From: Deltaproteobacteria bacterium
GTDB lineage: Bacteria > Myxococcota > Myxococcia > Myxococcales > 40CM-4-68-19
Direction: 5' to 3'
Length of the DNA stretch: 64,000 bases
Assembly: GCA_025358085.1 (NCBI GenBank)
Contig: JANYKT010000063.1
Coordinates: forward strand, 1 to 64,000
In this document: positions 1-64,000 of the stretch, piece after piece
Layout of the letters: each line of letters starts with the position of its first letter
Position numbering within the stretch: the stretch's first letter is position 1
The notes under the pieces: model-generated
Databases searched by the model: none
What the model was told of the DNA's origin: nothing
Seen by the model: only the letters and a program-made list of their open reading frames with translations
Program-made: the position numbers and the translations under genes

Positions 1-709
1 CGCGCGCCTCCACTCCCGCGACGCCGCTTCCGGCAAAGGGGTCGACCACCAGCTCGCCCGGCAAAGTGCTCTGCGTAATCAGCGTGCGCACCACCGCGGC
101 GGGCTTCACCGCGGGGCCCGGAATGCCCGCGCGCGGGGCCATCAGCACGTCTGGAGTTCCCAGATTGGAGAGGGCGCGCTTCCCCTTCTCGAAGAAGAGA
201 ATGCGCTCGCACGAGGCGCGATAGTGATAGCCGGTGCCGCCGCGGATGCGCGTGCCGTCCAGCGTGGTCTTGGCCCAGACGATCTCTTTCCAGTAGACGA
301 AGCCCGAGGCGCACTTGCGGCCGCCGTTCGGCATGCGCGCCTTGCCGATGCCTTGCTGCTGCTTGATCACGTCGGCCGTGACCTCGTCGCAGAAGAGGTA
401 GAAATGCCGGTCGCGGCGGAGCGCGCGGTAGACGAGCTGCAGCAGCTCGGGCAGCCGCGTATCGGCCACGGTCGCGAACCAATTGGTGGTCAGGCGGGTG
501 GTGGTGCCGCGGGCGCGGTGCAGCTCCAGCGATTCATAGGGCGGGTCGGTGACCACCAGGTCCACCGACTCGGGCGCGAGGCTGCGCAACAGCTCGAAAG
601 CGTCGGAGACGAGCACGCGCCCGGGAGCTTCTGACGGCGGCTGCGCCAACGGCTCGCTCACGGGGCGAGCATCGCATGCGAGAGACAGCTGGAGATGGGC
701 TTCGCTCAT
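1..709 (-). CDS. Site-specific DNA methyltransferase (N4-cytosine/N6-adenine type), C-terminus cut by window edge
   Basis: Translating the minus strand from ATG at 709 gives 236 residues running off the left edge. The catalytic motif DPPY (in VTDPPYES) lies about 55 residues from the start, and the SAM-binding motif DPFAGSG lies at the very end of the visible part. DPPY before FxGxG is the order of beta-class amino-methyltransferases. The family transfers methyl groups from SAM to adenine N6 or cytosine N4; the recognition site cannot be read here. An in-frame GTG at 661 would remove a low-complexity 16-residue leader, and neither start has a good ribosome site. No restriction endonuclease lies beside it in the visible sequence, so it could be an orphan methylase or a restriction-modification member. 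Confidence 0.85.
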   Translation of the reverse strand, partial: MSEAHLQLSLACDARPVSEPLAQPPSEAPGRVLVSDAFELLRSLAPESVDLVVTDPPYESLELHRARGTTTRLTTNWFATVADTRLPELLQLVYRALRRDRHFYLFCDEVTADVIKQQQGIGKARMPNGGRKCASGFVYWKEIVWAKTTLDGTRIRGGTGYHYRASCERILFFEKGKRALSNLGTPDVLMAPRAGIPGPAVKPAAVVRTLITQSTLPGELVVDPFAGSGVAGVEAR

Positions 710-787
710 GCACCCAGGCTAGATCAGCCCCCTGACATTCCGTTCAGTGTGCCGTAACCGCGCGGCTTTGTCGCGCGTCAACCGTTC

Positions 788-1429
788 ATGCTGATGGCCG
801 TGATTCCGATTCTCATCGAGCTGTTCACCTCCCAGGGTTGCTCCAGTTGCCCGCCCGCCGACGCGCTCTTGCAGCGGCTCCACGAGACGCAGCCCATCGC
901 GAACGCGCAGCTGGTGGTGCTGTCCGAGCACGTCGATTACTGGAACAGCCTGGGGTGGCGCGATCCGTTCTCGTCGAGCCAGTTCAGCGAGAGGCAAAGC
1001 AGCTATCCCGGCTTCCGAACCTATACGCCGCAGGCCATGATCGACGGCCGCGTCGATGCGGTCGGCAGCGATCGCGGGGCCATCGAGGCGGCGGTGAAGG
1101 CAGCTTTGTCAGATCCGCATGGCACCATCGACCTGGACCGATCAAACCCTTTGCAATTGAAGATCCGGATTGATCGGCTGCCCAAAGGGCACGCCGCCGC
1201 CGACGTGGTCGTGGCCTTCGTCGAAGACGGCCTCTCGGTGCCCGTCGAGCACGGCGAAAACGCGGGCCGCACTCTGCAGCACGTCGCGGTGGTGCGGTCG
1301 CTTGCGACGGTCGCCTCGGCCGACGGCCCCGCCTGGTTCGGCGAGGTCAAGCCGCACGGCACTCTGCGCGCGGTCGTCTTCGTTCAGGAGCGCGGCAGCC
1401 GGCACGTCCTTGCCAGCGCGATGAAGTAG
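788..1429 (+). CDS. DUF1223 family thioredoxin-like protein
   Basis: The 213-residue product opens with LIELFTSQGCSSCPPAD, the hallmark of DUF1223, a thioredoxin-fold family of unknown function with a CSSCP dithiol. HVDYWNSLGWRDPFSS and the YTPQAMIDG segment are also typical of the family. Many relatives carry an export signal. Here the CxxC motif begins only about 17 residues in, so either this is a cytoplasmic form or the true start is not visible. An in-frame ATG at 794 is an alternative start, and no clear ribosome site precedes either. It stands alone, 21 bases before the MFS transporter gene on the same strand. Confidence 0.85.
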   Translation: MLMAVIPILIELFTSQGCSSCPPADALLQRLHETQPIANAQLVVLSEHVDYWNSLGWRDPFSSSQFSERQSSYPGFRTYTPQAMIDGRVDAVGSDRGAIEAAVKAALSDPHGTIDLDRSNPLQLKIRIDRLPKGHAAADVVVAFVEDGLSVPVEHGENAGRTLQHVAVVRSLATVASADGPAWFGEVKPHGTLRAVVFVQERGSRHVLASAMK

Positions 1430-1450
1430 CGAATGCTGTAGCCTGGTTCA

Positions 1451-2668
1451 ATGCAAGGCTGGCGTCGCCGGGGCGTCTTCGCACTGACCTGGCTCTCGTA
1501 TGCATCGTATTACTTCGCGCGGAAGAACTTCCCGGTCGCCAAGCGCACCATCGAGCGCCAATTGGGCATCACCACCGCCGGCCTCGCCGTGGTGGACACT
1601 GGCTATCTCGCCACTTACGCCATCGGCCAGTTTGCCGGCGGCTGGCTCGGCGACAGGGTCGGCTCGCGGCGCATGATCGGGCTCGGCATGATCGGCTCGG
1701 CGGCGCTCTGCGCAGCGTTCGGCGCCTCGAGCACGGTCAGCCTGTTCGCGCTGTTCTTCGGCCTCAATGGATTTCTGCAGGCGACAGGCTGGCCCGGAAA
1801 TGTCAAGGCGATGGCCGCCTGGTACGGCCCAAAGGAGCGCGGCGCGGTGATGGGCTTCTGGTCCACCTGCTTCCAGGTGGGGCCGCTGGTCGCCACCGCG
1901 CTGGCGGCTTTCCTTCTCGCGCACGCTGGCTGGCGCTGGGCCTTCTTCGGGCCTGCCGTCTGGGTCGCGCTCGTCGGACTTGGCGTGCTCCTCTTCCTGC
2001 GCGAGGGGCCGCAAAAAGACGCGACCGCGCAAAAGCCGGTGGTCAGAGACGTGCGCGCAGCCTCGCGGGAAGCGCTGCGCAACCCCGTGGTCTGGCTGTT
2101 GGGTCTGAGCTACTTCGGGATGAAGCTCATCCGCTATTGCATCGACTTCTGGCAGCCGTATTACCTGGAGAAAGGGCTGGGCTATGCGGGCTCGACCGCG
2201 GCTTACGCCTCGACCGCGTTCCAGTTCGGCGGCATCTTTGGCGCCATCGCCATCGGCTATGTGAGCGATCGCTTCTTTCCCGGCCGGCGCGGCGCGGTGG
2301 CTGCCGTGAGCACGGTCGCGCTGGCGCTATCGCTGGCCCTTTACGGCAAGGTCGCGCCGCTCGGCCTCTGGCCCAATTGCCTCGCGATGGCGCTGGTCGG
2401 GTTCTGCCTCTTCGGTCCCGATTCTTTGATCTCGGGCGTCGCGGCGCAGGATCTGGGCGGTCCGCTGGCAGCGGCCACGGTGGCGGGCTTTATCAATGGC
2501 TGCGGATCACTCGGAGCCATCGCACAGGGCGCCCTGGTCGCGGGCGTCTCCAATCGGTACGGCTGGCAAGCGGTGTTTCAGACTCTGATGGTACTGGCGG
2601 CATTGTCTTCGCTGGCGCTGGGCGCGGTCTGGCGGATGCAACACCGGCTGCGGCCCGCGCCGGCCTGA
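1451..2668 (+). CDS. MFS transporter, organophosphate:phosphate antiporter (GlpT/UhpT-like) family
   Basis: The 405-residue protein has about 12 hydrophobic segments. The N-terminal YASYYFARKNF motif is characteristic of the OPA branch of the major facilitator superfamily (glycerol-3-phosphate and hexose-6-phosphate antiporters). GDRVGSRRMIG between helices 2 and 3 is the usual MFS cytoplasmic-loop motif. Length and layout match GlpT/UhpT, although the true substrate cannot be read. It would act in the inner membrane. It follows the DUF1223 gene by 21 bases with no visible terminator, so cotranscription is possible. The next gene downstream is on the other strand. Confidence 0.85.
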   Translation: MQGWRRRGVFALTWLSYASYYFARKNFPVAKRTIERQLGITTAGLAVVDTGYLATYAIGQFAGGWLGDRVGSRRMIGLGMIGSAALCAAFGASSTVSLFALFFGLNGFLQATGWPGNVKAMAAWYGPKERGAVMGFWSTCFQVGPLVATALAAFLLAHAGWRWAFFGPAVWVALVGLGVLLFLREGPQKDATAQKPVVRDVRAASREALRNPVVWLLGLSYFGMKLIRYCIDFWQPYYLEKGLGYAGSTAAYASTAFQFGGIFGAIAIGYVSDRFFPGRRGAVAAVSTVALALSLALYGKVAPLGLWPNCLAMALVGFCLFGPDSLISGVAAQDLGGPLAAATVAGFINGCGSLGAIAQGALVAGVSNRYGWQAVFQTLMVLAALSSLALGAVWRMQHRLRPAPA

Positions 2669-2686
2669 GCCGGAGCGATTGTTAAG

Positions 2687-2770
2687 TTACATGAACAGCG
2701 CGAGTGCGCTGCCGCCGAGCGCCACCAAGGCGCCTCCGGCGATCAAGCTGACTGTGCGAAGGAAGCTCAT
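2687..2770 (-). CDS. Putative 27-residue single-helix membrane peptide
   Basis: On the minus strand ATG at 2770 opens 27 codons ending in TAA at 2687-2689. The product begins MSFLRTVSLIAGG and is hydrophobic, Gly/Ala/Leu-rich and charged only near its N-terminus, which fits one transmembrane helix. A strong ribosome site, AGGAGAG, lies about 6 bases upstream of the ATG, which is the main reason to believe it. It fills the gap between the convergent MFS gene and the HIT gene. The remaining upstream DNA (2771-3000) holds a 6-bp hairpin at 2834-2850 and nothing else I recognise. Its function is unknown, and it could be a toxin-like or regulatory membrane peptide. Confidence 0.5.
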   Translation of the reverse strand: MSFLRTVSLIAGGALVALGGSALALFM

Positions 2771-3000
2771 ACCAGCTCTCCTTGCAATGGGGACGCCAAC
2801 CGGCTGCCTGAATACCTGCTTGTGTAATTACGGGCGCTTGGGGAAAGCGCGGGTTCTTCCAAGTGCCGAAAAAGCAAGCATCGCGCGACATCGCTGTCCG
2901 AACGGTACCGGGGTCCGGTCATATTTCCCGCTGTGTTGACTAAGCTTCAGGAAAGATTGCGCCGGCTTCTGCCCTTGACGCAGAGAACCTTCCCCTCGTT

Positions 3001-3423
3001 TCAGGTCAAAGGCGCACCCAGCGCATCGGCGATCCGCTGCGCGAACGTGTCGCGCTCCTCCAGCGAGTCGTACTGCGTGCGCGGCCAGAAAAACCCGCGC
3101 AGGCCGTCGCCCTTGCTGCGCGGCACCACGTGCGCGTGCAGGTGCGGGACACTCTGGGAGACCCGGTCGTTGACCGCCACGAACGCGCCCTGGGCATCCA
3201 ACGCGCGCGGGATTGCCAGCGCGAGGCGCCGGACCAGCGTGAATAAAGGAGCGACGTTCTCGAGCGCCGCGAGATCGGCCGCGTGCTCTTCCGGAATCAC
3301 CAGCACGTGGCCTTTGAAGACCGGCCGGGCGTCAAGGAAAGCGACCAGGCCGCTCTCCCTCGTGACCACCGATGCAGCTTCGCGGCCTTGGGCGATCGCG
3401 CAGAAAATGCAGTTGGTCGGCAT
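3001..3423 (-). CDS. HIT family nucleotide-binding hydrolase
   Basis: The 140-residue product starts at ATG 3423 with MPTNCIFCAIAQG, the usual HIT-family opening with a CxxC zinc half-site. The catalytic histidine triad is present as HLHAHVVPR near residue 100. HIT proteins hydrolyse or transfer nucleotidyl groups from substrates such as AMP-lysine, AMP-NH2 or Ap4A. An upstream in-frame extension to 3582 exists but reads through the promoter region of the next gene and lacks family similarity, so I reject it. A second, longer HIT protein lies at 56830. The gene is divergent from the lipoprotein gene at 3583. Confidence 0.9.
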   Translation of the reverse strand: MPTNCIFCAIAQGREAASVVTRESGLVAFLDARPVFKGHVLVIPEEHAADLAALENVAPLFTLVRRLALAIPRALDAQGAFVAVNDRVSQSVPHLHAHVVPRSKGDGLRGFFWPRTQYDSLEERDTFAQRIADALGAPLT

Positions 3424-3582
3424 CGGGGAAGTATAAGGCGGGCCTCGCGGGGTCGGGCCGTGCGGTTCTTTTCCATTCGCGGGAAGCAGGCCGGGTTGCG
3501 ATTCGTTTTCCATTTTTCCGGGCCTGCTGTGTCGAAAGCTGGTGAACACCGGGCGCAGTCGCCCGCACTCGAAGGAGAGCAC

Positions 3583-4563
3583 ATGCGCAAGATCCCGATT
3601 CGCAGCAGTCTCGCCGTTTTCGGAACCGCCCTGGCTGTCGCCTGCGGAGGCTCGTCCGGTGCTTTCAAGGATCAGGCCCGCGAAGCCATGCCCAGCAAGG
3701 ACACCGTGCAGACCAGCGCGCCTGGCTCAGCGGCGCCGGGCCTGGCGTCTGCAGGTCCGCAATCTGACAGCGCTATCGGCGCCTCCTCGAGTTGGAAGGA
3801 CGTGACGGTCGGCGTTGCCGCGACCTTCAACCTCAGCACTGTCTTCGCGTTGGGGCTGGTCGAGACCATCACCGCGCAGGAGCCGACCAATTGTGACGCG
3901 ACCTCGTGCACCTGGGGGCCCGGCCACGGCGCTCTGGACTCCAACACCTTCGAGTTGGTGGTGACGAAGAACGGCGCCAACTTCGACTACGTGCTCTCGG
4001 GCGCGCCGCTGTCCAGGCCCGGCGCGGCCTTCGTCGCCATCCTCAACGGTTCTGCGACGCCGAGCGGCTCAGCTCACCATGGCAGCGGCACCTTCACGGT
4101 CGACTTCGACGCCGCCGCCAGGCTTGATCGTCCGGGCACCGACACCGGCAAGCTGAGCGTCGTCTATACGAACATCGGGCCGGCCAGCATCCAGGTGAGC
4201 TTCCCCGGCGCGAAGGATCACGACCACCCGGGCCAGATCGACAACATCGTCTACAAGTACCAGGCCGATGGCAGCGGAGGCGGAGACCTGGACGTGGCGA
4301 TTCACAACCTCACCATCGACAACCGCTTCACGGTGCACTCGCGCTGGAAGAGCGATGGCCAGGGTCGCGCCGACGTCGAGGACAAGCTCGTTTTCGGCGG
4401 AACCCCTTATGACGTGACGCTGTCCGAGTGCTGGGGCATTGCGCCCTTCAGCACCGTCTACTTCTCGTCCAACAACGCGGCCGCCATCGGGCAGCCGAAC
4501 GGCGGCACCGAGTCGGCTTGCGCCTTCACTCCGGCCTCGCCCAGCACGCAAAGCGCGCCTTAG
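3583..4563 (+). CDS. Putative lipoprotein, paralogue of the one at 7417
   Basis: A 326-residue protein that starts at ATG 3583 behind GAAGGAG. The N-terminus MRKIPIRSS is followed by a hydrophobic stretch ending ALAVAC, a lipobox with Cys21. The mature part carries a disordered Ser/Ala/Pro-rich stretch and then a beta-rich domain. Ordered landmarks (a WGP segment, a GSGT motif followed by a DFD, a late ECW, a closing Cys) recur in the lipoprotein at 7417-8349, so I regard the two as divergent paralogues. I recognise no known domain. The stop TAG is 4 bases before the GTG of the sigma factor, so it probably belongs to that operon and may be the surface component or signal of the system. Confidence 0.75.
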   Translation: MRKIPIRSSLAVFGTALAVACGGSSGAFKDQAREAMPSKDTVQTSAPGSAAPGLASAGPQSDSAIGASSSWKDVTVGVAATFNLSTVFALGLVETITAQEPTNCDATSCTWGPGHGALDSNTFELVVTKNGANFDYVLSGAPLSRPGAAFVAILNGSATPSGSAHHGSGTFTVDFDAAARLDRPGTDTGKLSVVYTNIGPASIQVSFPGAKDHDHPGQIDNIVYKYQADGSGGGDLDVAIHNLTIDNRFTVHSRWKSDGQGRADVEDKLVFGGTPYDVTLSECWGIAPFSTVYFSSNNAAAIGQPNGGTESACAFTPASPSTQSAP

Positions 4564-4567
4564 GAAC

Positions 4568-5149
4568 GTGGCCGGCCTTCGGGTCATTGAGGGAGGCCGG
4601 GCTGCTGAGCAGCCCGGCACTCCCGCGAGAAATCTCCCTCCCGGACTGCTCGCCGAGCTGTACGAGAAGTACGCGGCCCAGGTGTACGGGCGCTGTCGCT
4701 GGCTGCTGCGCGACGAGCATGACGCCCGCGATGCCCTGCAGGAAGTGTTCGTGAAGGCGCTGCGCTCGCTCAATGAATTTCGCAGCGACGCCTCCCCGAG
4801 CACCTGGCTTCTGAAGATAGCGACCAATCATTGCTTGAATACATTGCGCGCGAAGAAGGCGACCTATCGCGAGCAGCTGGAAGCAGTGCAGAGAGAACGC
4901 AGGCAGGACACCGAGCCGCCCGAGCGGCGCGAGTTGGTGCGGATGCTGCTCGGGGCGGCGCCCGCCGAGGCGCAGGAGGTCGCGGTGCTCTACTACGTAG
5001 ACGAGCTGACCCAGGCTGAGATCGCAGCGACGCTTGGCCGTAGCCTGCCCACCGTGCGCAAGCGGCTGCGCGAATTCATTGCTGCGGCGCGCGAGGCTTT
5101 GCGGATTGCGGTCCCCGGCCTCGAGCTGCCTGAAGGAGACGAGCCATGA
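4568..5149 (+). CDS. ECF-type RNA polymerase sigma factor
   Basis: The 193-residue product has the two-domain ECF layout. Region 2 runs from LYEKYAAQVYGRCRWLL through DALQEVFVKALRSL to TWLLKIATNHCLN. Region 4 has YYVDELTQAEIAATLGRS followed by PTVRKRL, the helix-turn-helix that reads the -35 element. The GTG at 4568 is chosen because AGGA, overlapping the previous stop, sits just upstream and because it gives the normal ECF length. The stop overlaps the ATG of the next gene (ATGA), the usual coupling of a sigma factor with its anti-sigma factor. It should direct polymerase to a small regulon that probably includes this operon; the promoter motif is not identified. Confidence 0.92.
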   Translation: MAGLRVIEGGRAAEQPGTPARNLPPGLLAELYEKYAAQVYGRCRWLLRDEHDARDALQEVFVKALRSLNEFRSDASPSTWLLKIATNHCLNTLRAKKATYREQLEAVQRERRQDTEPPERRELVRMLLGAAPAEAQEVAVLYYVDELTQAEIAATLGRSLPTVRKRLREFIAAAREALRIAVPGLELPEGDEP

Positions 5150-5853
5150 GGATTGATCTGGGCGGCCCTGGACCCGCCTGCTCGGCTGCGCGGGTCCGGC
5201 GACTGTTGGCCGGCGAGCTCGCGGGCGTCGAAGGCGAGCGCGTCGCGCGGCATGTCGTGGACTGCGCGCGCTGCCAGGAAGTGCAGCGCAGGGTCGCAGC
5301 CGAAAAAGAAGACCTCGCGCGAGCGGTGCCCTTCGAGGTCTTCGCGGCAGGCGTCGCCGAGAAGCTCGCGCTCGCAGCCCCGCGGACACCGAAGGTCTTG
5401 CGCTGGGCCATGCCCTTCGCAGCCGCGGCCGCCGTCGCGCTGGTGGCGGGTACGGCGCTCGTGCATCGTCCGCGAGCGGAAGAATCTGAATCGAGAAGCA
5501 GCGCGGTCAGGTCAAAGGGCGGCGTCTCAGTGCAGGTCTTCATTCAAGACGCGCAGGGCGTGCGCGAGCTGCAAGGCGCGCAGGTCGCGGTGGGCGCGCG
5601 ATTGCAGATCTTCCTTCACCCTTCGACTCGCAAGTATGCCGCGGCGGTCCTGCTGGAGCCCGGCGAATCAAGCGTGCTCTACAGCGGCGTGGCGGTGCAG
5701 GGCGCGCTGCCGCAATCATTCGAATGGACTGGCGCAGGTACGGCAACTCTAATGCTCGTCCTTGTTGATGAGCCGCTGTCCGCCGCCACTCTTCGCTCGC
5801 CCGCTGATGCGCCCGCGGGCGCCGACGTGCTGCAGGTCCCGCTGCGTCGATGA
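5146..5853 (+). CDS. Membrane-anchored anti-sigma factor with a DUF4384-like outer domain
   Basis: A 235-residue protein. Residues 12-43 form a zinc anti-sigma-like domain ending HVVDCARC (the HxxxCxxC signature). Residues about 87-107 are a single hydrophobic helix (WAMPFAAAAAVALVAGTAL). The outer part, about 125-235, contains GARLQIFLHPS and YAAAVLLEPG, a pattern resembling the DUF4384 beta domain often found with bacterial caspases and kinases. The layout implies a cytoplasmic sigma-binding head, one membrane pass and a periplasmic sensor. Its ATG overlaps the sigma stop, and its own stop overlaps the caspase ATG. The family assignment of the outer domain is tentative. Confidence 0.8.
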   Translation: MRIDLGGPGPACSAARVRRLLAGELAGVEGERVARHVVDCARCQEVQRRVAAEKEDLARAVPFEVFAAGVAEKLALAAPRTPKVLRWAMPFAAAAAVALVAGTALVHRPRAEESESRSSAVRSKGGVSVQVFIQDAQGVRELQGAQVAVGARLQIFLHPSTRKYAAAVLLEPGESSVLYSGVAVQGALPQSFEWTGAGTATLMLVLVDEPLSAATLRSPADAPAGADVLQVPLRR

Positions 5854-7436
5854 GAAACCCACTCGCCCTCGCGGTTTTCGCGGTCTGCTTCGGCGCCTGC
5901 TTCGAAGCTGGCGCGGCCGAGCGTCGCTTCGCGCTGGTGGCGGGCGACTCGCAGGGTGGCCAAGGCACACGCCCGCTGCGCTATGCCGAGCGCGACGCAA
6001 AGCGTATCTACGGAATCCTCACCCGCCTGGGCGGCGTGCGCGAGGAAGATGCGCGGCTGCTGACCGGCGCCGACGCGGACACCTTCCGCGCCGCGCTGAA
6101 AGAGCTCGCCGCGCGCGCGGCAATTGCCAAGGCCGCGGGCGATCAAACCCTGCTGATTGTCTATTACTCAGGCCACGCCAAAGACGGCGAGCTGCGGCTG
6201 GGCGACAGCCGGCTCTCGCTCGAGGAATTGCGCCTGGTATTGAAAGACTCTCCGGTCGACGTACGGATTGGCTTGCTCGATTCCTGCCAGTCGGGCGCCA
6301 TCATGCGCGGCAAGGGCGCGCGCCTCGCACCGGCCATCGACGTGGCGCGGTCTTCCGGCACCACACCGCACGGGCTGGTCTTGATTGCCTCGTCCTCGGC
6401 CGACGAAGAATCGCAGGAATCAGACGATATCAATGGGTCCTTCTTCACTCATTACCTCGCCTCCGGATTGCTGGGTGACGCAGATTCCTCCGGCGACGGA
6501 AAGGTCACGCTCGCGGAAGCTTATGCCTATGCCTATGCGCGCACCGTAGGCGGCACCGCCGGGTCGCGCGCGGGGTCGCAGCACCCCGTCTTTCTCTATG
6601 ACCTGGGCGGCGCGGGCGACGTGGTGCTCACTGAGCTGCGTCCCTCGTCGGGCGGCCTGAGCTTCGGCGCCGCGGACGAGGGCGTCTATGTGGTGCTCGA
6701 TGCTTCGCGCAAGGCAGTCGCCGAAGTTGCGAAGGCCCGCGGCGACTCGCGACGGATCTCGCTTTCACCCGGCCGCTACATGGTGAAAAAGCGTCTCGCC
6801 GGGTCCCTGCTGGTTGGCGACGTGGAGGTGGCTGGCTTCTGGACCGAGGTCTCGGATGCCGGCCTGACGCCCCGGCCGCTCTCCGAAGATCCGCAGAAGG
6901 GCGCCTCCGGTCCGCGCTGGAGCCTGCTGGGCAGCTTCGGTTACCAGCGGTTCTTCGACCAGGGCGCGCGCAATGGGCTCTTTCCACCGGCATACCTGGG
7001 CGGTGTCGAACTTTCCTCGCGCGATGACCTGGGCCACGGGCTCGCCTGGGGCCTGGACGTCGCCGTCGGGGGCGGCTCGTCCACGGTGCAGTTGCAGGGA
7101 CTCGACCCCATCCCCGAGCGCTTCCTCGAATTGGGCTCGGGCGTCTCGCTTTGGCACGACGTGTCTTTGAGCGATGCCGTTACCGCCTCGCTCGGTGCGC
7201 GGCTTGCGTTCTTGTATCTCGCGCGCAATTTTCCCGGCCATTCCGAGCTGCCGAATCAAAGCTTCTTCACCATGACGCCCGGAATCGAAGCGTTGCTGTC
7301 TTATCAATGGAACGCCCGCTTCGCGGTGACGGCGCGCGGCAGGGTCAACTACCTTTTCTACAATGTCGACAAGAACCAGTCGCTGGGCTACGCGGAGCTG
7401 GCAATCGGAGTGGACTATGCGTTTCCGGGTTATTGA
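5850..7436 (+). CDS. Exported caspase-like (C14) peptidase fused to a putative outer-membrane beta-barrel
   Basis: A 528-residue protein. Residues 1-23 look like a signal peptide. Residues about 25-255 are a caspase-fold domain with His109 in YYSGHAKDG and Cys146 in LLDSCQSGA, the catalytic dyad. Within it, DADSSGDGKVTLAEAY (210-225) resembles an EF-hand calcium loop. Residues about 270-330 look like a small beta domain (GRYMVKKRL), and about 355-528 alternate Gly/aromatic beta-strands and end IGVDYAFPGY, suggesting an 8-strand outer-membrane barrel. Both catalytic residues are intact. It sits between an anti-sigma gene and a lipoprotein gene, with overlaps at both ends. A periplasmic or surface protease tethered by its own barrel is the best reading; the barrel is inferred from pattern only. 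Confidence 0.82.
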   Translation: MRNPLALAVFAVCFGACFEAGAAERRFALVAGDSQGGQGTRPLRYAERDAKRIYGILTRLGGVREEDARLLTGADADTFRAALKELAARAAIAKAAGDQTLLIVYYSGHAKDGELRLGDSRLSLEELRLVLKDSPVDVRIGLLDSCQSGAIMRGKGARLAPAIDVARSSGTTPHGLVLIASSSADEESQESDDINGSFFTHYLASGLLGDADSSGDGKVTLAEAYAYAYARTVGGTAGSRAGSQHPVFLYDLGGAGDVVLTELRPSSGGLSFGAADEGVYVVLDASRKAVAEVAKARGDSRRISLSPGRYMVKKRLAGSLLVGDVEVAGFWTEVSDAGLTPRPLSEDPQKGASGPRWSLLGSFGYQRFFDQGARNGLFPPAYLGGVELSSRDDLGHGLAWGLDVAVGGGSSTVQLQGLDPIPERFLELGSGVSLWHDVSLSDAVTASLGARLAFLYLARNFPGHSELPNQSFFTMTPGIEALLSYQWNARFAVTARGRVNYLFYNVDKNQSLGYAELAIGVDYAFPGY

Positions 7437-8349
7437 CGCGCTCGCGCTGCTGCTGTTTGCGGCGGGCTGCGGCGGCACGCTCTCCAATGACGATATCGCT
7501 TTCATCGAGGCGGTCCCCCGGAAAGATTCGCTGCACGTCAATGTGCCGGCCCGGAGCGCGCAGGCGCTGGGCGGGCTGGGACAAGCCGATGTCTTTATCG
7601 CGGCGCAGGACATCGCCACCAGCGTCAACAATGGCCTCGACGGGATATTGGGAATGCTCGACCTCATTCGCGGCGCAAGCCCGGCCACGCGCTCGGCCTT
7701 CGAGCGCAGCTGGGGGCCCTGGGCGGACAAGGATCATCCGGGGGTCGAAATCCAGGTGTTGATGGCGCGCGAGCTGGACGCGGCCGGCAATCCCTATCGA
7801 TTCAGGTATTCATTGAATGCGCGGCGCGCGCCGGGCGGATATCTGCCCATCATCGATGGCACCTTCTATGGCGCGCAGGCGCGGAACGGCAGCGGCACGC
7901 TGAATATCGAGTTCGACAACTCGAATGCCCTGGGCATCAACAAGCCGGGTGATCCGCTCAAGCCAATGGATATCCAATATGACCTCTCCGGCAATCCCCG
8001 CACGCTCGATCTCAATCTGGGCCGCAACGCCAATGGCGGCTTTGGATTGAGCAGCTTCGATTACGGATATGCCATCTATGCCGACGGGCACGGCCTGTTC
8101 GACTATGCTTTTCCCGACGGCAAGGGGAATCTCTTTACCGTGCAGACCAGGTTCACCGCGGCCGCCGCGGGCAAGGCCGTGATCGACCTGGTCCGCCCGC
8201 CTTTCTTCGAGGACCAGATCACCGAGTGCTGGGACAATACGCTCTCGCTCACGTTCATCAGCGACCCGTTCAGTGTTGTCTCGCAGTGCAGCGGCCTCGC
8301 CGCGCCGTGCTTGCTGGGCAGCGCCACCGCCTGCCCGAACCTGCCTTGA
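7417..8349 (+). CDS. Putative lipoprotein, paralogue of the one at 3583
   Basis: A 310-residue protein starting at ATG 7417, 20 bases inside the caspase gene, with CGGAG upstream. The signal ends LLLFAAGC, giving lipidated Cys18. The mature domain shares its order of landmarks with the lipoprotein at 3583: a SWGPWADKDHPG segment, NGSGTLNIEFDN, then ITECW and a Cys-rich end. I recognise no named domain. Overlap with the caspase gene argues that the two products act together, for example as a substrate, inhibitor or ligand of the caspase-barrel protein at the outer membrane. The operon appears to end here: the next gene is convergent and begins 45 bases away. Confidence 0.78.
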   Translation: MRFRVIDALALLLFAAGCGGTLSNDDIAFIEAVPRKDSLHVNVPARSAQALGGLGQADVFIAAQDIATSVNNGLDGILGMLDLIRGASPATRSAFERSWGPWADKDHPGVEIQVLMARELDAAGNPYRFRYSLNARRAPGGYLPIIDGTFYGAQARNGSGTLNIEFDNSNALGINKPGDPLKPMDIQYDLSGNPRTLDLNLGRNANGGFGLSSFDYGYAIYADGHGLFDYAFPDGKGNLFTVQTRFTAAAAGKAVIDLVRPPFFEDQITECWDNTLSLTFISDPFSVVSQCSGLAAPCLLGSATACPNLP

Positions 8350-8394
8350 TTCGATCCAAACTCATTCGCTTGACAGCGACCGCGGGCTCCCGCC

Positions 8395-10026
8395 TCAGTG
8401 GGCCACGGAAGCCGTCTCTTCTTCTTCTTCGAGGCGCGGGACCGACAGCAGCATCTTGAGCTCGTGCAGGTCCAGCGGCTTCGCCAGCACGCCGCGCACC
8501 AGCTGCCGGCGCACGTCGGAGGAACTGATCTCGTTGGCCCAGCCGGTGAGCATGTACACCGGCGTCTTGGGCGCCATTTGCTGAATCTCCTGCGCCACCT
8601 GCCAACCGCTCATCTCGGGCATCCCGACGTCGCACAGCACCAGGTCGAACGATTCGCCCCGGCGCAGGCGCGCCAGGGCGAGCGGCCCGCTCTGTGATGT
8701 GGCGACCTCCTGTCCTTCCATTTCCAGCACCTCGCGAAGGACCTCGAGATTGTCCGCTTCGTCGTCCACCAGCAGCACGCGGTGCGGCAGCGGTGGAGGT
8801 GGAGGTGCTCCTCGCGAGGGCTGTTTCGCCCGCGCCGCCGGCTGGGCGTGCGGGAAGCTCAATGTAAAGATGGTGCCCGCTTGGACTCCGTTCCCGCATT
8901 CATTCCCGGCACAGATCGATCCGCCGAGCCGGGCCATGACGCCATAAGCAGTGGAAAGACCCAGGTCCCGGCGCCCGCCCGCAAACGGATCGAAGAGCCG
9001 CGCGAGTTCGTGATCGTGCAGGCCACCGCCCTCGTCCTGCAACGACACGACGACTTGCCGGCCTTCATCGCGCGCCCTAACGTGAATGGCACCGCCATTC
9101 GGCATCTCGCTGCGCGCGCGGGCGAGCAGGCTCATGAAGACGTGCGACAGCTCGGCCGCCGAGCCGCGAACGAGCGGCAGCGGTGGTACCCGGGCTTCGA
9201 TTCGGACGCCCATCGCGTCGGCCTCTGTGCGCGCCATCTCGATGACGCCGGTCAGTACGGCAGAGAGATCGACCGCTTCGGTAGGCCGGTCCTGCCGGCG
9301 CCGCGCGAGATCCTGCAGTCGCGCGACGATGCCGGCGGCGTCGCCCACCATCTTGCCGAGCGATTCGAGTGTGCGGCCCCACTTTCCGCCCAGCGCGGAG
9401 TCGGCACGCAGGGTCGCGACCCGCAGCGTCATGATGTTGAGGACGTGGTTCAAGTCGTGCGCCACGCTGGAAGCCAGCACTCCCATGGCCTGCATGCGCT
9501 CTCCGTGCAGGAGGCCTTCGCGCTCGCGCTGCTGCGAAGTCACGCGGCGCAGCTCGGCGGTGACGTCGTGCACTACCACAATCACGCCCTGTTGCCGGTC
9601 AGCAGCCATGGTTTCGAAGCGCAGCTCAAGCACGCACCCGGTTCGCTCGAAGCGGGAAGCCACTGAACTGGTGCGTGGCACAGCTGCTTCCGTGACGACC
9701 AGCTCCTGCAAGTCCGCGTGCGCGGTGCCCGCGCGAGGACCAGAGAGCCAGCGCCAGGTTCCGACACCCTCGGCAAATCGGTGGAAGCGAGCGTTGGTTG
9801 ATTCGATCTTGCCCAGCTGTACTACCGCCAATCCCGTGCTGGCGCTTCCCAGGGCCCAGTCGGCAAATCGTGCGGTGTTGGTCAGGTCCACGTTTAATTT
9901 CTCCCCCGCGCGCGTCCCGGGCAATCCGATTAAAAGCGCGTCCGTATCAATGTGCGGAGCCGGACTAAGTAATGGAAGGGACTCGACCAATTTTCCCATA
10001 GCATGCAGGCGGTGCGTCACCTGCAC
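8395..10026 (-). CDS. Hybrid sensor histidine kinase/response regulator with a degenerate ATP site
   Basis: About 543 residues from GTG 10026 (ATG at 9999 is an alternative). An N-terminal PAS-like region ends near VVVHDVTAELRRV. The dimerisation box has His190 in SSVAHDLNHVLN. The HATPase region keeps DEGGGL, LFDPF and LGLSTAYGVM, but the N-box reads FMSLLARARSEM where active kinases have LLxNAxxA, so the Mg-binding Asn is missing. A C-terminal receiver follows a proline linker: VLLVDDEADN, phospho-acceptor in LVLCDVGMPEMSG, TGW and LAKP. There are no membrane segments, so it is cytoplasmic. It lies 16 bases downstream of the oxidoreductase gene. Phosphatase or scaffold function is as likely as kinase activity. 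Confidence 0.85.
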   Translation of the reverse strand: MQVTHRLHAMGKLVESLPLLSPAPHIDTDALLIGLPGTRAGEKLNVDLTNTARFADWALGSASTGLAVVQLGKIESTNARFHRFAEGVGTWRWLSGPRAGTAHADLQELVVTEAAVPRTSSVASRFERTGCVLELRFETMAADRQQGVIVVVHDVTAELRRVTSQQREREGLLHGERMQAMGVLASSVAHDLNHVLNIMTLRVATLRADSALGGKWGRTLESLGKMVGDAAGIVARLQDLARRRQDRPTEAVDLSAVLTGVIEMARTEADAMGVRIEARVPPLPLVRGSAAELSHVFMSLLARARSEMPNGGAIHVRARDEGRQVVVSLQDEGGGLHDHELARLFDPFAGGRRDLGLSTAYGVMARLGGSICAGNECGNGVQAGTIFTLSFPHAQPAARAKQPSRGAPPPPPLPHRVLLVDDEADNLEVLREVLEMEGQEVATSQSGPLALARLRRGESFDLVLCDVGMPEMSGWQVAQEIQQMAPKTPVYMLTGWANEISSSDVRRQLVRGVLAKPLDLHELKMLLSVPRLEEEEETASVAH

Positions 10027-10042
10027 GGCGATACAGCGGTGC

Positions 10043-11590
10043 TTACCTGCCCAGATCGCGAAGGACTCGCTCGGCTGCGTTATGGCCCGCTGCCCCGATT
10101 ACCGAGCCGGCGGGATGACAGCCAGCGCTCGCCGAGTAGAGCCCCTGGACAGGCGTGGCATAAGGAAGGCGGTCGTCGAATCCAAATGAGTTGTCGACGT
10201 GGTGGATATGTCCGCGGGTAATACCAAAATGTTGTTCAATCTTTGCGGGAGTGAGCGGGAAGGTATCGGCCACCAGATCGCTCGTGCCAGGCGCGAACCG
10301 GTCGCAAATCGAGAGCAGGTGCTTCACATAGCGATCCTCTTCCGCGTCCCAGGTGGTGCCCTCGAGTTCATAGGGAACCCACTGGACGAAGAGGGCTGAG
10401 TTGTGGTGACCCGCGGCGTCCTTCATCGATGGATCGACCGTGGTGTGCACGTACCACTCGATGGTCGGAAACTGCGGAAGCCGCTTCGCCTTGACGTCGG
10501 CGAAGGCCTGCCGCATGGCGCCCATCACCTCGCCCTCGTCAGGGAGGAGGTGCATGGTGGACCCGAACTGGCCCTTGTCTTCCGGCAGGCAGGTGAACTT
10601 CGGCAAGCCTTTCAGCGCCAGGTTGACCTTGAAGGTGGTGCCATCTTTTCGATAATTGTCGATGCGCGAATTGTACTCTTTCGGTAGTAAATCCTTACCG
10701 ATCAGCTGCTGCATCCGGAAGGGGTCGGCGTTGACCACCACGCAGCTTGCCTGCAGCTCGGTGCCGTCCTGGCAGGCCACGCCCCGGACAGCCCCGCCAT
10801 CCACCAGGATACGCTCGACCGGGCTCGAGACGTCGATGCGCGCGCCAGCCTCGCGGGCCTTCCGCGCCAGGGTCTGCGTGACCGTGCCCATGCCGCCCTT
10901 GACGATCATCCAGGTGCCGTCCGAGCCCGGCAACCGGCACATGTTGTGGACCAGAAAGTTCATCCCCGTGCCCGCGGTGTCCCAGTCGCCAGTCAGGCCC
11001 GAGAACCCGTCGGTGACGGCGTACATCGCTTTGAGCAGGTCGCTCTGGAAGCCGAAGCGCTCCAGGTACTCGCCCACCGGCCGCCGGCACAGATCGACAA
11101 AAGCGCGGCGCAGGGCGGGGCGCAGATACTTCTCCGCGGTGTTCTCGATGCTGAGCGGCTCTTCCAGCCAGGTGGGCGCCACGTCGTCGCGAATTTTGCC
11201 GATCTCTTCCTGCAGCGCTTCATTGGCGCGCCAATCCTTCTCCGAGAAAAAGCGCGTGAACTGGTCGCGCAGGGCAACCTTGTCGGAGCCGAAGAGCAGG
11301 TAACGATCGCCAGTGGTCGGAAGGAAATAGTGCGGGTCGCGGCGCAAGAGGGGCAGCTCGAGTTGCAGCTTGGTCGCCAGCTCCGGCGGCATCAAGCCCA
11401 GCAGATAAGCGCCGGTCGAGGTGGCAAGTTCGGGGACATTCTTGAAGGGACGCTCCGTGCGCGCGGCGCCGCCCACCACGTCAGCGCGCTCGACCACATG
11501 GACCTTGAGCCCGCTGCGCGCGAGCAAGAGCGCCGCGACCAGCCCGTTGTGCCCGGCGCCCACCACGACCACGTCCGCTCGATGCTTCAA
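10043..11590 (-). CDS. FAD-dependent oxidoreductase, phytoene desaturase/PYROXD2-like
   Basis: The 515-residue protein begins DVVVVGAGHNGLVAALLLA, an FAD/NAD dinucleotide-binding fold, and ends with the FAD-closing motif LYSASAGCHPAGSVIGAAGH. Overall length and motifs match the CrtI/PYROXD2 group of amine-oxidase-like flavoproteins. Carotenoid desaturation, retinol saturation or other dehydrogenations are all possible, and no carotenoid genes lie nearby. The start is TTG at 11590 with AGAGG about 6 bases upstream. The gene is divergent from the ABC transporter pair and is followed after 16 bases by the hybrid kinase. Confidence 0.85.
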   Translation of the reverse strand: MKHRADVVVVGAGHNGLVAALLLARSGLKVHVVERADVVGGAARTERPFKNVPELATSTGAYLLGLMPPELATKLQLELPLLRRDPHYFLPTTGDRYLLFGSDKVALRDQFTRFFSEKDWRANEALQEEIGKIRDDVAPTWLEEPLSIENTAEKYLRPALRRAFVDLCRRPVGEYLERFGFQSDLLKAMYAVTDGFSGLTGDWDTAGTGMNFLVHNMCRLPGSDGTWMIVKGGMGTVTQTLARKAREAGARIDVSSPVERILVDGGAVRGVACQDGTELQASCVVVNADPFRMQQLIGKDLLPKEYNSRIDNYRKDGTTFKVNLALKGLPKFTCLPEDKGQFGSTMHLLPDEGEVMGAMRQAFADVKAKRLPQFPTIEWYVHTTVDPSMKDAAGHHNSALFVQWVPYELEGTTWDAEEDRYVKHLLSICDRFAPGTSDLVADTFPLTPAKIEQHFGITRGHIHHVDNSFGFDDRLPYATPVQGLYSASAGCHPAGSVIGAAGHNAAERVLRDLGR

Positions 11591-11663
11591 GTTGACCTCT
11601 AAGCTTGCAAACTTGCGACTTGCGAGCGCGCGAAGATACTCGATGGCGCGCTAGAGTGGCACC

Positions 11664-12598
<935 letters not shown>

Positions 12599-12602
<4 letters not shown>

Positions 12603-13378
12603 AGGGCGCGCTGCTCATCGTCCGCAAGGAATTGCTCGAGCTGCGCCGCTCCCCTGTGCTGCTGCTCAGCATGACCTCGCTGCCGGCCACGGTGGTAGTG
12701 GTGCCGGTCCTGCTGCTGGCGTGGCTGGTCCGCGCCGCGCCCACGCAGGCGCTCGACTGGCTGCAGGATCTTTACAAAGTCCCGGCGAGCTCGCCTACTG
12801 CTGCGCTGGTGGCGGTGCTTGCCAAGAACTGGCTGCCGATGTTCCTGGTGCTGCCCATCTTCCTGCCCATCCTGCTGGCGGCGCAGTCGATCGGGGGCGA
12901 GCGCGAGCGGCGTACGCTGGAGCCGCTCCTCGCCACGCCGGTCTCGACGCTGGAGATCATCATCGGCAAGAGCGTGGCTGCGCTGGTACCCGCCCTCGCG
13001 ATTACCTGGATTGCGTCGGCGCTCTTCTGCGCCGGAGTGGACGCGGCGGTGTGGACGCGTCTGCACGCCTTTCCGCTGCCGGATGGCCCGTGGCTCTTTG
13101 CCACGCTGGTGTTGTCCCCTTTGCTCTCCCTGTTCGGCAACGCGCTCGCGGTGGTGGTGTCGGCGCGCATCGTCGATCCGAGGGCGGCGCAGAATGTGGC
13201 CGCGACCACGGTGGTCCCGCTGCTCGGCCTGCTGGTCATTCAGCTCGCGGGGGGCATTTCGCTTGGGCCTGGCTTCTATCTCGGCTTCGCCCTGGGTGCG
13301 CTCGTCGCTGACGTCGCGCTCATCGCGCTCGCGGTCCGCCTGTTCGATCGGGAAAAACTTTTGACCCGCTGGCGCTAG
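12599..13378 (+). CDS. ABC-2 type transporter permease
   Basis: A 259-residue membrane protein with about six hydrophobic segments and a cytoplasmic element, GERERRTLEPLLATPVS, that marks ABC-2 permeases of the NatB/YhaP kind. It begins with GTG overlapping the stop of the ATPase gene. The pair should form a homodimeric-type exporter in the inner membrane. The next gene (SCO) begins about 55 bases downstream, after a TTGACA at 13393 that lacks a convincing -10 partner. Confidence 0.88.
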
Positions 13379-13432
13379 TCGAGGACTTCGTCTTGACACG
13401 GCTCTCGTACCGTGGCTTTGACGCCCTTACAT

Positions 13433-14101
13433 ATGCAACCTATGGAACTGGCCGTCCGCAACAAGCTTGTCCTCTCGCCCGCCTGGCTGGTCTTCGCCGC
13501 GCTGGTCCTGGCAATTCCTGTTTCGGCGCTGCTCTTTACCCGCGCCGCCGCGCCCACGCTGCCGGTCCTGGCCGAGCTGCCCTCGTTCAAGCTCACCGAC
13601 GAGCACGGCCGCGCCTTCGGTCGCGACGACCTGGTGGGGCGCGTCTGGATCGCGGACTTCGTCTTCACCAGCTGCGCCGACGCCTGTCCGCGGCTGACGC
13701 AAAAGCTCAAGCGCCTGCAGGACCGGCTGGTGCCGCTGGAGCAGGGCGGCAACATCGGGCTGCTCTCCATCTCGGTGGACCCCGAGCGCGACGACCCGAA
13801 GAAGCTGCTGGAATACGCGCAGACCTTCGGCGCGCGCGATGGGCTCTGGCATTTCCTCACCGGCCCGGAGGTCGAGGTCGAGCGCACCGTCGTCAAGGGC
13901 TTCCACATAGCGATGGCGAAGATGCCGGTGCCGAAGGGCGCGACCGACGCCGATACCCACGGCGAAGCTTTCGAGATCATGCACGGCGAAAAGCTGGTGC
14001 TGGTGGATCGCAACGGCTGGATCCGTGGCTACTACGACGCCGACGATCAGGACAAGCTCTTGCGCGACGCGCGCTCGCTCACCGGCAGCGGTCGCGGATG
14101 A
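13433..14101 (+). CDS. SCO1/SenC/PrrC family copper chaperone-like protein
   Basis: About 222 residues with one N-terminal membrane anchor (LVFAALVLAIPVSALLF) and a thioredoxin fold facing the periplasm. The copper ligands of the SCO family are present: FTSCADACP (CxxxCP) and the distal His in IMHGEKLVLVDRNG. SCO proteins deliver copper to the CuA centre of cytochrome c oxidase or act as thiol reductases. The start is uncertain: ATG 13433 is chosen, but GTG 13412 and ATG 13442 are in frame and none has a good ribosome site. Its stop overlaps the ATG of the DUF420 gene, another cytochrome-oxidase assembly-associated family. Confidence 0.9.
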   Translation: MQPMELAVRNKLVLSPAWLVFAALVLAIPVSALLFTRAAAPTLPVLAELPSFKLTDEHGRAFGRDDLVGRVWIADFVFTSCADACPRLTQKLKRLQDRLVPLEQGGNIGLLSISVDPERDDPKKLLEYAQTFGARDGLWHFLTGPEVEVERTVVKGFHIAMAKMPVPKGATDADTHGEAFEIMHGEKLVLVDRNGWIRGYYDADDQDKLLRDARSLTGSGRG

Positions 14102-14535
14102 CGCTCGGCGAGGTCTTGCCGTCGGTCAACGCATTCTTCAATGCGTTGAGCGCGTGCGCCCTCTTCATCGGTTACTGGGCCATCAGGAACCGGCGGTTGG
14201 CGCTGCACTGGAAATGCATGTCGGTCGCATTCGCGTCGTCCACGATCTTCCTGGTGGGCTACATCACGCGTTTCGCGCTGACGGGCGTGCACCGCTTCCC
14301 GCTGGAGGGGCCGATCAAGACTTTTTATTACTTCCTGCTCGGCACGCACACGGTGATGGCGGTGGTCGCGCTCCCGCTCGTTTTGCGGACGATGTGGCTT
14401 TCGGCAGTGCGGCGCTCATTCGCGGCGCACAAACGCGTGGCCGTGTGGACCTTCCCAGTCTGGGCTTACGTCTCGGTCACTGGAGTCCTGGTGTACGTCA
14501 TGCTCTACCGATTGCCGGGATGGATGGCGGCCTGA
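14098..14535 (+). CDS. DUF420 family membrane protein (cytochrome oxidase-associated, CtaM/YozB-like)
   Basis: The 145-residue protein has four hydrophobic segments and the family pattern NAFFNALSACALFIGY followed by HWKCMSVAF and the TFPVWAYVSVTGVLVYVMLY end. DUF420 members are commonly encoded with SCO and heme-copper oxidase assembly genes, and a Gram-positive member is required for cytochrome oxidase assembly. The ATG overlaps the SCO stop (ATGA), so the two are translationally coupled. No oxidase subunit gene is visible in the window. Confidence 0.88.
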   Translation: MTLGEVLPSVNAFFNALSACALFIGYWAIRNRRLALHWKCMSVAFASSTIFLVGYITRFALTGVHRFPLEGPIKTFYYFLLGTHTVMAVVALPLVLRTMWLSAVRRSFAAHKRVAVWTFPVWAYVSVTGVLVYVMLYRLPGWMAA

Positions 14536-14603
14536 CAGAGGGTTTGGGCGGCATGGTCAAAAAGTCGCATTGCCTGCGGCATCGGTCGTGCTAGGCATTC
14601 AAC

Positions 14604-15065
14604 ATGGGCTTCCGGATCATCGAGACGTGCATCGGCTGCACCGCTTGCGTGAAGCGCTGCCCGACGGACGCCATCACCGGCGACCGCAAGGGCTTGCACA
14701 TCATCTTCAGCGAACTGTGCATCGACTGCGGCGCCTGCGGGCCCGTCTGCCCGGTGGATGCCATTCTCGACCAGTACGGCAATGTGCAGCGCATGTTGAA
14801 AAAGAATGAGCGGCCCATCGCCTTCGTCTACGAGCAGGCGTGCACCGGCTGTGAGAAGTGCGTCGAGCGCTGCCCGTTCGAGGCGCTTGAAATGGTGAAG
14901 GTCAGCGACCCGAGCAGCTTCCTCGGCATCGTGCAGGTGATTGAAAAGAATTGCACCGGCTGCCGCGAGTGCGAGAAGGCGTGTCCCTACGACGCTATCT
15001 TCATCTATCGCAAAGACACCGTGCCGGAGTGGCTGAAGAATTCCCGGGTCGAAAAGGCCGCGTGA
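14604..15065 (+). CDS. Polyferredoxin with four 4Fe-4S cluster motifs
   Basis: A 153-residue protein with four consecutive motifs: CIGCTACVKRCP, CIDCGACGPVCP, CTGCEKCVERCP and CTGCRECEKACP. Each fits CxxCxxCxxxCP, so two bacterial-type double-cluster ferredoxin modules are fused with an insertion between them. It would carry electrons in the cytoplasm or on the cytoplasmic face of a membrane complex. It starts at ATG 14604, 68 bases after the DUF420 gene, and may be part of the same respiratory transcript. The partner enzyme is not identifiable here. Confidence 0.92.
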   Translation: MGFRIIETCIGCTACVKRCPTDAITGDRKGLHIIFSELCIDCGACGPVCPVDAILDQYGNVQRMLKKNERPIAFVYEQACTGCEKCVERCPFEALEMVKVSDPSSFLGIVQVIEKNCTGCRECEKACPYDAIFIYRKDTVPEWLKNSRVEKAA

Positions 15066-15069
15066 CCAG

Positions 15070-15336
15070 CTACTCCGCTTCGGGCTCTTCCTCGGCGTCG
15101 TCGTCGTCCTCTTCTTCAGCGCCTTCTTCTGGAATCGGGGCGTCAGCCTCATCGGCCTCCTTGGGGGCTGCGGCGGCGGCTGCTGCGCGCTGCTTGGCGG
15201 CCGAGAGCGGCTTGACGACTGGCATGTCGCGCTGGTCGGCGCCGCACTTCGGGCAGGACGGCACCGGCTTCTTCAAGTCGTAGAACTTCGTCCCGCACTT
15301 GAAGCAGTTGTACTTGGTGCCCAGATCACGCGCCAT
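15070..15336 (-). CDS. FYDLN acid family zinc-ribbon protein (TIGR02300-like)
   Basis: The 88-residue product starts at ATG 15336 with AGGGG upstream. It has a small zinc ribbon (NCFKCGTKFYDLKKP and CPKCGAD, with four Cys) and an Ala-rich then very acidic Glu/Asp tail. The FYDL core and acidic tail define the FYDLN-acid family, whose role is unknown. It converges on the ferredoxin gene with only a 4-base gap. Confidence 0.88.
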   Translation of the reverse strand: MARDLGTKYNCFKCGTKFYDLKKPVPSCPKCGADQRDMPVVKPLSAAKQRAAAAAAAPKEADEADAPIPEEGAEEEDDDDAEEEPEAE

Positions 15337-15501
15337 TCGCTGCACCCCTGACAAAAAAGAGCCTGCTGCCGAAACCCGCGGCGGAATAGACCAGCGCCTG
15401 ATTGAAGTCAACCACGGCCGATCCTGCCCGGTCGGAACTTGAGCCGCCCGCAGTCAGAAGAGTTTGGTAGATAGCTCGGGCTCAGCGCGGAGAATGTCAT
15501 C

Positions 15502-16518
15502 ATGCCCCTCAATGTCGTCCTGATCCCACAGCGGCAAAGCGTCGATGGAATCGCTCTTTCGTGGAGCCCGACGGAGGGCGTCGCTTCCTACCAGATCTTC
15601 GTCGCAACCCGGAAGCTGACACCCGAAGAGCTGGAAGCGGCACAGCTGCTCGCCGGGACCGAAGAATGTTTCTTCGCCAAAGTGGGCGGAGAAGTCCATT
15701 CGGTGGTCGATGACATCACCGCGCAGGGAGAGATGCGCTTCTACGGCGTCGCCATGGTCTTCGACGGCGGCACTGTCAAGGGAGCACGGTTCAAGGCCAC
15801 GCCGGATGGCGCGTCGGAAGAGTCGTTCCAGCTCTCGATCGTGCGCAACCGCGCGAGCAAGACGGGCACCTTCCGCATTGCCGCGCCGCCAAGGTCGAGC
15901 GCGCCCGCCATCGCGCCGCCGTTGGCTAATATCGAATCCAGCGCATCAGCTGCGCCGCCACCGCCGCCCGCTTCGATCCCTCTCGACGAGACCCTCGACG
16001 CGCGCATGCAGGGTGCTACCCAGACCTGGGACGGATTGCGCGTTTACTGGGAGCGCGACCCGGGGGCCTCCGCCTACGAGATCATCGCCAGCGACCACCA
16101 GATCTTCGGCGACGAGCTTGCAGACGCGCTCGGCGGCCGGGCTGATTTCACCACGGCGGTGGCAGTCGCGCCCACGGTCACCGCGGTCATCGACAACGTC
16201 ACCGCGCGGGAGTCGCGCGGCTGGTACCTGGTGCTCGCCCGCGACCGCGACGGCAAACGGTCAGCACATCCGTTCAAGGTGGGCGACGCTGCGGACAGCG
16301 GCAGGATGGTTGCACCATTCCTGAATCCAAACCGCACCGGCGAGCTGCGCGGCGAGGTCGAAGATCTGGTCGCCCAGGCACAGGAGCAGTGGGATCGCTT
16401 CCGCAGTGAGCAGGACGGCGGAGCGCGGCGTGAGGCGAAGCGGCTGGTCGGCGACGCGATGCTCATCTGGCCGAATTATCCCGCCGCGAAGCAGCTCGAA
16501 GCGCAGATGGCCGGGTAG
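15502..16518 (+). CDS. Protein with two fibronectin-III-like modules, function unknown
   Basis: A 338-residue protein with no signal peptide. Two repeats of about 110 residues share the pattern GIALSWSPTEGVASYQIFVA in the first and GLRVYWERDPGASAYEIIAS in the second, each reminiscent of a fibronectin III B/C-strand core. A proline-rich linker at about residues 145-170 joins them. The C-terminal 60 residues are predicted helical (EDLVAQAQEQWDRF). The start is ATG 15502 with GGAGAA upstream. The methyltransferase gene follows in 4 bases, so the two are probably cotranslated. I cannot assign a function. Confidence 0.7.
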   Translation: MPLNVVLIPQRQSVDGIALSWSPTEGVASYQIFVATRKLTPEELEAAQLLAGTEECFFAKVGGEVHSVVDDITAQGEMRFYGVAMVFDGGTVKGARFKATPDGASEESFQLSIVRNRASKTGTFRIAAPPRSSAPAIAPPLANIESSASAAPPPPPASIPLDETLDARMQGATQTWDGLRVYWERDPGASAYEIIASDHQIFGDELADALGGRADFTTAVAVAPTVTAVIDNVTARESRGWYLVLARDRDGKRSAHPFKVGDAADSGRMVAPFLNPNRTGELRGEVEDLVAQAQEQWDRFRSEQDGGARREAKRLVGDAMLIWPNYPAAKQLEAQMAG

Positions 16519-16522
16519 TCCT

Positions 16523-17515
16523 TTGCGCGTCGACCTGCCGACGGCGCTGCCGTTGATCTGTCCAGCCTGCCGGCGGCACTCGGACCGCGGGCTCGACTTG
16601 TCGTCGCTCGAGCTGCTGCCCGGCGGCTACCTCTCCGGCGATGAAGCGCTGGAGGGCACGCTGCGCTGCCTCGGCTGCGGGCGGCTGTATCCGATCATCG
16701 ACGGCGTGCCGGTGCTGCTGCGCGACCTGGCGCAGATCGAGGCGTTCGGCCTGGTCTCGCTCGAGCCCGAGGCGCTGGCGCTGTTTGCGGGAGCGGGTCC
16801 CGACGGCTCGATGCTGGCGCACGGCGCGGAGCAGCTTTCGACCTATCTTGACTCCAGCTGGGGCGACCTGGCTGACCCGAAGTTGCCTTGCGGCTTCGCT
16901 GCGCTGGCGGCGCGACTTGCTGCACCGGAGCGCGCGGCGACGGCCCTTGAACTTGGCTGCGGCGTAGGGCGGGGCCTCCTGTCTCTGCGCGCGGACCTCG
17001 TCGTCGGCGTGGACCAGAGTCTCGCCGCGCTGCGGGTGGCCCGGCGGATCCTGCGCGGCGAGCCAGTGCGCTACGCCCGGCGCGGCTCGGGCCGGAAGTA
17101 TTCGGGGGCGATCATTACCGCGCCCGCCGCGCCGCACGTGCAGCTCATCTGCGCCGACGCGCTCAACCCACCGTTCGCGCCCGCAACCTTCGAGCGGGTG
17201 GCGGCGATGAACCTGCTCGACAACGTCCGCTCGCCGCGCGCGCTGCTCCACCACCTGCACCAGCTGGCGGCGCCGGATGGTGAGCTGCTGCTCGCGACTC
17301 CCTACGCCTGGCGCGACGGCATCGTCGAGGAGGGCGAGCGCCTGGACGGCCCGGACGCGTTGCGCGCCGAACTCGCACAGCTGGGATGGACTGAACTCGC
17401 CGAGGAGCAACGCGTTCCCTGGACCCTGCGCCGGGACGGGCGGTCGTCGACGGGTTACGACGTGCACTTCGTACGCGCGCGCCGCGGCCCGGGCGGAACT
17501 CACTCGCAGCCGTGA
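16523..17515 (+). CDS. SAM-dependent methyltransferase with N-terminal Trm112-like zinc ribbon
   Basis: About 330 residues from TTG 16523, the first in-frame start after the preceding stop; an upstream start inside the neighbour is possible. The N-terminus carries CPAC and CLGC flanking a YPIIDGVPVLL strand, the Trm112-like ribbon that often precedes methyltransferases acting on glycans or lipids. The Rossmann core has ALELGCGVGRGLL (motif I), VVGVDQS (motif II) and a later MNLLDNVRSPRALLHHLHQ helix followed by GELLLATPY. Substrate is unknown. Confidence 0.8.
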   Translation: MRVDLPTALPLICPACRRHSDRGLDLSSLELLPGGYLSGDEALEGTLRCLGCGRLYPIIDGVPVLLRDLAQIEAFGLVSLEPEALALFAGAGPDGSMLAHGAEQLSTYLDSSWGDLADPKLPCGFAALAARLAAPERAATALELGCGVGRGLLSLRADLVVGVDQSLAALRVARRILRGEPVRYARRGSGRKYSGAIITAPAAPHVQLICADALNPPFAPATFERVAAMNLLDNVRSPRALLHHLHQLAAPDGELLLATPYAWRDGIVEEGERLDGPDALRAELAQLGWTELAEEQRVPWTLRRDGRSSTGYDVHFVRARRGPGGTHSQP

Positions 17516-17544
17516 CGATTTCCAAGGCTGCCGCAGACGAAAAT

Positions 17545-19716
17545 CTAGTGCCTGGGGTCGGGCTCGAAATCCTCGATCTCTTCGACGTCCGCGTCGGAGA
17601 CCTCGTAGTTGTCCTCCTCGACCGGGTGCAGAGGCGGGGCGGCGGCAGCCTTCCCCGGCTCATCGCGCGATGCGTCCGGGCCCCGCGCGACCAGCGCCCA
17701 GTTAGGGTCTGTGACGTTGCCGCCGACCTCGCCCTCGGTGGCCAGGGTCCGCGCGGGCGCAGTTTGAACCGAGGTCTCTTTCCCGACCGCCGCCGGCAAC
17801 TGCGCCGCTGCTGCCGCCACCTGGTCCGGCGAGGTCTGGCCGCTCCCTGCAAGGTCGCCGAAGTAAGTGGCCTCCGCGGATCGGGCACTCGTCGCGCCCG
17901 CATCGCGTGCCTCGCCTGGCCCCGCGGCGTTGTTCGTTGATGCGTCGCTTGCGTGCGGAGGCCTGGGTTCGCATGTCGCTTCGGCCCGGTCCCTAACCGC
18001 CTCTTTTCCCGGCTCGGGCTTTGCGGCGCCCTGGGACGCCGAAATTGAACCGTCGCGCTCGTCAGCGATAGCGGCTCGCTCCGAGGCGGATTGGCTCTGC
18101 GGCGCAGTCATCCCAGCCGAGAGCGTGCTGATAAATTCCGGCGCGTCCGCAGCCATTGAGGCCCGAGAGGAGCCGGCCGGATCGGCAGACTTGCCGGTCT
18201 CCACGGTGCTGGCCGGGCGCGCGAGCTCGCCGTGGGAGAAGCTCGCGAGGCCGGACGGCGGCGCGGACTCTGCCTCTGGTGCGGGAGTCGAAATCAGCGC
18301 CGGTGCCGCCGGTGCCATCATCGGAGCCGTCGGGGCCATCGTTGCTGTCGGTTCGCTTGGTGCGGTCGGGGCCGTCGGGGCACTGTGCGGTGCCGCCGTG
18401 ACGTCGCTCTCGCCAGCGCCCGAGGTCGCAAGCACCTCCACTTCTTCGTCCGCCGTCTCCGCCACGCTGGCCAGCACCCGGGCGCGCACCAGCACCGAGC
18501 CGTCGTTGCGGCGCAGCCCGGGCGAAGCCACCGCCACGACCGACGATCCGCCGCTACCGCCTGTCACGAACTGCGCCAGATCCGGCTGCACGCTGCCGCC
18601 GACCTCAGGCTCGATCAACGCCCATCCGCACAGCGCCGCGGCCCGGCGCAGCCAGCCCGCGCGCTCCGCCGCGTCCGGCCCTCTCGCCGCGCGCACCAGC
18701 GCTTCTGCCTGGAGCTGCAGAGGGGTAGCCGGGTCGGGCGTGTCCACCCGCGCCGGGCCGTCTTCCAAGCGCGAAACCAGCTGCGCGGCAATGCCGAGAT
18801 CGGCGGCCTGGTAAAGGTCGATCTCCTCCGCTACACGCGCGAGACCCGCCATCCGCGCGGCCGCCGCCGCCGCCGTCAGCTGCATGCGCTGGGCCGTTCC
18901 GTCGTGCGGCGCACCCAGCAGCGTCTCCGCCTCCGCCGCCAGCGCCGCTGCCTTGTCGCAAATACGAGCGGCTCGCTCCGCGTGCTGCAGCTGCTCCGTC
19001 ACGCGCGCGCGCAGGTCACTCCGCAGGCCCTCGGCGAAAGCCTCGACAGCCGTCGTCCGCCGGGGAGCGCCCGGCGTTCGCGAAAGCTCCATGGTTGCCG
19101 GCGCGCCAGCGTGAGCCTCGATCATGGGTCCGGCCAGATCGGTGCGCGATTGCAGCATGCCGAGGCGCTCCTCGAGCTGCGACAGACGGTCGTCGGAGTT
19201 GTTCGCCGCCATGCGCGCAAAGCCGCTCTCCAACTCGGCCAGCCGCTTCTCGACCCCGGCCAGGCGGTCCGCGAGCGAGCCCTCCAAGGCTTTGGGGCGT
19301 GCGAGTGGTGGCGGCTCAGAAATCGGCGTGGGCCTGGCCTTGGGCGCGCGCTCCGGCAGCTGCTCCAGCACCTCGATCTTCCCCCGTCCGTTGGAGCTGA
19401 CCAGCAGAGTCGCGCCGTCCTGCCTGCGCTCGCGGACCGTGCGGATGAATGCGCGCGTCGCCTCCTGGACCCGCGCTGCGTCCTGCGGTGTCCCGCGCAA
19501 TGCGACGCGCACGATGTCGGCCATCAGCTGGTCGGCCCGATACGCGGTCGAGAGCTTGAGCGCATCGCGCTGCGCCTTGATTTTGACCTTGCGCGGCAGG
19601 CCGCTCGAGGCAAGCAGCGCAGCCCCGTCGAACTCCCTGGGCAGCTCGGCCTCGATCTCGAGGGGCACTTCGACCATGCGCGCATCCGGGCGCGCGACGA
19701 GCTTTACGCTGAACAC
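17545..19716 (-). CDS. Large hypothetical protein with disordered, acidic-ended C-terminus
   Basis: The 723-residue product has an ordered N-terminal half and a disordered C-terminal half. Residues 1-100 look beta/alpha (MFSVKLVARPDARMVEVPLE), and a predicted coiled coil follows near LADRLAGVEKRLAELES. A long Ala/Pro/Thr-rich stretch leads to an acidic tail, EEDNYEVSDADVEEIED. No signal peptide or membrane span is seen. The minus strand is preferred over a 533-residue plus-strand frame because that frame is Arg-rich shadow text with no plausible fold. The gene is convergent with the methyltransferase and divergent from the OPT transporter. I do not recognise the family. Confidence 0.65.
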   Translation of the reverse strand: MFSVKLVARPDARMVEVPLEIEAELPREFDGAALLASSGLPRKVKIKAQRDALKLSTAYRADQLMADIVRVALRGTPQDAARVQEATRAFIRTVRERRQDGATLLVSSNGRGKIEVLEQLPERAPKARPTPISEPPPLARPKALEGSLADRLAGVEKRLAELESGFARMAANNSDDRLSQLEERLGMLQSRTDLAGPMIEAHAGAPATMELSRTPGAPRRTTAVEAFAEGLRSDLRARVTEQLQHAERAARICDKAAALAAEAETLLGAPHDGTAQRMQLTAAAAAARMAGLARVAEEIDLYQAADLGIAAQLVSRLEDGPARVDTPDPATPLQLQAEALVRAARGPDAAERAGWLRRAAALCGWALIEPEVGGSVQPDLAQFVTGGSGGSSVVAVASPGLRRNDGSVLVRARVLASVAETADEEVEVLATSGAGESDVTAAPHSAPTAPTAPSEPTATMAPTAPMMAPAAPALISTPAPEAESAPPSGLASFSHGELARPASTVETGKSADPAGSSRASMAADAPEFISTLSAGMTAPQSQSASERAAIADERDGSISASQGAAKPEPGKEAVRDRAEATCEPRPPHASDASTNNAAGPGEARDAGATSARSAEATYFGDLAGSGQTSPDQVAAAAAQLPAAVGKETSVQTAPARTLATEGEVGGNVTDPNWALVARGPDASRDEPGKAAAAPPLHPVEEDNYEVSDADVEEIEDFEPDPRH

Positions 19717-19796
19717 GAGTCGATTGTAGCACTGCGTGATTTGTCCTGCCGGTCGTGCTACCTCTGCGCGCCTTCTCCGAGGGAGCCTCCGCCACG

Positions 19797-22064
19797 ATGT
19801 CTGCGCCCGCGCTCGAGCCGAAGCAGCCGTTGAACCCCGCCCTGGTCGATCGCGCGCCGCTGGTCGCCGCCGCTGGCGAGGATCCTCCTCACCAGCCGTT
19901 CATCCCGGCCGACGTCGATATCCCGGAGCTGACCGTGGTGCCGCTCATCGTCGGCGCCTTGCTCGGTATCCTCTTTGGTGCCTCGAGCATGTACCTCGTG
20001 CTCAAGGTGGGCCTGACCGTCAGCGCCTCCATTCCGGTAGCGGTGCTTTCGATCACGATCTTCCGCGGCTTCAGCAAGGTCTTCCGGGTGCGTCGCGCGA
20101 CCATCCTGGAGAACAACATCACGCAGACCACCGGCAGCGCGGGCGAGAGTATCGCCTTCGGCGTCGGCGTGACCATGCCGGCCCTGCTCATCCTCGGCTA
20201 CAACCTCGAGATCGGGCAGGTCATCCTGGTCTCCGTGCTGGGCGGCATCCTTGGAATCCTGATGATGATTCCGCTGCGGCGGGCGCTCATCGTCAAGGAG
20301 GCAAAGACCCTCATCTATCCCGAAGGGACCGCTTGCGCAGAGGTGCTCATCTCGGGCGAGAAGGGCGGCACCACCGCCAAGACCGTCTTTGCCGGCCTGG
20401 GCGTCGGCGGGGCATTCGCGCTCGCTTATAAAGGGTTCGGATTCTTCAAGGACATTCCGGAGCGTATCTTTGGCAAGTGGTACGACGGCGGAAATCTGTC
20501 GTTGGAAGTCGGCCCCGAGTTGCTCGGCGTGGGCTATATCATCGGCACCCGGATCGCGTTGATCATGGGCGCAGGCGGTATCCTCAGCGCCCTGGTCTTG
20601 ATGCCGGCCATCAAGCTCTTTGGCGGCACCAGCAGCTTGCCCATCTATCCGGGCACCGAACTGATCCGCGATATGTCCCCGGACGCTATCTGGCACCAAT
20701 ACATTCTCTATATCGGCGCGGGCGCGGTGGCCGCGGGCGGCATCATCTCCCTGTTCAAGTCATTGCCCACCATCATCGGCGGCGCGATGCGGGGCATGAA
20801 GAGCCTGCGCAGCGCCACCGGCGCATCAGGCCCATTGCGCACCGACAAGGATATCCCGCTCTGGGTGGTGGGCGTCGGCTCGGTGCTGCTGGTCATCACC
20901 TGCGCGCTGGTGCCGTCCTTCAAGATCAACGTGCTCGGGGCCGTGCTGATTCTCGTCCTCGGCTTCCTCTTCGTCACCGTCAGCTCGCGGCTCACCGGGG
21001 AGGTAGGCTCGTCGTCCAATCCCATCTCGGGAATGACGGTCGCGACGCTTCTCATCACCTCGCTGATCTTCCTCGCGCTCGGCTGGGTCTCGGCTCCCTA
21101 TAAAGTCGCCGCGCTCTCGATTGCAGCCATCGTCTGTATCGCCATCTCCAATGGCGGAACCACATCGCAGGATCTGAAGACCGGCTATCTCATCGGCGCT
21201 ACGCCTTCGCGGCAGCAGATCGCCATCCTGGTCGGATCGCTCTCGTCCGCGCTGGTGCTGGGTTTCGTCATCCTGAAGCTCAATGACGCCGGAACCATCT
21301 TTGCTTCGCGCAGCTTTCCGCAGACGCAGTTCACCCAGAGCGATTACACCGGCGCCCGCGAGCACCTGCGCGGCCCCGACAAGGATCGCGATTCCGGCGA
21401 ATACAACGTCATCTGGCTGAAAGACCCTCGCGGCAGTATCCCCGCCGGCAAATATCTGGTCGATGACGGCGGACATATCAAGTACCTGGAAGACCCGGGT
21501 ATCAACGGCAAGCTCGACCACCGCGACAATGGCGAGAAGGTGACCTCCAAGTTCTCGGCGCCCAAGCCGGTGCTGATGTCCTTCATCATTGAAGGCATCA
21601 TGACGCAGAAGCTCCCCTGGGGCCTGGTGCTGCTCGGGGTCTTCATCTCGATCGTGCTCGAGCTTTGTGGAATGTCGTCGTTGGCTTTCGCCGTGGGGGT
21701 CTATCTGCCACTCAGCACCTCGACGCCCATCATGGTGGGTGGCATGGTCCGCTACCTCACCGAGAAGACCTCTCGCAAGAAGGTAAGCAATGCCGAGGCT
21801 GAGAGCGGACCCGGCGTGCTCTTCTCTTCCGGATTGATCGCCGGCGCTTCGGTGGTTGGAACGCTGGTCGCCTTTCTTCAATTGTCCGAGCCGACGCGTA
21901 ACTTCCTGCGGGTCGCCAACATGACCGAGCGGATTCCAGACTTTGCGAACAGTGACCTGGTCTCGCTGCTGCTCTTTCTCGGACTCGGCGTGATCCTCTA
22001 TTTGGTCGCCAACGAATACCTGCTCAAGAGCGAGCCTGAACATGATCACGGTTCGTCTGGCTGA
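19797..22064 (+). CDS. OPT family oligopeptide transporter
   Basis: About 755 residues with roughly 14-16 hydrophobic segments. Family motifs are clear: [28 protein letters not shown] and [21 protein letters not shown] proteins move oligopeptides or metal chelates such as iron-siderophore analogues across the inner membrane with protons. The start is ATG 19797, behind a GAGGGAG at longer than usual spacing; an in-frame start 42 bases upstream is less likely. The 3' end overlaps the GNAT gene by 23 bases. Confidence 0.9.
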
Positions 22065-22494
22065 GACCGCTGCCGAGATTGCGACTTGTCTGCGCCTGCG
22101 CTGGACGGTCTTCGTGGAAGAGCAGGGCGTGCGGCCCTCGGACGAAATCGACGCGTACGATGGGAGCCTGCGGAGCGACGCGGTGCATGTGCTGGCGCTT
22201 CTCAATGGCATTCCGGCCGGCGCGGCGCGGATGATTCTAATTGAGCAGGACGGCGAGCCCGGCGTCGCCAAGCTGCAGCGAATGGCTGTGGTGGCCGAGG
22301 CGCGCCAACGGGGCCTCGGCCGCGCGCTCTTGACCTTCCTGGAGGGGGAGGCGCGGCGGCGCGGAGCGCGCGCTCTCACGCTGGGAGCGCAGACGCACGC
22401 TCGCGGTTTCTACGAGAAGCAGGGATACCAGGCGCACGGTGGCGAATTCGACGACGCCGGGATCCCGCACCTCCGCATGGACAAGCTTGCCTGA
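22042..22494 (+). CDS. GNAT family N-acetyltransferase
   Basis: A 150-residue acetyltransferase. The acetyl-CoA binding segment KLQRMAVVAEARQRGLGRALL carries the RxxGxG/A motif, and the C-terminal RGFYEKQGYQAHG is typical of ElaA-like members. The substrate amine is unknown. It starts 23 bases inside the end of the OPT gene, in a different frame, so the two are translationally coupled; chemical modification of an imported peptide is one idea but is inference. Confidence 0.88.
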   Translation: MITVRLAETAAEIATCLRLRWTVFVEEQGVRPSDEIDAYDGSLRSDAVHVLALLNGIPAGAARMILIEQDGEPGVAKLQRMAVVAEARQRGLGRALLTFLEGEARRRGARALTLGAQTHARGFYEKQGYQAHGGEFDDAGIPHLRMDKLA

Positions 22495-22558
22495 GGAAGG
22501 CAATCGCGTCGCGCTCGTTTAGCTTGACAGGGCAACTGGCCACGAGAAAGGTAACAAC

Positions 22559-22963
22559 ATGTTGAAGAAAGCAATACTGACAGTGGCAATGGGGCTGTCG
22601 CTCGTAACCTGCAAGGCGTTTGCCGGTGCGAGCGACGATAAGTTCGGTAGCCTGACCGTCGACCAGGTCTCGGACCTGATCGCGGCAAAAGGCGCCGACA
22701 TCTTCGACAACAATGACCGCGACGACTGGGCCAGGGAACACGTACCGGGCGCAAAGTGGGTCAAGTTCAATGGGGTCACCGCGAAGGATCTGCCGCAGGA
22801 CAAAAGCCGGCAGCTGGTCTTCTATTGCGCCAACACCCATTGACACGCCTGCCATGAGGCCGCCCGTGAGGCGGTCAAGCTGGGCTATGGCAAGGTCTTC
22901 ATCATGCCGGAGGGAATCGCCGGCTGGAAGAAGGCAAAGAAACCGGTCGAAAAGGGCAGCTGA
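22559..22963 (+). CDS. Rhodanese-domain selenoprotein candidate (in-frame TGA at 22841 read as Sec95)
   Basis: ATG 22559 opens a frame that meets TGA at 22841-22843 and then continues in the same frame to a TGA at 22961. The full product is 134 residues. Residues 1-22 are a signal peptide, followed by a rhodanese fold: DIFDNNDRDDWAREHVPGAK, the active-site strand LVFYC (Cys90), and the C-terminal end GIAGWKKAKKPVEKG. The recoded residue gives C-ANTH-U-HAC-HEAA, that is C-x4-U-x2-C, where exported rhodaneses of this type usually carry Cys. A hairpin at 22858-22876 fits a bacterial SECIS. Without Sec decoding the product would stop 5 residues past Cys90 and lose the last third of the domain. 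A pseudogene is the alternative. Confidence 0.72.
22858..22876 (+). promoter_or_regulatory. Bacterial SECIS-like stem-loop downstream of the in-frame TGA
   Basis: GGCCGCC pairs with GGCGGTC (seven pairs, one G-U) around the loop CGTGA. The loop begins 22 bases after the TGA at 22841-22843, and its second base is G. The published bacterial SECIS model asks for a short apical loop about 16-37 bases after the UGA with a G in the first two loop positions, so both conditions are met. Confidence 0.6.
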
Positions 22964-22985
22964 CGAACCCGGGGTCATCAACCGT

Positions 22986-23007
22986 TTGGTCAAGCCGGTT
23001 GGTCAAG
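22986..23007. repeat. 13-base tandem repeat fragment
   Basis: TTGGTCAAG occurs twice, 13 bases apart (22986-22994 and 22999-23007), between the convergent selenoprotein and secreted-protein genes. The flanking AACCG/CGGTT could also form a weak 5-bp hairpin. No function is evident. Confidence 0.4.
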
Positions 23008-23010
23008 TCC

Positions 23011-23853
23011 CTACGGAGTAGCAAAGGCGCGGTCGGTGCGGTTGACCGCGTTTTTTACTTTCAGGCCCCGGCGGTTGAGAAGATCGACCGTGATCTTGTG
23101 TGCGCCGCCGCGGGCCCGCTTCAGCAGCAGGGGCTTCCACTCAGTGGTGAGCGGGAGCTCGCGGCGGTCCAGGACCACGCGCACCTTGTCGCCGCGGCGC
23201 AAAAGCCTTGCTCCCGACAAATAGAAGTCAAGCACCGGAGCGCGCTGCGGCTCGGCCTGCACCGCAGAATCAGCTTCATGCTCAATCGGCTCAATCGATA
23301 GATCCTGCGCGTCCTTTCCGGCCTCGCCGATGGGGAGCACATAGGTCAGAATTGGCTTTTTCGGGTCGGGCCAGGCCACGAACTCGGCGGCTCTACCGGC
23401 CTTGCCCTCCAGCCGCGGGCCCAGCCAGAAACGCGCGAGCGCAAAGGCGTGCGGCGCCTTGACCACCTCGTGCCAGGGGCGGCAGAGCACCACGCGCAGC
23501 GCGTGCGGACCTTTGCGCAGGCCACTCAAAACCAGCGGCGCTGCGAGATCGATTTCAAGTGCGGGCTCGTTATCCACGATTAGATGCGCGTGCGGCACCG
23601 GCCCTCCGGGAGCGAGGGGGCCGAGCGCGTAACCATCGATCCGCAGCTGCACTTTCAATTCGGTGCCTTCGAGCAGCGCCAGATCAGCAGGCGCAACGAT
23701 GGCCACGACCACCTTGCTGAAGGCCTTGGCGTCGCCTTTCAGACGCAAGTCGTCCTCGGGCCGCTCCGTCTTGGGGTACTGCACATGACGCGTGCGCCGC
23801 CGGGCTTCGGCGGGAGCGGCGAGCAGCAAGAAGGCGAGCAGGATCCGTTTCAA
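23011..23853 (-). CDS. Secreted protein of unknown function
   Basis: About 280 residues from TTG 23853, chosen because it places a signal peptide (LKRILLAFLLLAAPAEA) at the N-terminus; a longer in-frame extension reads into the upstream gap. The mature region has beta-rich segments, VPHAHLIVDNEPALEIDL, then GPHALRVVLCRPWHEVVK, a pattern like domains that handle a ligand through a HAH site. The C-terminal part contains RRGDKVRVVLDRRELPL. I do not recognise the family. It is the last gene of the minus-strand run that begins with the kinase at 28485. Confidence 0.65.
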   Translation of the reverse strand: MKRILLAFLLLAAPAEARRRTRHVQYPKTERPEDDLRLKGDAKAFSKVVVAIVAPADLALLEGTELKVQLRIDGYALGPLAPGGPVPHAHLIVDNEPALEIDLAAPLVLSGLRKGPHALRVVLCRPWHEVVKAPHAFALARFWLGPRLEGKAGRAAEFVAWPDPKKPILTYVLPIGEAGKDAQDLSIEPIEHEADSAVQAEPQRAPVLDFYLSGARLLRRGDKVRVVLDRRELPLTTEWKPLLLKRARGGAHKITVDLLNRRGLKVKNAVNRTDRAFATP

Positions 23854-23964
23854 AGCGCGTGGTCTATACCATCGTGAGGTAGCTTTATTTGCTCGCCAGG
23901 CGAGACCAGGTGCGCGCCGGGCAGCAGGGCGCCGCCCGCCGTGATGGGTCATTTGTCGTCGTTA

Positions 23965-24465
23965 TCATCTGATCTTTCCCGCGTCGTGCCGGGCTTTGCG
24001 GGCGCGCGCGCGGGCGAGGCGGCCGCTGCGGCGCTCGAGCGCGTCGGCATTGCGTCGGCGGTCCTCGTCAGTCTCGAGCACCAGCGGAGGGACCTGGACG
24101 GCGAGGCCGTGCTCGTCCTGCGCGACGAAGGTCAGGTACGCGGTGCAGGCGTGGACGCGCTCGCCGCTGAGCGGATTCTCGCTCTCGACGCGGACGCCGG
24201 CCTCCATTGAAGTCTTGAAGGCCGCGTTCACCTGCGCGCGCAACTCGACGATCATTCCCACCTTGATTGGCTTGACGAAGTGCAGGTCGTCCATTGAAGC
24301 CGTCACCACGCGCGAGCGGCAGTGGCGCTGGCAGGCGATCGCGCCCGCGATGTCGATCCACTGGGCGATCTTGCCGCCGAAAGCAGTGCCGAGCGAATTT
24401 GCGTCGATGGGCAAAACCGTCTCGGTCATCAACACGCGCGAGTGCCGCGGGCTCTTGTCGCTCAT
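23965..24465 (-). CDS. Acyl-CoA thioesterase, hotdog fold (YciA-like)
   Basis: The 166-residue product has the hotdog-thioesterase core NSLGTAFGGKIAQWIDIAGAIA, in which the N-terminal helix carries the catalytic acidic residue, and the strand VVTASMDDLHFVKPI. It hydrolyses acyl-CoA to free acid and CoA in the cytoplasm. The C-terminal 25 residues are an Arg/Ala-rich tail beyond the usual domain. The start ATG 24465 has GAGGTGACGAG upstream and overlaps the stop of the metallophosphoesterase gene (ATGA), so the two are coupled. Confidence 0.9.
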   Translation of the reverse strand: MSDKSPRHSRVLMTETVLPIDANSLGTAFGGKIAQWIDIAGAIACQRHCRSRVVTASMDDLHFVKPIKVGMIVELRAQVNAAFKTSMEAGVRVESENPLSGERVHACTAYLTFVAQDEHGLAVQVPPLVLETDEDRRRNADALERRSGRLARARARKARHDAGKIR

Positions 24466-25571
24466 CTCGTCACCTCGAAGCGCTGCAGGATGCGGGACTT
24501 GCCCGAGACGTCGGCGAGCTGCGCTTCCAGCGTCTTCGGCTGCAGGTCGATCCGCAGCACCGGCATGGTCGCGTCGAGCGGTCCAGCGGCGTCGGACGCG
24601 CGCGCGCTCCAGGTGCCGAGGTTGACATAGAGCCGCTGCACGCCGGGCCGCCCGTCGTGCACCGCCCAGTCGATCACATGCGTGTGGCCGAGCACGAAGA
24701 TGTCCGGCGGCGGCGGCTTCCCCGGAATCGCTTTCGAACCTTCCAGCGCCTGCAGCGCGGTGTGCCCGGAGCGCTCCCAGAGATCGTCGTCCGCCTTGAG
24801 CCGGCTGCGAATGATGCCCGGCGTGGCCAGCCAGGCGGCGGCGCGCGAAAGGTATCCATTTTCGACCAGCAGCTCGAGAAAGGCATCGACGAACTTCTCG
24901 AAAGTCCCGGGCTGCAGCCAGCGCTCGAGCACCGGCACTACACGCTCCTCGGGCCGCAGCGCCACGATGCGGCCGGGGTCAATCGAGACATTGCTGCGCG
25001 GCGCGAGATGGTGCAGCAGCGGCACCACCGCATGATGGAGCACCGCGGTCATGACTTCTCCGCCGCCGCCGGCCGTTGCGTTGGAAGGATCCCAGGCGTG
25101 GCCGTGCTGCAGCACCACGATCTTCTCGGCGAGGCGGCGCACCGCGGTGGCTTCGACGGCGACGCGCGACAGCCCGGCCGCATCCAGCGCTGCGCGGCCC
25201 CCGGTCTCGCCCAGGTGGCGATCGTGATTGCCCGGCACCAACGTGACCCGCGCGTCGTTGGCGAGGGACTCGAGCGCATCGAGCGCGACGTGGTTGTGGT
25301 CGCGGATGCCCGCCATGATCTGTTCGAGCGTGCGCGCGGGCTTGTCGTCCACCGGCACGCCCATCTCCTTGCCGAAGGTGGACAGGCCGCGCGGAGGCGG
25401 GATTGCGGCGGTGATATCGAAGACGTCGCCAAGCAACACGAGCTCGCTGTCGGGTGTGCGGGCCACATGCGCGCAGAGATCGGCGAAGCGCATGCCCTGA
25501 TCGCTGTCGCGAAACATCGAAGCGACGAGATTCTCACCGAGGTGCAGATCGCTGACGACGAACAGGGACAC
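24462..25571 (-). CDS. Calcineurin-like metallophosphoesterase
   Basis: A 369-residue protein with the ordered metal-binding motifs of the superfamily: SDLHLG, LLGDVFD, VPGNHDRH, QHGHAWD and LGHTHVIDW. These bind two divalent metals for phosphodiester or phosphomonoester hydrolysis. It is longer than minimal members because of an insertion of about 100 residues between QHGH and GHTH. The start is GTG 25571. It lies 9 bases after the alkyltransferase-like gene and overlaps the thioesterase gene. Substrate is unknown; nucleotide, lipid or UDP-sugar pyrophosphatase roles occur in the family. Confidence 0.9.
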   Translation of the reverse strand: MSLFVVSDLHLGENLVASMFRDSDQGMRFADLCAHVARTPDSELVLLGDVFDITAAIPPPRGLSTFGKEMGVPVDDKPARTLEQIMAGIRDHNHVALDALESLANDARVTLVPGNHDRHLGETGGRAALDAAGLSRVAVEATAVRRLAEKIVVLQHGHAWDPSNATAGGGGEVMTAVLHHAVVPLLHHLAPRSNVSIDPGRIVALRPEERVVPVLERWLQPGTFEKFVDAFLELLVENGYLSRAAAWLATPGIIRSRLKADDDLWERSGHTALQALEGSKAIPGKPPPPDIFVLGHTHVIDWAVHDGRPGVQRLYVNLGTWSARASDAAGPLDATMPVLRIDLQPKTLEAQLADVSGKSRILQRFEVTR

Positions 25572-25580
25572 CAGAGCAGT

Positions 25581-25892
25581 CTACTGCAGGCGGCGCGGCT
25601 TGTTTGGCCAACCTTCTTGCCGCAGCAGCTGCTCCTGCTCGAAGGCCACGGCCGGCGCGAGCTTGCCGCCCTTGCGGCAGACGCGCCACCAGGGGACGTC
25701 GTCGAGGCTGTGCAGCGCCTGCACCACCGCGCGCGCGCCCTGCGGCTTGCCGGCCCGCAGCGCGATCTCGCCATAGGACAGCGTGGTGCCTCGCGGAATG
25801 CTGAGCACGATGCGCCTGACTTTGCGTGCGAAAGCGCTCGGCTGCGCCTTCAGCGTGCGGCGTGCGGGCTTGCCTGGGCAGGGCGGGGCCAT
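25581..25892 (-). CDS. Alkyltransferase-like (ATL) DNA repair protein
   Basis: The 103-residue product matches the C-terminal DNA-binding domain of O6-alkylguanine-DNA methyltransferase: VRRIVLSIPRGTTLSYGEIA, then GARAVVQALHS. The reactive PCHRV is replaced by PWWRV, so the acceptor Cys is lost. Such ATL proteins bind O6-alkylguanine and hand it to nucleotide-excision repair rather than repairing it directly. The ATG at 25892 is chosen, with GGAAGG further upstream. It begins only 2 bases after the stop of the kinase frame. Confidence 0.9.
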   Translation of the reverse strand: MAPPCPGKPARRTLKAQPSAFARKVRRIVLSIPRGTTLSYGEIALRAGKPQGARAVVQALHSLDDVPWWRVCRKGGKLAPAVAFEQEQLLRQEGWPNKPRRLQ

Positions 25893-25894
25893 CG

Positions 25895-28485
25895 TCAACG
25901 AAGGCCTTCCGCGAGGTACAGCTCGCTCAGATTGCGAACGTAACCATAGAGCACGACCTTGCCGTCGGGGCCGAGGAAGATCGGGCCGACCTGCTCGATG
26001 CCGGCGAGGTCCGCGGGTGCAAACTCGAGGAAAGGCGTGCGTTGCAGGCTGCGCAGGTCCAGCCGCTCGAGCCGCACCGGCAGCTCGCGCGGGCGCTGCA
26101 CATAGATGGCGTCGTCACCTGCCCAGCCTTGTGGCCGTTCGATCTCGCCAAGCGGCAGCGGCAAAGGCGGGCTCGCGCCGTCGAGCGGATAGACGGCGAA
26201 CCCGCCGCCGACTGCTTGCGCCACTATGCGCGTGCCGTCGGGGGATATGGGCGCCATCGTATAAAAGACGCTGGTCATTCCTTCCGGGGTGAAAGCGCGC
26301 AGCTTGACTTGAGCTAAGTCCAGCACGAAGAGCTGCGGACCGTGGCCGGGATTGGCGCCCGAGACAACCAGCTTGTTGCTTGCGCCAACGAAGCGCGCGC
26401 CGGTGAGGTGCTCGAGCGGCAGGTCGAGGGCGCGCGCTTCGCCGGCGCCGGTGGGCACCAGCTCCAGGCGGTGAGGCTCCTCGGGAGAAAATTGCGCGAT
26501 AAACTTCCCGTCGGGCGAAAGGTCCCATGCATAGCCGCTGCCGAGCTTGATGGCGGGCGCGCCGTCGAGCCTGCGCACGTAGGCAGTGCCGTACTTGCCG
26601 CCGCCTTCGCCAGCTTCGAAGAAGCTGAAGAGCGGGCCGGAGATCGCGGTGGCCACGCTGAAGTCCAGCCAGGAGAGGTCGCGGGAGCTGCCGTTCGTGT
26701 CGCGCCCTTCGAGACCGGCGCGCGCGCTCTCGCGGCCCAGCAGCACGCGGCCATCGCTCGCGATATCGAAGAGCTGCAGCGTGGCCGGCGCGGCCAGGAC
26801 CACGCGCTCGCGGCCGTCGAGCCGCACCGCCCGCAGGGCGCGAGAAATGCCCTCGCCGCCGGTGAACCAGATCTCGTCCTCGCCGCGCCAGGCAAGGCCT
26901 TGCGTCGACGTGTACTGCGCCGACAGCGTGCGCCGCGCGCCCTTCTTGTCCACCACGGCGACGCCCCCACGGTCGTCGCCGTAGAGCGGGTGATCGATGA
27001 AGGCGATGCGCGTGCCCGACGGCGAGACGCGCAGGTGGCTGAGCCAGCCTTTGGTCTCGACCAGGAGGTGCCCGCGGGGCAGCTCGAGGCGGTAGCTGCC
27101 TCGATCCTGGCGGATGATGGCGAGCTCGTTGTCTGAGCCAGCAGCGCCTGCGGGACCGGCAGAGCCTGCCCAGTCGGCCTCGTGAACATTGTCTTGCAGC
27201 TCGCGTGGCGCTCCTCCCGCAAGCGGCACGCGCGCGAGGGTTCCGCTGCGCACGAATGACGAGGGGCCCGGCGCGAGGTTGAGGCCCAGCGCGAGCTCCC
27301 CCGCTGGTGAAATGGCATAGAGCTCGGCGGGCGAAAAGCCGAGTGGGCGCGACTCCACCGCGCCGGCCGTGGTCGAGTACAGCTGGGTGGGCTCGCGCTC
27401 GAAGGCGCCGGTATAGACGATGGTGTTGCCGTCGGGAGCGAAGCGGGCCGAGCGCACCACGCCGCGGCGGAAGGTGAGTTGGCGAAAGGTCTGCGAAGGG
27501 GCTCGCGTGAGCCGCGCCCAGACGAACGCGCCCGCGACGGCGCCCACCAGCAGAGCCGTGGTGACGGCGGCGAGCGCGAAGCGGCGCGCGACGCTGCGCG
27601 GGAGCTCTCCGGCCAGCTGTCGCATCCGCCCGCTCTGGTTGGAAGGCGCGAGCGCCAGCTGCTCCAGCTGGAAGGCCAGATCCCGAGCGGACTGGAAGCG
27701 ATCGTCGGGTCGCTTCTCGAGACAATGGTGCAGCACCGCCTCAAGCGAAAAACCGAGCACGCCCTGGTCCGCCTCGAGCGGCGCCGGCTCCTTGTGGACG
27801 ATGCCGTAGAGAATGGCGATGCGCGTGTCTCCGGCAAAAGCGCGGCGGCCGGCGAGCATCTCGTAAGGAGCGCGCCGAGCGCGAAGAGATCGGAGCGACC
27901 GTCGGCCGGCTCGCCGCTCACCTGCTCTGGCGCCATGTAGCCGGCGGTACCCAGCACCACGCCGGGCTCGGTCTCGGCCGCGGGATTTTCCGCCAACAGG
28001 CTCGACGGCACCGGCTCCTCGATCAGCTTGGCGAGCCCGAAGTCGAGGATCTTTGCGTGCCCGTCGCGGGTGAGAAAAATGTTTTCCGGCTTCAGGTCGC
28101 GGTGGATGATCCCCTTCTCGTGGGCGGCCGCGAGCCCCCGCGCGATCTGCAGCGCAATGTCCAGCGCCTTGCGCGGCGGCATTGGCCCACGATCAATGCG
28201 CTCCCGCAGCGTTTCGCCTTCCAGCAACTCGGTCACCACATACGGGTCGCCGTCCTGCTCGCCGACATCGAAGACCGCGAGCACGTTGGGGTGGTTCAGT
28301 GCACCGGCAGCGCGGGCCTCCTGCTGGAACCTTCGCAGCCGCTCCTCGCTGCGGGCGGCGCCGGTGTGCAGGATCTTGATGGCCACTTCGCGCGACAGTC
28401 GTGGATCGCGGGCGCGGAAGACCTCCCCCATCCCGCCCTTCCCGAGCGGGCCCACCAACTCGTAGGGACCAAAACGCGCATTCAT
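25895..28485 (-). pseudogene. Ser/Thr protein kinase with C-terminal beta-propeller, interrupted by a one-base frameshift
   Basis: From ATG 28485 the frame encodes a Hanks-type kinase: [35 protein letters not shown], up to [11 protein letters not shown]. It then goes out of frame. The expected continuation [10 protein letters not shown] is in another frame and runs to TGA at 25895. Restoring one base at about 27863-27868 (GTAAGG to GTAAAGG on the plus strand) gives a continuous 863-residue protein with LLYEMLAGR restored. After the kinase come a membrane helix ([18 protein letters not shown]) and a TolB/WD40-like propeller with repeats such as [10 protein letters not shown]. Everything on both sides is intact, so it is either a recent mutation or a sequencing error in a short homopolymer. 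ATL, phosphoesterase and thioesterase genes follow tightly. Confidence 0.85.
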
Positions 28486-29031
28486 GGGCGCGGCAGATTG
28501 CACCGCCGGAGATGGGGGCGCAAGCGCGGTCCAAATCACCAACCCCCCGGTCGAACCGCAACACTTTCCCGTCGTGACCGCGTCCTTCCCCGGAATGGGC
28601 GGCGGGTGCTCCACGGGGGGCGGAAGCGGCCCCGGTTTCCTGCTCGCACTGATGCGCGCTTATGTTCGCAAGCCGGCGACGCCGCGCCCGCAGGAGTGCG
28701 TAACAAGGGAGCAGACGAATTTCGACGAGGCCGTCAGCCAGCGAGGGTTCCCCAGGAGCTGCTCCTCGGGTGCTCCCGGCGCGGAAGCGAGGGCGGCGAG
28801 AAGAAGAATGCGGACCAATCAAGCTTCCAGGGCGCAGCTAGAATGCTTGGCACTGGAGCCACCCGGCCCAATGCTGATTGTGCGCGAAGAGGAAAGGCTG
28901 AACGGCAGCGCCGCCAAGAGTTGATTACGAAACGACGCGGCGAGCCGGATTGCCCGCGGCCTTGCCGCCGGCGGAAACCGTCCCCACCTATCGGCTGCCA
29001 GCCAGCCTGGTCGGCGGAGGTTCTCTTGAGG
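28486..29031. other. 546-base intergenic region between divergent genes
   Basis: Apart from the doubtful 52-residue ORF at 28660-28818 (listed separately) I see no convincing gene, RNA or strong promoter. Plus-strand open frames here are low-quality and lack ribosome sites. The region must hold promoters for the kinase (minus) and the FG-GAP lipoprotein (plus), but none stands out against the GC background. Confidence 0.6.
28660..28818 (-). CDS. Doubtful small exported-peptide ORF (52 residues)
   Basis: TTG at 28818 opens 52 codons to TAA at 28660-28662. The start LVRILLLAALASAPGA resembles a short signal peptide, GGAAG lies about 6 bases upstream, and the mature part has two Cys (FVCS and HSCG). 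It sits in the 546-base gap upstream of the kinase gene and on the same strand. It could be a small secreted peptide, the leftover of a longer gene, or chance. Confidence 0.25.
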   Translation of the reverse strand: MVRILLLAALASAPGAPEEQLLGNPRWLTASSKFVCSLVTHSCGRGVAGLRT

Positions 29032-31563
29032 ATGCGAAGCAGGCTTTTGGGGGCGGGGTTGGTCCTTCTCGCGGTCGCGTGTGGCAACGGCAAGTCGCCG
29101 CCGCTGCCTTGCGACCCGACCTTCGACGCCAACTGCAATGTCACGCCTGGCCAGAACTCGTGCCACAGCAACGCCGACTGCGGCGACGGCAAGTGCCTTC
29201 CTGATGGCACCTGCCAGGCGCCCGGGACCGCCAGCCAGGCAAGCCTGTGCACGGGTGTAACCTGCAAGCCGACTGAGTTCTGCTCCAATGGTCTTTGCCT
29301 GCTCTCCGGCCCGGTCTGCAAACCAGCCGACTCCACTTGCATCTTTGTCCCTCACGGCGCCTTCGAGCCGCCGGAGAACCAGTGGTGGTGGCCGTTCCGC
29401 ACCGCCGCGGGGCCGCCGCTCGATCAGAAGCAATACCCGCACAACATGGATTACCGGACCGATCTGTTGCTGCCGGACTTCGTGCAGGTAATGGACACGC
29501 CGGTCGTCATGCGGCTGCACCCGAAGGACGCCGCGCCCGCGGTGGTCTTCAATAGCTTCCGCTCGGTGGGCGGCGAGCAGTTCGACGTCGAGACGCACGC
29601 CGTGATGCGGGCCGTGAATGGCGCCGACGGCTCGCCGATCTGGACCGCGCCGGCGAGCACCGTGGCCGACCCGGACAACAATCTCGACCCTCTCGCGCCC
29701 TCGGTGGACGGCAACGCGCAGATCGCCGCGGGCGACTGCACCGGCAGCGGCGAGGTGTGCTTCATCACCGGCGGCTTCGACCCGCAGGACGTCGACCATT
29801 GCGACAAGAGGGACGGCACCACCGGCCATTGCAGGATCAGCACGCTGAAGACGTGCAATGTGAACGACGCCATCAAGCAACCAGATGTCTGCACTCAATA
29901 CTCGCACCAGCACGGCGGCCTGATCGCCTTCGGCAACGACGGTCGAAAGCTCTGGTACACGCCCGGTGTGCAGGTGCAGTGGGGCGCGCCCGCCATCGCG
30001 CGCCTGCTCGGTACGCCGGGCCCCGCGCAGGTGGTCGTCGGCAACGGCGTCTATGACGGCAAGACCGGCCGCATGCTCTGCCCGCAGACCACCGCACCGC
30101 TCGACCAGATCGGCGGCAACGGCGACGGCACTGTCACGGCCATCGCCGACATCAACCTCGACGGCACGCCCGAAATCATTACCGGCAACCAGGCTTATCG
30201 GCTCACGCCCGACGCCGCTTCCGCCACCGGCTACACCTGCAAAGCCCTCTTCCGCGACGGTGTGATCACGCCCTACAAGCCGCCCAACTGTCCCTATGGG
30301 CAGATGCAGAGCTCGCGCACCGGGCAGCAGGTCTGTCTTTGCCCCAACGGCTTCGAAGACATCTGCCCGGATGGGTTTCCGGCCATTGCCAACTTCGCCG
30401 GTTATGGCGCGAAGATTGGCCTCGATCCCAAGGATCCGCACCCGCAAATCGTGGTGGCGAGTCACGGCTTCCTGCGTATCCAGGACTGGACTGGCGGTAT
30501 GCTGCTGAATCCAATTCCGCTGCCGTCGGACCCCAACTGCGCCGACGCGAATGAGGGCGGAGCGCCGACCATCGCGGACTTCGACGGCGATGGCCTGCCG
30601 GAGATCGGCATCGCCGGCCAGGGCGGCTACGTGGTCTGGAAACCTGCGGTCGGCTTTATCTGGACCTCGAAGACCGAGGACTGCTCTTCCAATACCGGCA
30701 GCTCTGTCTTTGACTTCGAAGGCAAGGGACAGGCGAACGTCGTCTATTCGGATCAATGCAACTTCCGCGTCTATGACGGCCGCACCGGGCATACGCTGGT
30801 GGAGCAGCCGAACTCGTCATGTACGGCGTACGAAATGCCTATTGTCGCTGATATCGATGGGACCGGTCGCGCCCGCGTGCTGGTGCCCACCAATAATGTC
30901 TGTAACTATAAATGCGGCAGCTGGCCAGCCACTCTGACCGTGCCCCCAGGCACCTATGACCCGAGGATCTCGAGCAGCGATCTGGCAGGCACGCAGGCGG
31001 GCTCCAAATTCGTCGGCCTGCGCGCGCTGCGCTCGCCGTCGGACAAGTGGGTCAATACCCGCAGTGTCTGGAACGAGCACAACTATCATGTGACGAACGT
31101 GAACCTCGACGGCTCATTGCCCTATCCCGAGCCCAACTCGTGGGCTTCCGGGGAATCCAACTCTTATCGTCAGAACGTGCAGGGCGTGGGCACCTTCAGC
31201 GCGCCGGACCTCTCTATTTGCGAAGTGAAAGTGGATATGACCGCCTGCCAGTCGGCCTCGAGAGCGAACGTCACCGCGACTCTCTATAATGGTGGCGCGT
31301 TGGTGGTGAGGAGTGGCGTTTCGATCACCTTCTATGCGGTGTTGCAGGACGGCTCGACCGCGCAGATCGGCAGCGGGGCGACCTCGCGCGCCCTGAACCC
31401 GGGCGACGCGCAAGACGTGACCATTGTCTGGATTGCGCCGCCGCAGACGCAGGCGGTGACCATTAAAGCGGTCGCCGACGAAAAGAACCTGGTCGGCGTG
31501 TGCCATCCTGAAAACAAGACCGCAACCGCGGCCCAGCCGGTGCGGTGCTCGCCACTCGGCTAA
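29032..31563 (+). CDS. Large cell-surface lipoprotein with Cys-rich N-terminus and FG-GAP-type repeats
   Basis: An 843-residue protein from ATG 29032. The signal ends LLAVAC (Cys17). Residues about 25-105 are Cys-rich, with CHSNADCGDGKCLPDGTC typical of myxobacterial EGF-like cassettes. The body contains Ca-binding FG-GAP/VCBS-like repeats: DINLDGTPEIITGN, ADFDGDGLPEIGIAG and VADIDGTGRARVLV, consistent with an integrin-like propeller. The C-terminal 110 residues resemble a CARDB/Ig-like adhesion domain (ANVTATLYNGGALVV, then LNPGDAQDVTIVW). It is probably an outer-membrane adhesin or sensor. It stands as a single gene, divergent from the kinase. Confidence 0.85.
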   Translation: MRSRLLGAGLVLLAVACGNGKSPPLPCDPTFDANCNVTPGQNSCHSNADCGDGKCLPDGTCQAPGTASQASLCTGVTCKPTEFCSNGLCLLSGPVCKPADSTCIFVPHGAFEPPENQWWWPFRTAAGPPLDQKQYPHNMDYRTDLLLPDFVQVMDTPVVMRLHPKDAAPAVVFNSFRSVGGEQFDVETHAVMRAVNGADGSPIWTAPASTVADPDNNLDPLAPSVDGNAQIAAGDCTGSGEVCFITGGFDPQDVDHCDKRDGTTGHCRISTLKTCNVNDAIKQPDVCTQYSHQHGGLIAFGNDGRKLWYTPGVQVQWGAPAIARLLGTPGPAQVVVGNGVYDGKTGRMLCPQTTAPLDQIGGNGDGTVTAIADINLDGTPEIITGNQAYRLTPDAASATGYTCKALFRDGVITPYKPPNCPYGQMQSSRTGQQVCLCPNGFEDICPDGFPAIANFAGYGAKIGLDPKDPHPQIVVASHGFLRIQDWTGGMLLNPIPLPSDPNCADANEGGAPTIADFDGDGLPEIGIAGQGGYVVWKPAVGFIWTSKTEDCSSNTGSSVFDFEGKGQANVVYSDQCNFRVYDGRTGHTLVEQPNSSCTAYEMPIVADIDGTGRARVLVPTNNVCNYKCGSWPATLTVPPGTYDPRISSSDLAGTQAGSKFVGLRALRSPSDKWVNTRSVWNEHNYHVTNVNLDGSLPYPEPNSWASGESNSYRQNVQGVGTFSAPDLSICEVKVDMTACQSASRANVTATLYNGGALVVRSGVSITFYAVLQDGSTAQIGSGATSRALNPGDAQDVTIVWIAPPQTQAVTIKAVADEKNLVGVCHPENKTATAAQPVRCSPLG

Positions 31564-31658
31564 AAGCGGGTTGTGAGGTCCAGCTTTCCTGGTCTCGCTC
31601 TGCGCCCGCAGGCGAATCTTCCGGTGCTAAAATCCGCGCTGCGGCTATCGTGCGCGCC

Positions 31659-33308
31659 GTGAGCGAGCCAAATGCCCCCGTGACATCCGCAGGACCTCTG
31701 CCCGGCGTGCCACTCCGCAAACTCGCGCGCTCGCGCTCGGGCGGGGCGGCCGCGCTGGTGGCAGCGGGTATCCTGCTCAGTCGTCTGGCGGGTTTCGTTC
31801 GCCAGCGCGTCTTCGCGCATTACCTCGGCACCAGCGCCGCGGCCGACGCCTGGACCGCGGCGTTCCGCATCCCCAACACGCTGCAGAACCTGCTCGGCGA
31901 AGGCGTGCTCTCGGCCTCGTTCATCCCGGTCTACGCTTCGCTGCGCGCGCGCGGCAACGAGAAGGAAGCGCGCGCCGTCGCGGGAGCGGTCGCGGGGCTG
32001 CTCGGGTTAGTCACGGGGGCCTTCGCGCTGATGGGGATCGCCGCGACGCCGTGGCTTCTGAATGCAATCGCGCCGGGCTTCGACGGTGCGACGCGCGACC
32101 TCGCCATCCAACTCGTCCGCATCTTCTTTCCGGGCATCTCCTTGCTGGTGCTGTCGGCCTTCTGTCTGGGCGTGCTGAACAGCCACCATCGCTTCTTCCT
32201 CAGCTACGCGGCGCCGGTGGTCTTCAGCCTTGCGGTGATTGCCGCGCTCCTCTTTGGCGGTCACCGGCACCTGGGCCAGTTCCCGCTCGCGGTGGTCTCG
32301 GCCTGGGGCGCGGTCGCAGGGGCGGCGCTCCAGATGGCGGTGCAAGTCCCGACCGTGCTGCGGCTGCTCGGACCGGGCACGCGCATCTCGCTTGGCCGCG
32401 GCAACAAGGACGTGGCGGAAGTGGTGCGGAACTTCCTCCCGGTGGTCGCGGGGCGCGGCGTGGTGCAGTTGTCGGCCTATGTCGATGCGGCAATCGCCTC
32501 GGAGATCGGCCTCGGAACCGTCGCCGCTTTCGGCTATGCGCAGCTCATTTACACTCTGCCTGTATCGCTGTTCGGAATGGCCATCTCGGCGGCGTCGCTG
32601 CCCTCGATGAGCGCCTCGCAGGCCGATGAAGGAGCAGAGGAGAAGCTGCGCGCGCAGCTCGCAAGCGGACTGCGAGCGATCGCGTTCCCGGTGGTCGCGT
32701 CGGTGGTCATGTTCCTGGCCTTCGGCGATGTGCTCTGCGCGGCGCTGTTCCAAACCGGCCGCTTCGGTCCCAGCGAGGTGCGCTACGTCTGGTTGATCCT
32801 CGCTGGCTCCACGGTGGGCCTGCTCGCGGCGACAATGGGAAGGCTGTACTCCAGCGCATTTTATGCTTTGCGCGACACGCGCACGCCGCTGCTGTTCGCT
32901 GTCCTGCGTGTGACATTGACGCTTTTGCTGGGGCTCGTCTGCGGACTCTGGCTGCCGCGCTTGTGGGGCGTGCCGCGCTATGGCGCAGCTGGGCTCACCG
33001 CGTCCGCGGGAGTGTCCGGCTGGATCGAATTCTTTTTGCTGCGCCGAGCCCTCGCGCGCCGCGTGGGTAAAGCCGGGGTGCCGGCCGGACTGCTCTTGCG
33101 CCTGTGGGCCTCCGCGGCGACGGCGTCCGTGATCGCCTACGGCGTCCGGCTGCTGCTCGAGCGCGCACCGCTGCCGCGCTGGGTCTTGCACCCCGTCCCG
33201 CTGGCCGTCGCCGTCTTGGGCACTTACGGCACCGCCTACTTCGCGATCACACTGCTGCTTAAAGTGCCCGAGGCCCACGCGATGCTGCGCCGCCTGCTGC
33301 GCCGCTAA
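31659..33308 (+). CDS. murJ: MurJ lipid II flippase (MviN family)
   Basis: A 549-residue polytopic protein of about 14 helices. RLAGFVRQRVFAHYLGTSAAADAW and IPNTLQNLLGEGVLSASFIPVY are diagnostic for MurJ/MviN, as is ALRDTRTPL in the second half. It flips lipid-linked peptidoglycan precursors across the inner membrane. The start is uncertain: GTG 31659 is chosen, but GTG 31650 and upstream codons are in frame. The next gene is separated by a long inverted repeat that could also serve as terminator. Confidence 0.9.
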   Translation: MSEPNAPVTSAGPLPGVPLRKLARSRSGGAAALVAAGILLSRLAGFVRQRVFAHYLGTSAAADAWTAAFRIPNTLQNLLGEGVLSASFIPVYASLRARGNEKEARAVAGAVAGLLGLVTGAFALMGIAATPWLLNAIAPGFDGATRDLAIQLVRIFFPGISLLVLSAFCLGVLNSHHRFFLSYAAPVVFSLAVIAALLFGGHRHLGQFPLAVVSAWGAVAGAALQMAVQVPTVLRLLGPGTRISLGRGNKDVAEVVRNFLPVVAGRGVVQLSAYVDAAIASEIGLGTVAAFGYAQLIYTLPVSLFGMAISAASLPSMSASQADEGAEEKLRAQLASGLRAIAFPVVASVVMFLAFGDVLCAALFQTGRFGPSEVRYVWLILAGSTVGLLAATMGRLYSSAFYALRDTRTPLLFAVLRVTLTLLLGLVCGLWLPRLWGVPRYGAAGLTASAGVSGWIEFFLLRRALARRVGKAGVPAGLLLRLWASAATASVIAYGVRLLLERAPLPRWVLHPVPLAVAVLGTYGTAYFAITLLLKVPEAHAMLRRLLRR

Positions 33309-33317
33309 GCTGCTCAC

Positions 33318-33391
33318 CTGGGGACACCCTACACATTTCGACCTGCACCCCAGGCCGAAGCTTTGGCAGGGAATGCGTAGGGTGTCCCCAG
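33318..33391. repeat. REP-like inverted repeat with perfect 15-bp arms
   Basis: CTGGGGACACCCTAC at 33318-33332 is followed after 44 bases by its exact reverse complement at 33377-33391. The inner sequence can extend the stem imperfectly (CATT against AATG). Arms of this kind (GGGGACACCC) resemble REP/BIME units mobilised by Y1-type RAYT transposases. No transposase is in the window and I see no second copy here. It lies between murJ and the DUF1800 gene and could also act as a terminator hairpin. Confidence 0.75.
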
Positions 33392-33443
33392 ATTGATTTC
33401 ACCTGAGCGAAGGTCCGGTGTCGTCTTTTGTGGAGGTGGCAGC

Positions 33444-35369
33444 TTGCTGCGCAAAGTCTTGCTGGTGCTGGTGCTGGTGCTGGTCGTGGCGGGCGGCTGT
33501 TCGCGGCACGCCCGGAAGGACGTCTCGCCTGAACTGGGCCGAGAGGTCGCCGATGCGGCGGCGCGCGAGGCGGCGCTGCGCGACCCGGCCGCCGGACTTT
33601 TGCTCAGTGAAGGAGAACAGCTGGAGCACGTGCTGTCGCGGACCAGCTTCGGGGCGCGGCCGGGGGATACGGAGCGCGTGCGTCGGCTCGGCATCGCCGG
33701 GTATCTGGAGCAGCAGCTGCATCCCGAGGAGCTGGACGACTCGCGCGTGGAGGCGCAGCTCAGGGACTACACGGTGCTCCGGAGGGGTGCGGGGCCGCTC
33801 GCGCACGAGCTCTCCGAGCAGCGCAAGGAGAGGCAGGAGGCCGACCGGCAGAAGGCGGCCACCGAGGCCGCGGCAGAGGCGGCTCGTCCCCATCAGGACA
33901 CAGGACCCGTGACCGCGTCGCAGGCAGCGCAGAGCTTTGCCGCGCCGGAGCCGGCAGCCAGGATTCCGCTGGCTCAAAGCGGGCCGGTGGCAACACCGCC
34001 GGTGGTCGAGCCGGCTGCCTCGGCGCAGCACGCAGTCGAGCGGCTTCCAGCCAGCGGAGCTGCGCAGGTGCCCGCGAGGCGCGGCCAGGAACTCCGCCGC
34101 GCGCCCGGTCGCGCGGGCCGCGGCCCAGGGTTCGACTACGTCGCCGACTTGTCGGAGGCCAAGCTGCTCCGCGCCGTTTCTTCCGGGCGCCAATTGCAGG
34201 AGGTGATGGTGGACTTCTGGTTCAATCACTTCAATGTCTTCGCCGGCAAGGAGAACGAGCCGGCGCTCTTGCCCGACTACGAGGAGCAGGTCATCCGCGC
34301 GAACGCGCTCGGCAGCTTCGCCGACCTGCTCATGGCCACCGCGCACAGCCCGGCCATGCTGGTCTATCTGGACAATCGACTCTCAAGCTCGACGGCTCCG
34401 CCGCGCCAGCCGGGTCGCTCCTCGGCGTGGGTTCGCGAGCGCAAACCGGACCCGGCAAGAAAGGGCAAGCCAAACGTTCCACCGAAACGCGGGCTCAATG
34501 AAAACTATGGCCGCGAATTGCTGGAGCTGCACACGCTCGGAGTGGACGGCGGCTATTCGCAGCACGACATCATCGAGGTCGCGCGCTGCTTCACCGGGTG
34601 GACAGTGGATCAGCCCAACGAGGACCCGCGCTTCGTCTTCCGCGCGGCGCTGCACGACGACGGTGAGAAGCGCGTGCTGGGTCAAATCATTCCGGCGGGC
34701 GGCGGCGAAAGCGACGGACTACGGGTCTTGCAGATCCTGCTGAATCACCCGTCGACCGCGAAGTTCATTGCCCGCAAGCTGGCGCGGCGCTTTGTCAGCG
34801 ACGACCCCCCGGAAGCCCTGGTGACGCGAATCGCAGCTACCTTTGCTCGCACGCACGGCGACATCCGCTCGATGCTGCGAACGCTGTTCGAATCGCCGGA
34901 GTTCTGGAGCCGCCGAGCGCTCCGGGCCAAGGTGCGCTCGCCGCTCGAACTGGTGGCGGGCTCGGTGCGTGCGCTCGGCGGCACCATCGAAGATCCGCTG
35001 GCACTGGCGCGAGCGGTGGCGCGCATCGGCGAGCCGCTCTACGGCGCGCAGCCGCCCACCGGATACGCGGACACGGCGCAAAGCTGGATTTCGTCGGGCG
35101 CGCTGCTGGCGCGGATCGACTTCGGGCTGCAGCTCGCGAACGGCCAACTCGACGGCGTGCAGGTCGACCTGAAACCTATCGCCTCGGGAACGCCCGGTCC
35201 CGAAGATGTGCTGCAGAGAGCGGTCATTCGGCTCGGCGCAGGCGAACTCTCGAGCGAGACTCGCTCGTATGTGCTGGGGCAATTGAAGGACGGGCCGTGC
35301 AAGCCGGGGCTGCTGGCGGCTCGCGCGGTGGGTCTGCTTCTCGGCACACCCGAACTGCAGAGGAGATGA
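33444..35369 (+). CDS. DUF1800 domain lipoprotein
   Basis: A 641-residue protein from TTG 33444, chosen for GGAGGTGG about 4-11 bases upstream and the signal LVLVLVVAGGC (lipidated Cys19). DUF1800 landmarks are FGARPGDTERVRRLGIAGYLEQQLHP, VMVDFWFNHFNVFAGK, GLNENYGRELLELHTLGVDGG and FVSDDPPEAL. A disordered Ala/Pro/Gln-rich insertion (about residues 125-225) separates the first and second conserved blocks. DUF1800 proteins are almost always paired with a Tat-exported DUF1501 protein, as here with the next gene. Their joint role is unknown; they are periplasmic or surface-exposed. Confidence 0.88.
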   Translation: MLRKVLLVLVLVLVVAGGCSRHARKDVSPELGREVADAAAREAALRDPAAGLLLSEGEQLEHVLSRTSFGARPGDTERVRRLGIAGYLEQQLHPEELDDSRVEAQLRDYTVLRRGAGPLAHELSEQRKERQEADRQKAATEAAAEAARPHQDTGPVTASQAAQSFAAPEPAARIPLAQSGPVATPPVVEPAASAQHAVERLPASGAAQVPARRGQELRRAPGRAGRGPGFDYVADLSEAKLLRAVSSGRQLQEVMVDFWFNHFNVFAGKENEPALLPDYEEQVIRANALGSFADLLMATAHSPAMLVYLDNRLSSSTAPPRQPGRSSAWVRERKPDPARKGKPNVPPKRGLNENYGRELLELHTLGVDGGYSQHDIIEVARCFTGWTVDQPNEDPRFVFRAALHDDGEKRVLGQIIPAGGGESDGLRVLQILLNHPSTAKFIARKLARRFVSDDPPEALVTRIAATFARTHGDIRSMLRTLFESPEFWSRRALRAKVRSPLELVAGSVRALGGTIEDPLALARAVARIGEPLYGAQPPTGYADTAQSWISSGALLARIDFGLQLANGQLDGVQVDLKPIASGTPGPEDVLQRAVIRLGAGELSSETRSYVLGQLKDGPCKPGLLAARAVGLLLGTPELQRR

Positions 35370-35371
35370 CC

Positions 35372-36649
35372 ATGGGACCCTTCTCCCGACGGACGATTCT
35401 GCAGGGCGGAGCGCTCGTTGCAGCGGGGTCTTTCCTGCCCGCCTTTGCGCGGCGCGCGCTGGGCGCGAGCGACGCCGCGGGACCGGGCCGGCGGAAAACG
35501 CTGGTGTTTCTCTTCCTCCGCGGCGCGCTCGACGGGCTCTTCGTGGTCGCGCCTACCGATGAACCGAGAGTCGCCACGCTGCGGCCGGCGCTCGCGCTGC
35601 CCCCGCCCAAGGGCGCGACCAAGACGACCCCGCCATCATTGCTCGATTTCAACGTGCCCGGCTTCGGGCTTCATCCGGCGCTCGAGCCGCTGCTGCCGCT
35701 GTGGCGTGAAGGATCGCTCGCGCTGGTGCACGCGGTCGGGTCGCCCGACAGCTCGCGTTCGCACTTCGACGCGCAGGATTACCTCGAGTTGGGAACCCCA
35801 GGGGTGAAGAGCACCCCCAGCGGGTGGCTCGCGCGCGCGCTCGGCAAAACCCAGCTGCAGAGCCGTTCCCCGCTCGACGCTGTAGCCGTCGCGGCGCGGT
35901 TGCCACGCAGCCTGCAGGGCGGTCCGGACGCGCTGGCATTTGCCAATCTCGACCAGCTGCGGCTGCGGCCCATGGCCGGCGCACCCGGGGGCCCGACCGG
36001 CCGCACGCAATCGCAAACGTCTTTCGAGGCGCTGTATCAGCACGCGCCCGAGGGCGCAGTCGCCACCAGTGGCAGGGAGGCTTTCGCCGCGCTCGAGATG
36101 CTGGAGAAAAAGCTCGGGCGTTCAGCGCCGCCGCCCTCAGCGGACTATCCGCGGAACCCCATCGCCAACTCGTTGCGACAGCTCGCCCAGCTGATCAAGG
36201 CAGACGTGGGGCTGCGCGTAGGCGTGGCCGATGCCGGCGGCTGGGACACGCACGCAGCGCAGCCGGGCGTGCTCAACAACAACCTGGGCCAGCTCGCGCA
36301 ATCGCTCGCTGCGTTTCACCAGGATCTCGGCGCACGGGCGGCGGACGTCGTGCTGGTCGCCGCCACCGAGTTCGGCCGGACCGTCCGCCAGAACGGCGCG
36401 AATGGCACCGACCACGGCCACGGCAGCGTGGCCTTCGTGCTCGGCGGCAACGTCAACGGCGGCAAGCTGCACGGCCGCTGGCCGGGCCTCGCCGACGACC
36501 AGCTCTACGAGGGCCGCGACCTCGCCGTCACCACCGACCTCCGCAGCGTCCTCGCCGCCGCCGCCGCCTCCCAGCTGGGGACACGCGACGTCCCGGCCCT
36601 TTTTCCCGGCTTCTCCGGCATCGCACTTCCAGACCTGATGCGCTCTTGA
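35372..36649 (+). CDS. DUF1501 family Tat-exported protein
   Basis: A 425-residue protein. The N-terminus MGPFSRRTILQGGALVAAG is a twin-arginine signal (SRRTIL). Family landmarks are KTLVFLFLRGALDGL, LLPLWREGSLALVHAVG, DAGGWDTHAAQ and ATEFGRTVRQNGANGTDHGHG, reminiscent of the alkaline-phosphatase/sulfatase superfamily metal site. The ATG at 35372 is preferred over ATG 35366 because the ribosome site GAGGAG is correctly spaced only for the former. It starts 2 bases after the DUF1800 stop, so the pair is one transcript. Confidence 0.88.
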   Translation: MGPFSRRTILQGGALVAAGSFLPAFARRALGASDAAGPGRRKTLVFLFLRGALDGLFVVAPTDEPRVATLRPALALPPPKGATKTTPPSLLDFNVPGFGLHPALEPLLPLWREGSLALVHAVGSPDSSRSHFDAQDYLELGTPGVKSTPSGWLARALGKTQLQSRSPLDAVAVAARLPRSLQGGPDALAFANLDQLRLRPMAGAPGGPTGRTQSQTSFEALYQHAPEGAVATSGREAFAALEMLEKKLGRSAPPPSADYPRNPIANSLRQLAQLIKADVGLRVGVADAGGWDTHAAQPGVLNNNLGQLAQSLAAFHQDLGARAADVVLVAATEFGRTVRQNGANGTDHGHGSVAFVLGGNVNGGKLHGRWPGLADDQLYEGRDLAVTTDLRSVLAAAAASQLGTRDVPALFPGFSGIALPDLMRS

Positions 36650-36789
36650 CCTTGCTTTTTGCCGGCTAATCCAGGCGAGCTCAAAGCCGCGCGCAGCACG
36701 ACCCCCACGCCTCCCGCGCCAGCGATTCATGCGGCAAGGGGCGCGCTTTAAGGAGTGTGAAGCGCGGATTTGAGTTAACCTCGGGCCCT

Positions 36790-37668
36790 ATGTGGATTGC
36801 TTTTTTGATCGCAGCCGCCGTCTCGGCCGAGCAGGCCAAACAACTGGTCCCGCGCGCCGATTTGTCCTCCCTCACCGACGCCCAGCGCGGCGTGTTCATG
36901 GAGGTAGCCGACGAAGTCTTCGGCTACGCAGGCTGTCAGGAGAAGCTGTCCAGGTGCCTCGCCGCAGGCGTCAAGGACGAGCACGCGCCGCGCGAGGCAG
37001 CGCTCGTCAAGCAGCTCGCCTCCGAGGGCAGCGTCCCCACCGCGACGATCGTGCAGATGGTCGAGCGCTATTACGACAGCTTCGAGCCGAAGAAGCGCGA
37101 GAAGCCGCGCACCGACAATTGCGCCATCCTGGGCGACCCCAAGGCGAAGATCACCATCGTCGAGTTTGCCGACTTCCAATGCCCTCACTGCGCGGTCTCG
37201 GCCAGGCCGCTCCACGACCTGGTCACTCAAACGGAGAAAGGCAAGGCGCGCCTCTGCTCCAAATATTTCCCCTGGCCGATGCACACGCGCGCGCGCATCG
37301 CGGCGGCCTGCGCCGAATATGCCCGCGCCCGCGGCAAGTTCTGGCAGTGGAGCGACACCGTCTTCGCGAACCAGGACGCGCTCGAGGACGAACAGCTGCG
37401 CGGCTATGCAAAAGACATCGGCCTCGACGGCGACGAGATGCTCAAGGAGGTCTTCGCTGGCAAATATGACTCCGTCGTCGAGAGTCACATCCGCGAGGGC
37501 ACCGCGCTCGGAATCGACTCGACCCCCACGCTTTACCTGAATGGCCGCCATTTCGAATTGCCGATTGCGCCCTTCTACCTGAAGCATTCAGTGGACGACG
37601 AGCTCGAGTGGCAGAAGCAGAAGGGCTTCGCCGGGTCCGCACAGAAACCGCGCGGACGAAAGAAGTAA
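36790..37668 (+). CDS. DsbA-like thiol oxidoreductase with N-terminal Cys-containing extension
   Basis: About 292 residues. The signal MWIAFLIAAAVSA is followed by a helical domain with YAGCQEKLSRCL, resembling the Cys module in front of some deltaproteobacterial thioredoxin-like proteins. The DsbA-family domain has ADFQCPHCAVSA (active CPHC) and the cis-Pro segment IDSTPTLYLNG. It should form or isomerise disulfides in the periplasm. ATG 36790 is chosen for the signal peptide; a GTG at 36757 lies upstream. It opens a four-gene run with 1-4 base overlaps. Confidence 0.85.
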   Translation: MWIAFLIAAAVSAEQAKQLVPRADLSSLTDAQRGVFMEVADEVFGYAGCQEKLSRCLAAGVKDEHAPREAALVKQLASEGSVPTATIVQMVERYYDSFEPKKREKPRTDNCAILGDPKAKITIVEFADFQCPHCAVSARPLHDLVTQTEKGKARLCSKYFPWPMHTRARIAAACAEYARARGKFWQWSDTVFANQDALEDEQLRGYAKDIGLDGDEMLKEVFAGKYDSVVESHIREGTALGIDSTPTLYLNGRHFELPIAPFYLKHSVDDELEWQKQKGFAGSAQKPRGRKK

Positions 37669-38090
37669 TGGCGCGGCGCCACTGGCTGCTCAAGACCGAG
37701 CCCGGCTCCTTCTCCTGGGACGACCTCGCGAAGGCCAGGGTCACCGGCTGGGATGGAGTGCGCAATTACCAGGCGCGCAACCTGATGCGCGACGAGATGA
37801 ACAAGGGCGACCTCGTGCTCTTCTATCACTCGAACGCTGACCCGAGCGCCGCGGTCGGCGTCGCGCGGGTGGTCCGCAAAGGTTACCCCGAGGCCGAGGA
37901 GCCGACCTGGTCGCAGGTCGACATCGCGCCGGTTCGCAAGCTCAAGCACCCGGTCTCGCTGGAGCGAATGAAGGTGACCCCGGGCCTCGAAGGAATGCCC
38001 CTCTTGCGCAAGGGCAACCGTTTGAGTGTCCAGTCGGTCTCGAAAGAAGAGTTCGAGTTGGTCTTGAAATTGGGCAACGCAAAGGAATGA
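37668..38090 (+). CDS. EVE domain protein
   Basis: A 140-residue EVE/PUA-like domain: HWLLKTEPGSFSWDDLAK, then GVRNYQARNLMRDEMNKGDLVLFYHSN. EVE domains recognise modified cytosines or other modified bases in DNA or RNA. The ATG overlaps the stop of the DsbA-like gene by one base (TAATG), and its stop overlaps the next ATG, so it is embedded in an envelope-related operon. A cytoplasmic nucleic-acid reader in this setting is unexpected. Confidence 0.92.
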   Translation: MARRHWLLKTEPGSFSWDDLAKARVTGWDGVRNYQARNLMRDEMNKGDLVLFYHSNADPSAAVGVARVVRKGYPEAEEPTWSQVDIAPVRKLKHPVSLERMKVTPGLEGMPLLRKGNRLSVQSVSKEEFELVLKLGNAKE

Positions 38091-39469
38091 AGCAGCTGCG
38101 CACGCCGATGTTCCTCGCCGCGCTGGGCGCGGTCTGTATGGGCATCGCTTTGCAAATCAGCGCCGGTATGTTCCAGCCGGTTGCCCTGGCGCTCGCGACG
38201 CTCACGTCGGCGCTGGCCATCTGGGCCGCGGTATCCCAGGGCCGGACGGGGCCATCGCTCCCCGCCGAGATGGTGCTGGGCCTGGGGTTCCTCCACGGCA
38301 TCTATTGCCATCTATTCGAGTTGCCGACGTTCTATGCGAACCCCCAGCGCCTGCAGGGTTTCCGCGGCCTGGCGCTGATGACGTTGGTCTTCGGCTCGGC
38401 CTATCTCTGCCTGCACCTGCGCGGCTCGCTGCAGAAAGCGCGCTTCAATGCCGTACTCGCCTGCTTCATCGCCATGGGCATTGTGATCATCCAGGTTTCG
38501 CCCGCCCCCCGCATCGACGTCTGGCTCTTCCAGCAGCTCGGCGCCAAAGCACTTTGGCGCGGCTTCAGCCCCTATTCAATCTCGTATCCCGACCTTTATG
38601 TACGTGGCGGCGAGACGCTGAAGATGTACGGGCCCGGTGTGGTCCACGATCATCGCATCTTCATGTATCCGTATCCGCCGCTGACGGCGCTCCTGGCCGC
38701 GCCCGCTTGGAAAATGTTTGGCGACGTGCGCTACGCCAGCCTCGCCGCGCTGGCAGTGGGGGGCTGGGCCGTTGGCCGGCTCGGGGGAGTCACCGGCGAG
38801 ATCGCGGCGCTCTTCCTGCTCTTCCAGGGACGCAGCTTCTTCGTGCTGGAGCAGGCCTGGACCGAGACGCTGGTGCTCGCGGCCTTCGCAGTGACGGCGC
38901 TCCTGATCGCGCGTCCACCCAAAAGGGTGCCGCAGTGGCTCGCGGTCGGGCTCGCCGCCGGAATGCTTGCGGCAAGCAAGCAATATTCGCCGCTGCTCCT
39001 GCTCCCGCTCGCGCTCGCCCTTCCGCGCACACAGCGGCAGCGAGCCGCGCTGGTGGCGCTCGCGCTGCTCGCTGCCACCGTCTTGCCCTTCCTCCTGCAG
39101 GACCCGGCAGGCCTCTACCGCGGCGTGGTCAAACTGCAGTTCATGCAGCCGCTGCGCACCGACTCGCTCTCGCTTCTGGCGCTTTACGCGCGCAACTTCG
39201 GCGCCCCTTCATTTGGCGCGGCGCCCGCCTTCATCGCTGCCGCGGCGGTGCTGGTGTTGACGCTGCGTGGAACAGTCACCCTCGCCCAGGCCGCCACGAG
39301 CGCCGCCGCCGCGTGGCTCTTGCTGGTGCTGCTCAACAAGCAGGCTTTCTGCAATTATGATTTTCTTGGAATCGGCCTCTTGTGCGTGGCCATCGCTGCC
39401 CGCGCCCACGCCAAGACCGCTTCCGAGCCCGAAACCACCCAGATTCAACTGCCGCGGGAGACCGCATGA
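38087..39469 (+). CDS. Polytopic membrane glycosyltransferase (GT87-like)
   Basis: A 460-residue membrane protein with about 10-12 helices. The loop after helix 4 or 5 carries PAPRIDVWLFQQLGAKALWRG, matching the acidic Dx site of polyprenol-phosphate-dependent transferases such as GT87, then MYPYPPLTALLAAPAW. The family uses polyprenol-linked sugars on the outer side of the membrane. GT2 is encoded next with a 4-base overlap, which suggests the GT2 product makes the polyprenol-phosphate sugar it uses. The start is ATG 38087 with AAAGGA just upstream. Confidence 0.75.
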   Translation: MKQLRTPMFLAALGAVCMGIALQISAGMFQPVALALATLTSALAIWAAVSQGRTGPSLPAEMVLGLGFLHGIYCHLFELPTFYANPQRLQGFRGLALMTLVFGSAYLCLHLRGSLQKARFNAVLACFIAMGIVIIQVSPAPRIDVWLFQQLGAKALWRGFSPYSISYPDLYVRGGETLKMYGPGVVHDHRIFMYPYPPLTALLAAPAWKMFGDVRYASLAALAVGGWAVGRLGGVTGEIAALFLLFQGRSFFVLEQAWTETLVLAAFAVTALLIARPPKRVPQWLAVGLAAGMLAASKQYSPLLLLPLALALPRTQRQRAALVALALLAATVLPFLLQDPAGLYRGVVKLQFMQPLRTDSLSLLALYARNFGAPSFGAAPAFIAAAAVLVLTLRGTVTLAQAATSAAAAWLLLVLLNKQAFCNYDFLGIGLLCVAIAARAHAKTASEPETTQIQLPRETA

Positions 39470-40275
39470 TTGGCAAGCTGCGCGTCTGCGTCGTGATGCC
39501 GGCTTACAACGCCGGGAGGACCTTGCGCCGCACGGTGGCCGAGATCGATCGCCTGCTCGTGGACGACCTCATCCTGGTGGACGACCGCTCTTCGGATCAG
39601 ACCGTCGAGGTGGCCCGCGAGTTGGGCCTGCACACCATCGTGCACGAGAAGAACCGCGGCTATGGCGGCAACCAGAAGACCTGCTACACCGAGGCGCTCG
39701 CCCGCGGCGCCGATATCGTGGTGATGCTTCACCCTGACTATCAATATTCTCCCTTGCTGCTGCCGGCGATGGCCGCAATGATCTCCTCCGGCCACTTCGA
39801 CGCAGTGCTGGGCTCGCGCATCCTCGGCGTCGGCGCTCTGGCGGGCGGCATGCCGCTGTGGAAATACGTTGCCAATCGTGTCCTCACCGCGATCGAGAAT
39901 GGTTTGATTGGATACAAGCTGGCCGAATACCACACTGGATATCGCGCCTTCTCGCGGCGGTTGTTGCAGACCTTGCCGCTGGAGGAGAACAGCGACGACT
40001 TCGTCTTCGACAATCAAATGCTCGCACAAGCCATCTGGTTCGGCTTTCATATCGGCGAGATCAGCTGTCCTGCGCGCTATTTCGCCGACGCCTCGTCGCT
40101 CAATTTCAGTCGCAGCGTCAGGTATGGGCTGGGCGTCCTCGGGACTGCGTTGCAATACCGCGCGGCGCGGTTCGGATTCAACAGCTCGCCGCGCTTCGCG
40201 GAGACCGGCCGCAAGCTCCCGCCCAAGCTGCCAAAGACCGTGCCGCCGCCGAAGACCGTGCCGCCGCCGAAATAG
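39466..40275 (+). CDS. Glycosyltransferase family 2, polyprenol-phosphate sugar synthase-like
   Basis: A 269-residue GT2 enzyme: VCVVMPAYNAGRTL, DDLILVDDRSSDQT (nucleotide-sugar site), KNRGYGGNQKTCY and VVMLHPDYQYSP with the metal-binding acidic pair. It resembles dolichyl-phosphate mannose or glucose synthases without C-terminal membrane helices. It overlaps the GT87-like gene by 4 bases. The last 13 residues are a tandem duplication, KTVPPP twice, from an 18-bp repeat. Confidence 0.88.
   Translation: MIGKLRVCVVMPAYNAGRTLRRTVAEIDRLLVDDLILVDDRSSDQTVEVARELGLHTIVHEKNRGYGGNQKTCYTEALARGADIVVMLHPDYQYSPLLLPAMAAMISSGHFDAVLGSRILGVGALAGGMPLWKYVANRVLTAIENGLIGYKLAEYHTGYRAFSRRLLQTLPLEENSDDFVFDNQMLAQAIWFGFHIGEISCPARYFADASSLNFSRSVRYGLGVLGTALQYRAARFGFNSSPRFAETGRKLPPKLPKTVPPPKTVPPPK
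40234..40269 (+). repeat. 18-bp tandem duplication at the 3' end of the GT2 gene
   Basis: Two exact copies of an 18-bp unit (40234-40251 and 40252-40269) encode KTVPPP twice at the C-terminus. The copies are identical, so the duplication looks recent. The effect on the enzyme is probably small because it lies beyond the catalytic domain. Confidence 0.8.
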
Positions 40276-40279
40276 AACT

Positions 40280-41173
40280 TCAGGCGATCAGCTCGCGATA
40301 GAGCGCCGGGTCGACGTTGCCCCCGCTCACCACGCAGCAGACGCGGCGCCCGCGAAAGCGCTCCGGCTCGCAGAGCAGCGCCGCGAGGCCAAGCGCGCCG
40401 GTTGGCTCGGCCTTGAGATTGGCGAGCCCGAAGAGCAGCCGCACCGCTTCGCGGATGGCGTCCTCCGGCACCTCGACGATTCCAGCGAGTCCCTCCTGCA
40501 GCACCGCCCAGTTGCGTACGCCCAGGCTGACTGTCCGCGCGCCGTCGGCCAGCGTCTGCGGCTCGCGCAGATTGGCCACGACCCGCCCTTCGCGCAGGGA
40601 GCGCGCGGCGTCGTTCGCGAGCAGCGGCTCGGCGCCCACCACCCGCGCCCGCGAGCCAGCACGCCGCAGCCCCGTGACCAGGCCCGCCGTCAGCCCGCCG
40701 CCACCGACCGGGGCGACGACGTCGTCCAGCGCGAGCGAGGCGAGCTCCGCTCCGAGCGAGCTGTTCCCTTCGATGACCAGCGCGTCGTCGTAGGCGCTCG
40801 CCACATAGGCTTCCGGATCCGCGGCGGCCAGCTGGCGGACCCGCTCGGCGCGGCTGACCTGCGAAGTGTCGATGAGCTCGACCGTGCCTCCGAAGGCGCG
40901 CACCGCATCGATTTTCACCTGCGCCGACGTCGCCGGCATCACCACGGTGCAGCCCTTGCCGGCGAGCGCGCAGGCATACGCCAGTGCTTGTCCAAAGTTG
41001 CCGGAGCTGGCCGTCAGCACGCGCGGGTGCGGCACGGTCCCGGCCACGCGGGAGGCGGCGCGGAACTTGAAGCTGCCGGTGTATTGGAAAGTTTCGCTCG
41101 CGAGCAGAAGATCCGCGCCGACGCGCAGCGAGAGGCGCGGCGCGACGATCAAGGCAGTCTTGCGCGGCTCCAT
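40280..41173 (-). CDS. PLP-dependent threonine/serine dehydratase-like enzyme
   Basis: A 297-residue fold-type II PLP enzyme. The cofactor lysine is in TGSFKFRAA, the substrate loop is [11 protein letters not shown], and the phosphate-binding glycine loop is [11 protein letters not shown]. It resembles the catalytic part of threonine dehydratase or serine racemase without a regulatory ACT domain. The likely reaction is deamination of Thr or Ser to the 2-oxo acid. The C-terminal [10 protein letters not shown] is typical of the family. It converges on the GT2 gene with a 4-base gap. Confidence 0.88.
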
Positions 41174-41212
41174 ACCTTGCAGTCTACCGCTCCCGGCGAG
41201 GACCTGAACTTC

Positions 41213-41241
41213 TTGACGTGGCGCAGGCGTCGGGCTACGGG
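41213..41241 (+). promoter_or_regulatory. Possible sigma70 promoter for tRNA-Arg
   Basis: TTGACG at 41213-41218 and TACGGG at 41236-41241 have the ideal 17-base spacing. Transcription would begin about 3-8 bases before the tRNA. The -10 element is weak, and nothing better is nearby. Confidence 0.35.
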
Positions 41242-41250
41242 GACGGCCAC

Positions 41251-41327
41251 GCGCCCGTAGCTCAGATGGATAGAGCGTTGGCCTCCGAAGCCAAAGGCCG
41301 CTGGTTCGAATCCAGCCGGGCGCACCA
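41251..41327 (+). tRNA. tRNA-Arg (anticodon CCG), CCA encoded
   Basis: A complete cloverleaf can be folded: acceptor GCGCCCG pairs with CGGGCGC, D-arm GCTC/GAGC, anticodon stem TTGGC/GCCAA with loop CTCCGAA (anticodon CCG, reading CGG), T-arm GCTGG/CCAGC with TTCGAAT. The 3' CCA is encoded. It is 77 nt long and has no intron. No integrase or attachment-site duplication is seen beside it. Confidence 0.97.
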
Positions 41328-41348
41328 TTTACCCTCTCATCAGGGGTT

Positions 41349-43130
41349 CTAAGGCGACACCAGCGCGCGGATGTGGCGCAGCGAGGGTGAGCCGAACGAC
41401 AGCAGCTTGTCGTGATAGGCGCGCTCGCTGAAGTCGGGCGATTTTTCCACCCGCGCGCGCAGCTTCAGCAGCTCCGAGAAGCCGTAATAGTAGGTGGTCA
41501 ATTGCGCGCTGGAAAGCCGCGCGCGGCGCCACTTGCCGGTCGCCTCTCCCTCTTCCTGGAAGGCGTCTCCCATCATCAGTGCCAGTGCCTCTTTCTCGGT
41601 CATGGTGCCTGCGTGAATGTCGTGATCAAGGATGGCGTTGGCCGCCGTCCGCAGGATCATCTTCTGGCGCAACAGCCGCACGCGCGCGCCGCCGAAGCCG
41701 GTCTTTGCCATCAACCATTCTCCATAGACTGCCCACCCTTCAATGAAAGGTCCGCTGCCGAGCAGGGAGCGCACGTCGGACTTGAATTGATTCGAATGCA
41801 TCAGTTGCAGGAAATGTCCGGGCATCGCCTCGTGGACGATGAGGTCCTCGAGCATGCTGTTGTTGTACTCGCGGTAAAACGATTGCTTGCGCTCGGCGTT
41901 CCAGTCCGACGGCGTGGGCGAGATGGCGACGAAGGTCTCCTGCTTCTTTTCCAACGGCCCCGAGGAGTCGCAGTACGCCACCGCCACGCCGCGCCGGTAC
42001 TCGGGCATCTCGATCACCTGGCAGGGCTGCTCGGGCACCGAGACGAGGTCGTGCGCGCGGACGAAGGCGGTGGCCTCATCGAGGTCGCGCGCGGCCTGCT
42101 GCACGATGGTGGCGTTGTCCGGCCGATCGGCCGCGAGCGCATCCAGCACTTTGCGGATCAGCGCTTTTTTTTCGGCCGGCGTGCTCGCCGCGGGCAGCTT
42201 CTCTTTCGGAAGCACCTGCGGCCACAGCTCCGTCGAGGTCACCAACATCTCCTCGTGAGTGCGCTCGATCAGCGCCCGCGCACCCTGCGCGATGGAGTCG
42301 ATGTCCACCGCTTGATCGTCGAGAGCGAAGCGCAGCTTCTTCTCGAACAGCGCGCGTCCGGCGCGAAAGTCTCCGGTGCTGCGCGGCAGCAGATCCTTCT
42401 CGAGAAAGATCTGGAAGTCCGAAAGGGCAGTGGCCGCCTGCGTCGCCGCGGCGGTGAGGTCCGCGGCAAGCAAAGGCTCCTGCCCGATCTCTTTGCCGAG
42501 GCCGCCGTCGCAGAGATGAATGAGCCCGCGATTCTGCTCGATGGCCGTCTCGGTATAGACGCGGGGAGGGTGCGCGAGCCGCAGCTTTGCGGCCGCGACG
42601 ATCTGCGGGACGCCGCGCAGGCGCGACAGAAGGCTGCGCATGCGTTCTGCATGCGGCGCGAAGCTGCGCGTGATGAGCGGGTCGAGGCCGGAGCCGATCA
42701 GCCCCGTGTAGGAGAGCGGGTTGTTTTCGGCGGGCTTGAGTTCGTCGAGTGCAAAAAGCTCCTCGCGCAGCTTGCTGTCGAGCATCTGCGCGTCGATGGA
42801 GTTCTGCTGCGAAAGTCCGGCGGCCGGAATCGCGCGCAGTTCGGTCCCGGTCTTGTCGATGAACGCGCGCGTGGCCGCCTCGCCGTCGATCGACAATTCG
42901 GGCCAGTTGCCGTCGTAGGCGTGCTCGCCGATCGACGTTGCGTGCGTCGGGTTGCGGCGCAAGTATTCGCTGATGAAGCGCGCGGCCAGCTTCTGAAAGG
43001 CGTCGTCGCCCGCCGGTTGCTGCGCCAGCGGTGCAACGGGACTTTCGGGCGTCCGGCCCGAAAGACCCGCGGGCGCGGCGCAGGAGAAGGCGACAACGAC
43101 GGCCGGCAGGGAGCGCAGCGAGAGCTTCAT
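41349..43130 (-). CDS. DUF885 family putative metallopeptidase lipoprotein
   Basis: About 593 residues from ATG 43130, chosen because MKLSLRSLPAVVVAFSC is a plausible lipoprotein signal; an upstream extension lacks similarity. DUF885 proteins are large helical exported proteins related to zinc peptidases. The conserved block IVHEAMPGHFLQLMHSNQF contains an HExxxGH site, and GSGPFIEGWAVYGEWLM follows as in the family. It probably cleaves peptides in the periplasm; activity is not shown for this branch. It ends 21 bases from the tRNA gene. Confidence 0.85.
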   Translation of the reverse strand: MKLSLRSLPAVVVAFSCAAPAGLSGRTPESPVAPLAQQPAGDDAFQKLAARFISEYLRRNPTHATSIGEHAYDGNWPELSIDGEAATRAFIDKTGTELRAIPAAGLSQQNSIDAQMLDSKLREELFALDELKPAENNPLSYTGLIGSGLDPLITRSFAPHAERMRSLLSRLRGVPQIVAAAKLRLAHPPRVYTETAIEQNRGLIHLCDGGLGKEIGQEPLLAADLTAAATQAATALSDFQIFLEKDLLPRSTGDFRAGRALFEKKLRFALDDQAVDIDSIAQGARALIERTHEEMLVTSTELWPQVLPKEKLPAASTPAEKKALIRKVLDALAADRPDNATIVQQAARDLDEATAFVRAHDLVSVPEQPCQVIEMPEYRRGVAVAYCDSSGPLEKKQETFVAISPTPSDWNAERKQSFYREYNNSMLEDLIVHEAMPGHFLQLMHSNQFKSDVRSLLGSGPFIEGWAVYGEWLMAKTGFGGARVRLLRQKMILRTAANAILDHDIHAGTMTEKEALALMMGDAFQEEGEATGKWRRARLSSAQLTTYYYGFSELLKLRARVEKSPDFSERAYHDKLLSFGSPSLRHIRALVSP

Positions 43131-43202
43131 GCGGCCCTTGTATCCGAGCCGGAGGGACCCTGCAGCGCGGGCTTCCATCTGCGGCGATGCGCGCACTGGT
43201 TT

Positions 43203-45173
43203 TCAGGTGCCCGAAGCGCGCCGCCAGACATCGAGGACTGCTTCTCGAGTCAACACGCCGAGCGGCGCGCCCTCCGGGGAGAGCACCACTGCCGCAGTCG
43301 AGCCAGCCTCGCTGAGCCTGCGCAGCGCCGACTCGAGATCATCGTCGACTGCAACGCGCACTGCATCGGTGCGGGAAAAATCGCCTGCGACCGCGAGTTC
43401 GCGCAGGGCCGGGTCGAGCAGCGCCGCGCGCACCTCTCGCACCAGGAGGATGCCAATCAGGCTGCCCGCGGCCGAGACCACCGGGAACGCCGGGTGCTTC
43501 GTGTCCGAGACCAGCCGGACCAGCGCGTCCCAGCGCATTGATTCAGCAACGGGGGGAACAGCTTCGAGCGCCTGCGCGACAGAGAGTGCCCGCAGCGCCC
43601 GGTCGCGCGTGGACGCGGTGATGCCCTTTGCCTGCAGTTGCAGCGAGTAGAGAGACCCGCCCAAGAGCGCGTGCACCTGCGCCGCCGCGACTCCGCAGGC
43701 GAGCAGCAGCGGCAAGACGATGAAGTGACTGCCGGTCAGCTCGAACATCATCAGCACGCCCGTCAGCGGAGCAGAGGTGGCGCCCGCGACCACCGCGCCC
43801 ATGCCGACGGCGGCATAGGCCTCGGGTGTGGCGGCGATCTGCGGCGCGATCAGGTGCGCGACATAACCGAAGGCGCCGCCCAGCATCGCGCCGAGAAAGA
43901 CCGCGGGAAAGAAGCTGCCGCCGGGCGCGCCCGAGCCGAGCGTGAGCGCGGTCGCCAGCAGCTTGACCACCAGTGCGAGCAAGAGCGCCCCGAGCGCGAG
44001 CTGTCCGGCGAGGGCGCCGTTCAGCGACTCGATGCCGGTGCCGAGGGCGCGCGGAGCCAGCAGCCCAAGCAGCCCCACCAGGAGGCCTCCGATGGCGGGC
44101 CGCACCGCGACCGGCACGCTTCGCAGGCGGTCGAACAAGTGGTGCACGGCATCGATCGCACGAATGTATGCAAGAGCGACGAAGCCGGCGCAGAGGCCGA
44201 GGAGCAGGTAGAGACCCATCTCCAGCGGGCTTCCCTGGACCCACTGCGCGGCGTGCAGCACGGTCGCGTCCTGCAGCAGCGAATGCGAGGTGACGGTGGC
44301 CATCACGCAGGCAAGGACGATGGCGGCAAAGCCTCGGACGGTGAAGTCGCCGCCGAGCACGATCTCGACCGCGAAGAGTGAGCCTGCGAGCGGCGCCTGG
44401 AAGGAGGCGGCAATGCCGGCGCCGGCGCCGCAGGCGAGCAGCAGCACCGCTCGTTCACGCGGCAGTGAAAGATAGCGCGCGAGCGCGGCGGCCACTGCGC
44501 CACCCAGATGCACCACCGGTCCCTCGCGGCCGGCGCTCCCTCCGGAGCCGATGGTCAAGCCAGCCGCGATGGATTTCCAGAACGCCACGCGGCCGCGCAA
44601 CTGCTTGCGGGTATGGACCGCCTCGATCACTTCAAGCACGCCGTGGCCGGCGCTCTCGGGGCTGACGTAACGGACGATGGCGCCTGCCGCGAGCGCGCCT
44701 GCCGCGGGTGCGAGCACGATGACCCAGGAAGGTGCGTTGAGCAGCAGCGCGAACAGGCCGCCAGCGGTGTTGGAGAAACTGCCGTTAAAAGTCTGAATGA
44801 CCAGCAGCGGATAATACAGCGCGAGCCCGAAGGCGCCGGCGCGTGCCACCGAACGCAGTCTCTCTCCCTCGAAGTGGGGGATCAGGCGCCGCGCCGCCAC
44901 CATCGGGAGCGGCAGCGAGATCGCGAGTGTAGCTCCGGCCAGGAGCGCGAACTCGAGGTGCCAGTGGGCATGTTTGAGGTTCGCAGCGAAGCTGCGCGCG
45001 AAGCCCGGGGCCACGACGGTGTGCACCAGCTCGCTTGAATGGAACAGCGCGATCTGCGCCAGCCGGATGCAGGCAGCGAAAAGTCCGGCGGCGATGCCGG
45101 CATAGACGCCGACCACCGCGGCCACGGCCATGGCGACTGCTTCCTCCCACGCCACGCCTCGGATCGTCCGCAC
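43203..45173 (-). CDS. ClC-type chloride channel/antiporter with C-terminal CBS domains
   Basis: About 656 residues with 14-18 hydrophobic segments. Ion-pathway motifs are present: GSGGSAGREGP, where the gating Glu is in REGP, and the later GSGAPGGSFFPA. Two CBS-like domains follow (AESMRWDALVRLVSDTKHPAFPVV and ESALRRLSEAGSTAAVVL) and should bind adenine nucleotides. The start is uncertain: GTG 45173 is used, but an ATG about 14 codons downstream, with GGAGG 11 bases ahead, is an alternative. It is divergent from the MaoC gene. Confidence 0.9.
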   Translation of the reverse strand: MRTIRGVAWEEAVAMAVAAVVGVYAGIAAGLFAACIRLAQIALFHSSELVHTVVAPGFARSFAANLKHAHWHLEFALLAGATLAISLPLPMVAARRLIPHFEGERLRSVARAGAFGLALYYPLLVIQTFNGSFSNTAGGLFALLLNAPSWVIVLAPAAGALAAGAIVRYVSPESAGHGVLEVIEAVHTRKQLRGRVAFWKSIAAGLTIGSGGSAGREGPVVHLGGAVAAALARYLSLPRERAVLLLACGAGAGIAASFQAPLAGSLFAVEIVLGGDFTVRGFAAIVLACVMATVTSHSLLQDATVLHAAQWVQGSPLEMGLYLLLGLCAGFVALAYIRAIDAVHHLFDRLRSVPVAVRPAIGGLLVGLLGLLAPRALGTGIESLNGALAGQLALGALLLALVVKLLATALTLGSGAPGGSFFPAVFLGAMLGGAFGYVAHLIAPQIAATPEAYAAVGMGAVVAGATSAPLTGVLMMFELTGSHFIVLPLLLACGVAAAQVHALLGGSLYSLQLQAKGITASTRDRALRALSVAQALEAVPPVAESMRWDALVRLVSDTKHPAFPVVSAAGSLIGILLVREVRAALLDPALRELAVAGDFSRTDAVRVAVDDDLESALRRLSEAGSTAAVVLSPEGAPLGVLTREAVLDVWRRASGT

Positions 45174-45251
45174 GCGACGTTTCGTATCCGGCCGGCGGTG
45201 GCGCTGCAAGCTTCCCCCGCGCTAGAAGAAGCTCTTTTTGAGGAGGCGGAC

Positions 45252-45716
45252 TTGAAGACGACGATCGACGGAGTTGCCGGGCTGAAGGCGCTGGTGGGCA
45301 GGGAGCTGGGGAAGAGCGAATGGCGGTCGATGACCTACGACGCCATCGTCAAATTCGCCGACGCGACCGGCGACCACCAGTGGATCCATGTGGACCGCGA
45401 GCGCATCCAGCGCGAGTCGCCCTTCGGCGCGCCGGTCGCGCACGGCTACTTCTCGCTGTCGCTGATCGCCGGCCTTTTCTTCGAGCTGGTCGAGGTGAAG
45501 AACTTCGCGATGGTCATCAACTACGGGCTCAATAAGGTGCGCTTTCCGGCGCCGCTGAAGGAGGGCCAGAAGTATCGGCTTTCGGTGAAGCTGCTCGAGG
45601 TCAAAGAGGCTGGCAGCGCGTTGGAAGGCATTCTGACGGCGAGCATCGAGATCGAGGGCGAGGCGAAGCCCGCGTGCGCCGCCGAGCTGGTGTTTCGCTT
45701 CCTTGGCGGCGCTTAG
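45252..45716 (+). CDS. MaoC-like enoyl hydratase
   Basis: A 154-residue single-hotdog hydratase of the R-specific type. The catalytic Asp/His segment is FADATGDHQWIHVD, followed by APVAHGYFSLSLIAG. It hydrates 2-enoyl-CoA in fatty-acid or polyhydroxyalkanoate metabolism. TTG 45252 is chosen because GAGGAGG lies 6-9 bases upstream. A GC-rich imperfect hairpin (CGCGCCC/GGGCGCG) follows about 35 bases after the stop but lacks a T-run. Confidence 0.9.
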   Translation: MKTTIDGVAGLKALVGRELGKSEWRSMTYDAIVKFADATGDHQWIHVDRERIQRESPFGAPVAHGYFSLSLIAGLFFELVEVKNFAMVINYGLNKVRFPAPLKEGQKYRLSVKLLEVKEAGSALEGILTASIEIEGEAKPACAAELVFRFLGGA

Positions 45717-45843
45717 GCTGTTCGCGAAGTTGAGCGCGCCCGGGCCTTCGTCCCTCGGGGCGCGGCGACCGCTTGTGGCATTCTGATCCTCAGGCGCAAC
45801 CCGATTCACAGAGCCACGCCATCGGTGCGGAGCGACCCACCGC

Positions 45844-45873
45844 TTGCCAGCCTGCCTCGAAATAGAGTAAAAT
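45844..45873 (+). promoter_or_regulatory. Strong sigma70-type promoter of the beta-module/repeat-protein pair
   Basis: TTGCCA at 45844-45849 and TAAAAT at 45868-45873 are each one base from consensus, with an 18-base spacer. This is unusually good and AT-rich for this genome. Transcription would start near 45880, leaving about a 100-base leader before GTG 45982. Confidence 0.65.
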
Positions 45874-45981
45874 TTGTCTCAAGGCGGGTTCTGCTCCGGG
45901 ACCAGTCGCATTCCGCGGTCCGGCTTTCCTCGAAGTTGCGCGGCTCCTCCGCCGGGAGCAGCGCGAGACAAGGTGATCTCG

Positions 45982-47811
45982 GTGCCTGGGCAGAAGGTCG
46001 AGCTCGACCCACAAGCGTTCGAGTCAGGGACCTCGAGGCCGCTCAAGACGGGCGCCGAGTTCATCCTCGTGCTGCCGAAACACCGCTTCGTCTATCGCCA
46101 CTGGGACAAGGAAAACTATCTTCCGGGCGAAGAGGGAGAGCTGATCCTCGAGGGCAAGGGCCTCGGGAAGAAGCCCTACGACTTCATCATCGAGACGTCC
46201 GAAAACGAGGACGGCCCCTGGCTGCCGGTCAAGACGGTCAAGGCCAACGTCGATGGTGACAAGGCAACCGCGAAGTTCATTTTTCCCAAGCTTGAGCCCA
46301 AGGGCCACCTCACCAAAGCCGAGTGGAAGAGGCTCAAGGCAAAGCCCGAGGAACGTCTCGGCATGCACGTCGAGGCCAGTGGCTACGAAGGCGGCGGTCT
46401 CGACTTCGTGGTCGAAAAACAGGGCGCGGATGGCGAGTGGCATCCGTACTCGCGCTGGCAAGGAAACATCGACGCAGGCAAGGCCGATACGGTTTTCGCC
46501 ATCCCGGCAGGCAAGGCGAAGCCGGCGAAAAATCCGGACGCCAGGGTTGTCGAGCTGGCGTTCGATGGCGACCCGGAGGCGGGCGGCGTCGCCTGGCTTC
46601 TCGCGGAGACGAGCCATCTCGATTCAGAACAGATGAAGTTCGTCCTTGAGCGTGCCGACGAAAACGGCGACTGGCGCGAGCTCGGCGAGGGGGTCTCTAC
46701 CGTCAAGGATGGCGAGGCGCGCAACGGCATCAATGTTCCTGTGATCGTGTGCCAGGCCGGCAATCCCGATCCCGGCGGTATGGTGCCCATCGGGTTCAGC
46801 CACCCCCTCTACCGCAGGGGAGAGGAGCTGGTGGTTTACGTGGACCCAGGCTGGCTCAAGGGCGAGCAGTTCGAGGTTACGCTCGAGCGGCGAGTGATGA
46901 AGGGCAGCGAGCCTTGGAAGGAAGTCGCGGTCGTCGACGCGGAGCCGGTGAGTCCCACGGGCGCGGGCGGGGCGGGCGGCGGCGAGTCTGGCAGCGGCGG
47001 AACGGGCAGCGGCGAGTCTGGCAGCGGCGGAACGGGCAGCGGCGGAACGGGCAGCGGCGGAACTGGCAGCGGCGGGTCTGGCAGCGGCGGAACAGGCAGC
47101 GGCGGAACCGGTAGCGGCGGCTCTGGCAGCGGCGGAACCGGCAGCGGCGGAACTGGCAGCGGCGGAACTGGCAGCGGCGGAACTGGCAGCGGCGGAACCG
47201 GCAGCGGTGGAACTGGCAGCGGCGGAACCGGCAGCGGTGGAACCGGCAGCGGCGGAACCGGCAGCGGTGGAACCGGCAGCGGCGGCTCTGGCAGCGGCGG
47301 GACTGGCAGCGGCGGGACTGGCAGCGGCGGCGGTCCCGGCGGCGCAAGCAGCGGCGGCGGAACTGGCAGCGGCGGCGGTCCGGGCGGCGCAAGCAGTGGC
47401 GGCGGCGCGGGCGGAAGCGGCTCGGACGGATCCGGTGGCGGAACTGGCGGAAGCACGGGCTCCGGCGGAACAGGCGGACCCGGTGGCGGCAGCGCGGGGG
47501 CTACTGGCAGCGGAGCCGGCGGCGGCAGCGCGGGGGCTACTGGCAGCGGAGCCGGTGGCGGCAGCGCGGGGGCTACTGGCAGCGGAACCGGCGGCGCGGC
47601 GGGCGGCGCTGGCGCGGCGGCCTCGTCGGGCGCCGGCGGAACAGGTGCCAAAGGCGGCGGCCTTTCGGGGCTGGAGATCGGCGGTATCGTCGCAGGCGCA
47701 GGCGCGCTGGGCGCGGTCACCGCGGCGAGCGTGTCGGCTGCGGGGGATGCCAAGAAGACGGCCGACGACGCCGAAAAGAACGGCGACGACAGTGCCAAGG
47801 TCGAGGAATAG
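45982..47811 (+). CDS. Multimodular beta-sandwich protein with GSGGT-repeat linker and hydrophobic C-terminal segment
   Basis: 609 residues from GTG 45982, with AAGG 8 bases upstream (GTG 45973 is also possible). Residues 1-325 hold about four modules of 70-85 residues with a shared pattern: GEEGELILEGKG..., RLGMHVEASGYEGGGL..., VVELAFDGDPEAGG... and GEELVVYVDPGWLKGE.... Each is followed by a W or charged strand, as in Ig-like sandwiches. Then come about 23 GSGGT-type 5-residue repeats, two 15-residue Gly-rich repeats and three GGGSAGATGSG units. A hydrophobic segment (IGGIVAGAGALGAVTA) and an acidic tail end the chain. There is no signal peptide. The layout suggests a reader or binding head on a flexible tether. 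The family is unknown; linkage to the repeat protein 67 bases downstream is the best clue. Confidence 0.75.
   Translation: MPGQKVELDPQAFESGTSRPLKTGAEFILVLPKHRFVYRHWDKENYLPGEEGELILEGKGLGKKPYDFIIETSENEDGPWLPVKTVKANVDGDKATAKFIFPKLEPKGHLTKAEWKRLKAKPEERLGMHVEASGYEGGGLDFVVEKQGADGEWHPYSRWQGNIDAGKADTVFAIPAGKAKPAKNPDARVVELAFDGDPEAGGVAWLLAETSHLDSEQMKFVLERADENGDWRELGEGVSTVKDGEARNGINVPVIVCQAGNPDPGGMVPIGFSHPLYRRGEELVVYVDPGWLKGEQFEVTLERRVMKGSEPWKEVAVVDAEPVSPTGAGGAGGGESGSGGTGSGESGSGGTGSGGTGSGGTGSGGSGSGGTGSGGTGSGGSGSGGTGSGGTGSGGTGSGGTGSGGTGSGGTGSGGTGSGGTGSGGTGSGGTGSGGSGSGGTGSGGTGSGGGPGGASSGGGTGSGGGPGGASSGGGAGGSGSDGSGGGTGGSTGSGGTGGPGGGSAGATGSGAGGGSAGATGSGAGGGSAGATGSGTGGAAGGAGAAASSGAGGTGAKGGGLSGLEIGGIVAGAGALGAVTAASVSAAGDAKKTADDAEKNGDDSAKVEE
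46981..47335 (+). repeat. 15-bp tandem repeat encoding GSGGT, about 23 copies
   Basis: The unit is GGCAGCGGCGGAACC with third-base variants (aact, aacg) and occasional GSGGS or GSGES. The repeats keep the reading frame. Further downstream, 36-bp units encoding GGGSAGATGSGA occur three times (about 47482-47590). Such tracts are prone to slippage and should vary in copy number between strains. Confidence 0.9.
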
Positions 47812-47878
47812 CAGCACCCGATTTGACACCCGGTGCGCCGATGACGCGCACTCAAACCGGTACCGAAGGAGCCTTCCG

Positions 47879-50800
47879 ATGGCTGACGAAAAAGAACCGA
47901 AGAGCGACGATTCCGAGCCCGTGCAGCTCTACCGTTTCAAGGTCCGCACGGCCGATGGCCGCGAAATGACCAGCGCAGTCGCGGTGGTGGACCCGAACGC
48001 TGACGGGGACCTGGAGAACGACGCCGGCAATTCCCTCGAAGAACTCGAGGAGAAGCATAAGGCGGAAGGGAAGGAGCATGACTCCGATATCGCCAGTTGG
48101 CACAAGGACGAGCGGGAGGTCCACATGGACGACCTCGACGCGCACCATGGCGTCGAGACGGAGCGGCACGACGCTCATCTGGATAGCCAACACGAGACCG
48201 AAATCAAAAGTGACGAGCAGCAGCTCGACGGGAGCCATGCCGAGGAACTCGATCAGCACGAAACCCAGCTCGATGACGCGCACGAGAAGGAGCGCGAGCG
48301 CCTCGAGGTCGACCTTGACGACAAGCATCGCGACGAGCACGTGGCGGCTCACACGGAGCTGGACAAGAAGCACAACGGTGAGTTGGACCAGCACTCGAAT
48401 GAATCACTGAAGGCGCTGGAGGAGGAGCTGAAGAAGCAGGCGAGTCAGCTTGACGGCAAGCATCTGGAGGAACTCGCCAAGGCGGACAACGAGCTCATCG
48501 CGAAGCACCACGAGGAGCTGAAGAAGACCGAGGCCGAACTCGATCAGGCTTTTGACAAGTCCCACCACGAGGCCTTGACCGAGCTGGAGAAGAAGCACGT
48601 CGAGGAGCTGTCGAAGCAGGAAGAGGAGCTCGAGAAGCACCTCCACGAAGAGGTGCAACGGGCCCACGAGGAGCTGTCGCTCAAGCACAAGGAAGAAGAA
48701 GTCGAGCTCGAGAAGCAGCACGACGCCTCGCTTCTCGAAGCCCTCAAGAAGCATGACGAAGAAGGCGAGAAGGCCCTGACGGGGCGCCTCCACGAATTGG
48801 CTACGGGAATGGAGAAAAGGCTTGCGGAGGAACTCGCGAAGCTGAACCTGGATCACGACGGCAAGCTCGCCGGCGAGCTGAAGAAGCTCGAAGAAGAGGC
48901 AGAGAAGAAGCTTGAGGAGGCTCTCAAGAAGCACGACGAGGAGGGCGAGAAACTCCTGGCCGAGGAACTGAAGAAGCACGAGGAGGAGGGGGAGAAAGTA
49001 CTGGGCGATGAGCTGAAGAAGCTCGAAGACGAGACTGAGAAGGATCTCCAGGAGGAGTTGAAGAGCGCGACGGAGGAGCACGACAAGGAAGCCGAAGAGG
49101 AAGTGAACAAGAGCGACGAAGAGCTCGAAAAGGAGGAGCAGGAAGAGGCGGACAAGGACGACAGCGAGGCCCAGAAACAGGAGGACGAAGAGGCCGCCAA
49201 GGACGACGCCGAAGACGACAAGGCGCAGCAGGACGAAGAGCAGAAGGCCGAAGCCGAGGAAGAGAAGACCGCTGCTGATGAAGCCGCCAAAGCTGGCGCC
49301 GAGGCCGACCGGAAGGCCGACGAAGAGGCGAAGAAGGCCGAGGACGAGGCTGACAAAATCGCGGAGGACGAGGCAAAGAAGGCCGAGGACGACGCGCAGA
49401 AGGCCGCCGACGACGAGGCGGCCAAGCAGGAGCAGGACGCCGAAAAACAGTCGCAGGACGAGGTCAGCAAGCAGGAAAGCGACATCGACCAGCAGCACGC
49501 CGACGACGAGAACAAGCAGACCACCGACGCCGACGGCACGCACACCGACGACGAGCACAATCAGCTGAACGACATCTCCGGCCAGGAAGCGGGCGAGCTG
49601 CAGAAAGCCGATGCGGACAACGCGGACAAGCCGCAGGACGTGCGGACCCAGGCGTTCGACGCCATTCGCAAGAAGTTCAACGAACTGCGAATCAAGGTTC
49701 GCGACGAGATCAAGAAAAAGCTTGCGGAGGCGAAGACGAAGGTCCGCGAAGAGATCCGCAAGAAGATCGCCGAGGCCAAGAAGAAGGCCCGCGAGGAGGC
49801 GCTGAAGAAGTTGCTTGAGCTGAAGCAGAAGATTCGTGACGTGGCCAAGAAGAAGGCTGCCGAGGCTCGCAAGAAGGCGCGCGAGGAGGCGCGGAAGAAG
49901 GCCGCGGAAAAGAAGAAGCAGCTACGCGAGGAGCAGCAGAAGAAGTGCGCTGAAGCGAAAAAGAAGCGCGCGGAGGAGCAGCAGAAGAAGCGCGCCGAGC
50001 AAAAGGCGAAGCGGAAGGAGGAGGTGCGCAAGAAGAACGTTGAAGCGCGGAAGAAGAAGGCCGACGCGCGCAAGAAGAAGCACGCTGACGCGCGGAAGAA
50101 GAAGGCCGACGAGCGGAAGAAGAAGGCCGCCGACAAGAAGAAAGCGAAGGCGGAGGAGATTCGCAAGAAGCATCACGAGAAGCACGCCAAAAAGAAGGCG
50201 GAGATCCACCAGAAGCACCACGAAAAGCATCACGGCAAGAAGAAGGACATTCACCAGAAGCACCACGACGCGCACCAGCAGAAGACGCACGAGATGCGCG
50301 AGAAGCATCACCAGGCGCACAAGCAGAAGCGCGACGAGCACCACAAGAAGCACCAGGAAGAGCACCACAAGAAGAAGACGGAACTTCACGAGAAGCACCA
50401 CAAGGAGCACCAACAGAAGCGCGGCGAGCTTCACCAGAAGCACCGCGACGAGCACAGCCAGAAGCGCGGCGAGCTTCACCAGAAGCACCGCGACGAGCAC
50501 CACCAGAAGAAGCAGGAGGTGGACGGGAAACACCGCGAAGAGCACCACCAGAAGAAGCACGAGCTCCAGCAGAAGCATCACGAGCAGAAGCAGAAGAAGT
50601 CACACGAGCTCCACCAGAAGCACGACGAGCACACGCAGAAGAAGATCGCGGAGCACAAGCAGCGGCATCACGAGGAACGGCAGAAGAAGCAACACGAGGT
50701 CCGTCAGAAGCAACACGAGCAGAGGCAGAAGAAGCACGCCGATCTGCACAAGACGCACCACGAAGAGAAGCAGAAGCACCAGGGGAAGCTGCGCAAGGAG

Positions 50801-51301
50801 CATCACGAGGAGCACCAGAAGAAGCGCGTCGACGTGCACCAGAAGCACTTTGAACAGCGCAAGACGAAGGAGACCGACCTCCGCAAAAAGCACCAGAAAG
50901 AGAAGCACGAGAAGGTGACGCAATTGCACGGAGAGCACCACGAGAAGAAGCAAAAGCACCTCGCGGAGCACAGGCAGAAGCACGTTGAGAACAAGAAGAC
51001 CCATCTGGACGGCGTGAAGCAGAAGCAGGGCGACCAGAAGCAGAAGCACCTCGATGAGGTGAGGAAGAAGCAGGGCGAATCGAAGCAGAGGCAGCAGGAT
51101 GAGCTGCAGAAGCGCCAGGCGCAGGACAAGAAGGGCAAGGGCGACGCGCTCAAGAAGAGCCAGGGTGCTGAGGCGAAGCGACGCCAGGACACCCTCGGGC
51201 GCCAGCAGAAAGCGGAGCACGCGCGGCACAAGGAAGTGCTGCAGAAAAAGCAGACCCGGCAGTCCGCGCCGCGTCGCGCAACTGGCGGCCGGCACAAATA
51301 G
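47879..51301 (+). CDS. Giant 15-residue (pentadecad) repeat coiled-coil protein with opposite-charge halves
   Basis: 1140 residues from ATG 47879, with GAAGGAG 8 bases upstream. Residues 1-55 form a small beta domain (VQLYRFKVRTADGREMTSAV). Residues 56-1120 are 71 consecutive units of exactly 15 residues with no insertion or deletion, for example LEKKHVEELSKQEEE and LHQKHRDEHHQKKQE. The arithmetic closes: 55 + 71x15 + 20 = 1140. Units 1-35 are mostly acidic, unit 36 (NADKPQDVRTQAFDA) holds the only Pro of the array, and units 37-71 are basic. Core positions 1, 5, 8/9 and 12 carry Leu/Ile/Ala, replaced by His from about unit 48. One Cys (unit 43) and one Trp (unit 2) are seen. No signal peptide. 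The function is unknown; a filament, tether or long antiparallel hairpin is inferred. Confidence 0.85.
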   Translation: MADEKEPKSDDSEPVQLYRFKVRTADGREMTSAVAVVDPNADGDLENDAGNSLEELEEKHKAEGKEHDSDIASWHKDEREVHMDDLDAHHGVETERHDAHLDSQHETEIKSDEQQLDGSHAEELDQHETQLDDAHEKERERLEVDLDDKHRDEHVAAHTELDKKHNGELDQHSNESLKALEEELKKQASQLDGKHLEELAKADNELIAKHHEELKKTEAELDQAFDKSHHEALTELEKKHVEELSKQEEELEKHLHEEVQRAHEELSLKHKEEEVELEKQHDASLLEALKKHDEEGEKALTGRLHELATGMEKRLAEELAKLNLDHDGKLAGELKKLEEEAEKKLEEALKKHDEEGEKLLAEELKKHEEEGEKVLGDELKKLEDETEKDLQEELKSATEEHDKEAEEEVNKSDEELEKEEQEEADKDDSEAQKQEDEEAAKDDAEDDKAQQDEEQKAEAEEEKTAADEAAKAGAEADRKADEEAKKAEDEADKIAEDEAKKAEDDAQKAADDEAAKQEQDAEKQSQDEVSKQESDIDQQHADDENKQTTDADGTHTDDEHNQLNDISGQEAGELQKADADNADKPQDVRTQAFDAIRKKFNELRIKVRDEIKKKLAEAKTKVREEIRKKIAEAKKKAREEALKKLLELKQKIRDVAKKKAAEARKKAREEARKKAAEKKKQLREEQQKKCAEAKKKRAEEQQKKRAEQKAKRKEEVRKKNVEARKKKADARKKKHADARKKKADERKKKAADKKKAKAEEIRKKHHEKHAKKKAEIHQKHHEKHHGKKKDIHQKHHDAHQQKTHEMREKHHQAHKQKRDEHHKKHQEEHHKKKTELHEKHHKEHQQKRGELHQKHRDEHSQKRGELHQKHRDEHHQKKQEVDGKHREEHHQKKHELQQKHHEQKQKKSHELHQKHDEHTQKKIAEHKQRHHEERQKKQHEVRQKQHEQRQKKHADLHKTHHEEKQKHQGKLRKEHHEEHQKKRVDVHQKHFEQRKTKETDLRKKHQKEKHEKVTQLHGEHHEKKQKHLAEHRQKHVENKKTHLDGVKQKQGDQKQKHLDEVRKKQGESKQRQQDELQKRQAQDKKGKGDALKKSQGAEAKRRQDTLGRQQKAEHARHKEVLQKKQTRQSAPRRATGGRHK
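48044..51238 (+). repeat. 71-copy 45-bp coding repeat array (15 residues per unit)
   Basis: The reading-frame period of 45 bp holds from 48044 to 51238 without a single indel. Most units have diverged at the DNA level. Copies at 50417-50461 and 50462-50506 differ at only 2 of 45 bases, showing growth by unit duplication. The consensus in the basic half is close to L-H-Q-K-H-H-E-E-H-Q-K-K-x-x-E. Confidence 0.88.
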
Positions 51302-51325
51302 GCGGGCTTTCAAGCTCTGGTCGAT

Positions 51326-51367
51326 CGAGGCCTCGTTCTCTCCGGAGAGCGGGGCCTCGCGCTTTTT
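51326..51367 (+). terminator. Rho-independent terminator after the repeat-protein gene
   Basis: CGAGGCC (51326-51332) pairs with GGCCTCG (51353-51359), with an inner CTCTCCGGAGAG palindrome, and TTTTT follows at 51363-51367. It lies 25 bases after the repeat-protein stop and just before the astB start, so it insulates the two. Confidence 0.7.
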
Positions 51368-51383
51368 GGTAGAGACCAGACCC

Positions 51384-52730
51384 GTGCGCTACCGCGAGTA
51401 CAACTTCGACGGGCTGGTGGGGCCGACGCACAACTACGCCGGTCTTTCGCGCGGCAACGTGGCCTCGCTGACCCATGCAGGGCAGGCCGCCAATCCGCGG
51501 CGGGCCGCGCTGCAAGGGCTCGAGAAGATGCGGCTGGTGGCCTCACTCGGCGTGGGGCAGGCAGTGCTTCCGCCGCAAGAGCGCCCGTCGTTGCGGACCC
51601 TGCGCCGGCTGGGCTTTCGAGGATCGGACGAGGAGGTCCTCGCGCAGGCGGCAAGCGATCCGGATTCGCGCGATCAGCTTCTGCGCCTCACCTCGAGCGC
51701 GGCGGCCATGTGGACCGCGAACGCCGCGACTTGCGTCCCCTCCTGCGACAGCGAGGACGCAAGGCTGCACTTGATCCCCGCGAACCTCACGGCGATGTTT
51801 CACCGTGCGCTCGAGGCCGGGACGACGACCACCGTTCTGCGCAGGATCTTCGCCGACCCGGCGCGCTTCGCGGTTCATGATCCGCTGCCGGGCGGCGCGC
51901 AATTCTCTGATGAGGGCGCGGCCAATCACACCCGGCTGTCTGCCGAAGGCGCAAAAGGAGTGCACCTCTTCGCCTGGGGTCGCCGGGCCTTCGGCGGTCC
52001 CGCGCCTGCCGGTGAGCCGCAACGCTGGCCGGCGCGGCAGACGCTCGAGTCTTCGCAGGCGCTGGCGCGACTCGGTCGCGTGGCACCGGCGCAGGCGCTT
52101 TTTCCCCAGCAGCATCCGGCAGGCATCGACGCGGGGGCCTTCCACACCGACGTGCTCGCGGTCGGCACCGGCAACCTGTTGCTCCTGCATCAACTGGCGT
52201 TCGTCGATCACGAGGCGCTCCTTGCCCGGCTGCGCGCACTGGTGCCCGGCTTCACGGCCGTCGTCGCCACCGAAGAGGAGTTGCCCGTGAGCGCGGCGAT
52301 CAAGGCCTATCCCTTCAACTCGCAGTTGCTCACGCTGCCCGACGGGAGCATGGCCTTGCTGGCTCCCGACGAATCGCGGCAAGAGCCTCACGCGCGCGCT
52401 TTTCTCGAGCGGCTCCCGGGCGTGAAAATTCACTACCTCGCCCTCGGCGACTCGATGCAGAACGGAGGCGGCCCCGCTTGCCTGCGGCAGCGCATCCTGC
52501 TCTCCGACGACGAGCGCGCGGCAGTGACGGCGCGCGTCTTCTGGGACGAGCCGCTGGGGAGCGAGTTGGAGGCGTGGGTCGCGCGGCACTATCGCGACCG
52601 CCTGGTGGGCGACGACCTACGAGACCCGCTGCTGGCGCGCGAGACGCTCACCGCCCTCGATGAGCTGACGCAGATGCTCCAGCTCGGCGCGGTCTACGAT
52701 TTCCAGCGCCTGGACAGCCGGTCTTTCTAA
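51384..52730 (+). CDS. astB: N-succinylarginine dihydrolase
   Basis: A 448-residue protein matching AstB in length and sequence: EYNFDGLVGPTHNYAGLSRGN, MWTANAATCVPSCDSED, NHTRLSAEGAKGVHLFAWGR, GAFHTDVLAVGTGNLLLLHQ and QNGGGPACLRQRI with the catalytic Cys. It hydrolyses N2-succinylarginine to succinylornithine, CO2 and ammonia in the arginine succinyltransferase pathway. No astCADE genes lie nearby. GTG 51384 is chosen because TTG 51366 lies inside the upstream terminator. Confidence 0.95.
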   Translation: MRYREYNFDGLVGPTHNYAGLSRGNVASLTHAGQAANPRRAALQGLEKMRLVASLGVGQAVLPPQERPSLRTLRRLGFRGSDEEVLAQAASDPDSRDQLLRLTSSAAAMWTANAATCVPSCDSEDARLHLIPANLTAMFHRALEAGTTTTVLRRIFADPARFAVHDPLPGGAQFSDEGAANHTRLSAEGAKGVHLFAWGRRAFGGPAPAGEPQRWPARQTLESSQALARLGRVAPAQALFPQQHPAGIDAGAFHTDVLAVGTGNLLLLHQLAFVDHEALLARLRALVPGFTAVVATEEELPVSAAIKAYPFNSQLLTLPDGSMALLAPDESRQEPHARAFLERLPGVKIHYLALGDSMQNGGGPACLRQRILLSDDERAAVTARVFWDEPLGSELEAWVARHYRDRLVGDDLRDPLLARETLTALDELTQMLQLGAVYDFQRLDSRSF

Positions 52731-52768
52731 AACGGCTCAGCTGACGCTCTCTCGAAGCGAGAAACTCT

Positions 52769-53920
52769 TCACCGCTTCGGCGTTGCTTCCTCCCGGACCA
52801 GCTTGCCGGAGGCGTCGAAGAGGTAATCCACGTCGCTCACGCAGCGGTCAACGCCGCAGCTCCGGGTCTCCTGATAGCGGAGCGCGAAGAGCCCGTCAGC
52901 GCGGGTCGCAAACGATCGCGGGGGGCCGCGCCGGGCGACGAGCTTCTGTGCGTCCTTCGCGATGGTGAGCATAGCTGAAGTGCCAGCCCGCTCGCGCTGA
53001 GGCTCGGAGTCGGACAACCCCAGACCCGGTGAAGCGCGAGACTCATCCTCCCCCATCTCCGCGTCGGTGGGGACGCTCGACGCCGCAGCAGCCTCACCGG
53101 CCGGGGATGAGGCCGAGCCCGCATCGGGTGGCGCCGCGGTCTCGACCCGCGACTCGCTCGACCGCGACGGCTTGATTGCCGGCGGTGGGTGAGCCGTGAG
53201 GTCCGCCAGCTGGGCGCGAATCTCCGTGGCGTCATCGCCCGCAAAGCCGGTCAGCTTCTCGTCGGGATGCTCGAACAGATAACGCGCCGTCGCCGCGATG
53301 AACGGCTTGGGCACAGGCAGCGCGACGGTGGACAACTTTGCCAGCGGATTCACCGCCAAGGCCTTGCCGGCTGGTGCGGTCGCGGCTGCCGGCGTCTTGC
53401 CCGGGTTGTTGGGCACATCTCCCCTGGCGATCGGCTGCGACGCCGCGCCGAGCTCCTTTGCGAGCTTCGCCTCGCTGTTTCGCGCGCGGCGCGACGACTC
53501 CAGCGCCTTGCGCAGGTCCGGGAGTGTCACTCCGCCGCGCGTCTCGGACAGCGCCAGCGCCAGGTCGTCCGCGGCCTGCAGCGCCTCGGTGCGCGTCTGA
53601 CCCGCCTTCTCGAAGTCGTCCACCAGCGCGGGCTCGTCGCCGTCCTCACGGAGCGACTCCACCGCGGCCTCGCGAATCCAGGTGCCGCGATCGACGCTCG
53701 AGGTCAGCTTGCGCAGCTGCTTGCGCCCCAGGTTCACCGTCTCTTGATCGCCGCTGCGAATCTTTTCCAGATCTTCGGGCGTGGCGCGGCCCCCCACGGA
53801 GTCCTGCGCCCAGCGCTCCTGGCGGGTGATCTCGGTGGCGAGGCGCGGGTCGCGCTCGTGGCTGCGCTCGGCGAGGCAGCTGATGCAGGCAAGAAGCGGC
53901 AGCAAGTGTTTCAGGGTCAT
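52769..53920 (-). CDS. Putative lipoprotein of unknown function
   Basis: 383 residues from ATG 53920. The signal MTLKHLLPLLACISC has a lipobox LLAC (Cys12). The N-terminal two-thirds is helical and charged, with the segment ESLREDGDEPALVDDFEKAG resembling a HEAT-like or death-domain-like helical set. A Ser/Ala/Pro-rich linker follows. The C-terminal 70 residues form a small domain, LFALRYQETRSCGVDRCVSDVDYLFDASGKLV, with two Cys that could form a disulfide. It converges on astB and is divergent from the propeller gene at 54018. A short TCTCG/CGAGA hairpin lies at 52750-52762. Confidence 0.7.
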   Translation of the reverse strand: MTLKHLLPLLACISCLAERSHERDPRLATEITRQERWAQDSVGGRATPEDLEKIRSGDQETVNLGRKQLRKLTSSVDRGTWIREAAVESLREDGDEPALVDDFEKAGQTRTEALQAADDLALALSETRGGVTLPDLRKALESSRRARNSEAKLAKELGAASQPIARGDVPNNPGKTPAAATAPAGKALAVNPLAKLSTVALPVPKPFIAATARYLFEHPDEKLTGFAGDDATEIRAQLADLTAHPPPAIKPSRSSESRVETAAPPDAGSASSPAGEAAAASSVPTDAEMGEDESRASPGLGLSDSEPQRERAGTSAMLTIAKDAQKLVARRGPPRSFATRADGLFALRYQETRSCGVDRCVSDVDYLFDASGKLVREEATPKR

Positions 53921-54017
53921 CGCGTTCTCATGGTGGCGCAAAGTTCGCGCGTCAAGTCCAACACTCCGCCCGGCGCGCAAGGTCGCGCTCAGCCGCGCCG
54001 GCAGGTACAAGAGGCAC

Positions 54018-55454
54018 ATGCTTGCCCTTTTATTCATTCTCGTCGCCACACCTTCCGAGGACCTCGCGGCGCGGTTGCGCCATCTGGCCTCGGCTGGCAG
54101 CGCCGAAGTGCCCGCGCCTTCGCCTGACGGCGGCCGCGTCGCTTTCGTCACTACGCTCTTCGGCTCGCGCCAGGCCGCCTCGCTGCCTGTCGAGGGAGGC
54201 TACCCGCGGCAGCTGACCGATGAGCCGGGCGGTGTGCTCTCTGTGCGCTGGACACCCGATGCGAAGACCGTTCTGGCCACCGTCCGGCGGGGGGACCTCC
54301 GGCGCATCCTCGCGATCGCCGACGAGACGTTCGCCATCGAAGAGCTCGACCCGACCCCCGGCGATCAGCTCCTGGGCGGCTTCACGCGCGACGGTAAGCG
54401 CCTCTTCTACGCAATCATTGAAGCCGGCAAGGTCGTCCTCAGGCAAATGGCCATCGACAGCCGGCGCGCGGTCGACGTCGCGCCGCCCCCGCCCTCCGCT
54501 GGTCCCGCTCCGGCGCCGCCCGGCTCGCAGCCGATCGGCGAAGCGCTGGCAGGGCTGTCGTCGCTGGGGCCTCTGTCGCCGGACGGGCGCAGGCTGGTGG
54601 CGCAGGTGCGGCACGGCGCAGACGAAACACTGGTGCTGGTGGACATCGCCAGCGCCCGGGCCGAGCCGCTCACCGCTCACGAAGGCAAGGCGCGCTTTCG
54701 CTTTCCGCGCTTCAGCAACGACGGCAAGACGCTTTACGTCCTCACCGATCAGGGCCGCGCGACGCTGGGCATCGACGCCATCAACCTCGCTGCGCGCACG
54801 AGAAAGCCGCTCTATGTCCCGCCGCGCGATGTCGAGGCCTACGGTATGTCGGAGGACGGGCACCGCCTCGCGGTCGCGGTCAACCAGGACGGCGAGAGCG
54901 TGTTCTCCCTGCTGGAGCTGCCCAGCCTGCGCGCGCAACCTCTGCCGCAGCCACCGGGCGGCGCGCTGGCGAAACCTCCGGAAGGCGACTCGCCGCTGAC
55001 CTGGAGCCGCGGCGGCGATCGCATCTTCTTCACCTGGAGCCTCTCCGATGACACCACCGATGTGTGGCTCTTCCGGCTCGGCTACGGCACGCCGACGCGG
55101 CTGACGCACAGCCCGCGGCCCGGGTTGGTTTCCGGCGAGCTCCCGCGCCCGAAGCCGCTGCGCATCGGCGAGCTGCAGGGTTTTCTCTGGCAGCCGGCCC
55201 AGGCCGAGCACCCGCGGGTGGTGCTGCTCGAGACCCGCGAGCCGACGCGCCCCGTGTTCGACCCGCGCATCGCAGCGCTCAATCTTGCCGGCTACGCGGT
55301 GTTGGCGGTCAACGGCCCTCCGCATGAAGCGCACGAGGCTGCGCTGCGGTGGCTTGCTTCCGCGCCCGAGCTGGATGCGGCGAAGCCCATCTTGCTCTCC
55401 CTCGACGGGCAGCACGATCTCGCCGCGCTGGTGAAGGCGACCCAGGCCAGGTAG
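54018..55454 (+). CDS. Exported beta-propeller protein resembling a peptidase-S9 N-terminal half
   Basis: 478 residues from ATG 54018 with AAGAGG upstream and a signal MLALLFILVATPS. TolB/WD40-like blades recur: PSPDGGRVAFVTTLFG, FTRDGKRLFYAII, LSPDGRRLVAQV, FSNDGKTLYVLT and SEDGHRLAVAV. The last 100 residues begin like an S9 hydrolase, with HPRVVLLETREPTRPVFDPR and NLAGYAVLAVNGPP. They stop before the region where a catalytic Ser (GxSxGG) should lie, so no active site is present. It is a truncated or degenerate acylaminoacyl-peptidase relative, perhaps a binding protein. Confidence 0.72.
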   Translation: MLALLFILVATPSEDLAARLRHLASAGSAEVPAPSPDGGRVAFVTTLFGSRQAASLPVEGGYPRQLTDEPGGVLSVRWTPDAKTVLATVRRGDLRRILAIADETFAIEELDPTPGDQLLGGFTRDGKRLFYAIIEAGKVVLRQMAIDSRRAVDVAPPPPSAGPAPAPPGSQPIGEALAGLSSLGPLSPDGRRLVAQVRHGADETLVLVDIASARAEPLTAHEGKARFRFPRFSNDGKTLYVLTDQGRATLGIDAINLAARTRKPLYVPPRDVEAYGMSEDGHRLAVAVNQDGESVFSLLELPSLRAQPLPQPPGGALAKPPEGDSPLTWSRGGDRIFFTWSLSDDTTDVWLFRLGYGTPTRLTHSPRPGLVSGELPRPKPLRIGELQGFLWQPAQAEHPRVVLLETREPTRPVFDPRIAALNLAGYAVLAVNGPPHEAHEAALRWLASAPELDAAKPILLSLDGQHDLAALVKATQAR

Positions 55455-55459
55455 CCGAC

Positions 55460-55843
55460 TCAAAGTTCGCGCGACACCGCTTCCGCAACCCGGCGCATCT
55501 CGAACGCTGCCGGCGCGGTGGCGGCGCCGTGCGCGAGCAACAGCACCAGGTAGTAGCCGTCTCGCAGCCCGTGGCAGAGCAGGGCGCCGCCATCGCAGCC
55601 GACCTTCAGCTCGACCAGGCCGCCCGCGCCGCCCAGCGCGGATCCGCTCTGCAGCGCAAGCCAGGTGGCCGCGAGGTGCGCTCCGACGCAGCGCAGCTCA
55701 TAGTGCGTCAGCGCCGGGTCCTGGATGACCAGGTGGACGAACTCGCCCTCGTGATCGCAGAACACCGCGCCCCGGGCTCCCGCCGCGCGCGTCACCAAGT
55801 CTTTCAACAGTCGCTGGAAGGGCACTACGTCGCTTGTACCCAC
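55460..55843 (-). CDS. Roadblock/LC7 domain protein
   Basis: A 127-residue single-domain protein. The order of segments, VPFQRLLKDLVTRAAGARGAVFCDHEGEFV followed by ALTHYELRCVGAHLAATWLA and the YYLVLLLAHGAATAPA strand, matches the Roadblock/LC7 fold. Such proteins (for example MglB) regulate small Ras-like GTPases in myxobacterial motility and polarity, and no such GTPase is visible here. The start GTG 55843 is weak, and a second GTG lies 6 codons later. It converges on the propeller gene with a 5-base gap. Confidence 0.8.
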   Translation of the reverse strand: MGTSDVVPFQRLLKDLVTRAAGARGAVFCDHEGEFVHLVIQDPALTHYELRCVGAHLAATWLALQSGSALGGAGGLVELKVGCDGGALLCHGLRDGYYLVLLLAHGAATAPAAFEMRRVAEAVSREL

Positions 55844-55852
55844 GGGGTCCGA

Positions 55853-56833
55853 GTGGTAGCAAGCGGGCCGACTGGAGGCTTTCTGGACAAGCGCGCGGCT
55901 GCGGTGCTCGGTGTGATCTTTGGCGGGCTATTTTTGGTGCTCTTCGCCTTCCTCTTCCTCGCTTACTCCGCGGTGAAGAGTGGCGGGCTCGGCGACACCT
56001 CCGACCTGACGTCCGGCGCGCGCGTGGCCATTCTCGAGCTGCGCGGCGAGATCGGTTCCGGCCCCAGCGAGAACGGCATCGACGGCGAGAAGGTGATCAA
56101 GCAGCTGAAGAAGCTGGAGAAGGACGACGACGTGAAGGCCATCGTCCTGCGCGTCGACTCGCCCGGTGGCGCGGTGGCGCCCTCACAGGAAATTTACGAC
56201 GCCGTCAAGCGCATCAAGGCGAAGAAGAAGATCGTCGTCTCGATGGGCAACCTTGCCGCCTCGGGCGGCTATTACGTCTCGGCCCCCGCCGACAAGATCT
56301 TTGCCGAGCCCGGCACGCTCACCGGCTCCATCGGCGTCATCTTCATGCACTTCAACGTCAAGGGCCTGCTCGACCTCGCACACGTCGAGGAGACCACGCT
56401 GAAGACCGGCAAGTACAAGGACACGCTCTCGCCGTTCCGGCCCATCCAGGACACCGACCGCGAGGAGATCCAGGGCATCTCGGACGACGTCTACGGCCAG
56501 TTCGTCAAGGCGGTGGCGGAGGGCCGCGGCATTCCCGAAGCCAAGGTCCGTGAAATCGCGGAAGGCCGCATCTACACCGGCCGCCGTGCGAAAGAGCTGA
56601 AGCTGGTGGACGAACTGGGCGGGCTCGATGACGCCATCGCGGCGGCGTGGCAGATGGCCGGCCAGACCGGCGAACCCAGGGTGCAGACGCAGCCCAGGGA
56701 GCGCGAGTTTTCCGTTCGCGACCTGATGCGCGGCGCGTTCCAGGGCGCGGCGGCAGGCGTGCGTGACGGCGTTGTCCGCGCGGCTCCCCAGGGGATGATG
56801 TTCCTCGCGCCCTCGCTGGTGCCGGCACCGTGA
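55853..56833 (+). CDS. sppA: Signal peptide peptidase SppA, 36K type
   Basis: About 326 residues from GTG 55853. One N-terminal membrane anchor (VLGVIFGGLFLVLFAFLFLAY) is followed by the S49 domain. The nucleophile Ser is in GNLAASGGYYVSAPADKIFAEP, and LRVDSPGGAVAPSQEIYDAV and GSIGVIFMHFNVKGLL are conserved. It degrades cleaved signal peptides with a Ser-Lys dyad. The gene overlaps the next one (HIT) by 4 bases, GTGA. Confidence 0.9.
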   Translation: MVASGPTGGFLDKRAAAVLGVIFGGLFLVLFAFLFLAYSAVKSGGLGDTSDLTSGARVAILELRGEIGSGPSENGIDGEKVIKQLKKLEKDDDVKAIVLRVDSPGGAVAPSQEIYDAVKRIKAKKKIVVSMGNLAASGGYYVSAPADKIFAEPGTLTGSIGVIFMHFNVKGLLDLAHVEETTLKTGKYKDTLSPFRPIQDTDREEIQGISDDVYGQFVKAVAEGRGIPEAKVREIAEGRIYTGRRAKELKLVDELGGLDDAIAAAWQMAGQTGEPRVQTQPREREFSVRDLMRGAFQGAAAGVRDGVVRAAPQGMMFLAPSLVPAP

Positions 56834-57339
56834 ACCAGCTCTGGGCTCCGTGGCGGATGGAGCTCGTCTCGAAGGGCGAGCCTCCCAAGGCTGGCTGCAT
56901 TTTCTGTGACCTGCCGCGCGGCCACGAAGACCGCGAGAACCTGATTCTTGGCCGCACCGAGCACACCTTCGCCATCCTGAACCGTTTTCCGTACAACAAC
57001 GGCCACCTGATGGTGGTGCCGCGCGCTCACCAGAACGATCCCGATCAGCTCGCCGATGTCGAGTGGTCCGAGCTTTCCGAGATGCTGCGGGTGGCCGACC
57101 GCATCGTGCGGAAGGCCTATGGACCGCACGGCACCAATCTGGGAATGAATCTGGGCCGCGTGGCGGGCGCCGGCATCGCCGACCACCTGCACTGGCACCT
57201 CGTGCCGCGCTGGAGCGGCGACACGAACTTCATGCCAGTCCTCGCCGAAACCAAGGTGATGGTGGAACACCTGGAAGCCTCGTGGGACAGGCTGCGGCCG
57301 CTCTTCGACAGCATGTACTCGCGGGTCAAGGCATGGTGA
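56830..57339 (+). CDS. HIT family hydrolase/Ap4A phosphorylase-like protein
   Basis: A 169-residue HIT protein with the N-terminal LWAPWRMELV found in the longer actinobacterial and deltaproteobacterial HIT subfamily, CIFCDLPRG (CxxC), and the triad DHLHWHLVPRWSGD (HxHxH). It should hydrolyse or phosphorolyse Ap4A-like dinucleotides. It starts at GTG 56830 overlapping the sppA stop, and its stop overlaps argS by 7 bases. Confidence 0.9.
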   Translation: MNQLWAPWRMELVSKGEPPKAGCIFCDLPRGHEDRENLILGRTEHTFAILNRFPYNNGHLMVVPRAHQNDPDQLADVEWSELSEMLRVADRIVRKAYGPHGTNLGMNLGRVAGAGIADHLHWHLVPRWSGDTNFMPVLAETKVMVEHLEASWDRLRPLFDSMYSRVKAW

Positions 57340-59138
57340 AGGATGAGGTGGCGCTGCTGGTCGAGCGCGCGCTGGACAAGTGCGTGGCCGACGGATTGTT
57401 GCCGGCTTTTGAGCGCGTCGCGGTCCAGCTGGATGCGCCCAAGCAAGCCTCGCACGGAGACTTCGCCTGCAACGCGGCCATGGTCCTGCAGAAGCAGCAC
57501 GCGGCGGCCACCGGAGCGGCCCGGCCGAACCCGCGCGCACTGGCGCAGGCCATCGTCGAGCGGCTGGAGGATCCCGAAGGGCTGCTCGCCGGCAAGCCCG
57601 AGATTGCGGGTCCGGGCTTCCTGAATCTGCGGCTCGCGCAGGACGTCTGGCACCGCGCGCTGGGCGCGGTCTGGAACGAGCGCGAGAAGTTCGGCCGCAG
57701 CGACAAAGGCGGCGGCCGCAAGACCATGGTGGAGTTCGTCAGCGCCAACCCGACCGGCCCCTTGCACGTGGGCCACGGCCGCGGCGCGGTGATTGGCGAC
57801 GTGGTCGCGTCGCTGCTCGACTGGGCCGGCTACGAGGTCGCCCGCGAGTTCTACATCAACGACGCCGGTGGACAGGCCTTCCGCCTCGCGCATGCGGTGC
57901 TGGCGCGGGCGACCGAGCTTTCCGAGGCTGCCGGGCCAGGCGTAGCGCGGGTGCCGCTCGATCCGGAGGATTACCAGGGCGAGTACATCAAGGACATCTC
58001 GCGGGCGTGGCTGGCGACGAAGCCCGATCTGGCCAAGCCATTTGCCGAGCTGCGCGAGCCGCTGCGCCAGTTCGCCACCGACTGGGTTCTCGAGAACCTG
58101 ATCAAGCCGGACCTCGCGCTGTTCGGTATCCGATTCGACAAGTTTTATAGCGAAAAAACTTTGCACGATCAGAACGCCATCGCGCACGCGGTCGAGGTGC
58201 TGCGCGCGAAGGGTGTCCTCGCCGAAGAGGTGTTGCCGCCGCCCAAAGGCCAGGAGCGCGACCCCGACGAGCCGGTGGAAGCGAAGCCTTTGCTGGTGAT
58301 GAAGACCACGCGCTTCGGCGACGATCGCGATCGGCCGATTTTTAAAACGACCGGCGAGCCGACCTACTTCGCGGCTGACGTGGCTTATCATTTCGATAAG
58401 CTCGGTCGCGGTTATCAAAGATTGATCAACGTCTGGGGCGCGGACCACGGCGGCTATGTCACGCGCATGAAGGCCGCGGTCGGCGCGATGGGCGGCTCGC
58501 TGGAAGTGATCCTCTTCCAGCTGGTCAATCTGATGAAGGACGGCCAGCCGTTCAAGATGAGCAAGCGCGCGGCTAACTACGTCACGCTGCGCGAATTGCT
58601 GGAGGAGGCCGGCTCCGACGCGACGCGCTTCTTCTTCCTCCTGCGCCGCGGCGACATGGCGCTGGACTTCGATGTCGAGCTGGCGCGCAAGCGCTCCAGC
58701 GAGAACCCGGTCTTCTATGTGCAATACGGCCACGCCCGCTGCGCGGCCATCCTGCGCAAGGCGGCCGAGGCTGGCTTCACGCCGCGCTGGGACAGAGCCG
58801 CCATGACCGCGCTCTCGCTGCCCGAAGAGATCGATCTGATCAAGCGCGTGCTGCAGCTGCCAGAGCTGGTTGCGCAAGCGGCGCTCACGCTCGAGCCGCA
58901 CCGGATCGTCTTCTATCTGCAGGAGACCATCGCCGCGTTTCACGGCTATTACACCCGCTACAAGAAGACCGAGCGCGTGATCTCCGACGACCCGCGCAAG
59001 ACCACCGCGCGGCTGTACCTGGTCTGGTCCATCCGGCAGGCACTGGCCAATGGGCTCTCGATCCTGGGCGTGAGCGCGCCCGACCGGATGGACTCGCCTC
59101 CGGCCGAAGGCGACGACGTGGTAGATCCGGCGGACTGA
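57333..59138 (+). CDS. argS: Arginyl-tRNA synthetase
   Basis: A 601-residue class I synthetase. The signature HVGHGRG (HIGH) is in NPTGPLHVGHGRGAVIGDV, and KMSKR is in QPFKMSKRAANYV. The N-terminal Add-1 domain and the C-terminal DALR anticodon-binding domain (FHGYYTRYKKTERVI) are present. It charges tRNA-Arg with arginine. ATG 57333 or GTG 57336 may be the start. It overlaps the HIT gene, and its stop overlaps the next ATG (TGATG). Confidence 0.96.
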   Translation: MVKDEVALLVERALDKCVADGLLPAFERVAVQLDAPKQASHGDFACNAAMVLQKQHAAATGAARPNPRALAQAIVERLEDPEGLLAGKPEIAGPGFLNLRLAQDVWHRALGAVWNEREKFGRSDKGGGRKTMVEFVSANPTGPLHVGHGRGAVIGDVVASLLDWAGYEVAREFYINDAGGQAFRLAHAVLARATELSEAAGPGVARVPLDPEDYQGEYIKDISRAWLATKPDLAKPFAELREPLRQFATDWVLENLIKPDLALFGIRFDKFYSEKTLHDQNAIAHAVEVLRAKGVLAEEVLPPPKGQERDPDEPVEAKPLLVMKTTRFGDDRDRPIFKTTGEPTYFAADVAYHFDKLGRGYQRLINVWGADHGGYVTRMKAAVGAMGGSLEVILFQLVNLMKDGQPFKMSKRAANYVTLRELLEEAGSDATRFFFLLRRGDMALDFDVELARKRSSENPVFYVQYGHARCAAILRKAAEAGFTPRWDRAAMTALSLPEEIDLIKRVLQLPELVAQAALTLEPHRIVFYLQETIAAFHGYYTRYKKTERVISDDPRKTTARLYLVWSIRQALANGLSILGVSAPDRMDSPPAEGDDVVDPAD

Positions 59139-59947
59139 TGCGCGACGTGGACCGGCTGCGCGAAAAAATCCAGATCTCGCTCGACGACCGGCAGATCGCG
59201 GTGCTGGCGGTGTGCGCGCTGCTGCTGCTCGGGGGTGTCTTTTCGCTGGGGCTGCTGGTCGGGAAGCGCCTCACCGCGTCCGCGCCGCAGTCCGCGAAAG
59301 CCAACGACCTCGCCGCCCTGGACGAGCAGCAGGAGCAAGCGGCCAGAGAGCCGCCGCCGCGAATGAAGGTTTCGCCTGCGGCCGCGCCGCGTGTCGTTCC
59401 GCTGAAGCCGCCGGTTGTCGCCGAGACCCTGCCTGCGGAAGAACTTGATCGGGACCCCGACGAGCAGCCAGCACCCGAGCAGGGGAAGTTGCCCGGAGAG
59501 GCGTCGCCAGCGCAGCCCGTGAAGCCCGCGCCGCCGTCCGCCAAGGCAACACCGCCGGCCAGGTCCACGCCGCCTCAGACAAATCAACAGGCGCAGGCCG
59601 CGATCGTCCCGACGCCGCGCGAGCCGGTGCAGATCGAACCGCCACCGAAGCCGCGCATTGTCGAGCCAGCGCTTAAGCCCGTGGCTGTCCTCGCGCCGCC
59701 CCGGAACCTGGGCCAGTTCACCGTCCAGATCGGCGCCTCGCAGGACCGAGCCGACGCGCAGCGGCTGGAGTCGCGCGCGCGCCTTGCGGGGCTGAAGCCG
59801 TACCTGATCGAAGCGCGACTCGGTAACAAGGGCACCTGGTACCGGGTTCGCGTGGGCGCCTTTAACGACAAGAATGCTGCCGACAATTATCGCCGCGACG
59901 TGGAGCGCGAGCTGCGCCTCACGGCGATGGTCATGCCGGCCCGCTGA
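59138..59947 (+). CDS. SPOR domain membrane protein
   Basis: A 269-residue protein with a short cytoplasmic stretch, one membrane helix (IAVLAVCALLLLGGVFSLGLL), a 150-residue Pro/Ala/Gln-rich disordered linker and a C-terminal SPOR domain with QFTVQIGASQDRADAQRLESR and GTWYRVRVGAFNDK. SPOR domains bind denuded peptidoglycan at the division site. It is coupled to argS by TGATG. A DedD/FtsN-like role in septation is a family inference. Confidence 0.88.
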   Translation: MRDVDRLREKIQISLDDRQIAVLAVCALLLLGGVFSLGLLVGKRLTASAPQSAKANDLAALDEQQEQAAREPPPRMKVSPAAAPRVVPLKPPVVAETLPAEELDRDPDEQPAPEQGKLPGEASPAQPVKPAPPSAKATPPARSTPPQTNQQAQAAIVPTPREPVQIEPPPKPRIVEPALKPVAVLAPPRNLGQFTVQIGASQDRADAQRLESRARLAGLKPYLIEARLGNKGTWYRVRVGAFNDKNAADNYRRDVERELRLTAMVMPAR

Positions 59948-59963
59948 GGGAGTGGACTTGAAC

Positions 59964-60314
59964 ATGAAGCCAATCCGAGTCGAGAAGCCCTGGGGCCACG
60001 AGCTCATCTGGGCCAAGACAGAGCGCTACGTGGGGAAAATTCTCCACATCAACCAGGGCCACGCGCTGAGCCTGCAGTACCATTTGAAAAAGGACGAGAC
60101 GGTCCATGTCCTCACCGGCCGGATGCGCTTCCAGACGGGCGTTGACGAGGCCTCTCTGGAAGACCGTGTGCTCGGGCCGGGTGAATCGTTCCACATCACG
60201 CCGCACCTGCGACACCGCATGATCGCCGAGACGGACTGCGACATCCTCGAGGCCTCGACGCCCGAACTCGACGACGTGGTCCGCCTGGAGGACCGCTACG
60301 GGCGCGTGAAGTAG
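59964..60314 (+). CDS. Cupin family protein (mannose-6-phosphate isomerase-type)
   Basis: A 116-residue single-domain cupin. HALSLQYHLKKDETVHVLTGRMRF with the first cupin motif and LGPGESFHITPHLRHRMIAETD with the second fit the bicupin-derived phosphomannose isomerase type. It could epimerise a sugar nucleotide or simply bind metal. ATG 59964 is used; TTG 59958, with GAGGGAG at better spacing, is equally possible. It follows the SPOR gene by 16 bases. Confidence 0.85.
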   Translation: MKPIRVEKPWGHELIWAKTERYVGKILHINQGHALSLQYHLKKDETVHVLTGRMRFQTGVDEASLEDRVLGPGESFHITPHLRHRMIAETDCDILEASTPELDDVVRLEDRYGRVK

Positions 60315-60340
60315 CGGCCGGCGCCGCAGGTGTTGGCGCC

Positions 60341-60991
60341 GTGACAATCGCGGGGCACTGGTTGCGCATGACTGGCAAGCCGCTCCTCCGTGGGGTCTCC
60401 CATCAAGTCGCCTTCTTCGTTGCGTTGGTGGGCGCGGCCGCGCTCCTGCTGCTCGCGCGCGATCGGGTCGCACTGGCGGGCGCCGCGATTTACGGCGCCT
60501 CGCTCGCCATGCTGTTCGGCATCAGCGGGCTCTACCACCGTCACAACTGGGCCCCCGCGCCGCGCACCCTGATGCGCAAGCTCGACCACTCGGCCATCTT
60601 CGTGCTGATTGCGGGCACCTTCACGCCGTTCTGCCTCAGCCTCGGGGGACGCAGCGGCGCGCTGGGCCTCTCGCTGGTGTGGGGCGGCGCCCTGCTGGGC
60701 ATCGCGCAGTCGCTCTTCTGGGTGCACGCGCCCAAGTGGGTGGTCGCCGTCGCCTGCGTCGGGCTGGCCTGGTCGATGACTCCACTGCTCGCGCGGGCGG
60801 CCGACGCGCATGAGCTCGCGCTGTTGCTGGGCGGCGGGTTGCTCTACAGCGCAGGCGCGGTGATCTACGCGCTCAAGCGGCCGGACCCGGCTCCCGCGGT
60901 GTTCGGCTATCACGAAGTCTTCCACGCGCTGGTGATCGCCGGCAGCGCCTGCCACTACGCGGCAGTGGTTCCGATGGTCCGCGCGCTGTAA
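60341..60991 (+). CDS. Hemolysin III/YqfA family membrane protein
   Basis: A 216-residue seven-helix protein. Family motifs are RGVSHQVAFFVALVGA at the N-terminus, GISGLYHRHNW, KLDHSAIFVLIAGTFTPF and GYHEVFHALVIAGSACHY; the conserved His and Asp residues form the PAQR-like metal site. Biochemical function is unsettled. A perfect GGCGCC/GGCGCC hairpin (60320-60340) ends exactly at the GTG start, and could hinder initiation or end the previous transcript. Confidence 0.9.
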   Translation: MTIAGHWLRMTGKPLLRGVSHQVAFFVALVGAAALLLLARDRVALAGAAIYGASLAMLFGISGLYHRHNWAPAPRTLMRKLDHSAIFVLIAGTFTPFCLSLGGRSGALGLSLVWGGALLGIAQSLFWVHAPKWVVAVACVGLAWSMTPLLARAADAHELALLLGGGLLYSAGAVIYALKRPDPAPAVFGYHEVFHALVIAGSACHYAAVVPMVRAL

Positions 60992-60996
60992 GCATC

Positions 60997-61027
60997 CTGC
61001 GCGCCGGCCGCGAAAACCGGCGCGCAG
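60997..61027. terminator. Bidirectional 11-bp hairpin between convergent genes
   Basis: CTGCGCGCCGG (60997-61007) pairs perfectly with CCGGCGCGCAG (61017-61027) around a 9-base loop. It lies between the stops of the hemolysin-III gene and the VOC gene. No T-run follows on either side, so it would be a weak or Rho-assisted terminator. Confidence 0.6.
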
Positions 61028-61035
61028 CTTGACGT

Positions 61036-61416
61036 CTACGGCGCGCTTTTTTCGAGGTGCAGCCCGACGTGGTTGCCCTCGCTGTCCCGGACGATAGCAA
61101 TGAATCCCGGCTCGCCGATGTCGGTCCGGGGCAGCACCACCGTGCCGCCAGCAGCGTCCGCGCGGCGGAGGCAGCCGTCGAGGTCGGGGCTGGCATCGAG
61201 GTACACAAGGCAGCCCGAGTCCGCCGACGGCTGGCGTCGCGGGTCGCTGATGAGGCAGCCGGCGACGGCCTCGCGGCTCTCGCCCTTGAAGATGGCGATG
61301 GACGTCCCGCCGAAGACCTCCCGGTGCAGCTTGCGGTCGAGGAGCTGCTCGTAGAAGCGGGTGGCGCGGTCGAGGTCGCGGGTGGGGATCTCGAACCAGT
61401 TGATGGCATTGCGCAT
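61036..61416 (-). CDS. VOC (glyoxalase/bleomycin-resistance-like) family protein
   Basis: The 126-residue product has the paired beta-alpha-beta VOC fold: INWFEIPTRDLDRATRFYEQLL and GGTVVLPRTDIGEPGFIAIVRDSEGNHVGLHLEK. It is a member of the short YafY-associated VOC group, probably metal-dependent; the ligand is unknown. The start ATG 61416 has AAGGAGG 6-7 bases upstream. It follows the YafY-type regulator gene by 66 bases, and the regulator probably controls it through the repeats at 61480-61498. Confidence 0.88.
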   Translation of the reverse strand: MRNAINWFEIPTRDLDRATRFYEQLLDRKLHREVFGGTSIAIFKGESREAVAGCLISDPRRQPSADSGCLVYLDASPDLDGCLRRADAAGGTVVLPRTDIGEPGFIAIVRDSEGNHVGLHLEKSAP

Positions 61417-61479
61417 GTGCTGCCTCCTTGAGGTCGGACACAAAGGTGCGCCCGATTGAAAGGAGGCTACGGCCGCCGG

Positions 61480-61498
61480 CTGTCAGCCTCCTGTCAGG
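61480..61498. promoter_or_regulatory. Operator-like direct repeat CTGTCAG-N4-CTGTCAGG upstream of the VOC gene
   Basis: Two CTGTCAG boxes lie 11 bases apart, one helical turn. They overlap the last codons of the YafY-type regulator gene and lie 64-82 bases upstream of the VOC start. The box reappears as CCTGACAGG at 62154-62162, upstream of the regulator itself. Shared sites at both genes suggest autoregulation. Confidence 0.5.
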
Positions 61499-62133
61499 AT
61501 TGTTTGCAGCAGGACGGCGCTTTGGATCCGATCGAGGCGGAACTGGCGCGGCTCGCCTTTGCCCAGGTCTTCGGCCAACAGCACCGTGTGACCGCGGTCC
61601 ATCAGCGCCCCGGAGATGCGCACCACGCGCTCGCTCAGGGTCTGGTCCGCTTTCAGGTACACGATGCGCAAGGGACGCTGCTCGAACCAGGCCTCCTCGA
61701 CCGCGCGACGCACACCGGCGGGCACGGCTTGTGCGGGAACGCCGACGAATTGCAGCTTCGCCATGTGCGCCTGCAACTCGCGCTGCGCGGGGGTCGAAAG
61801 CGCGCCGCGCACCTTGTCGAGCGCGCTGCCAAGCGTGCGCGGAAACGGCACCAGCCTCATCTCGGTGGCCCAGCGCCCGACCGTGGCCAGGAGCGCGGCC
61901 TCGCGTGCGGTGAAGTTCACCGGTGGCAGCGAATAGGACTTGTCCAGCGCGTAGCCGCCGCCGGGCCCCCGCTCGGCCTGCAGCGGCAGCGCCGCGTCCC
62001 GCAACGTATCAAGGTCCCGGTAGATGGTGCGGATGCCCACCGAGAATCGCTCCGCCAGCGCCTCTGCGGTCACGCCCGTGCGTCGCCCGCGGAGGTATTC
62101 GGTGAGGGCGAAGAGCCGGGCCTGACGCTGCAC
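61483..62133 (-). CDS. YafY-type HTH/WYL transcriptional regulator
   Basis: A 216-residue regulator. The N-terminal winged helix RQARLFALTEYLRGRRTGVTAEALAERFSVGIRTIYRDLDTL is of the HTH_11/DeoR-like kind, followed by a WYL-like ligand domain (AWFEQRPLRIVYLKADQ, then GHTVLLAEDLGKGEPRQFRLDRI). WYL domains are thought to sense nucleic-acid-like or small-molecule ligands. The start is GTG 62133. It precedes the VOC gene and has repeats CTGTCAG at its 3' end and CCTGACAGG in its own promoter region. Confidence 0.88.
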   Translation of the reverse strand: MQRQARLFALTEYLRGRRTGVTAEALAERFSVGIRTIYRDLDTLRDAALPLQAERGPGGGYALDKSYSLPPVNFTAREAALLATVGRWATEMRLVPFPRTLGSALDKVRGALSTPAQRELQAHMAKLQFVGVPAQAVPAGVRRAVEEAWFEQRPLRIVYLKADQTLSERVVRISGALMDRGHTVLLAEDLGKGEPRQFRLDRIQSAVLLQTILTGG

Positions 62134-62153
62134 GGGTCAGATCATGCCACATT

Positions 62154-62162
62154 CCTGACAGG
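62154..62162. promoter_or_regulatory. Operator-like box CCTGACAGG upstream of the YafY-type regulator
   Basis: CCTGACAGG lies 21-29 bases upstream of the regulator start at 62133 (minus strand). It is the exact reverse complement of the 9-mer at 61490-61498. It is the only such match I noticed outside that locus. Confidence 0.45.
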
Positions 62163-62281
62163 GGAGCCTTGAGGCGCCACCCGCTCGCAGGGCGGGGCGT
62201 GCGCGAACGCGACGGGCGACGAAAGTGACCCGAAGCAATGCGGGTTTGACACGCGTGCGGTGGCACCGCTAGGAAGCCGCC

Positions 62282-63220
62282 ATGCGCGCAGTGGTGCTCG
62301 GAGGATCCGGATTCGTCGGCAGCCATCTCGTCGATCAAATGCTCGAACGCGGGGACGAGGTTGTCGTGGTCGACAGCTACCTGACGGGCCGCCGGCAGAA
62401 CCTCGCGCACAACCACGGCCGGCGCGGTTTCCGGCTGGTCGAGCACGACATCTGCCAGCCCATCCCGGTGGTCGGCCAGTTCGACGCTGTCTTCAATCTG
62501 GCTTCGCCCGCCTCACCCATCGACTACGCGCGATTCCCGCTCGAGACTTTGGACGTCGGCTCGCTCGGCACCCGCAATGCGCTGATCCTCGCGCGGGCTG
62601 CGGGCGCCACCTTCGTGCAAGCCTCCACCTCGGAGGTCTACGGCGACCCGCTGGTGCACCCGCAGCGGGAGGACTACTTCGGCAACGTCAACACCGTGGG
62701 TCCTCGCTCCTGCTACGACGAGGCCAAGCGCTTCTCCGAGGCGCTGATCACCACTTACGCCCGCGTGTACGGTACCCGCGTGCAGTTGGCGCGTATCTTC
62801 AATACCTACGGGCCGCGTATGCGCGTCGACGACGGTCGCGTAGTGCCGGCCTTTGTTACGCAGGCGCTCCGGGGCGAGGACTTCACTGTTTTCGGCGACG
62901 GCTCGCAGACGCGCAGCTTCTGCTACGTCGACGATCTCGTCCGCGGCCTGCTGCTGCTCTGCGAGAAGGGCGACGGCATGCCGGTGAACCTGGGCAATCC
63001 GGTCGAGCTGACCCTGCGCGAGTTTGCCGAAGCCGTGCGCCAGGTGGTGGGGAAGGGCGGGGCGGTGCGGTCGGTGCGGCCGCTGCCGGAGAACGACCCG
63101 AGGCAGCGCAGACCGGTGATCGAGCGAGCCCTCACGCTGTTGGGCTGGGCGCCGCGCGTGCCGCTCGAAGAGGGCTTGTTGCCGACCGTCGCCTATTTCC
63201 GCGCCGAGCTTGGACTGTAG
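62282..63220 (+). CDS. NAD-dependent epimerase/UDP-glucuronate decarboxylase-like SDR
   Basis: A 312-residue extended SDR enzyme. The NAD site GGSGFVGSHLVD opens the protein. The stretch ASTSEVYGDPLVHPQ, then GPRSCYDEAKR (with catalytic Tyr and Lys in YDEAK) is the hallmark of UDP-glucuronic acid decarboxylase, which makes UDP-xylose. FGDGSQTRSFCYVDDL is also conserved. A perfect TTGACA lies at 62246-62251, 18 bases before a TAGGAA that also overlaps the AGGAAG ribosome site, so the promoter is ambiguous. It stands alone before the DMT transporter gene. Confidence 0.9.
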   Translation: MRAVVLGGSGFVGSHLVDQMLERGDEVVVVDSYLTGRRQNLAHNHGRRGFRLVEHDICQPIPVVGQFDAVFNLASPASPIDYARFPLETLDVGSLGTRNALILARAAGATFVQASTSEVYGDPLVHPQREDYFGNVNTVGPRSCYDEAKRFSEALITTYARVYGTRVQLARIFNTYGPRMRVDDGRVVPAFVTQALRGEDFTVFGDGSQTRSFCYVDDLVRGLLLLCEKGDGMPVNLGNPVELTLREFAEAVRQVVGKGGAVRSVRPLPENDPRQRRPVIERALTLLGWAPRVPLEEGLLPTVAYFRAELGL

Positions 63221-63238
63221 ATCTTGTCTTCAGGGCGG

Positions 63239-64000
63239 GTGACTCCCTCAGGCACCAGCGCGAGCAGCGCGCCCGACCACGCAGTCGATCTGCGAATGGG
63301 CGCCGTCTGCATGGTCGGCGCAGCCCTCTCCTACGTGGTGCTCTACACCTGCGCCCGCGCGCTTTCGGGCCGCTGCGACTGGCGGCTCACGGCGCTGGTC
63401 CGCACGGCCGCGAACTTCGCGTTGATGGTGGCCTGGGCGCGTGCGCGCGGCATCCCGCTGCGCTTTTCCACGCCGCGCCTGCTCTGGCTTCGCAGTGGCG
63501 CGGGCGCGGCCAGCCTGCTGTTCGCCTTCTACGCCCTGCCCCTCCTGCCGGTGGCCGATTCGCTGACGCTGTCCAACACCGCGCCGTTGTGGATCGCCGT
63601 CCTCGCCTCGATCTTTCTCGGCGAGCGCGCCGGGCCGTCGGTGTGGGGCGCCATCGCGGTCGGCTTCGCGGGCGTGGTGATCATGGAGCGGCCGCAGCTC
63701 GAGGCGGGCCTGCTGCCGGTGGGCGCGGCGCTGCTGGGGGCGTTCTGCGCAGCGGTGGCCATGCTGGGCCTGCGGCGGATGCGCGGCGTGGACCCGGTGG
63801 CCATCGTGGCGCACTTCGCCGGCTTCGGAATGTGCGCGGTGCTGGCGGTGGCGCTGCCGCAAGCTTCGGCCATCGTGCACTCGGTACGCCAAGGGCCGGC
63901 CACCTGGTTCCTGCTCGCGGGCGTAGGCTTGAGCGGAACCGCAGCGCAGCTCTTGATCACCCGCGCTTACGCGCTGGCGCCCGCGGCCCGCAACGCGCCG
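63239..64000 (+). CDS. EamA/DMT family transporter, C-terminus cut by window edge
   Basis: 254 codons are visible from GTG 63239 to the right edge, with no stop. TTG 63224 and ATG 63296 are other in-frame starts. About eight hydrophobic helices are seen: MGAVCMVGAALSYVVLYTCA, LLFAFYALPLLPVADSLTLSN, PLWIAVLASIFLGERAGPS and VAVGFAGVVIMERPQL-like segments, which form the EamA repeat. The ~10-helix drug/metabolite transporters export amino acids or metabolites. A long minus-strand frame over the same DNA is a shadow. Confidence 0.85.
   Translation, partial: MTPSGTSASSAPDHAVDLRMGAVCMVGAALSYVVLYTCARALSGRCDWRLTALVRTAANFALMVAWARARGIPLRFSTPRLLWLRSGAGAASLLFAFYALPLLPVADSLTLSNTAPLWIAVLASIFLGERAGPSVWGAIAVGFAGVVIMERPQLEAGLLPVGAALLGAFCAAVAMLGLRRMRGVDPVAIVAHFAGFGMCAVLAVALPQASAIVHSVRQGPATWFLLAGVGLSGTAAQLLITRAYALAPAARNAP

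Follow-up and report, generated by a model that had tools for sequence, protein, structure and literature searches.

The window, by which we mean the whole 64,000-nucleotide stretch of DNA that was analysed, holds at 22559–22963 on the forward strand a gene for a 134-residue rhodanese, in whose frame a TGA at 22841–22843 (codon 95) is the sole interruption before the terminal TGA at 22961–22963. Beyond codon 95 the frame runs on as ...GIAGWKKAKKPVEKGS up to this stop, and when Cys is put in place of the TGA the translation matches the PF00581 rhodanese domain over residues 33–126, across the TGA, at 53.4 bits (cut-off 22.2). The active-site segment is FYC90-ANTH-U95-HA-C98-H: the catalytic Cys90 (TGC, 22826–22828) lies five residues ahead of the TGA, the predicted selenocysteine (Sec) closes the six-residue active-site loop CANTHU, and Cys98 (22850–22852) completes a U-x2-C motif. 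A sequence-only reading of this DNA had pointed to an in-frame TGA five residues after Cys90 and to a frame that carries rhodanese residues past it and stops normally, and both features are present. At the other end of the protein, a putative signal peptide, MLKKAILTVAMGLSLVTCKAFA (22559–22624, forward strand), was recognized by inspection from its KK n-region, hydrophobic core and A-x-A motif, with cleavage predicted after AFA; this typical signal-peptide sequence suggests that the protein is exported and periplasmic. An AlphaFold2 model built from an alignment of 26 homologues has the rhodanese fold (pLDDT 88, with residues 1–20 at low confidence) and places residues 90–96 in a loop preceding the helix 97–107; the closest solved structures include an Alicyclobacillus rhodanese domain (Z 17.4) and GlpE (Z 16.4).

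The gene is flanked by two neighbours that are conserved in the family. Upstream lies a GNAT acetyltransferase gene (22042–22494, forward strand; PF13673/PF00583) that ends at a normal TGA stop, and downstream a gene on the opposite strand (23011–23952), with no Pfam match, faces the rhodanese gene; the C-terminal residues of its product are recognizable beside orthologues L023 and L024. Within the family of the window's genome the neighbours are an OPT transporter and the GNAT gene; elsewhere, Anaeromyxobacter-like genomes have a ThiC-like gene (identified by eye) beside the rhodanese gene, and Polyangium has a protein-kinase-like gene. No operon partner conserved across families was found, and because the neighbours change from family to family the context points to no substrate.

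A phylum-wide search recovered the gene, with its TGA in the same position, from the family of the window's genome and from two further families in the order, and the genomes G030, G031 and G035 all carry it. A scan of GTDB contigs, run on a closer alignment, the first one being too diverse, added Polyangium sp. 6x1, 15x6 and y55x31, Kofleriaceae, other myxococcal metagenome-assembled genomes (MAGs) and one Planctomycetota MAG. The homologue in this last MAG (L133, 4001–4366) is a long-branch Sec form with the segment CMNEGUHSCHKA, which could reflect gene transfer or a binning error. A single-protein scan of genome contigs found no homologue, and the plasmids searched held no close relative.

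Among 66 homologues, chosen for a loop region of the C-x4-[U/C] type and close overall similarity, the column of the TGA holds Sec in 35 and Cys in 31 and no other residue, in agreement with the earlier expectation that the Sec would align with Cys in this group. Cys90 is invariant in two homologue alignments (A2 and A6), and residue 95 is invariant as Cys or Sec. The position of Cys98 varies, with Cys in 21 and Ser in 14 of the 35 Sec forms, so of the motif first proposed, C-x4-U-x2-C, the C-x4-U part holds and the final Cys is not universal. Six changes between Sec and Cys are needed on the homologue tree, three of which are forced by well-supported branches, and selection on the codons past the TGA is purifying (pN 0.15 versus pS 0.41). 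At the same locus, the orthologues L033 and L034 have TGC in place of TGA; their genomes, G026 and G027, have no selA match, and the Cys locus is syntenic, with the OPT transporter and GNAT genes as neighbours. The Sec-bearing members of the family have selA, the exception being G020, which is 61% complete and has a tRNA-Sec.

A hairpin, GGCCGCC-CGUGA-GGCGGUC (22858–22876, forward strand), lies within the coding sequence 14 nt past the TGA. Its arms (22858–22864 and 22870–22876) form 7 bp around a 5-nt loop (22865–22869, CGUGA), of which the first base is the 22nd after the TGA, a spacing of 21 nt, and the second is G. The published model of the bacterial Sec insertion element (SECIS) calls for a loop of 3–9 nt, a stem of 4–16 bp and a G among the first two bases of the loop, together with a spacing of 16–37 nt and an energy of at most −7.5 kcal/mol (PMC13188914). 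The hairpin, with a folding energy of −19 kcal/mol, fits this model, as the sequence-only reading had supposed from the loop position and its second-base G. This energy is unexceptional for the GC-rich DNA here (z = −0.53), so stability was dropped as evidence and the case for the hairpin is made from conservation. A search of the SECIS region against Rfam gave no match. All 19 distinct Sec sequences retain full pairing (133 of 133 pair cells, against at most 65% in slid controls); two pairs carry double compensatory changes and a third a GU/GC exchange. Among Cys homologues (n = 9) only 60% of the cells pair, no higher than in shuffles. In the six hairpin codons, synonymous divergence comes to 0.055 for the window's group, the lowest of 65 segments compared (median 0.45), and to 0.16, the second of 65, for a second family; in the Cys homologues it is 0.50, the 59th of 65. 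Since synonymous change is lowered only in the Sec genes, the constraint acts on the RNA and is confined to genes that use Sec. That the TGA, the frame beyond it and the hairpin are all kept in orthologues across the phylum is more than would be expected by chance.

The genome that holds the window is a 5.4-Mb draft in 217 contigs, 98% complete, and it encodes selA (465 bits), selB (283 bits) and selD (367 bits), all above curated cut-offs. Its selD (contig C203, 11625–12554) is itself a selenoprotein gene, with an in-frame TGA in GAGUACKL, the usual Sec site of SelD; this provides separate evidence that the lineage decodes UGA as Sec. The sequence-only reading had tied its proposal to selA, selB, selC and selD, and selA, selB and selD were found. 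Neither outcome that it had named as refuting, a genome lacking Sec machinery or homologues with a residue other than Cys or Sec opposite the TGA, was observed, which supports its interpretation. Rfam, a covariance model built from ten close relatives, a core pattern allowing up to three mismatches, two loose patterns and BLAST all failed to reveal selC, the gene for tRNA-Sec, in the draft assembly. Stretches of 12–18 kb around selA, selB, selD and a second SelB-like match held no tRNA-Sec. The RF01852 matches examined in this genome were rejected as tRNA-Sec: at or beside them ARAGORN places tRNAs of ordinary kinds (Leu, Ser, Tyr and others). Among the 16 relatives searched, tRNA-Sec was found at 70–78 bits in 10, five of them in the same family as the window's genome, and ARAGORN gave the anticodon TCA in all eight of the relatives' tRNA-Sec checked. 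On the relatives G020, G024 and G025, the tRNA-Sec sits on contigs of only 8–9 kb. Four drafts of the same family (G019, G021, G022 and G029) that have selA and the TGA gene likewise show no recognizable tRNA-Sec. Because tRNA-Sec is missing from the window's genome and from these four selA-bearing relatives, a gap in assembly or binning, or an unusual tRNA-Sec, must be assumed, and each is possible.

The missing tRNA-Sec gene would be expected if the TGA were a genuine stop, leaving a pseudogene or a 94-residue protein, and TGA does end other genes here, such as the GNAT gene. This is very improbable, since TGA stands at one site in 35 homologues, selection is purifying downstream of it, the hairpin is conserved and the Sec machinery is present; moreover, in the AlphaFold2 model a 94-residue form would lose the helix 97–107, the strand 113–116 and the helix 119–125. 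The open frame past the TGA would also suit an altered code in which TGA is read as another amino acid, or ordinary readthrough. We give such a reading less credence still, as what aligns with the TGA is Cys and neither Trp nor Gly, selA, selB and selD are present, and the rhodanese gene and its neighbour both terminate at TGA. The altered-code and pseudogene readings were rejected on these respective grounds. Together, these comparative data confirm 22559–22963 as a selenoprotein gene with Sec decoded at UGA95, and make it almost certain that the decoding, the SECIS element and the exchange of Sec and Cys at residue 95 are as described.

We put a probability of roughly 90% on the explanation that the gene encodes a periplasmic single-domain rhodanese in which the SelA/SelB/SelD system decodes UGA95 as Sec, directed by the hairpin 14 nt downstream. 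A Cys at the position of Cys90 is the sulfur-accepting residue of rhodaneses. We suggest that Cys90 forms an intermediate, either by accepting sulfane sulfur or by attacking a persulfide or disulfide, that Sec95 resolves it through a Cys90–Sec95 selenenylsulfide, and that an outside thiol donor then reduces this bond; the protein would thus act as a thiol/persulfide oxidoreductase and not as a plain sulfurtransferase. That Cys90 and Sec95, which bound the six-residue active-site loop, function as such a pair has about an even chance of being correct: C90 and U/C95 are invariant and C98 is variable, and the model puts 90–96 in the loop before the helix. Cys98 may assist and would not be needed.

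Two other roles for the selenoprotein were weighed against this pairing. It could be a true sulfurtransferase, with the persulfide on Cys90 as in GlpE and with Sec95 doing no more than tuning the loop or how sulfur is released; the rhodanese fold and the invariant catalytic Cys are what such an enzyme would have, and this remains a tentative second choice, because a loop-end residue that is strictly Cys or Sec suggests redox chemistry and not tuning. It could also reduce peroxides, as Sec is common in peroxidases, or serve as a selenium carrier, holding a perselenide for selenium assimilation. Rhodanese can indeed be loaded with selenium, according to work cited in PMC5877670. We regard this reading as unlikely, as the loci showed no link to sel genes or peroxide genes and export would separate a carrier from SelD; the Cys forms, furthermore, occur in genomes without selA, which makes a role in Sec synthesis unlikely.

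Returning to the Cys–Sec pair, we propose that these proteins constitute an unnamed subfamily of exported rhodaneses that bear Sec at the last position of the catalytic loop and retain the catalytic Cys. Whether they are selenenylsulfide rhodaneses acting as persulfide/thiol oxidoreductases seems to us evenly balanced, and the same holds for the view that the subfamily is widespread in Myxococcota, with outliers such as the one Planctomycetota MAG, and has exchanged Sec and Cys repeatedly, once together with the absence of selA.

With this gene Myxococcota gain a well-supported selenoprotein, and the literature searched held no paper naming selenoproteins for this phylum. The finding also flags genes that automatic annotation would truncate at the TGA. 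It offers a clean natural comparison of Sec and Cys at one syntenic locus, and its chemistry can be tested in cultured relatives (Polyangium, Anaeromyxobacter-like). A route from a sulfurtransferase fold to a redox enzyme could become visible in the Cys-x4-Sec loop.

Rhodanese selenoproteins are already known, and the C-x4-U-x2-[C/S] subfamily, the window protein included, matches no NCBIfam model above its cut-off. A 2006 list for Anaeromyxobacter dehalogenans gives 11 selenoproteins, none of them a rhodanese (PMC1794560). A 2026 review distinguishes five forms of rhodanese selenoprotein, with the motifs UxxS, UxxG, CxU, UxxG and UxxxxU, and a U-x2-C rhodanese is absent from its table (PMC13188914). 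Its rhodanese-like form 1 (PF00581, motif UxxS, WP_010941598.1; PMC13188914) resembles the proteins described here in having a rhodanese domain with Sec, and 14 of the 35 Sec homologues are likewise U-x2-S, whereas the window protein is U-x2-C; form 1 was compared by its listed motif only. More distant exported rhodaneses from Desulfovibrionales (Desulfonatronum; L157 near 5281 and L158 near 5107) have an in-frame TGA in CRDFRULLSEIA, with Sec at the same +5 position of the loop and a U-x2-S motif; upstream of them lies a tandem rhodanese that bears CGGxxCPLS motifs.

The best NCBIfam match of the window protein is TsoB (NF045694, rhodanese/DsbD-fusion-like, UxxxxU), at 49.9 bits over residues 66–132, and the two share an equal spacing between two redox residues; however, the score is far under the cut-off of 805, a DsbD-like part is lacking and the first residue is Cys, not Sec. 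The rhodanese-related (seleno)protein NF041203 (CxU) is also similar, at 40.4 bits, but this is below its cut-off of 115, and its listed motif has Sec two residues from the Cys, compared with five here. GlpE, YgaP and other single-domain rhodaneses share the fold and the catalytic Cys, and YgaP gives the top sequence match in the PDB (44 bits), its alignment showing neither Cys nor Sec at the end of the loop; from these enzymes the window protein is set apart by its putative signal peptide and its Sec.

Follow-up and report, generated by a model that had tools for sequence, protein, structure and literature searches.

A myxobacterial pentadecad protein with two oppositely charged arms: a candidate electrostatic hairpin in a putatively phage-tail-related setting

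What kind of protein carries a 15-residue unit 71 times in a single phase, and what would it serve for? This question is raised by a gene, denoted Y here, in a 64,000-nucleotide stretch of DNA from an uncultured member of the Myxococcales (the whole stretch is called the window). Y is preceded by a second gene, denoted X (Table 1); genomes are cited by G numbers.

Table 1. Features of the X-Y locus; coordinates refer to the window
Feature	Coordinates	Strand	Remarks
MaoC-like dehydratase gene	45132..45716	+	conserved left neighbour of X-Y; start inferred
Gene X	45973..47811	+	67 bases 5' of Y; GTG start inferred
X-domain 1 of gene X	46099..46278	+	
X-domain 2 of gene X	46309..46503	+	strongest
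X-domain 3 of gene X	46552..46737	+	
15-base tandem repeat	46988..47375	+	25.9 copies; codes for Gly/Ser/Thr linker of gene X
Gene Y	47879..51301	+	pentadecad protein, 1140 aa; frame open in all homologues
N-module	47879..48007	+	residues 1-43; predicted beta-hairpin at 17-36; common to Hcp2 and small X-domain proteins
Acidic arm	48044..49618	+	units 1-35, residues 56-580
Turn unit 36	49619..49663	+	residues 581-595, NADKPQDVRTQAFDA; predicted helix break
Basic, His-rich arm	49664..51238	+	units 37-71, residues 596-1120
C-terminal tail	51239..51298	+	residues 1121-1140, ...APRRATGGRHK
Succinylarginine dihydrolase gene astB	51384..52730	+	conserved right neighbour of X-Y; start inferred

Reading frame and register of Y

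Gene Y starts with an ATG at 47879 that has the sequence GAAGGAG a few bases 5'. A simple codon-based caller favoured Leu-rich frames on the opposite strand (window 47852-51313, -) and was misled over this Lys/Glu-rich gene. Antisense coding is rejected because these frames are interrupted in both long homologues as well as in the window, the forward frame is open in the window and in all homologues, and the N-module is conserved. Laid out by 15, the product reads 55 + 71x15 + 20 with zero indels, the units spanning residues 56-1120 (48044-51238), which agrees to the residue with the one-phase layout of the initial annotation.

The periodogram of hydrophobic residues (ILMVFWY) peaks at 3.749 residues, with a power of 54.9 at 3.75 and noise-level values at 3.5 (0.6), 3.6 (0.5), and 3.667 (1.5); the proposed Fourier analysis of hydrophobicity thus favours 15/4. 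Counting His raises the power at 3.75 to 98.8 (33 of the 108 His residues occupy position 5), and the acidic and basic residues show a period peak at 7.5, i.e. 15/2. The register claimed for the array is indeed strict: the 3.75 phase stays between 53 and 119 degrees throughout, and identity at lag 15 amounts to 0.418, whereas local shuffling gives 0.142 ± 0.010, with 0.172 as the highest of 500 values. Adjacent units resemble each other more than far-apart units, and pN/pS is ~0.7 in the arms. Opposite charges four residues apart (i+4) form 241 pairs vs 124 ± 9 after shuffling, like charges 72 vs 157 ± 9.

The stripe of Y lies at positions 9, 12, 1, and 5. Pentadecad coiled coils place their hydrophobic residues at a-d-h-l with a spacing of 3-4-4-4 (PMC9858780). 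The 4-4-3-4 stripe of Y (1, 5, 9, 12) is this published pattern read from position 9, so the coil type is already known. In theory, a 15/4 coil is right-handed, with a supercoil magnitude about that of the left-handed heptad coil (PMC9858780, PMC4786415). The right-handed supercoil predicted earlier for Y as a pentadecad follows from this theory and would apply by analogy. The accompanying statement that no described family has this design stands for Y itself, since neither Y nor X has a match in Pfam, NCBIfam, PHROGs, or PDB sequences, but not for pentadecad coiled coils, which are a described class.

Genome searches recovered homologues of Y in its own family only, namely two long proteins of 959 aa (G007) and 1170 aa (G003) and a short one of 481 aa (G005). 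None was found in addition in the fragmented genomes, where several contigs end inside gene X. The G003 protein is 27% identical and less charged, and its power at 3.75 is still 65.6. The excess of i+4 opposite-charge pairs recurs in G007 (338 vs 163 ± 9 shuffled) and in G003 (139 vs 69 ± 6). The C-terminal end reads APRRATGGRHK in the window and APKKAAGGKHK in the G007 copy. Frequent phase breaks among homologues, named earlier as the mark of an ordinary charged helix, do not characterize the long copies: G003 is in phase, and each arm of G007 keeps its register, with the only jump at the arm boundary, beside Pro495. The short G005 copy, however, drifts in phase and has unbalanced arms. Of the suggested selection for length and phase, the part on phase is consistent with the kept register, but one fixed length is not supported, the proteins measuring 481, 959, 1140, and 1170 aa. 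The long homologues keep the register and the equality of their two arms, not one fixed length.

Two arms of opposite charge

Turn unit 36 (NADKPQDVRTQAFDA) contains the only Pro of the array (Pro585), and here the composition switches from acid to base. The cumulative charge of Y turns at residue 583, separating arms of 528 and 557 residues with net charges of -112 and +93. The columns differ accordingly between the arms. In units 1-35, positions 1 and 9 hold Leu/Ala/Ile, position 5 His/Leu, and position 12 Ala/His/Leu, and many positions are acidic. Units 37-71 are rich in Lys/His and keep the stripe only at 1 (Leu/Ile/Val) and 5 (His), 9 and 12 being basic. The stripe initially assigned to positions 1, 5, 8/9, and 12 therefore describes the array overall but is weaker in units 37-71, with K/H/R predominating at 9 and 12. 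The earlier picture of one continuous coil of ~160 nm is not supported: Pro and the charge switch at the midpoint divide the array into two arms of 35 units, which would measure ~79 nm if folded back.

The same division is found in the long homologues. In G007 the charge switches at residue 484 between arms of 429 and 475 residues (net -79 and +76), each about six units shorter than in the window. In G003 it switches at residue 608 between arms of 553 and 562 residues (net -72 and +58), and no Pro is present at the switch. Abundant His is not a conserved trait of the basic arm: G007 has few such residues.

Structure prediction by AlphaFold2 was poor for full-length Y (pLDDT 59, pTM 0.23), with a beta-hairpin (17-36), helices beginning at residue 53, the longest break at 545-585, and further low-confidence breaks. 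The central 240 residues (466-705) were modelled at pLDDT 92 and pTM 0.60 as helices 467-580 and 586-704, with the break predicted at 581-585. No match in a fold comparison reached E 0.001; among the non-significant ones are fold-back hairpins (chemoreceptor, Smc) and phage tape measures.

Charge is also distributed in a mirrored manner along the two arms. Summed over successive blocks of 45 residues away from the Pro unit, the acidic side of the window protein carries -11 -10 -11 -17 -12 -6 -6 -5 -6 -6 -14 and the basic side +8 +11 +11 +15 +6 +6 +1 +5 +5 +6 +5. The corresponding series of G007 are -8 -11 -12 -9 -8 -4 -2 -9 -9 vs +8 +10 +12 +10 +8 +3 +2 +5 +6. In 30-residue steps, the mirror correlation is r -0.66 (p 0.003) for the window and r -0.86 (p<0.001) for G007, where p stems from shuffles that ignore autocorrelation; in G003 it is weak (r -0.34, p 0.09). 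It is best with the centre at the Pro unit, and parallel pairing of the arms yields a positive r. Mirroring counts as good evidence short of proof, because circular shifts give a p of only ~0.03, close to the lowest value which that test can return, and because the homologues share ancestry. Hydrophobic, Ala, or Gln content gave no consistent mirror signal between the arms. Mirrored charge is expected of antiparallel pairing, and a hairpin and an antiparallel dimer both predict it.

Locus and a probable phage-tail-related protein set

Gene X encodes three clear copies and one weak copy of a domain of ~67 residues (the X-domain), a long Gly/Ser/Thr linker, and a short hydrophobic/acidic tail. 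Tandem repeats of 15 and 36 bases lie inside it (window 46988-47596), and the assemblies of several relatives end in gene X. As a query on its own, gene X found nothing in named genomes. The order MaoC-X-Y-astB is conserved in G003 and G005; G007 has MaoC-X and Y-astB on separate contigs, and G006 and G010 have MaoC-X. In five sister genomes (G001, G002, G004, G008, G009) the site is empty, MaoC directly adjoining astB, and no X-domain was detected anywhere in these five. Within the class sample, X-domains are confined to the seven genomes that carry gene X, and X-domain genes elsewhere in a genome co-occur all-or-none with gene X.

The N-module of Y, with the motif YRFxVRTADGxExxSxVAxV, also starts Hcp-family tube proteins (PF05638) in G000:C68, G007, G010, and G011, as well as small single-X-domain proteins in G005 (there adjoining two gp19-type tube genes), G006, and G003. 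The X-domain, which has no Pfam match, extends VgrG-related hub proteins of ~990 aa in G003 as tandem copies (7 in L028 4872-7856, at least 4 in L112 16300-19257). An orphan pair of Hcp-family tube genes at L026 6690-7813 (G000:C68) has an X-type gene upstream and a Y-type N-module on the second Hcp; its genome has no type VI sheath. Single X-domain genes adjoin enzyme-like genes at L079 2256-4726, L115 7080-8830, and L116 2649-5534. The neighbour in L115 is a DSP phosphatase with polymorphic-toxin matches, and those in L116 and L079 look similar; these X-domain genes are placed as adaptors next to effectors would be.

A type VI secretion system was considered and rejected, as a TssC/VipB sheath occurs in 0 of the 12 family genomes by a search that detects the E. 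coli control. A sheath match is present in 9 of the 12, genomes negative for X-Y included, and most of these have an eCIS-type sheath gene pair. A direct tie of X-Y to eCIS is likewise rejected, the sheath genes being independent of X-Y across the 12 genomes. The window genome has an eCIS on another contig than Y, and Y does not lie within a tube, sheath, or hub operon but between MaoC and astB. A repetitive, helix-rich-looking ORF of 3791 aa with a Pro/Ala/Ser-rich tail (L063 5-11380, G003:C24) is situated directly upstream of eCIS sheath genes. For Y, Pfam and NCBIfam gave no LEA family match and no YadA-type C-terminal membrane anchor or head domains, and no export or anchor domain was found. 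A phage or viral origin was discarded after phage records and viral contigs yielded no match.

We read the N-module, the X-domain, the orphan Hcp pairs, and the VgrG-like hubs as a lineage-restricted, phage-tail-related set, of which Y would be the long rod. This small set looks like an undescribed phage-tail-derived system, for which the precise empty sites provide a comparison.

Proposed architecture, rivals, and known systems

The reading that combines these observations, to which we assign about an even chance, takes Y for a stiff electrostatic helical hairpin of ~79 nm that would serve as rod or spacer in a phage-tail-related apparatus restricted to this lineage. Each 15-residue unit would form four helical turns held by i to i+4 salt bridges along the helix and carry a weak stripe of Leu, Ile, and His that recurs at intervals of 3.75 residues. 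At a turn of Pro, Asn, and Asp (residues 581-585), the acidic arm (35 units) would fold onto the basic arm (35 units), and the arms would pair antiparallel by opposite charge to give a gently right-handed two-helix hairpin, ~79 nm long (35 x 15 x 0.15 nm). The N- and C-termini would then meet at the hairpin base, where the beta-hairpin N-module may dock on a partner; candidates are the product of gene X, a tube protein of the Hcp/gp19 type, and a VgrG-like hub. As spacer or stalk, the rod would belong to an apparatus restricted to part of this myxobacterial family. A more specific and clearly less probable version considers Y a self-complementary electrostatic pentadecad hairpin ruler of an undescribed class, whose arms lengthen and shorten together and which serves a lineage-specific, phage-tail-derived apparatus (N-module/X-domain) with no type VI sheath.

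The closest rival retains the antiparallel pairing and places it between molecules: the chain would stay extended (~160 nm), and each acidic half would pair with the basic half of another copy, in a homodimer or half-staggered fibre. Halves of equal size and opposite charge, together with the mirroring, suit this arrangement no less than the hairpin, and the missing Pro at the switch of G003 speaks for it. Against it stand the Pro that the window protein and G007 both place at the switch, the position of G007's only phase jump, and the helix break modelled at 581-585; we consider it possible but well behind the hairpin. Y would be a single-alpha-helix (ER/K-type) rod or a charged low-complexity polymer, its arms without specific pairing and its 15-mer a by-product of unit duplication, if the very strong i+4 opposite-charge pairing, the weak stripe of the basic arm, the likeness of adjacent units, and the pN/pS of ~0.7 in the arms were decisive. 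A pure ER/K helix, however, has no need of a 3.75 hydrophobic period, which the less charged, 27% identical G003 protein retains at a power of 65.6, and equal arms with mirrored charge are against such a rod as well; it is considered unlikely.

Both remaining explanations concern function. An N-module common to tube-type proteins, an eCIS encoded elsewhere in the genome, and phage tape measures among the weak fold matches could make Y the tape measure or lumen-filling cargo of that eCIS. This is improbable given that sister genomes without X-Y have sheath genes too, that Y lies outside the eCIS cluster, and that PHROG and Pfam return no tape-measure match, the fold matches all being non-significant. 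Least credible, and barely worth retaining, is a LEA-like desiccation protectant or His-rich metal/pH buffer, as could be imagined for a helical chain rich in K/E/Q/H (108 His, 33 at position 5) with some relatives among what we take to be soil-type MAGs. The lack of a LEA family match, the lack of conservation of the many His residues in the basic arm (few in G007), and the N-module shared with tail-tube proteins all oppose it.

We know of no earlier description of the array length, salt-bridge design, and layout of Y. If the hairpin is real, Y would be the longest uninterrupted pentadecad array that we know of and a rod from nature whose pairing is encoded chiefly by charge; both the theory and the design of coiled coils could draw on it. 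It would predict right-handed antiparallel coils that rely on salt bridges, not on a greasy core.

Compared with known systems, Y shares the 15-residue period and the 3-4-4-4 spacing with the stalks of YadA-type trimeric autotransporters and with Ena/VASP tetramerisation domains. Those pentadecads are parallel trimers or tetramers, short or situated in surface stalks, whereas Y has 71 units, is highly charged, and is divided into two oppositely charged arms. ER/K single-alpha-helix domains alternate basic and acidic residues one turn apart and show strong i to i+4 opposite-charge pairing. This pairing also occurs in Y, but ER/K helices have no regular hydrophobic stripe, while Y has a stripe of hydrophobic residues and His with a period of 3.75, fainter in its basic arm, a charge period of 7.5 residues, and a charge split into equal halves. 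The proposed structure, a hairpin of two long helices folded back on each other around a turn at the tip, resembles the arms of Smc/Rad50 and the cytoplasmic domain of chemoreceptors. Those hairpins are of heptad type; Y has no sequence relation to them, and its pairing appears mainly electrostatic. Scy is a bacterial rod of >1000 residues with a non-heptad repeat (PMC9858780); the hendecad rods Scy/FilP differ from Y in their 11-residue repeat, a DivIVA-type N-terminus, and a function in Gram-positive cell division and polarity. The effector pair Sle1/Sle2 belongs to a Streptomyces phage-tail-like particle (PMC13277306). There, too, a long helical protein occurs, and a partner encoded by a neighbouring gene is thought to link it to the tube or hub of the contractile system. 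Sle2, however, has a DUF4157, and the C-terminal domain of Sle1 is globular and functional; Y lacks both, and X has a domain type of its own.

Follow-up and report, generated by a model that had tools for sequence, protein, structure and literature searches.

The window, i.e. the whole 64,000-nt stretch of DNA that was analysed, encodes on its forward strand a protein with a 15-residue period, termed the rod in the following, and an adjacent partner protein. The features of this locus are listed in Table 1, together with related cassettes from other loci. The start codon of the rod gene (ATG at 47879) is preceded by the motif GAAGGAG at 47865-47871, 7 bases upstream. A Pfam search of the 1140-aa rod returned no domain. 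Neither the rod nor the partner was matched in PHROGs, PADLOC or NCBIfam, no PDB sequence matched the rod, and literature searches found no description of the protein.

Table 1 Features of the rod locus in the window, and cassettes at other loci that combine Hcp, tag-bearing Hcp and a partner-like Ig protein
Feature	Position (nt)	Strand	Details
MaoC-like gene	45255..45713	+	71% identity (tblastn) to L024 MaoC-like protein; insertion-site anchor
Partner gene	45973..47811	+	612 aa; N-terminal Ig-like beta domains, Gly/Ser/Thr linker, C-terminal TM-like segment IGGIVAGAGALGAVTAASV
Rod gene	47879..51301	+	1140 aa; 15-residue period; acidic arm, then basic arm
N-terminal tag	47879..48013	+	residues 1-45; core EPVQLYRFKVRTADGREMTSAVAVVDP; delimited by alignment of tag-bearing proteins
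Pro39	47993..47995	+	N-terminal end of the arm
Acidic arm	47996..49630	+	residues 40-584; net charge about -117
Hinge unit	49619..49663	+	residues 581-595, NADKPQDVRTQAFDA; Pro585 at 49631-49633; AlphaFold helix break 581-585
Basic arm	49634..51268	+	residues 586-1130; net charge about +88, plus 70 His
C-terminal tail	51269..51298	+	from Pro1131, PRRATGGRHK; G007 counterpart PKKAAGGKHK
AstB gene	51384..52730	+	Pfam AstB, 2.4e-164; insertion-site anchor
Hcp + tag-Hcp cassette	L026 5818-7813		with partner-like Ig protein
Hcp + tag-Hcp cassette	L025 6830-8847		with partner-like Ig protein
Hcp + tag-Hcp cassette	L033 4342-6052		with partner-like Ig protein
Hcp + tag-Hcp cassette	L070 365-2066		with partner-like Ig protein

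The Ig-like beta domains of the partner were assigned from a structure model of modest confidence. The linker is encoded by a 15-base tandem repeat with 25.9 copies (46988-47375). In Foldseek, the partner model weakly matched a Bacteroides T6SS cargo protein (9jdh, E 0.026; 9jg8, E 0.22), and this was not used as evidence. The partner adjoins the rod gene in two further genomes (G003 and G005). Contigs of G006, G010 and G011 end inside the partner gene, those of G006, G007 and G010 within its linker. In five genomes (G001, G002, G004, G008 and G009), the MaoC-like gene adjoins AstB and both partner and rod are absent at that site, so that the pair looks like a two-gene insertion.

This cassette of partner and rod was found in one Myxococcales family. 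Strong matches to the N-terminal tag of the rod were likewise restricted to a single family (f1) of the window's order, in genome sets covering the class (147 genomes) and the phylum (195 genomes). One marginal match in another genome of the order (G060) falls within a protein that looks unrelated and has motifs of trypsin-like proteases. A contig search with the rod N-terminus gave no match, and a search with five partner proteins gave four records and no further complete rod gene; nine partner proteins are too divergent for alignment-based searching. Where records matching the partner are named, they are MAGs with the label Deltaproteobacteria or Myxococcales; together with genome sizes, these labels suggest that the order is Myxococcales and that the source is mostly soil.

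The rod contains prolines at residues 7, 14, 39, 585 and 1131, and Pro585 is thus the only one between residues 40 and 1130. As stated in the initial annotation, this lone proline marks the boundary between an acidic and a basic half. When 15-residue units are anchored on the hinge 15-mer (residues 581-595), no unit on either side has the wrong sign: units 1-35 (residues 56-580) are negative in 33 of 35 cases and neutral in two, and units 37-71 (residues 596-1120) are positive in 31 of 35 cases and neutral in four. The charge flip had been placed at the hinge as well, and the running charge indeed reaches its minimum at residue 583, next to Pro585. The balance of charges is imperfect (-117/+88). 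The distal part of the basic arm (residues 766-1035; 50174-50983) is very rich in histidine, with stretches of the QKHH type, a feature that the G007 rod does not have. A pH- or metal-dependent charge of this segment is possible.

The annotated equality of the two halves (35 units each) is reproduced with the hinge anchoring. Since the unit count varies with the array ends chosen, the flanking prolines provide a boundary-free measure of the arms, and they give the same result: 546 residues from Pro39 to Pro585 and 546 from Pro585 to Pro1131. This flanking pair was absent from the initial annotation, which likewise lacked the homologues and the mirrored charge match described below. Four complete rods are available (the window, G007, G003 and G005), which are related and not statistically independent. 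In the G007 rod (L022 603-3482, 959 aa), the prolines at 40, 495 and 950 are spaced 455/455 and the central one lies at the charge flip; neither unequal halves nor a displaced proline, which the initial annotation had named as signs of an accidental symmetry, is found in this homologue. Compared to the window, each of its arms differs by the same 91 residues, for which the repeat alignment is ambiguous as to mirrored positions. The rods of G003 (1170 aa) and G005 (481 aa; arm charges -23/+7) do not have the hinge proline, but their mirror centres (see below) are again located mid-array. With arms of 545 (window), 454 (G007), ~556 (G003) and ~216 residues (G005), equal arm length appears to be kept across relatives of differing size, and exactly so in the window and G007.

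Equal length would follow trivially if the halves had arisen by tandem duplication of one arm, with the charge diverging later. In G007, the identity at the half-length lag (0.284) does exceed the mean over lags (0.144), as it does at other lags in the repeat register, but several lags score above lag 455, and in the window the identity at lag 546 (0.097) equals the mean over lags. In addition, the charge correlation between the arms is mirrored rather than parallel, and arms of 545, 454, ~556 and ~216 residues would demand repeated coordinated changes. Such an origin is unsupported by the lag identities and is regarded as very improbable.

To compare the arms, net charge was smoothed over 15 residues and read outward from a centre, with centres allowed within 60 residues of the middle. 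An unrestricted scan was dropped and replaced by this ±60-residue scan, because centres inside one arm capture the contrast between acidic and basic halves. The best mirror centre of the window rod is residue 586 (r -0.55). The corresponding values are 498.5 for G007 (r -0.65; near-equal at 495.5-496), 604 for G003 (r -0.36) and 258 for G005 (r -0.70). For G003 and G005, arm ends were set by analogy with the other two rods and centres were taken from the scan. Null distributions came from shuffling 15-mer and 45-mer blocks inside the arms and from rotating or reflecting complete arms; the centre was allowed to shift by up to 3 residues. For the window rod, p is 0.0005 (15-mer blocks), 0.0015 (45-mer blocks) and 0.0015 (rotation/reflection) with 2000 draws per scheme. 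Across nulls, the four rods give p of 0.0005-0.01, with worst values of 0.0015-0.01; as the proteins are related, these must not be multiplied. In the parallel register, r is about 0 to +0.3 depending on the bin (window and G007).

The matching can be followed in steps of 45 residues outward from the hinge. The acidic arm of the window rod reads -11 -11 -10 -18 -11 -6 -5 -7 -6 -6 -13 -11 and the basic arm +8 +11 +11 +15 +6 +5 +2 +5 +5 +6 +5 +8. In G007, the acidic arm reads -8 -11 -12 -9 -9 -3 -3 -6 -10 -13 and the basic arm +9 +10 +13 +9 +7 +3 +3 +5 +5 +7. The arms are thus complementary in the antiparallel and not in the parallel register, a conclusion that is well supported. Regarding the earlier proposal that the opposite halves pair, by folding back or by head-to-tail assembly of different chains, this upholds antiparallel matching and speaks against simple head-to-tail assembly in a parallel register; a pairing within one chain and one between two chains fit the profile equally.

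The two-chain arrangement would be an antiparallel homodimer, in which two extended chains run acidic-to-basic around a two-fold axis at Pro585; the resulting rod would be ~164 nm long and carry a tag at either end. Such a dimer predicts the same charge mirroring and the same arm equality as a folded single chain. The proline turn and the helix break that AlphaFold places at NADKP (residues 581-585), however, are not needed in a dimer, and self-pairing is easier for a single chain. The homodimer, the main rival of the hairpin, is considered rather unlikely, and the single-chain hairpin is tentatively preferred on account of the proline turn and the predicted helix break.

In almost all quarters of the two arms, hydrophobic periodicity is strongest at 3.75 residues (15/4). 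Its phase is nearly constant throughout both arms of the window rod, which indicates that there are no skips. In coiled-coil geometry, a period above 3.6 corresponds to right-handed pairing. With a rise of 0.15 nm per residue, a helix of 545 residues would be about 82 nm long. An AlphaFold model of residues 466-706, based on an alignment of three sequences (window, G007 and G003), has a mean pLDDT of 86.6 and a pTM of 0.55, with helices at 467-549, 561-580 and 586-705. Besides the break at the hinge, a second break of low confidence is predicted at 549-560. The best VIA matches of this model among solved structures are mostly antiparallel helical hairpins (5xg2, 3g6b, 2ch7, 1qu7, 4ke2). With Z about 10 and rmsd of 7-8 A, values that are usual for long helices, these matches back a hairpin arrangement and carry no information on kinship.

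The window rod is very highly charged (~50% D/E/K/R) and weakly hydrophobic, and its basic arm is rich in His. Such a composition would also suit a diblock polyampholyte with patterned charge, for the most part disordered or forming condensates, in which the mirror match would amount to a coarse charge balance only. A constant 3.75-residue hydrophobic phase along whole arms, the high predicted helix confidence and arms that match to the residue in two rods of unequal size all argue against this reading, which is held to be improbable.

Taken together, the rod is probably a long antiparallel coiled-coil hairpin of approximately 80 nm. Two helices of ~545 residues (~82 nm) would pair about the proline turn at 581-585 in a right-handed, pentadecad-type arrangement with the 3.75-residue hydrophobic period. 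The ascending acidic and the descending basic arm would be held in one register by their mirror-matched charge, presumably within one chain, and the N-terminal tag would meet the C-terminal tail at the base of the hairpin.

The tag, probably a beta-hairpin docking element, offers a clue to the context of the rod. It is also located N-terminally on a second Hcp protein at G000:C68, G010:C596, G007:C346 and G011:C654, where a tag-free Hcp is always adjacent; G000:C68 belongs to the window's own genome and has two Hcp genes, one of which carries the rod tag. In the cassettes of Table 1, the partner-like Ig protein is encoded before the Hcp pair in L026 and L025 and after it in L033 and L070; the contigs on which it precedes Hcp and tag-Hcp are G000:C68 and G010:C596. 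The tag is found N-terminal to Ig-like domains in L078, L079 and L080, and on G005:C76 a pair of gp19-type tube genes flanks a tag with an Ig-like domain. On G003:C8, a Phage_GPD hub domain is followed by repeats of the partner's Ig-like domain. The shared tag and the Ig-like domain behind a phage hub suggest a link to contractile-injection parts. The simplest reading of these gene associations is that the tag would serve as a docking element and the rod as an accessory of contractile-injection-type parts. Docking via the tag might take place on the Ig-like partner encoded alongside or on tube or hub proteins of the contractile-injection type, and within such an assembly the rod might provide an arm or spacer of fixed length.

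The window's genome (98% complete, 217 contigs) has eCIS genes clustered on C48: two sheaths, tubes, a Pvc16 cap and spike genes. A TssC/VipB-type sheath (VipB) gave no match in this genome or in the other family members searched, including G007. Two orphan Phage_GPD hub proteins of the window's genome (L113 1984-5004 and L114 1483-4371) have C-terminal extensions with Ig-like/CarboxypepD_reg domains or OmpA and amidase. On G003:C24 (L118 6361-19380, continuing into L116), a 4339-aa protein precedes the eCIS cluster; it starts with a phage-hub-like N-terminus, continues with helical repeats over ~3000 residues and changes to Pro/Ala repeats thereafter.

A hairpin could also function as a tape measure or as tube cargo, with its fixed length setting or filling a contractile-injection tube. 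The eCIS cluster of the window's genome and the tag, which is common to Hcp and found beside gp19 tube genes, are compatible with such a role. The rod gene, however, is located on C186, outside that cluster, and G002 and G004 have eCIS sheath and tube genes with no cassette at the usual site. A tape-measure or cargo function is rated as rather unlikely. No PHROG matched the rod at E<=0.01, but phage tail-length families diverge strongly. The most far-reaching version of the hairpin model, a self-registering 'charge zipper' with co-evolving arm lengths that yields a tunable rod and serves via its tag as ruler, arm or cargo of a contractile-injection tube or hub, is speculative and, as a whole, doubtful.

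Equal arms at several sizes would amount to a natural experiment on the way in which repeat proteins coordinate the lengths of two arms. A mirror-encoded charge as the register code of a very long hairpin can be tested directly and would be useful for designing proteins. The tag and the Ig-like domain that are shared among these loci, in turn, suggest that contractile-injection-type proteins of uncultivated Myxococcales have an accessory module not described so far.

Several known systems share single features with the rod. SMC/Rad50 arms are long chains that fold back, as in the hairpin model, and 5xg2, a fragment of an SMC arm, is the top structural match (Z 10.4, rmsd 8.2); the rod, however, has neither ATPase heads (no Pfam domain) nor a hinge domain, and SMC/Rad50 arms differ from its segregated acidic and basic arms and its regular 15-residue period. 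The cytoplasmic part of chemoreceptors (MCP; 3g6b, 2ch7, 1qu7) is likewise an antiparallel helical hairpin, but the rod has no MCP signalling domain, transmembrane receptor part or Pfam match. Maxi, the hyperactive type I antifreeze protein of winter flounder (4ke2), is a long helix folded in half like the rod model; its sequence and composition are unrelated, and an antifreeze role of the rod has no evidence. YadA-type stalks contain pentadecad (15/4) right-handed coiled coils in parallel trimers. They share the 15-residue unit and the 3.75 period with the rod, whose pairing signal is antiparallel in contrast to the parallel stalks. Tube proteins (Hcp/gp19) and hub proteins (VgrG/GPD) of T6SS and eCIS share the rod tag or the Ig-like domain of the partner, but the rod itself contains no tube or hub domain; PADLOC models of known defence systems gave no match. 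As an antiparallel coiled-coil hairpin, the rod would belong to a known kind, and its novelty would lie in the strict segregation of acidic and basic arms, the mirror-matched charge, the pentadecad period, the kept length equality and the tag.
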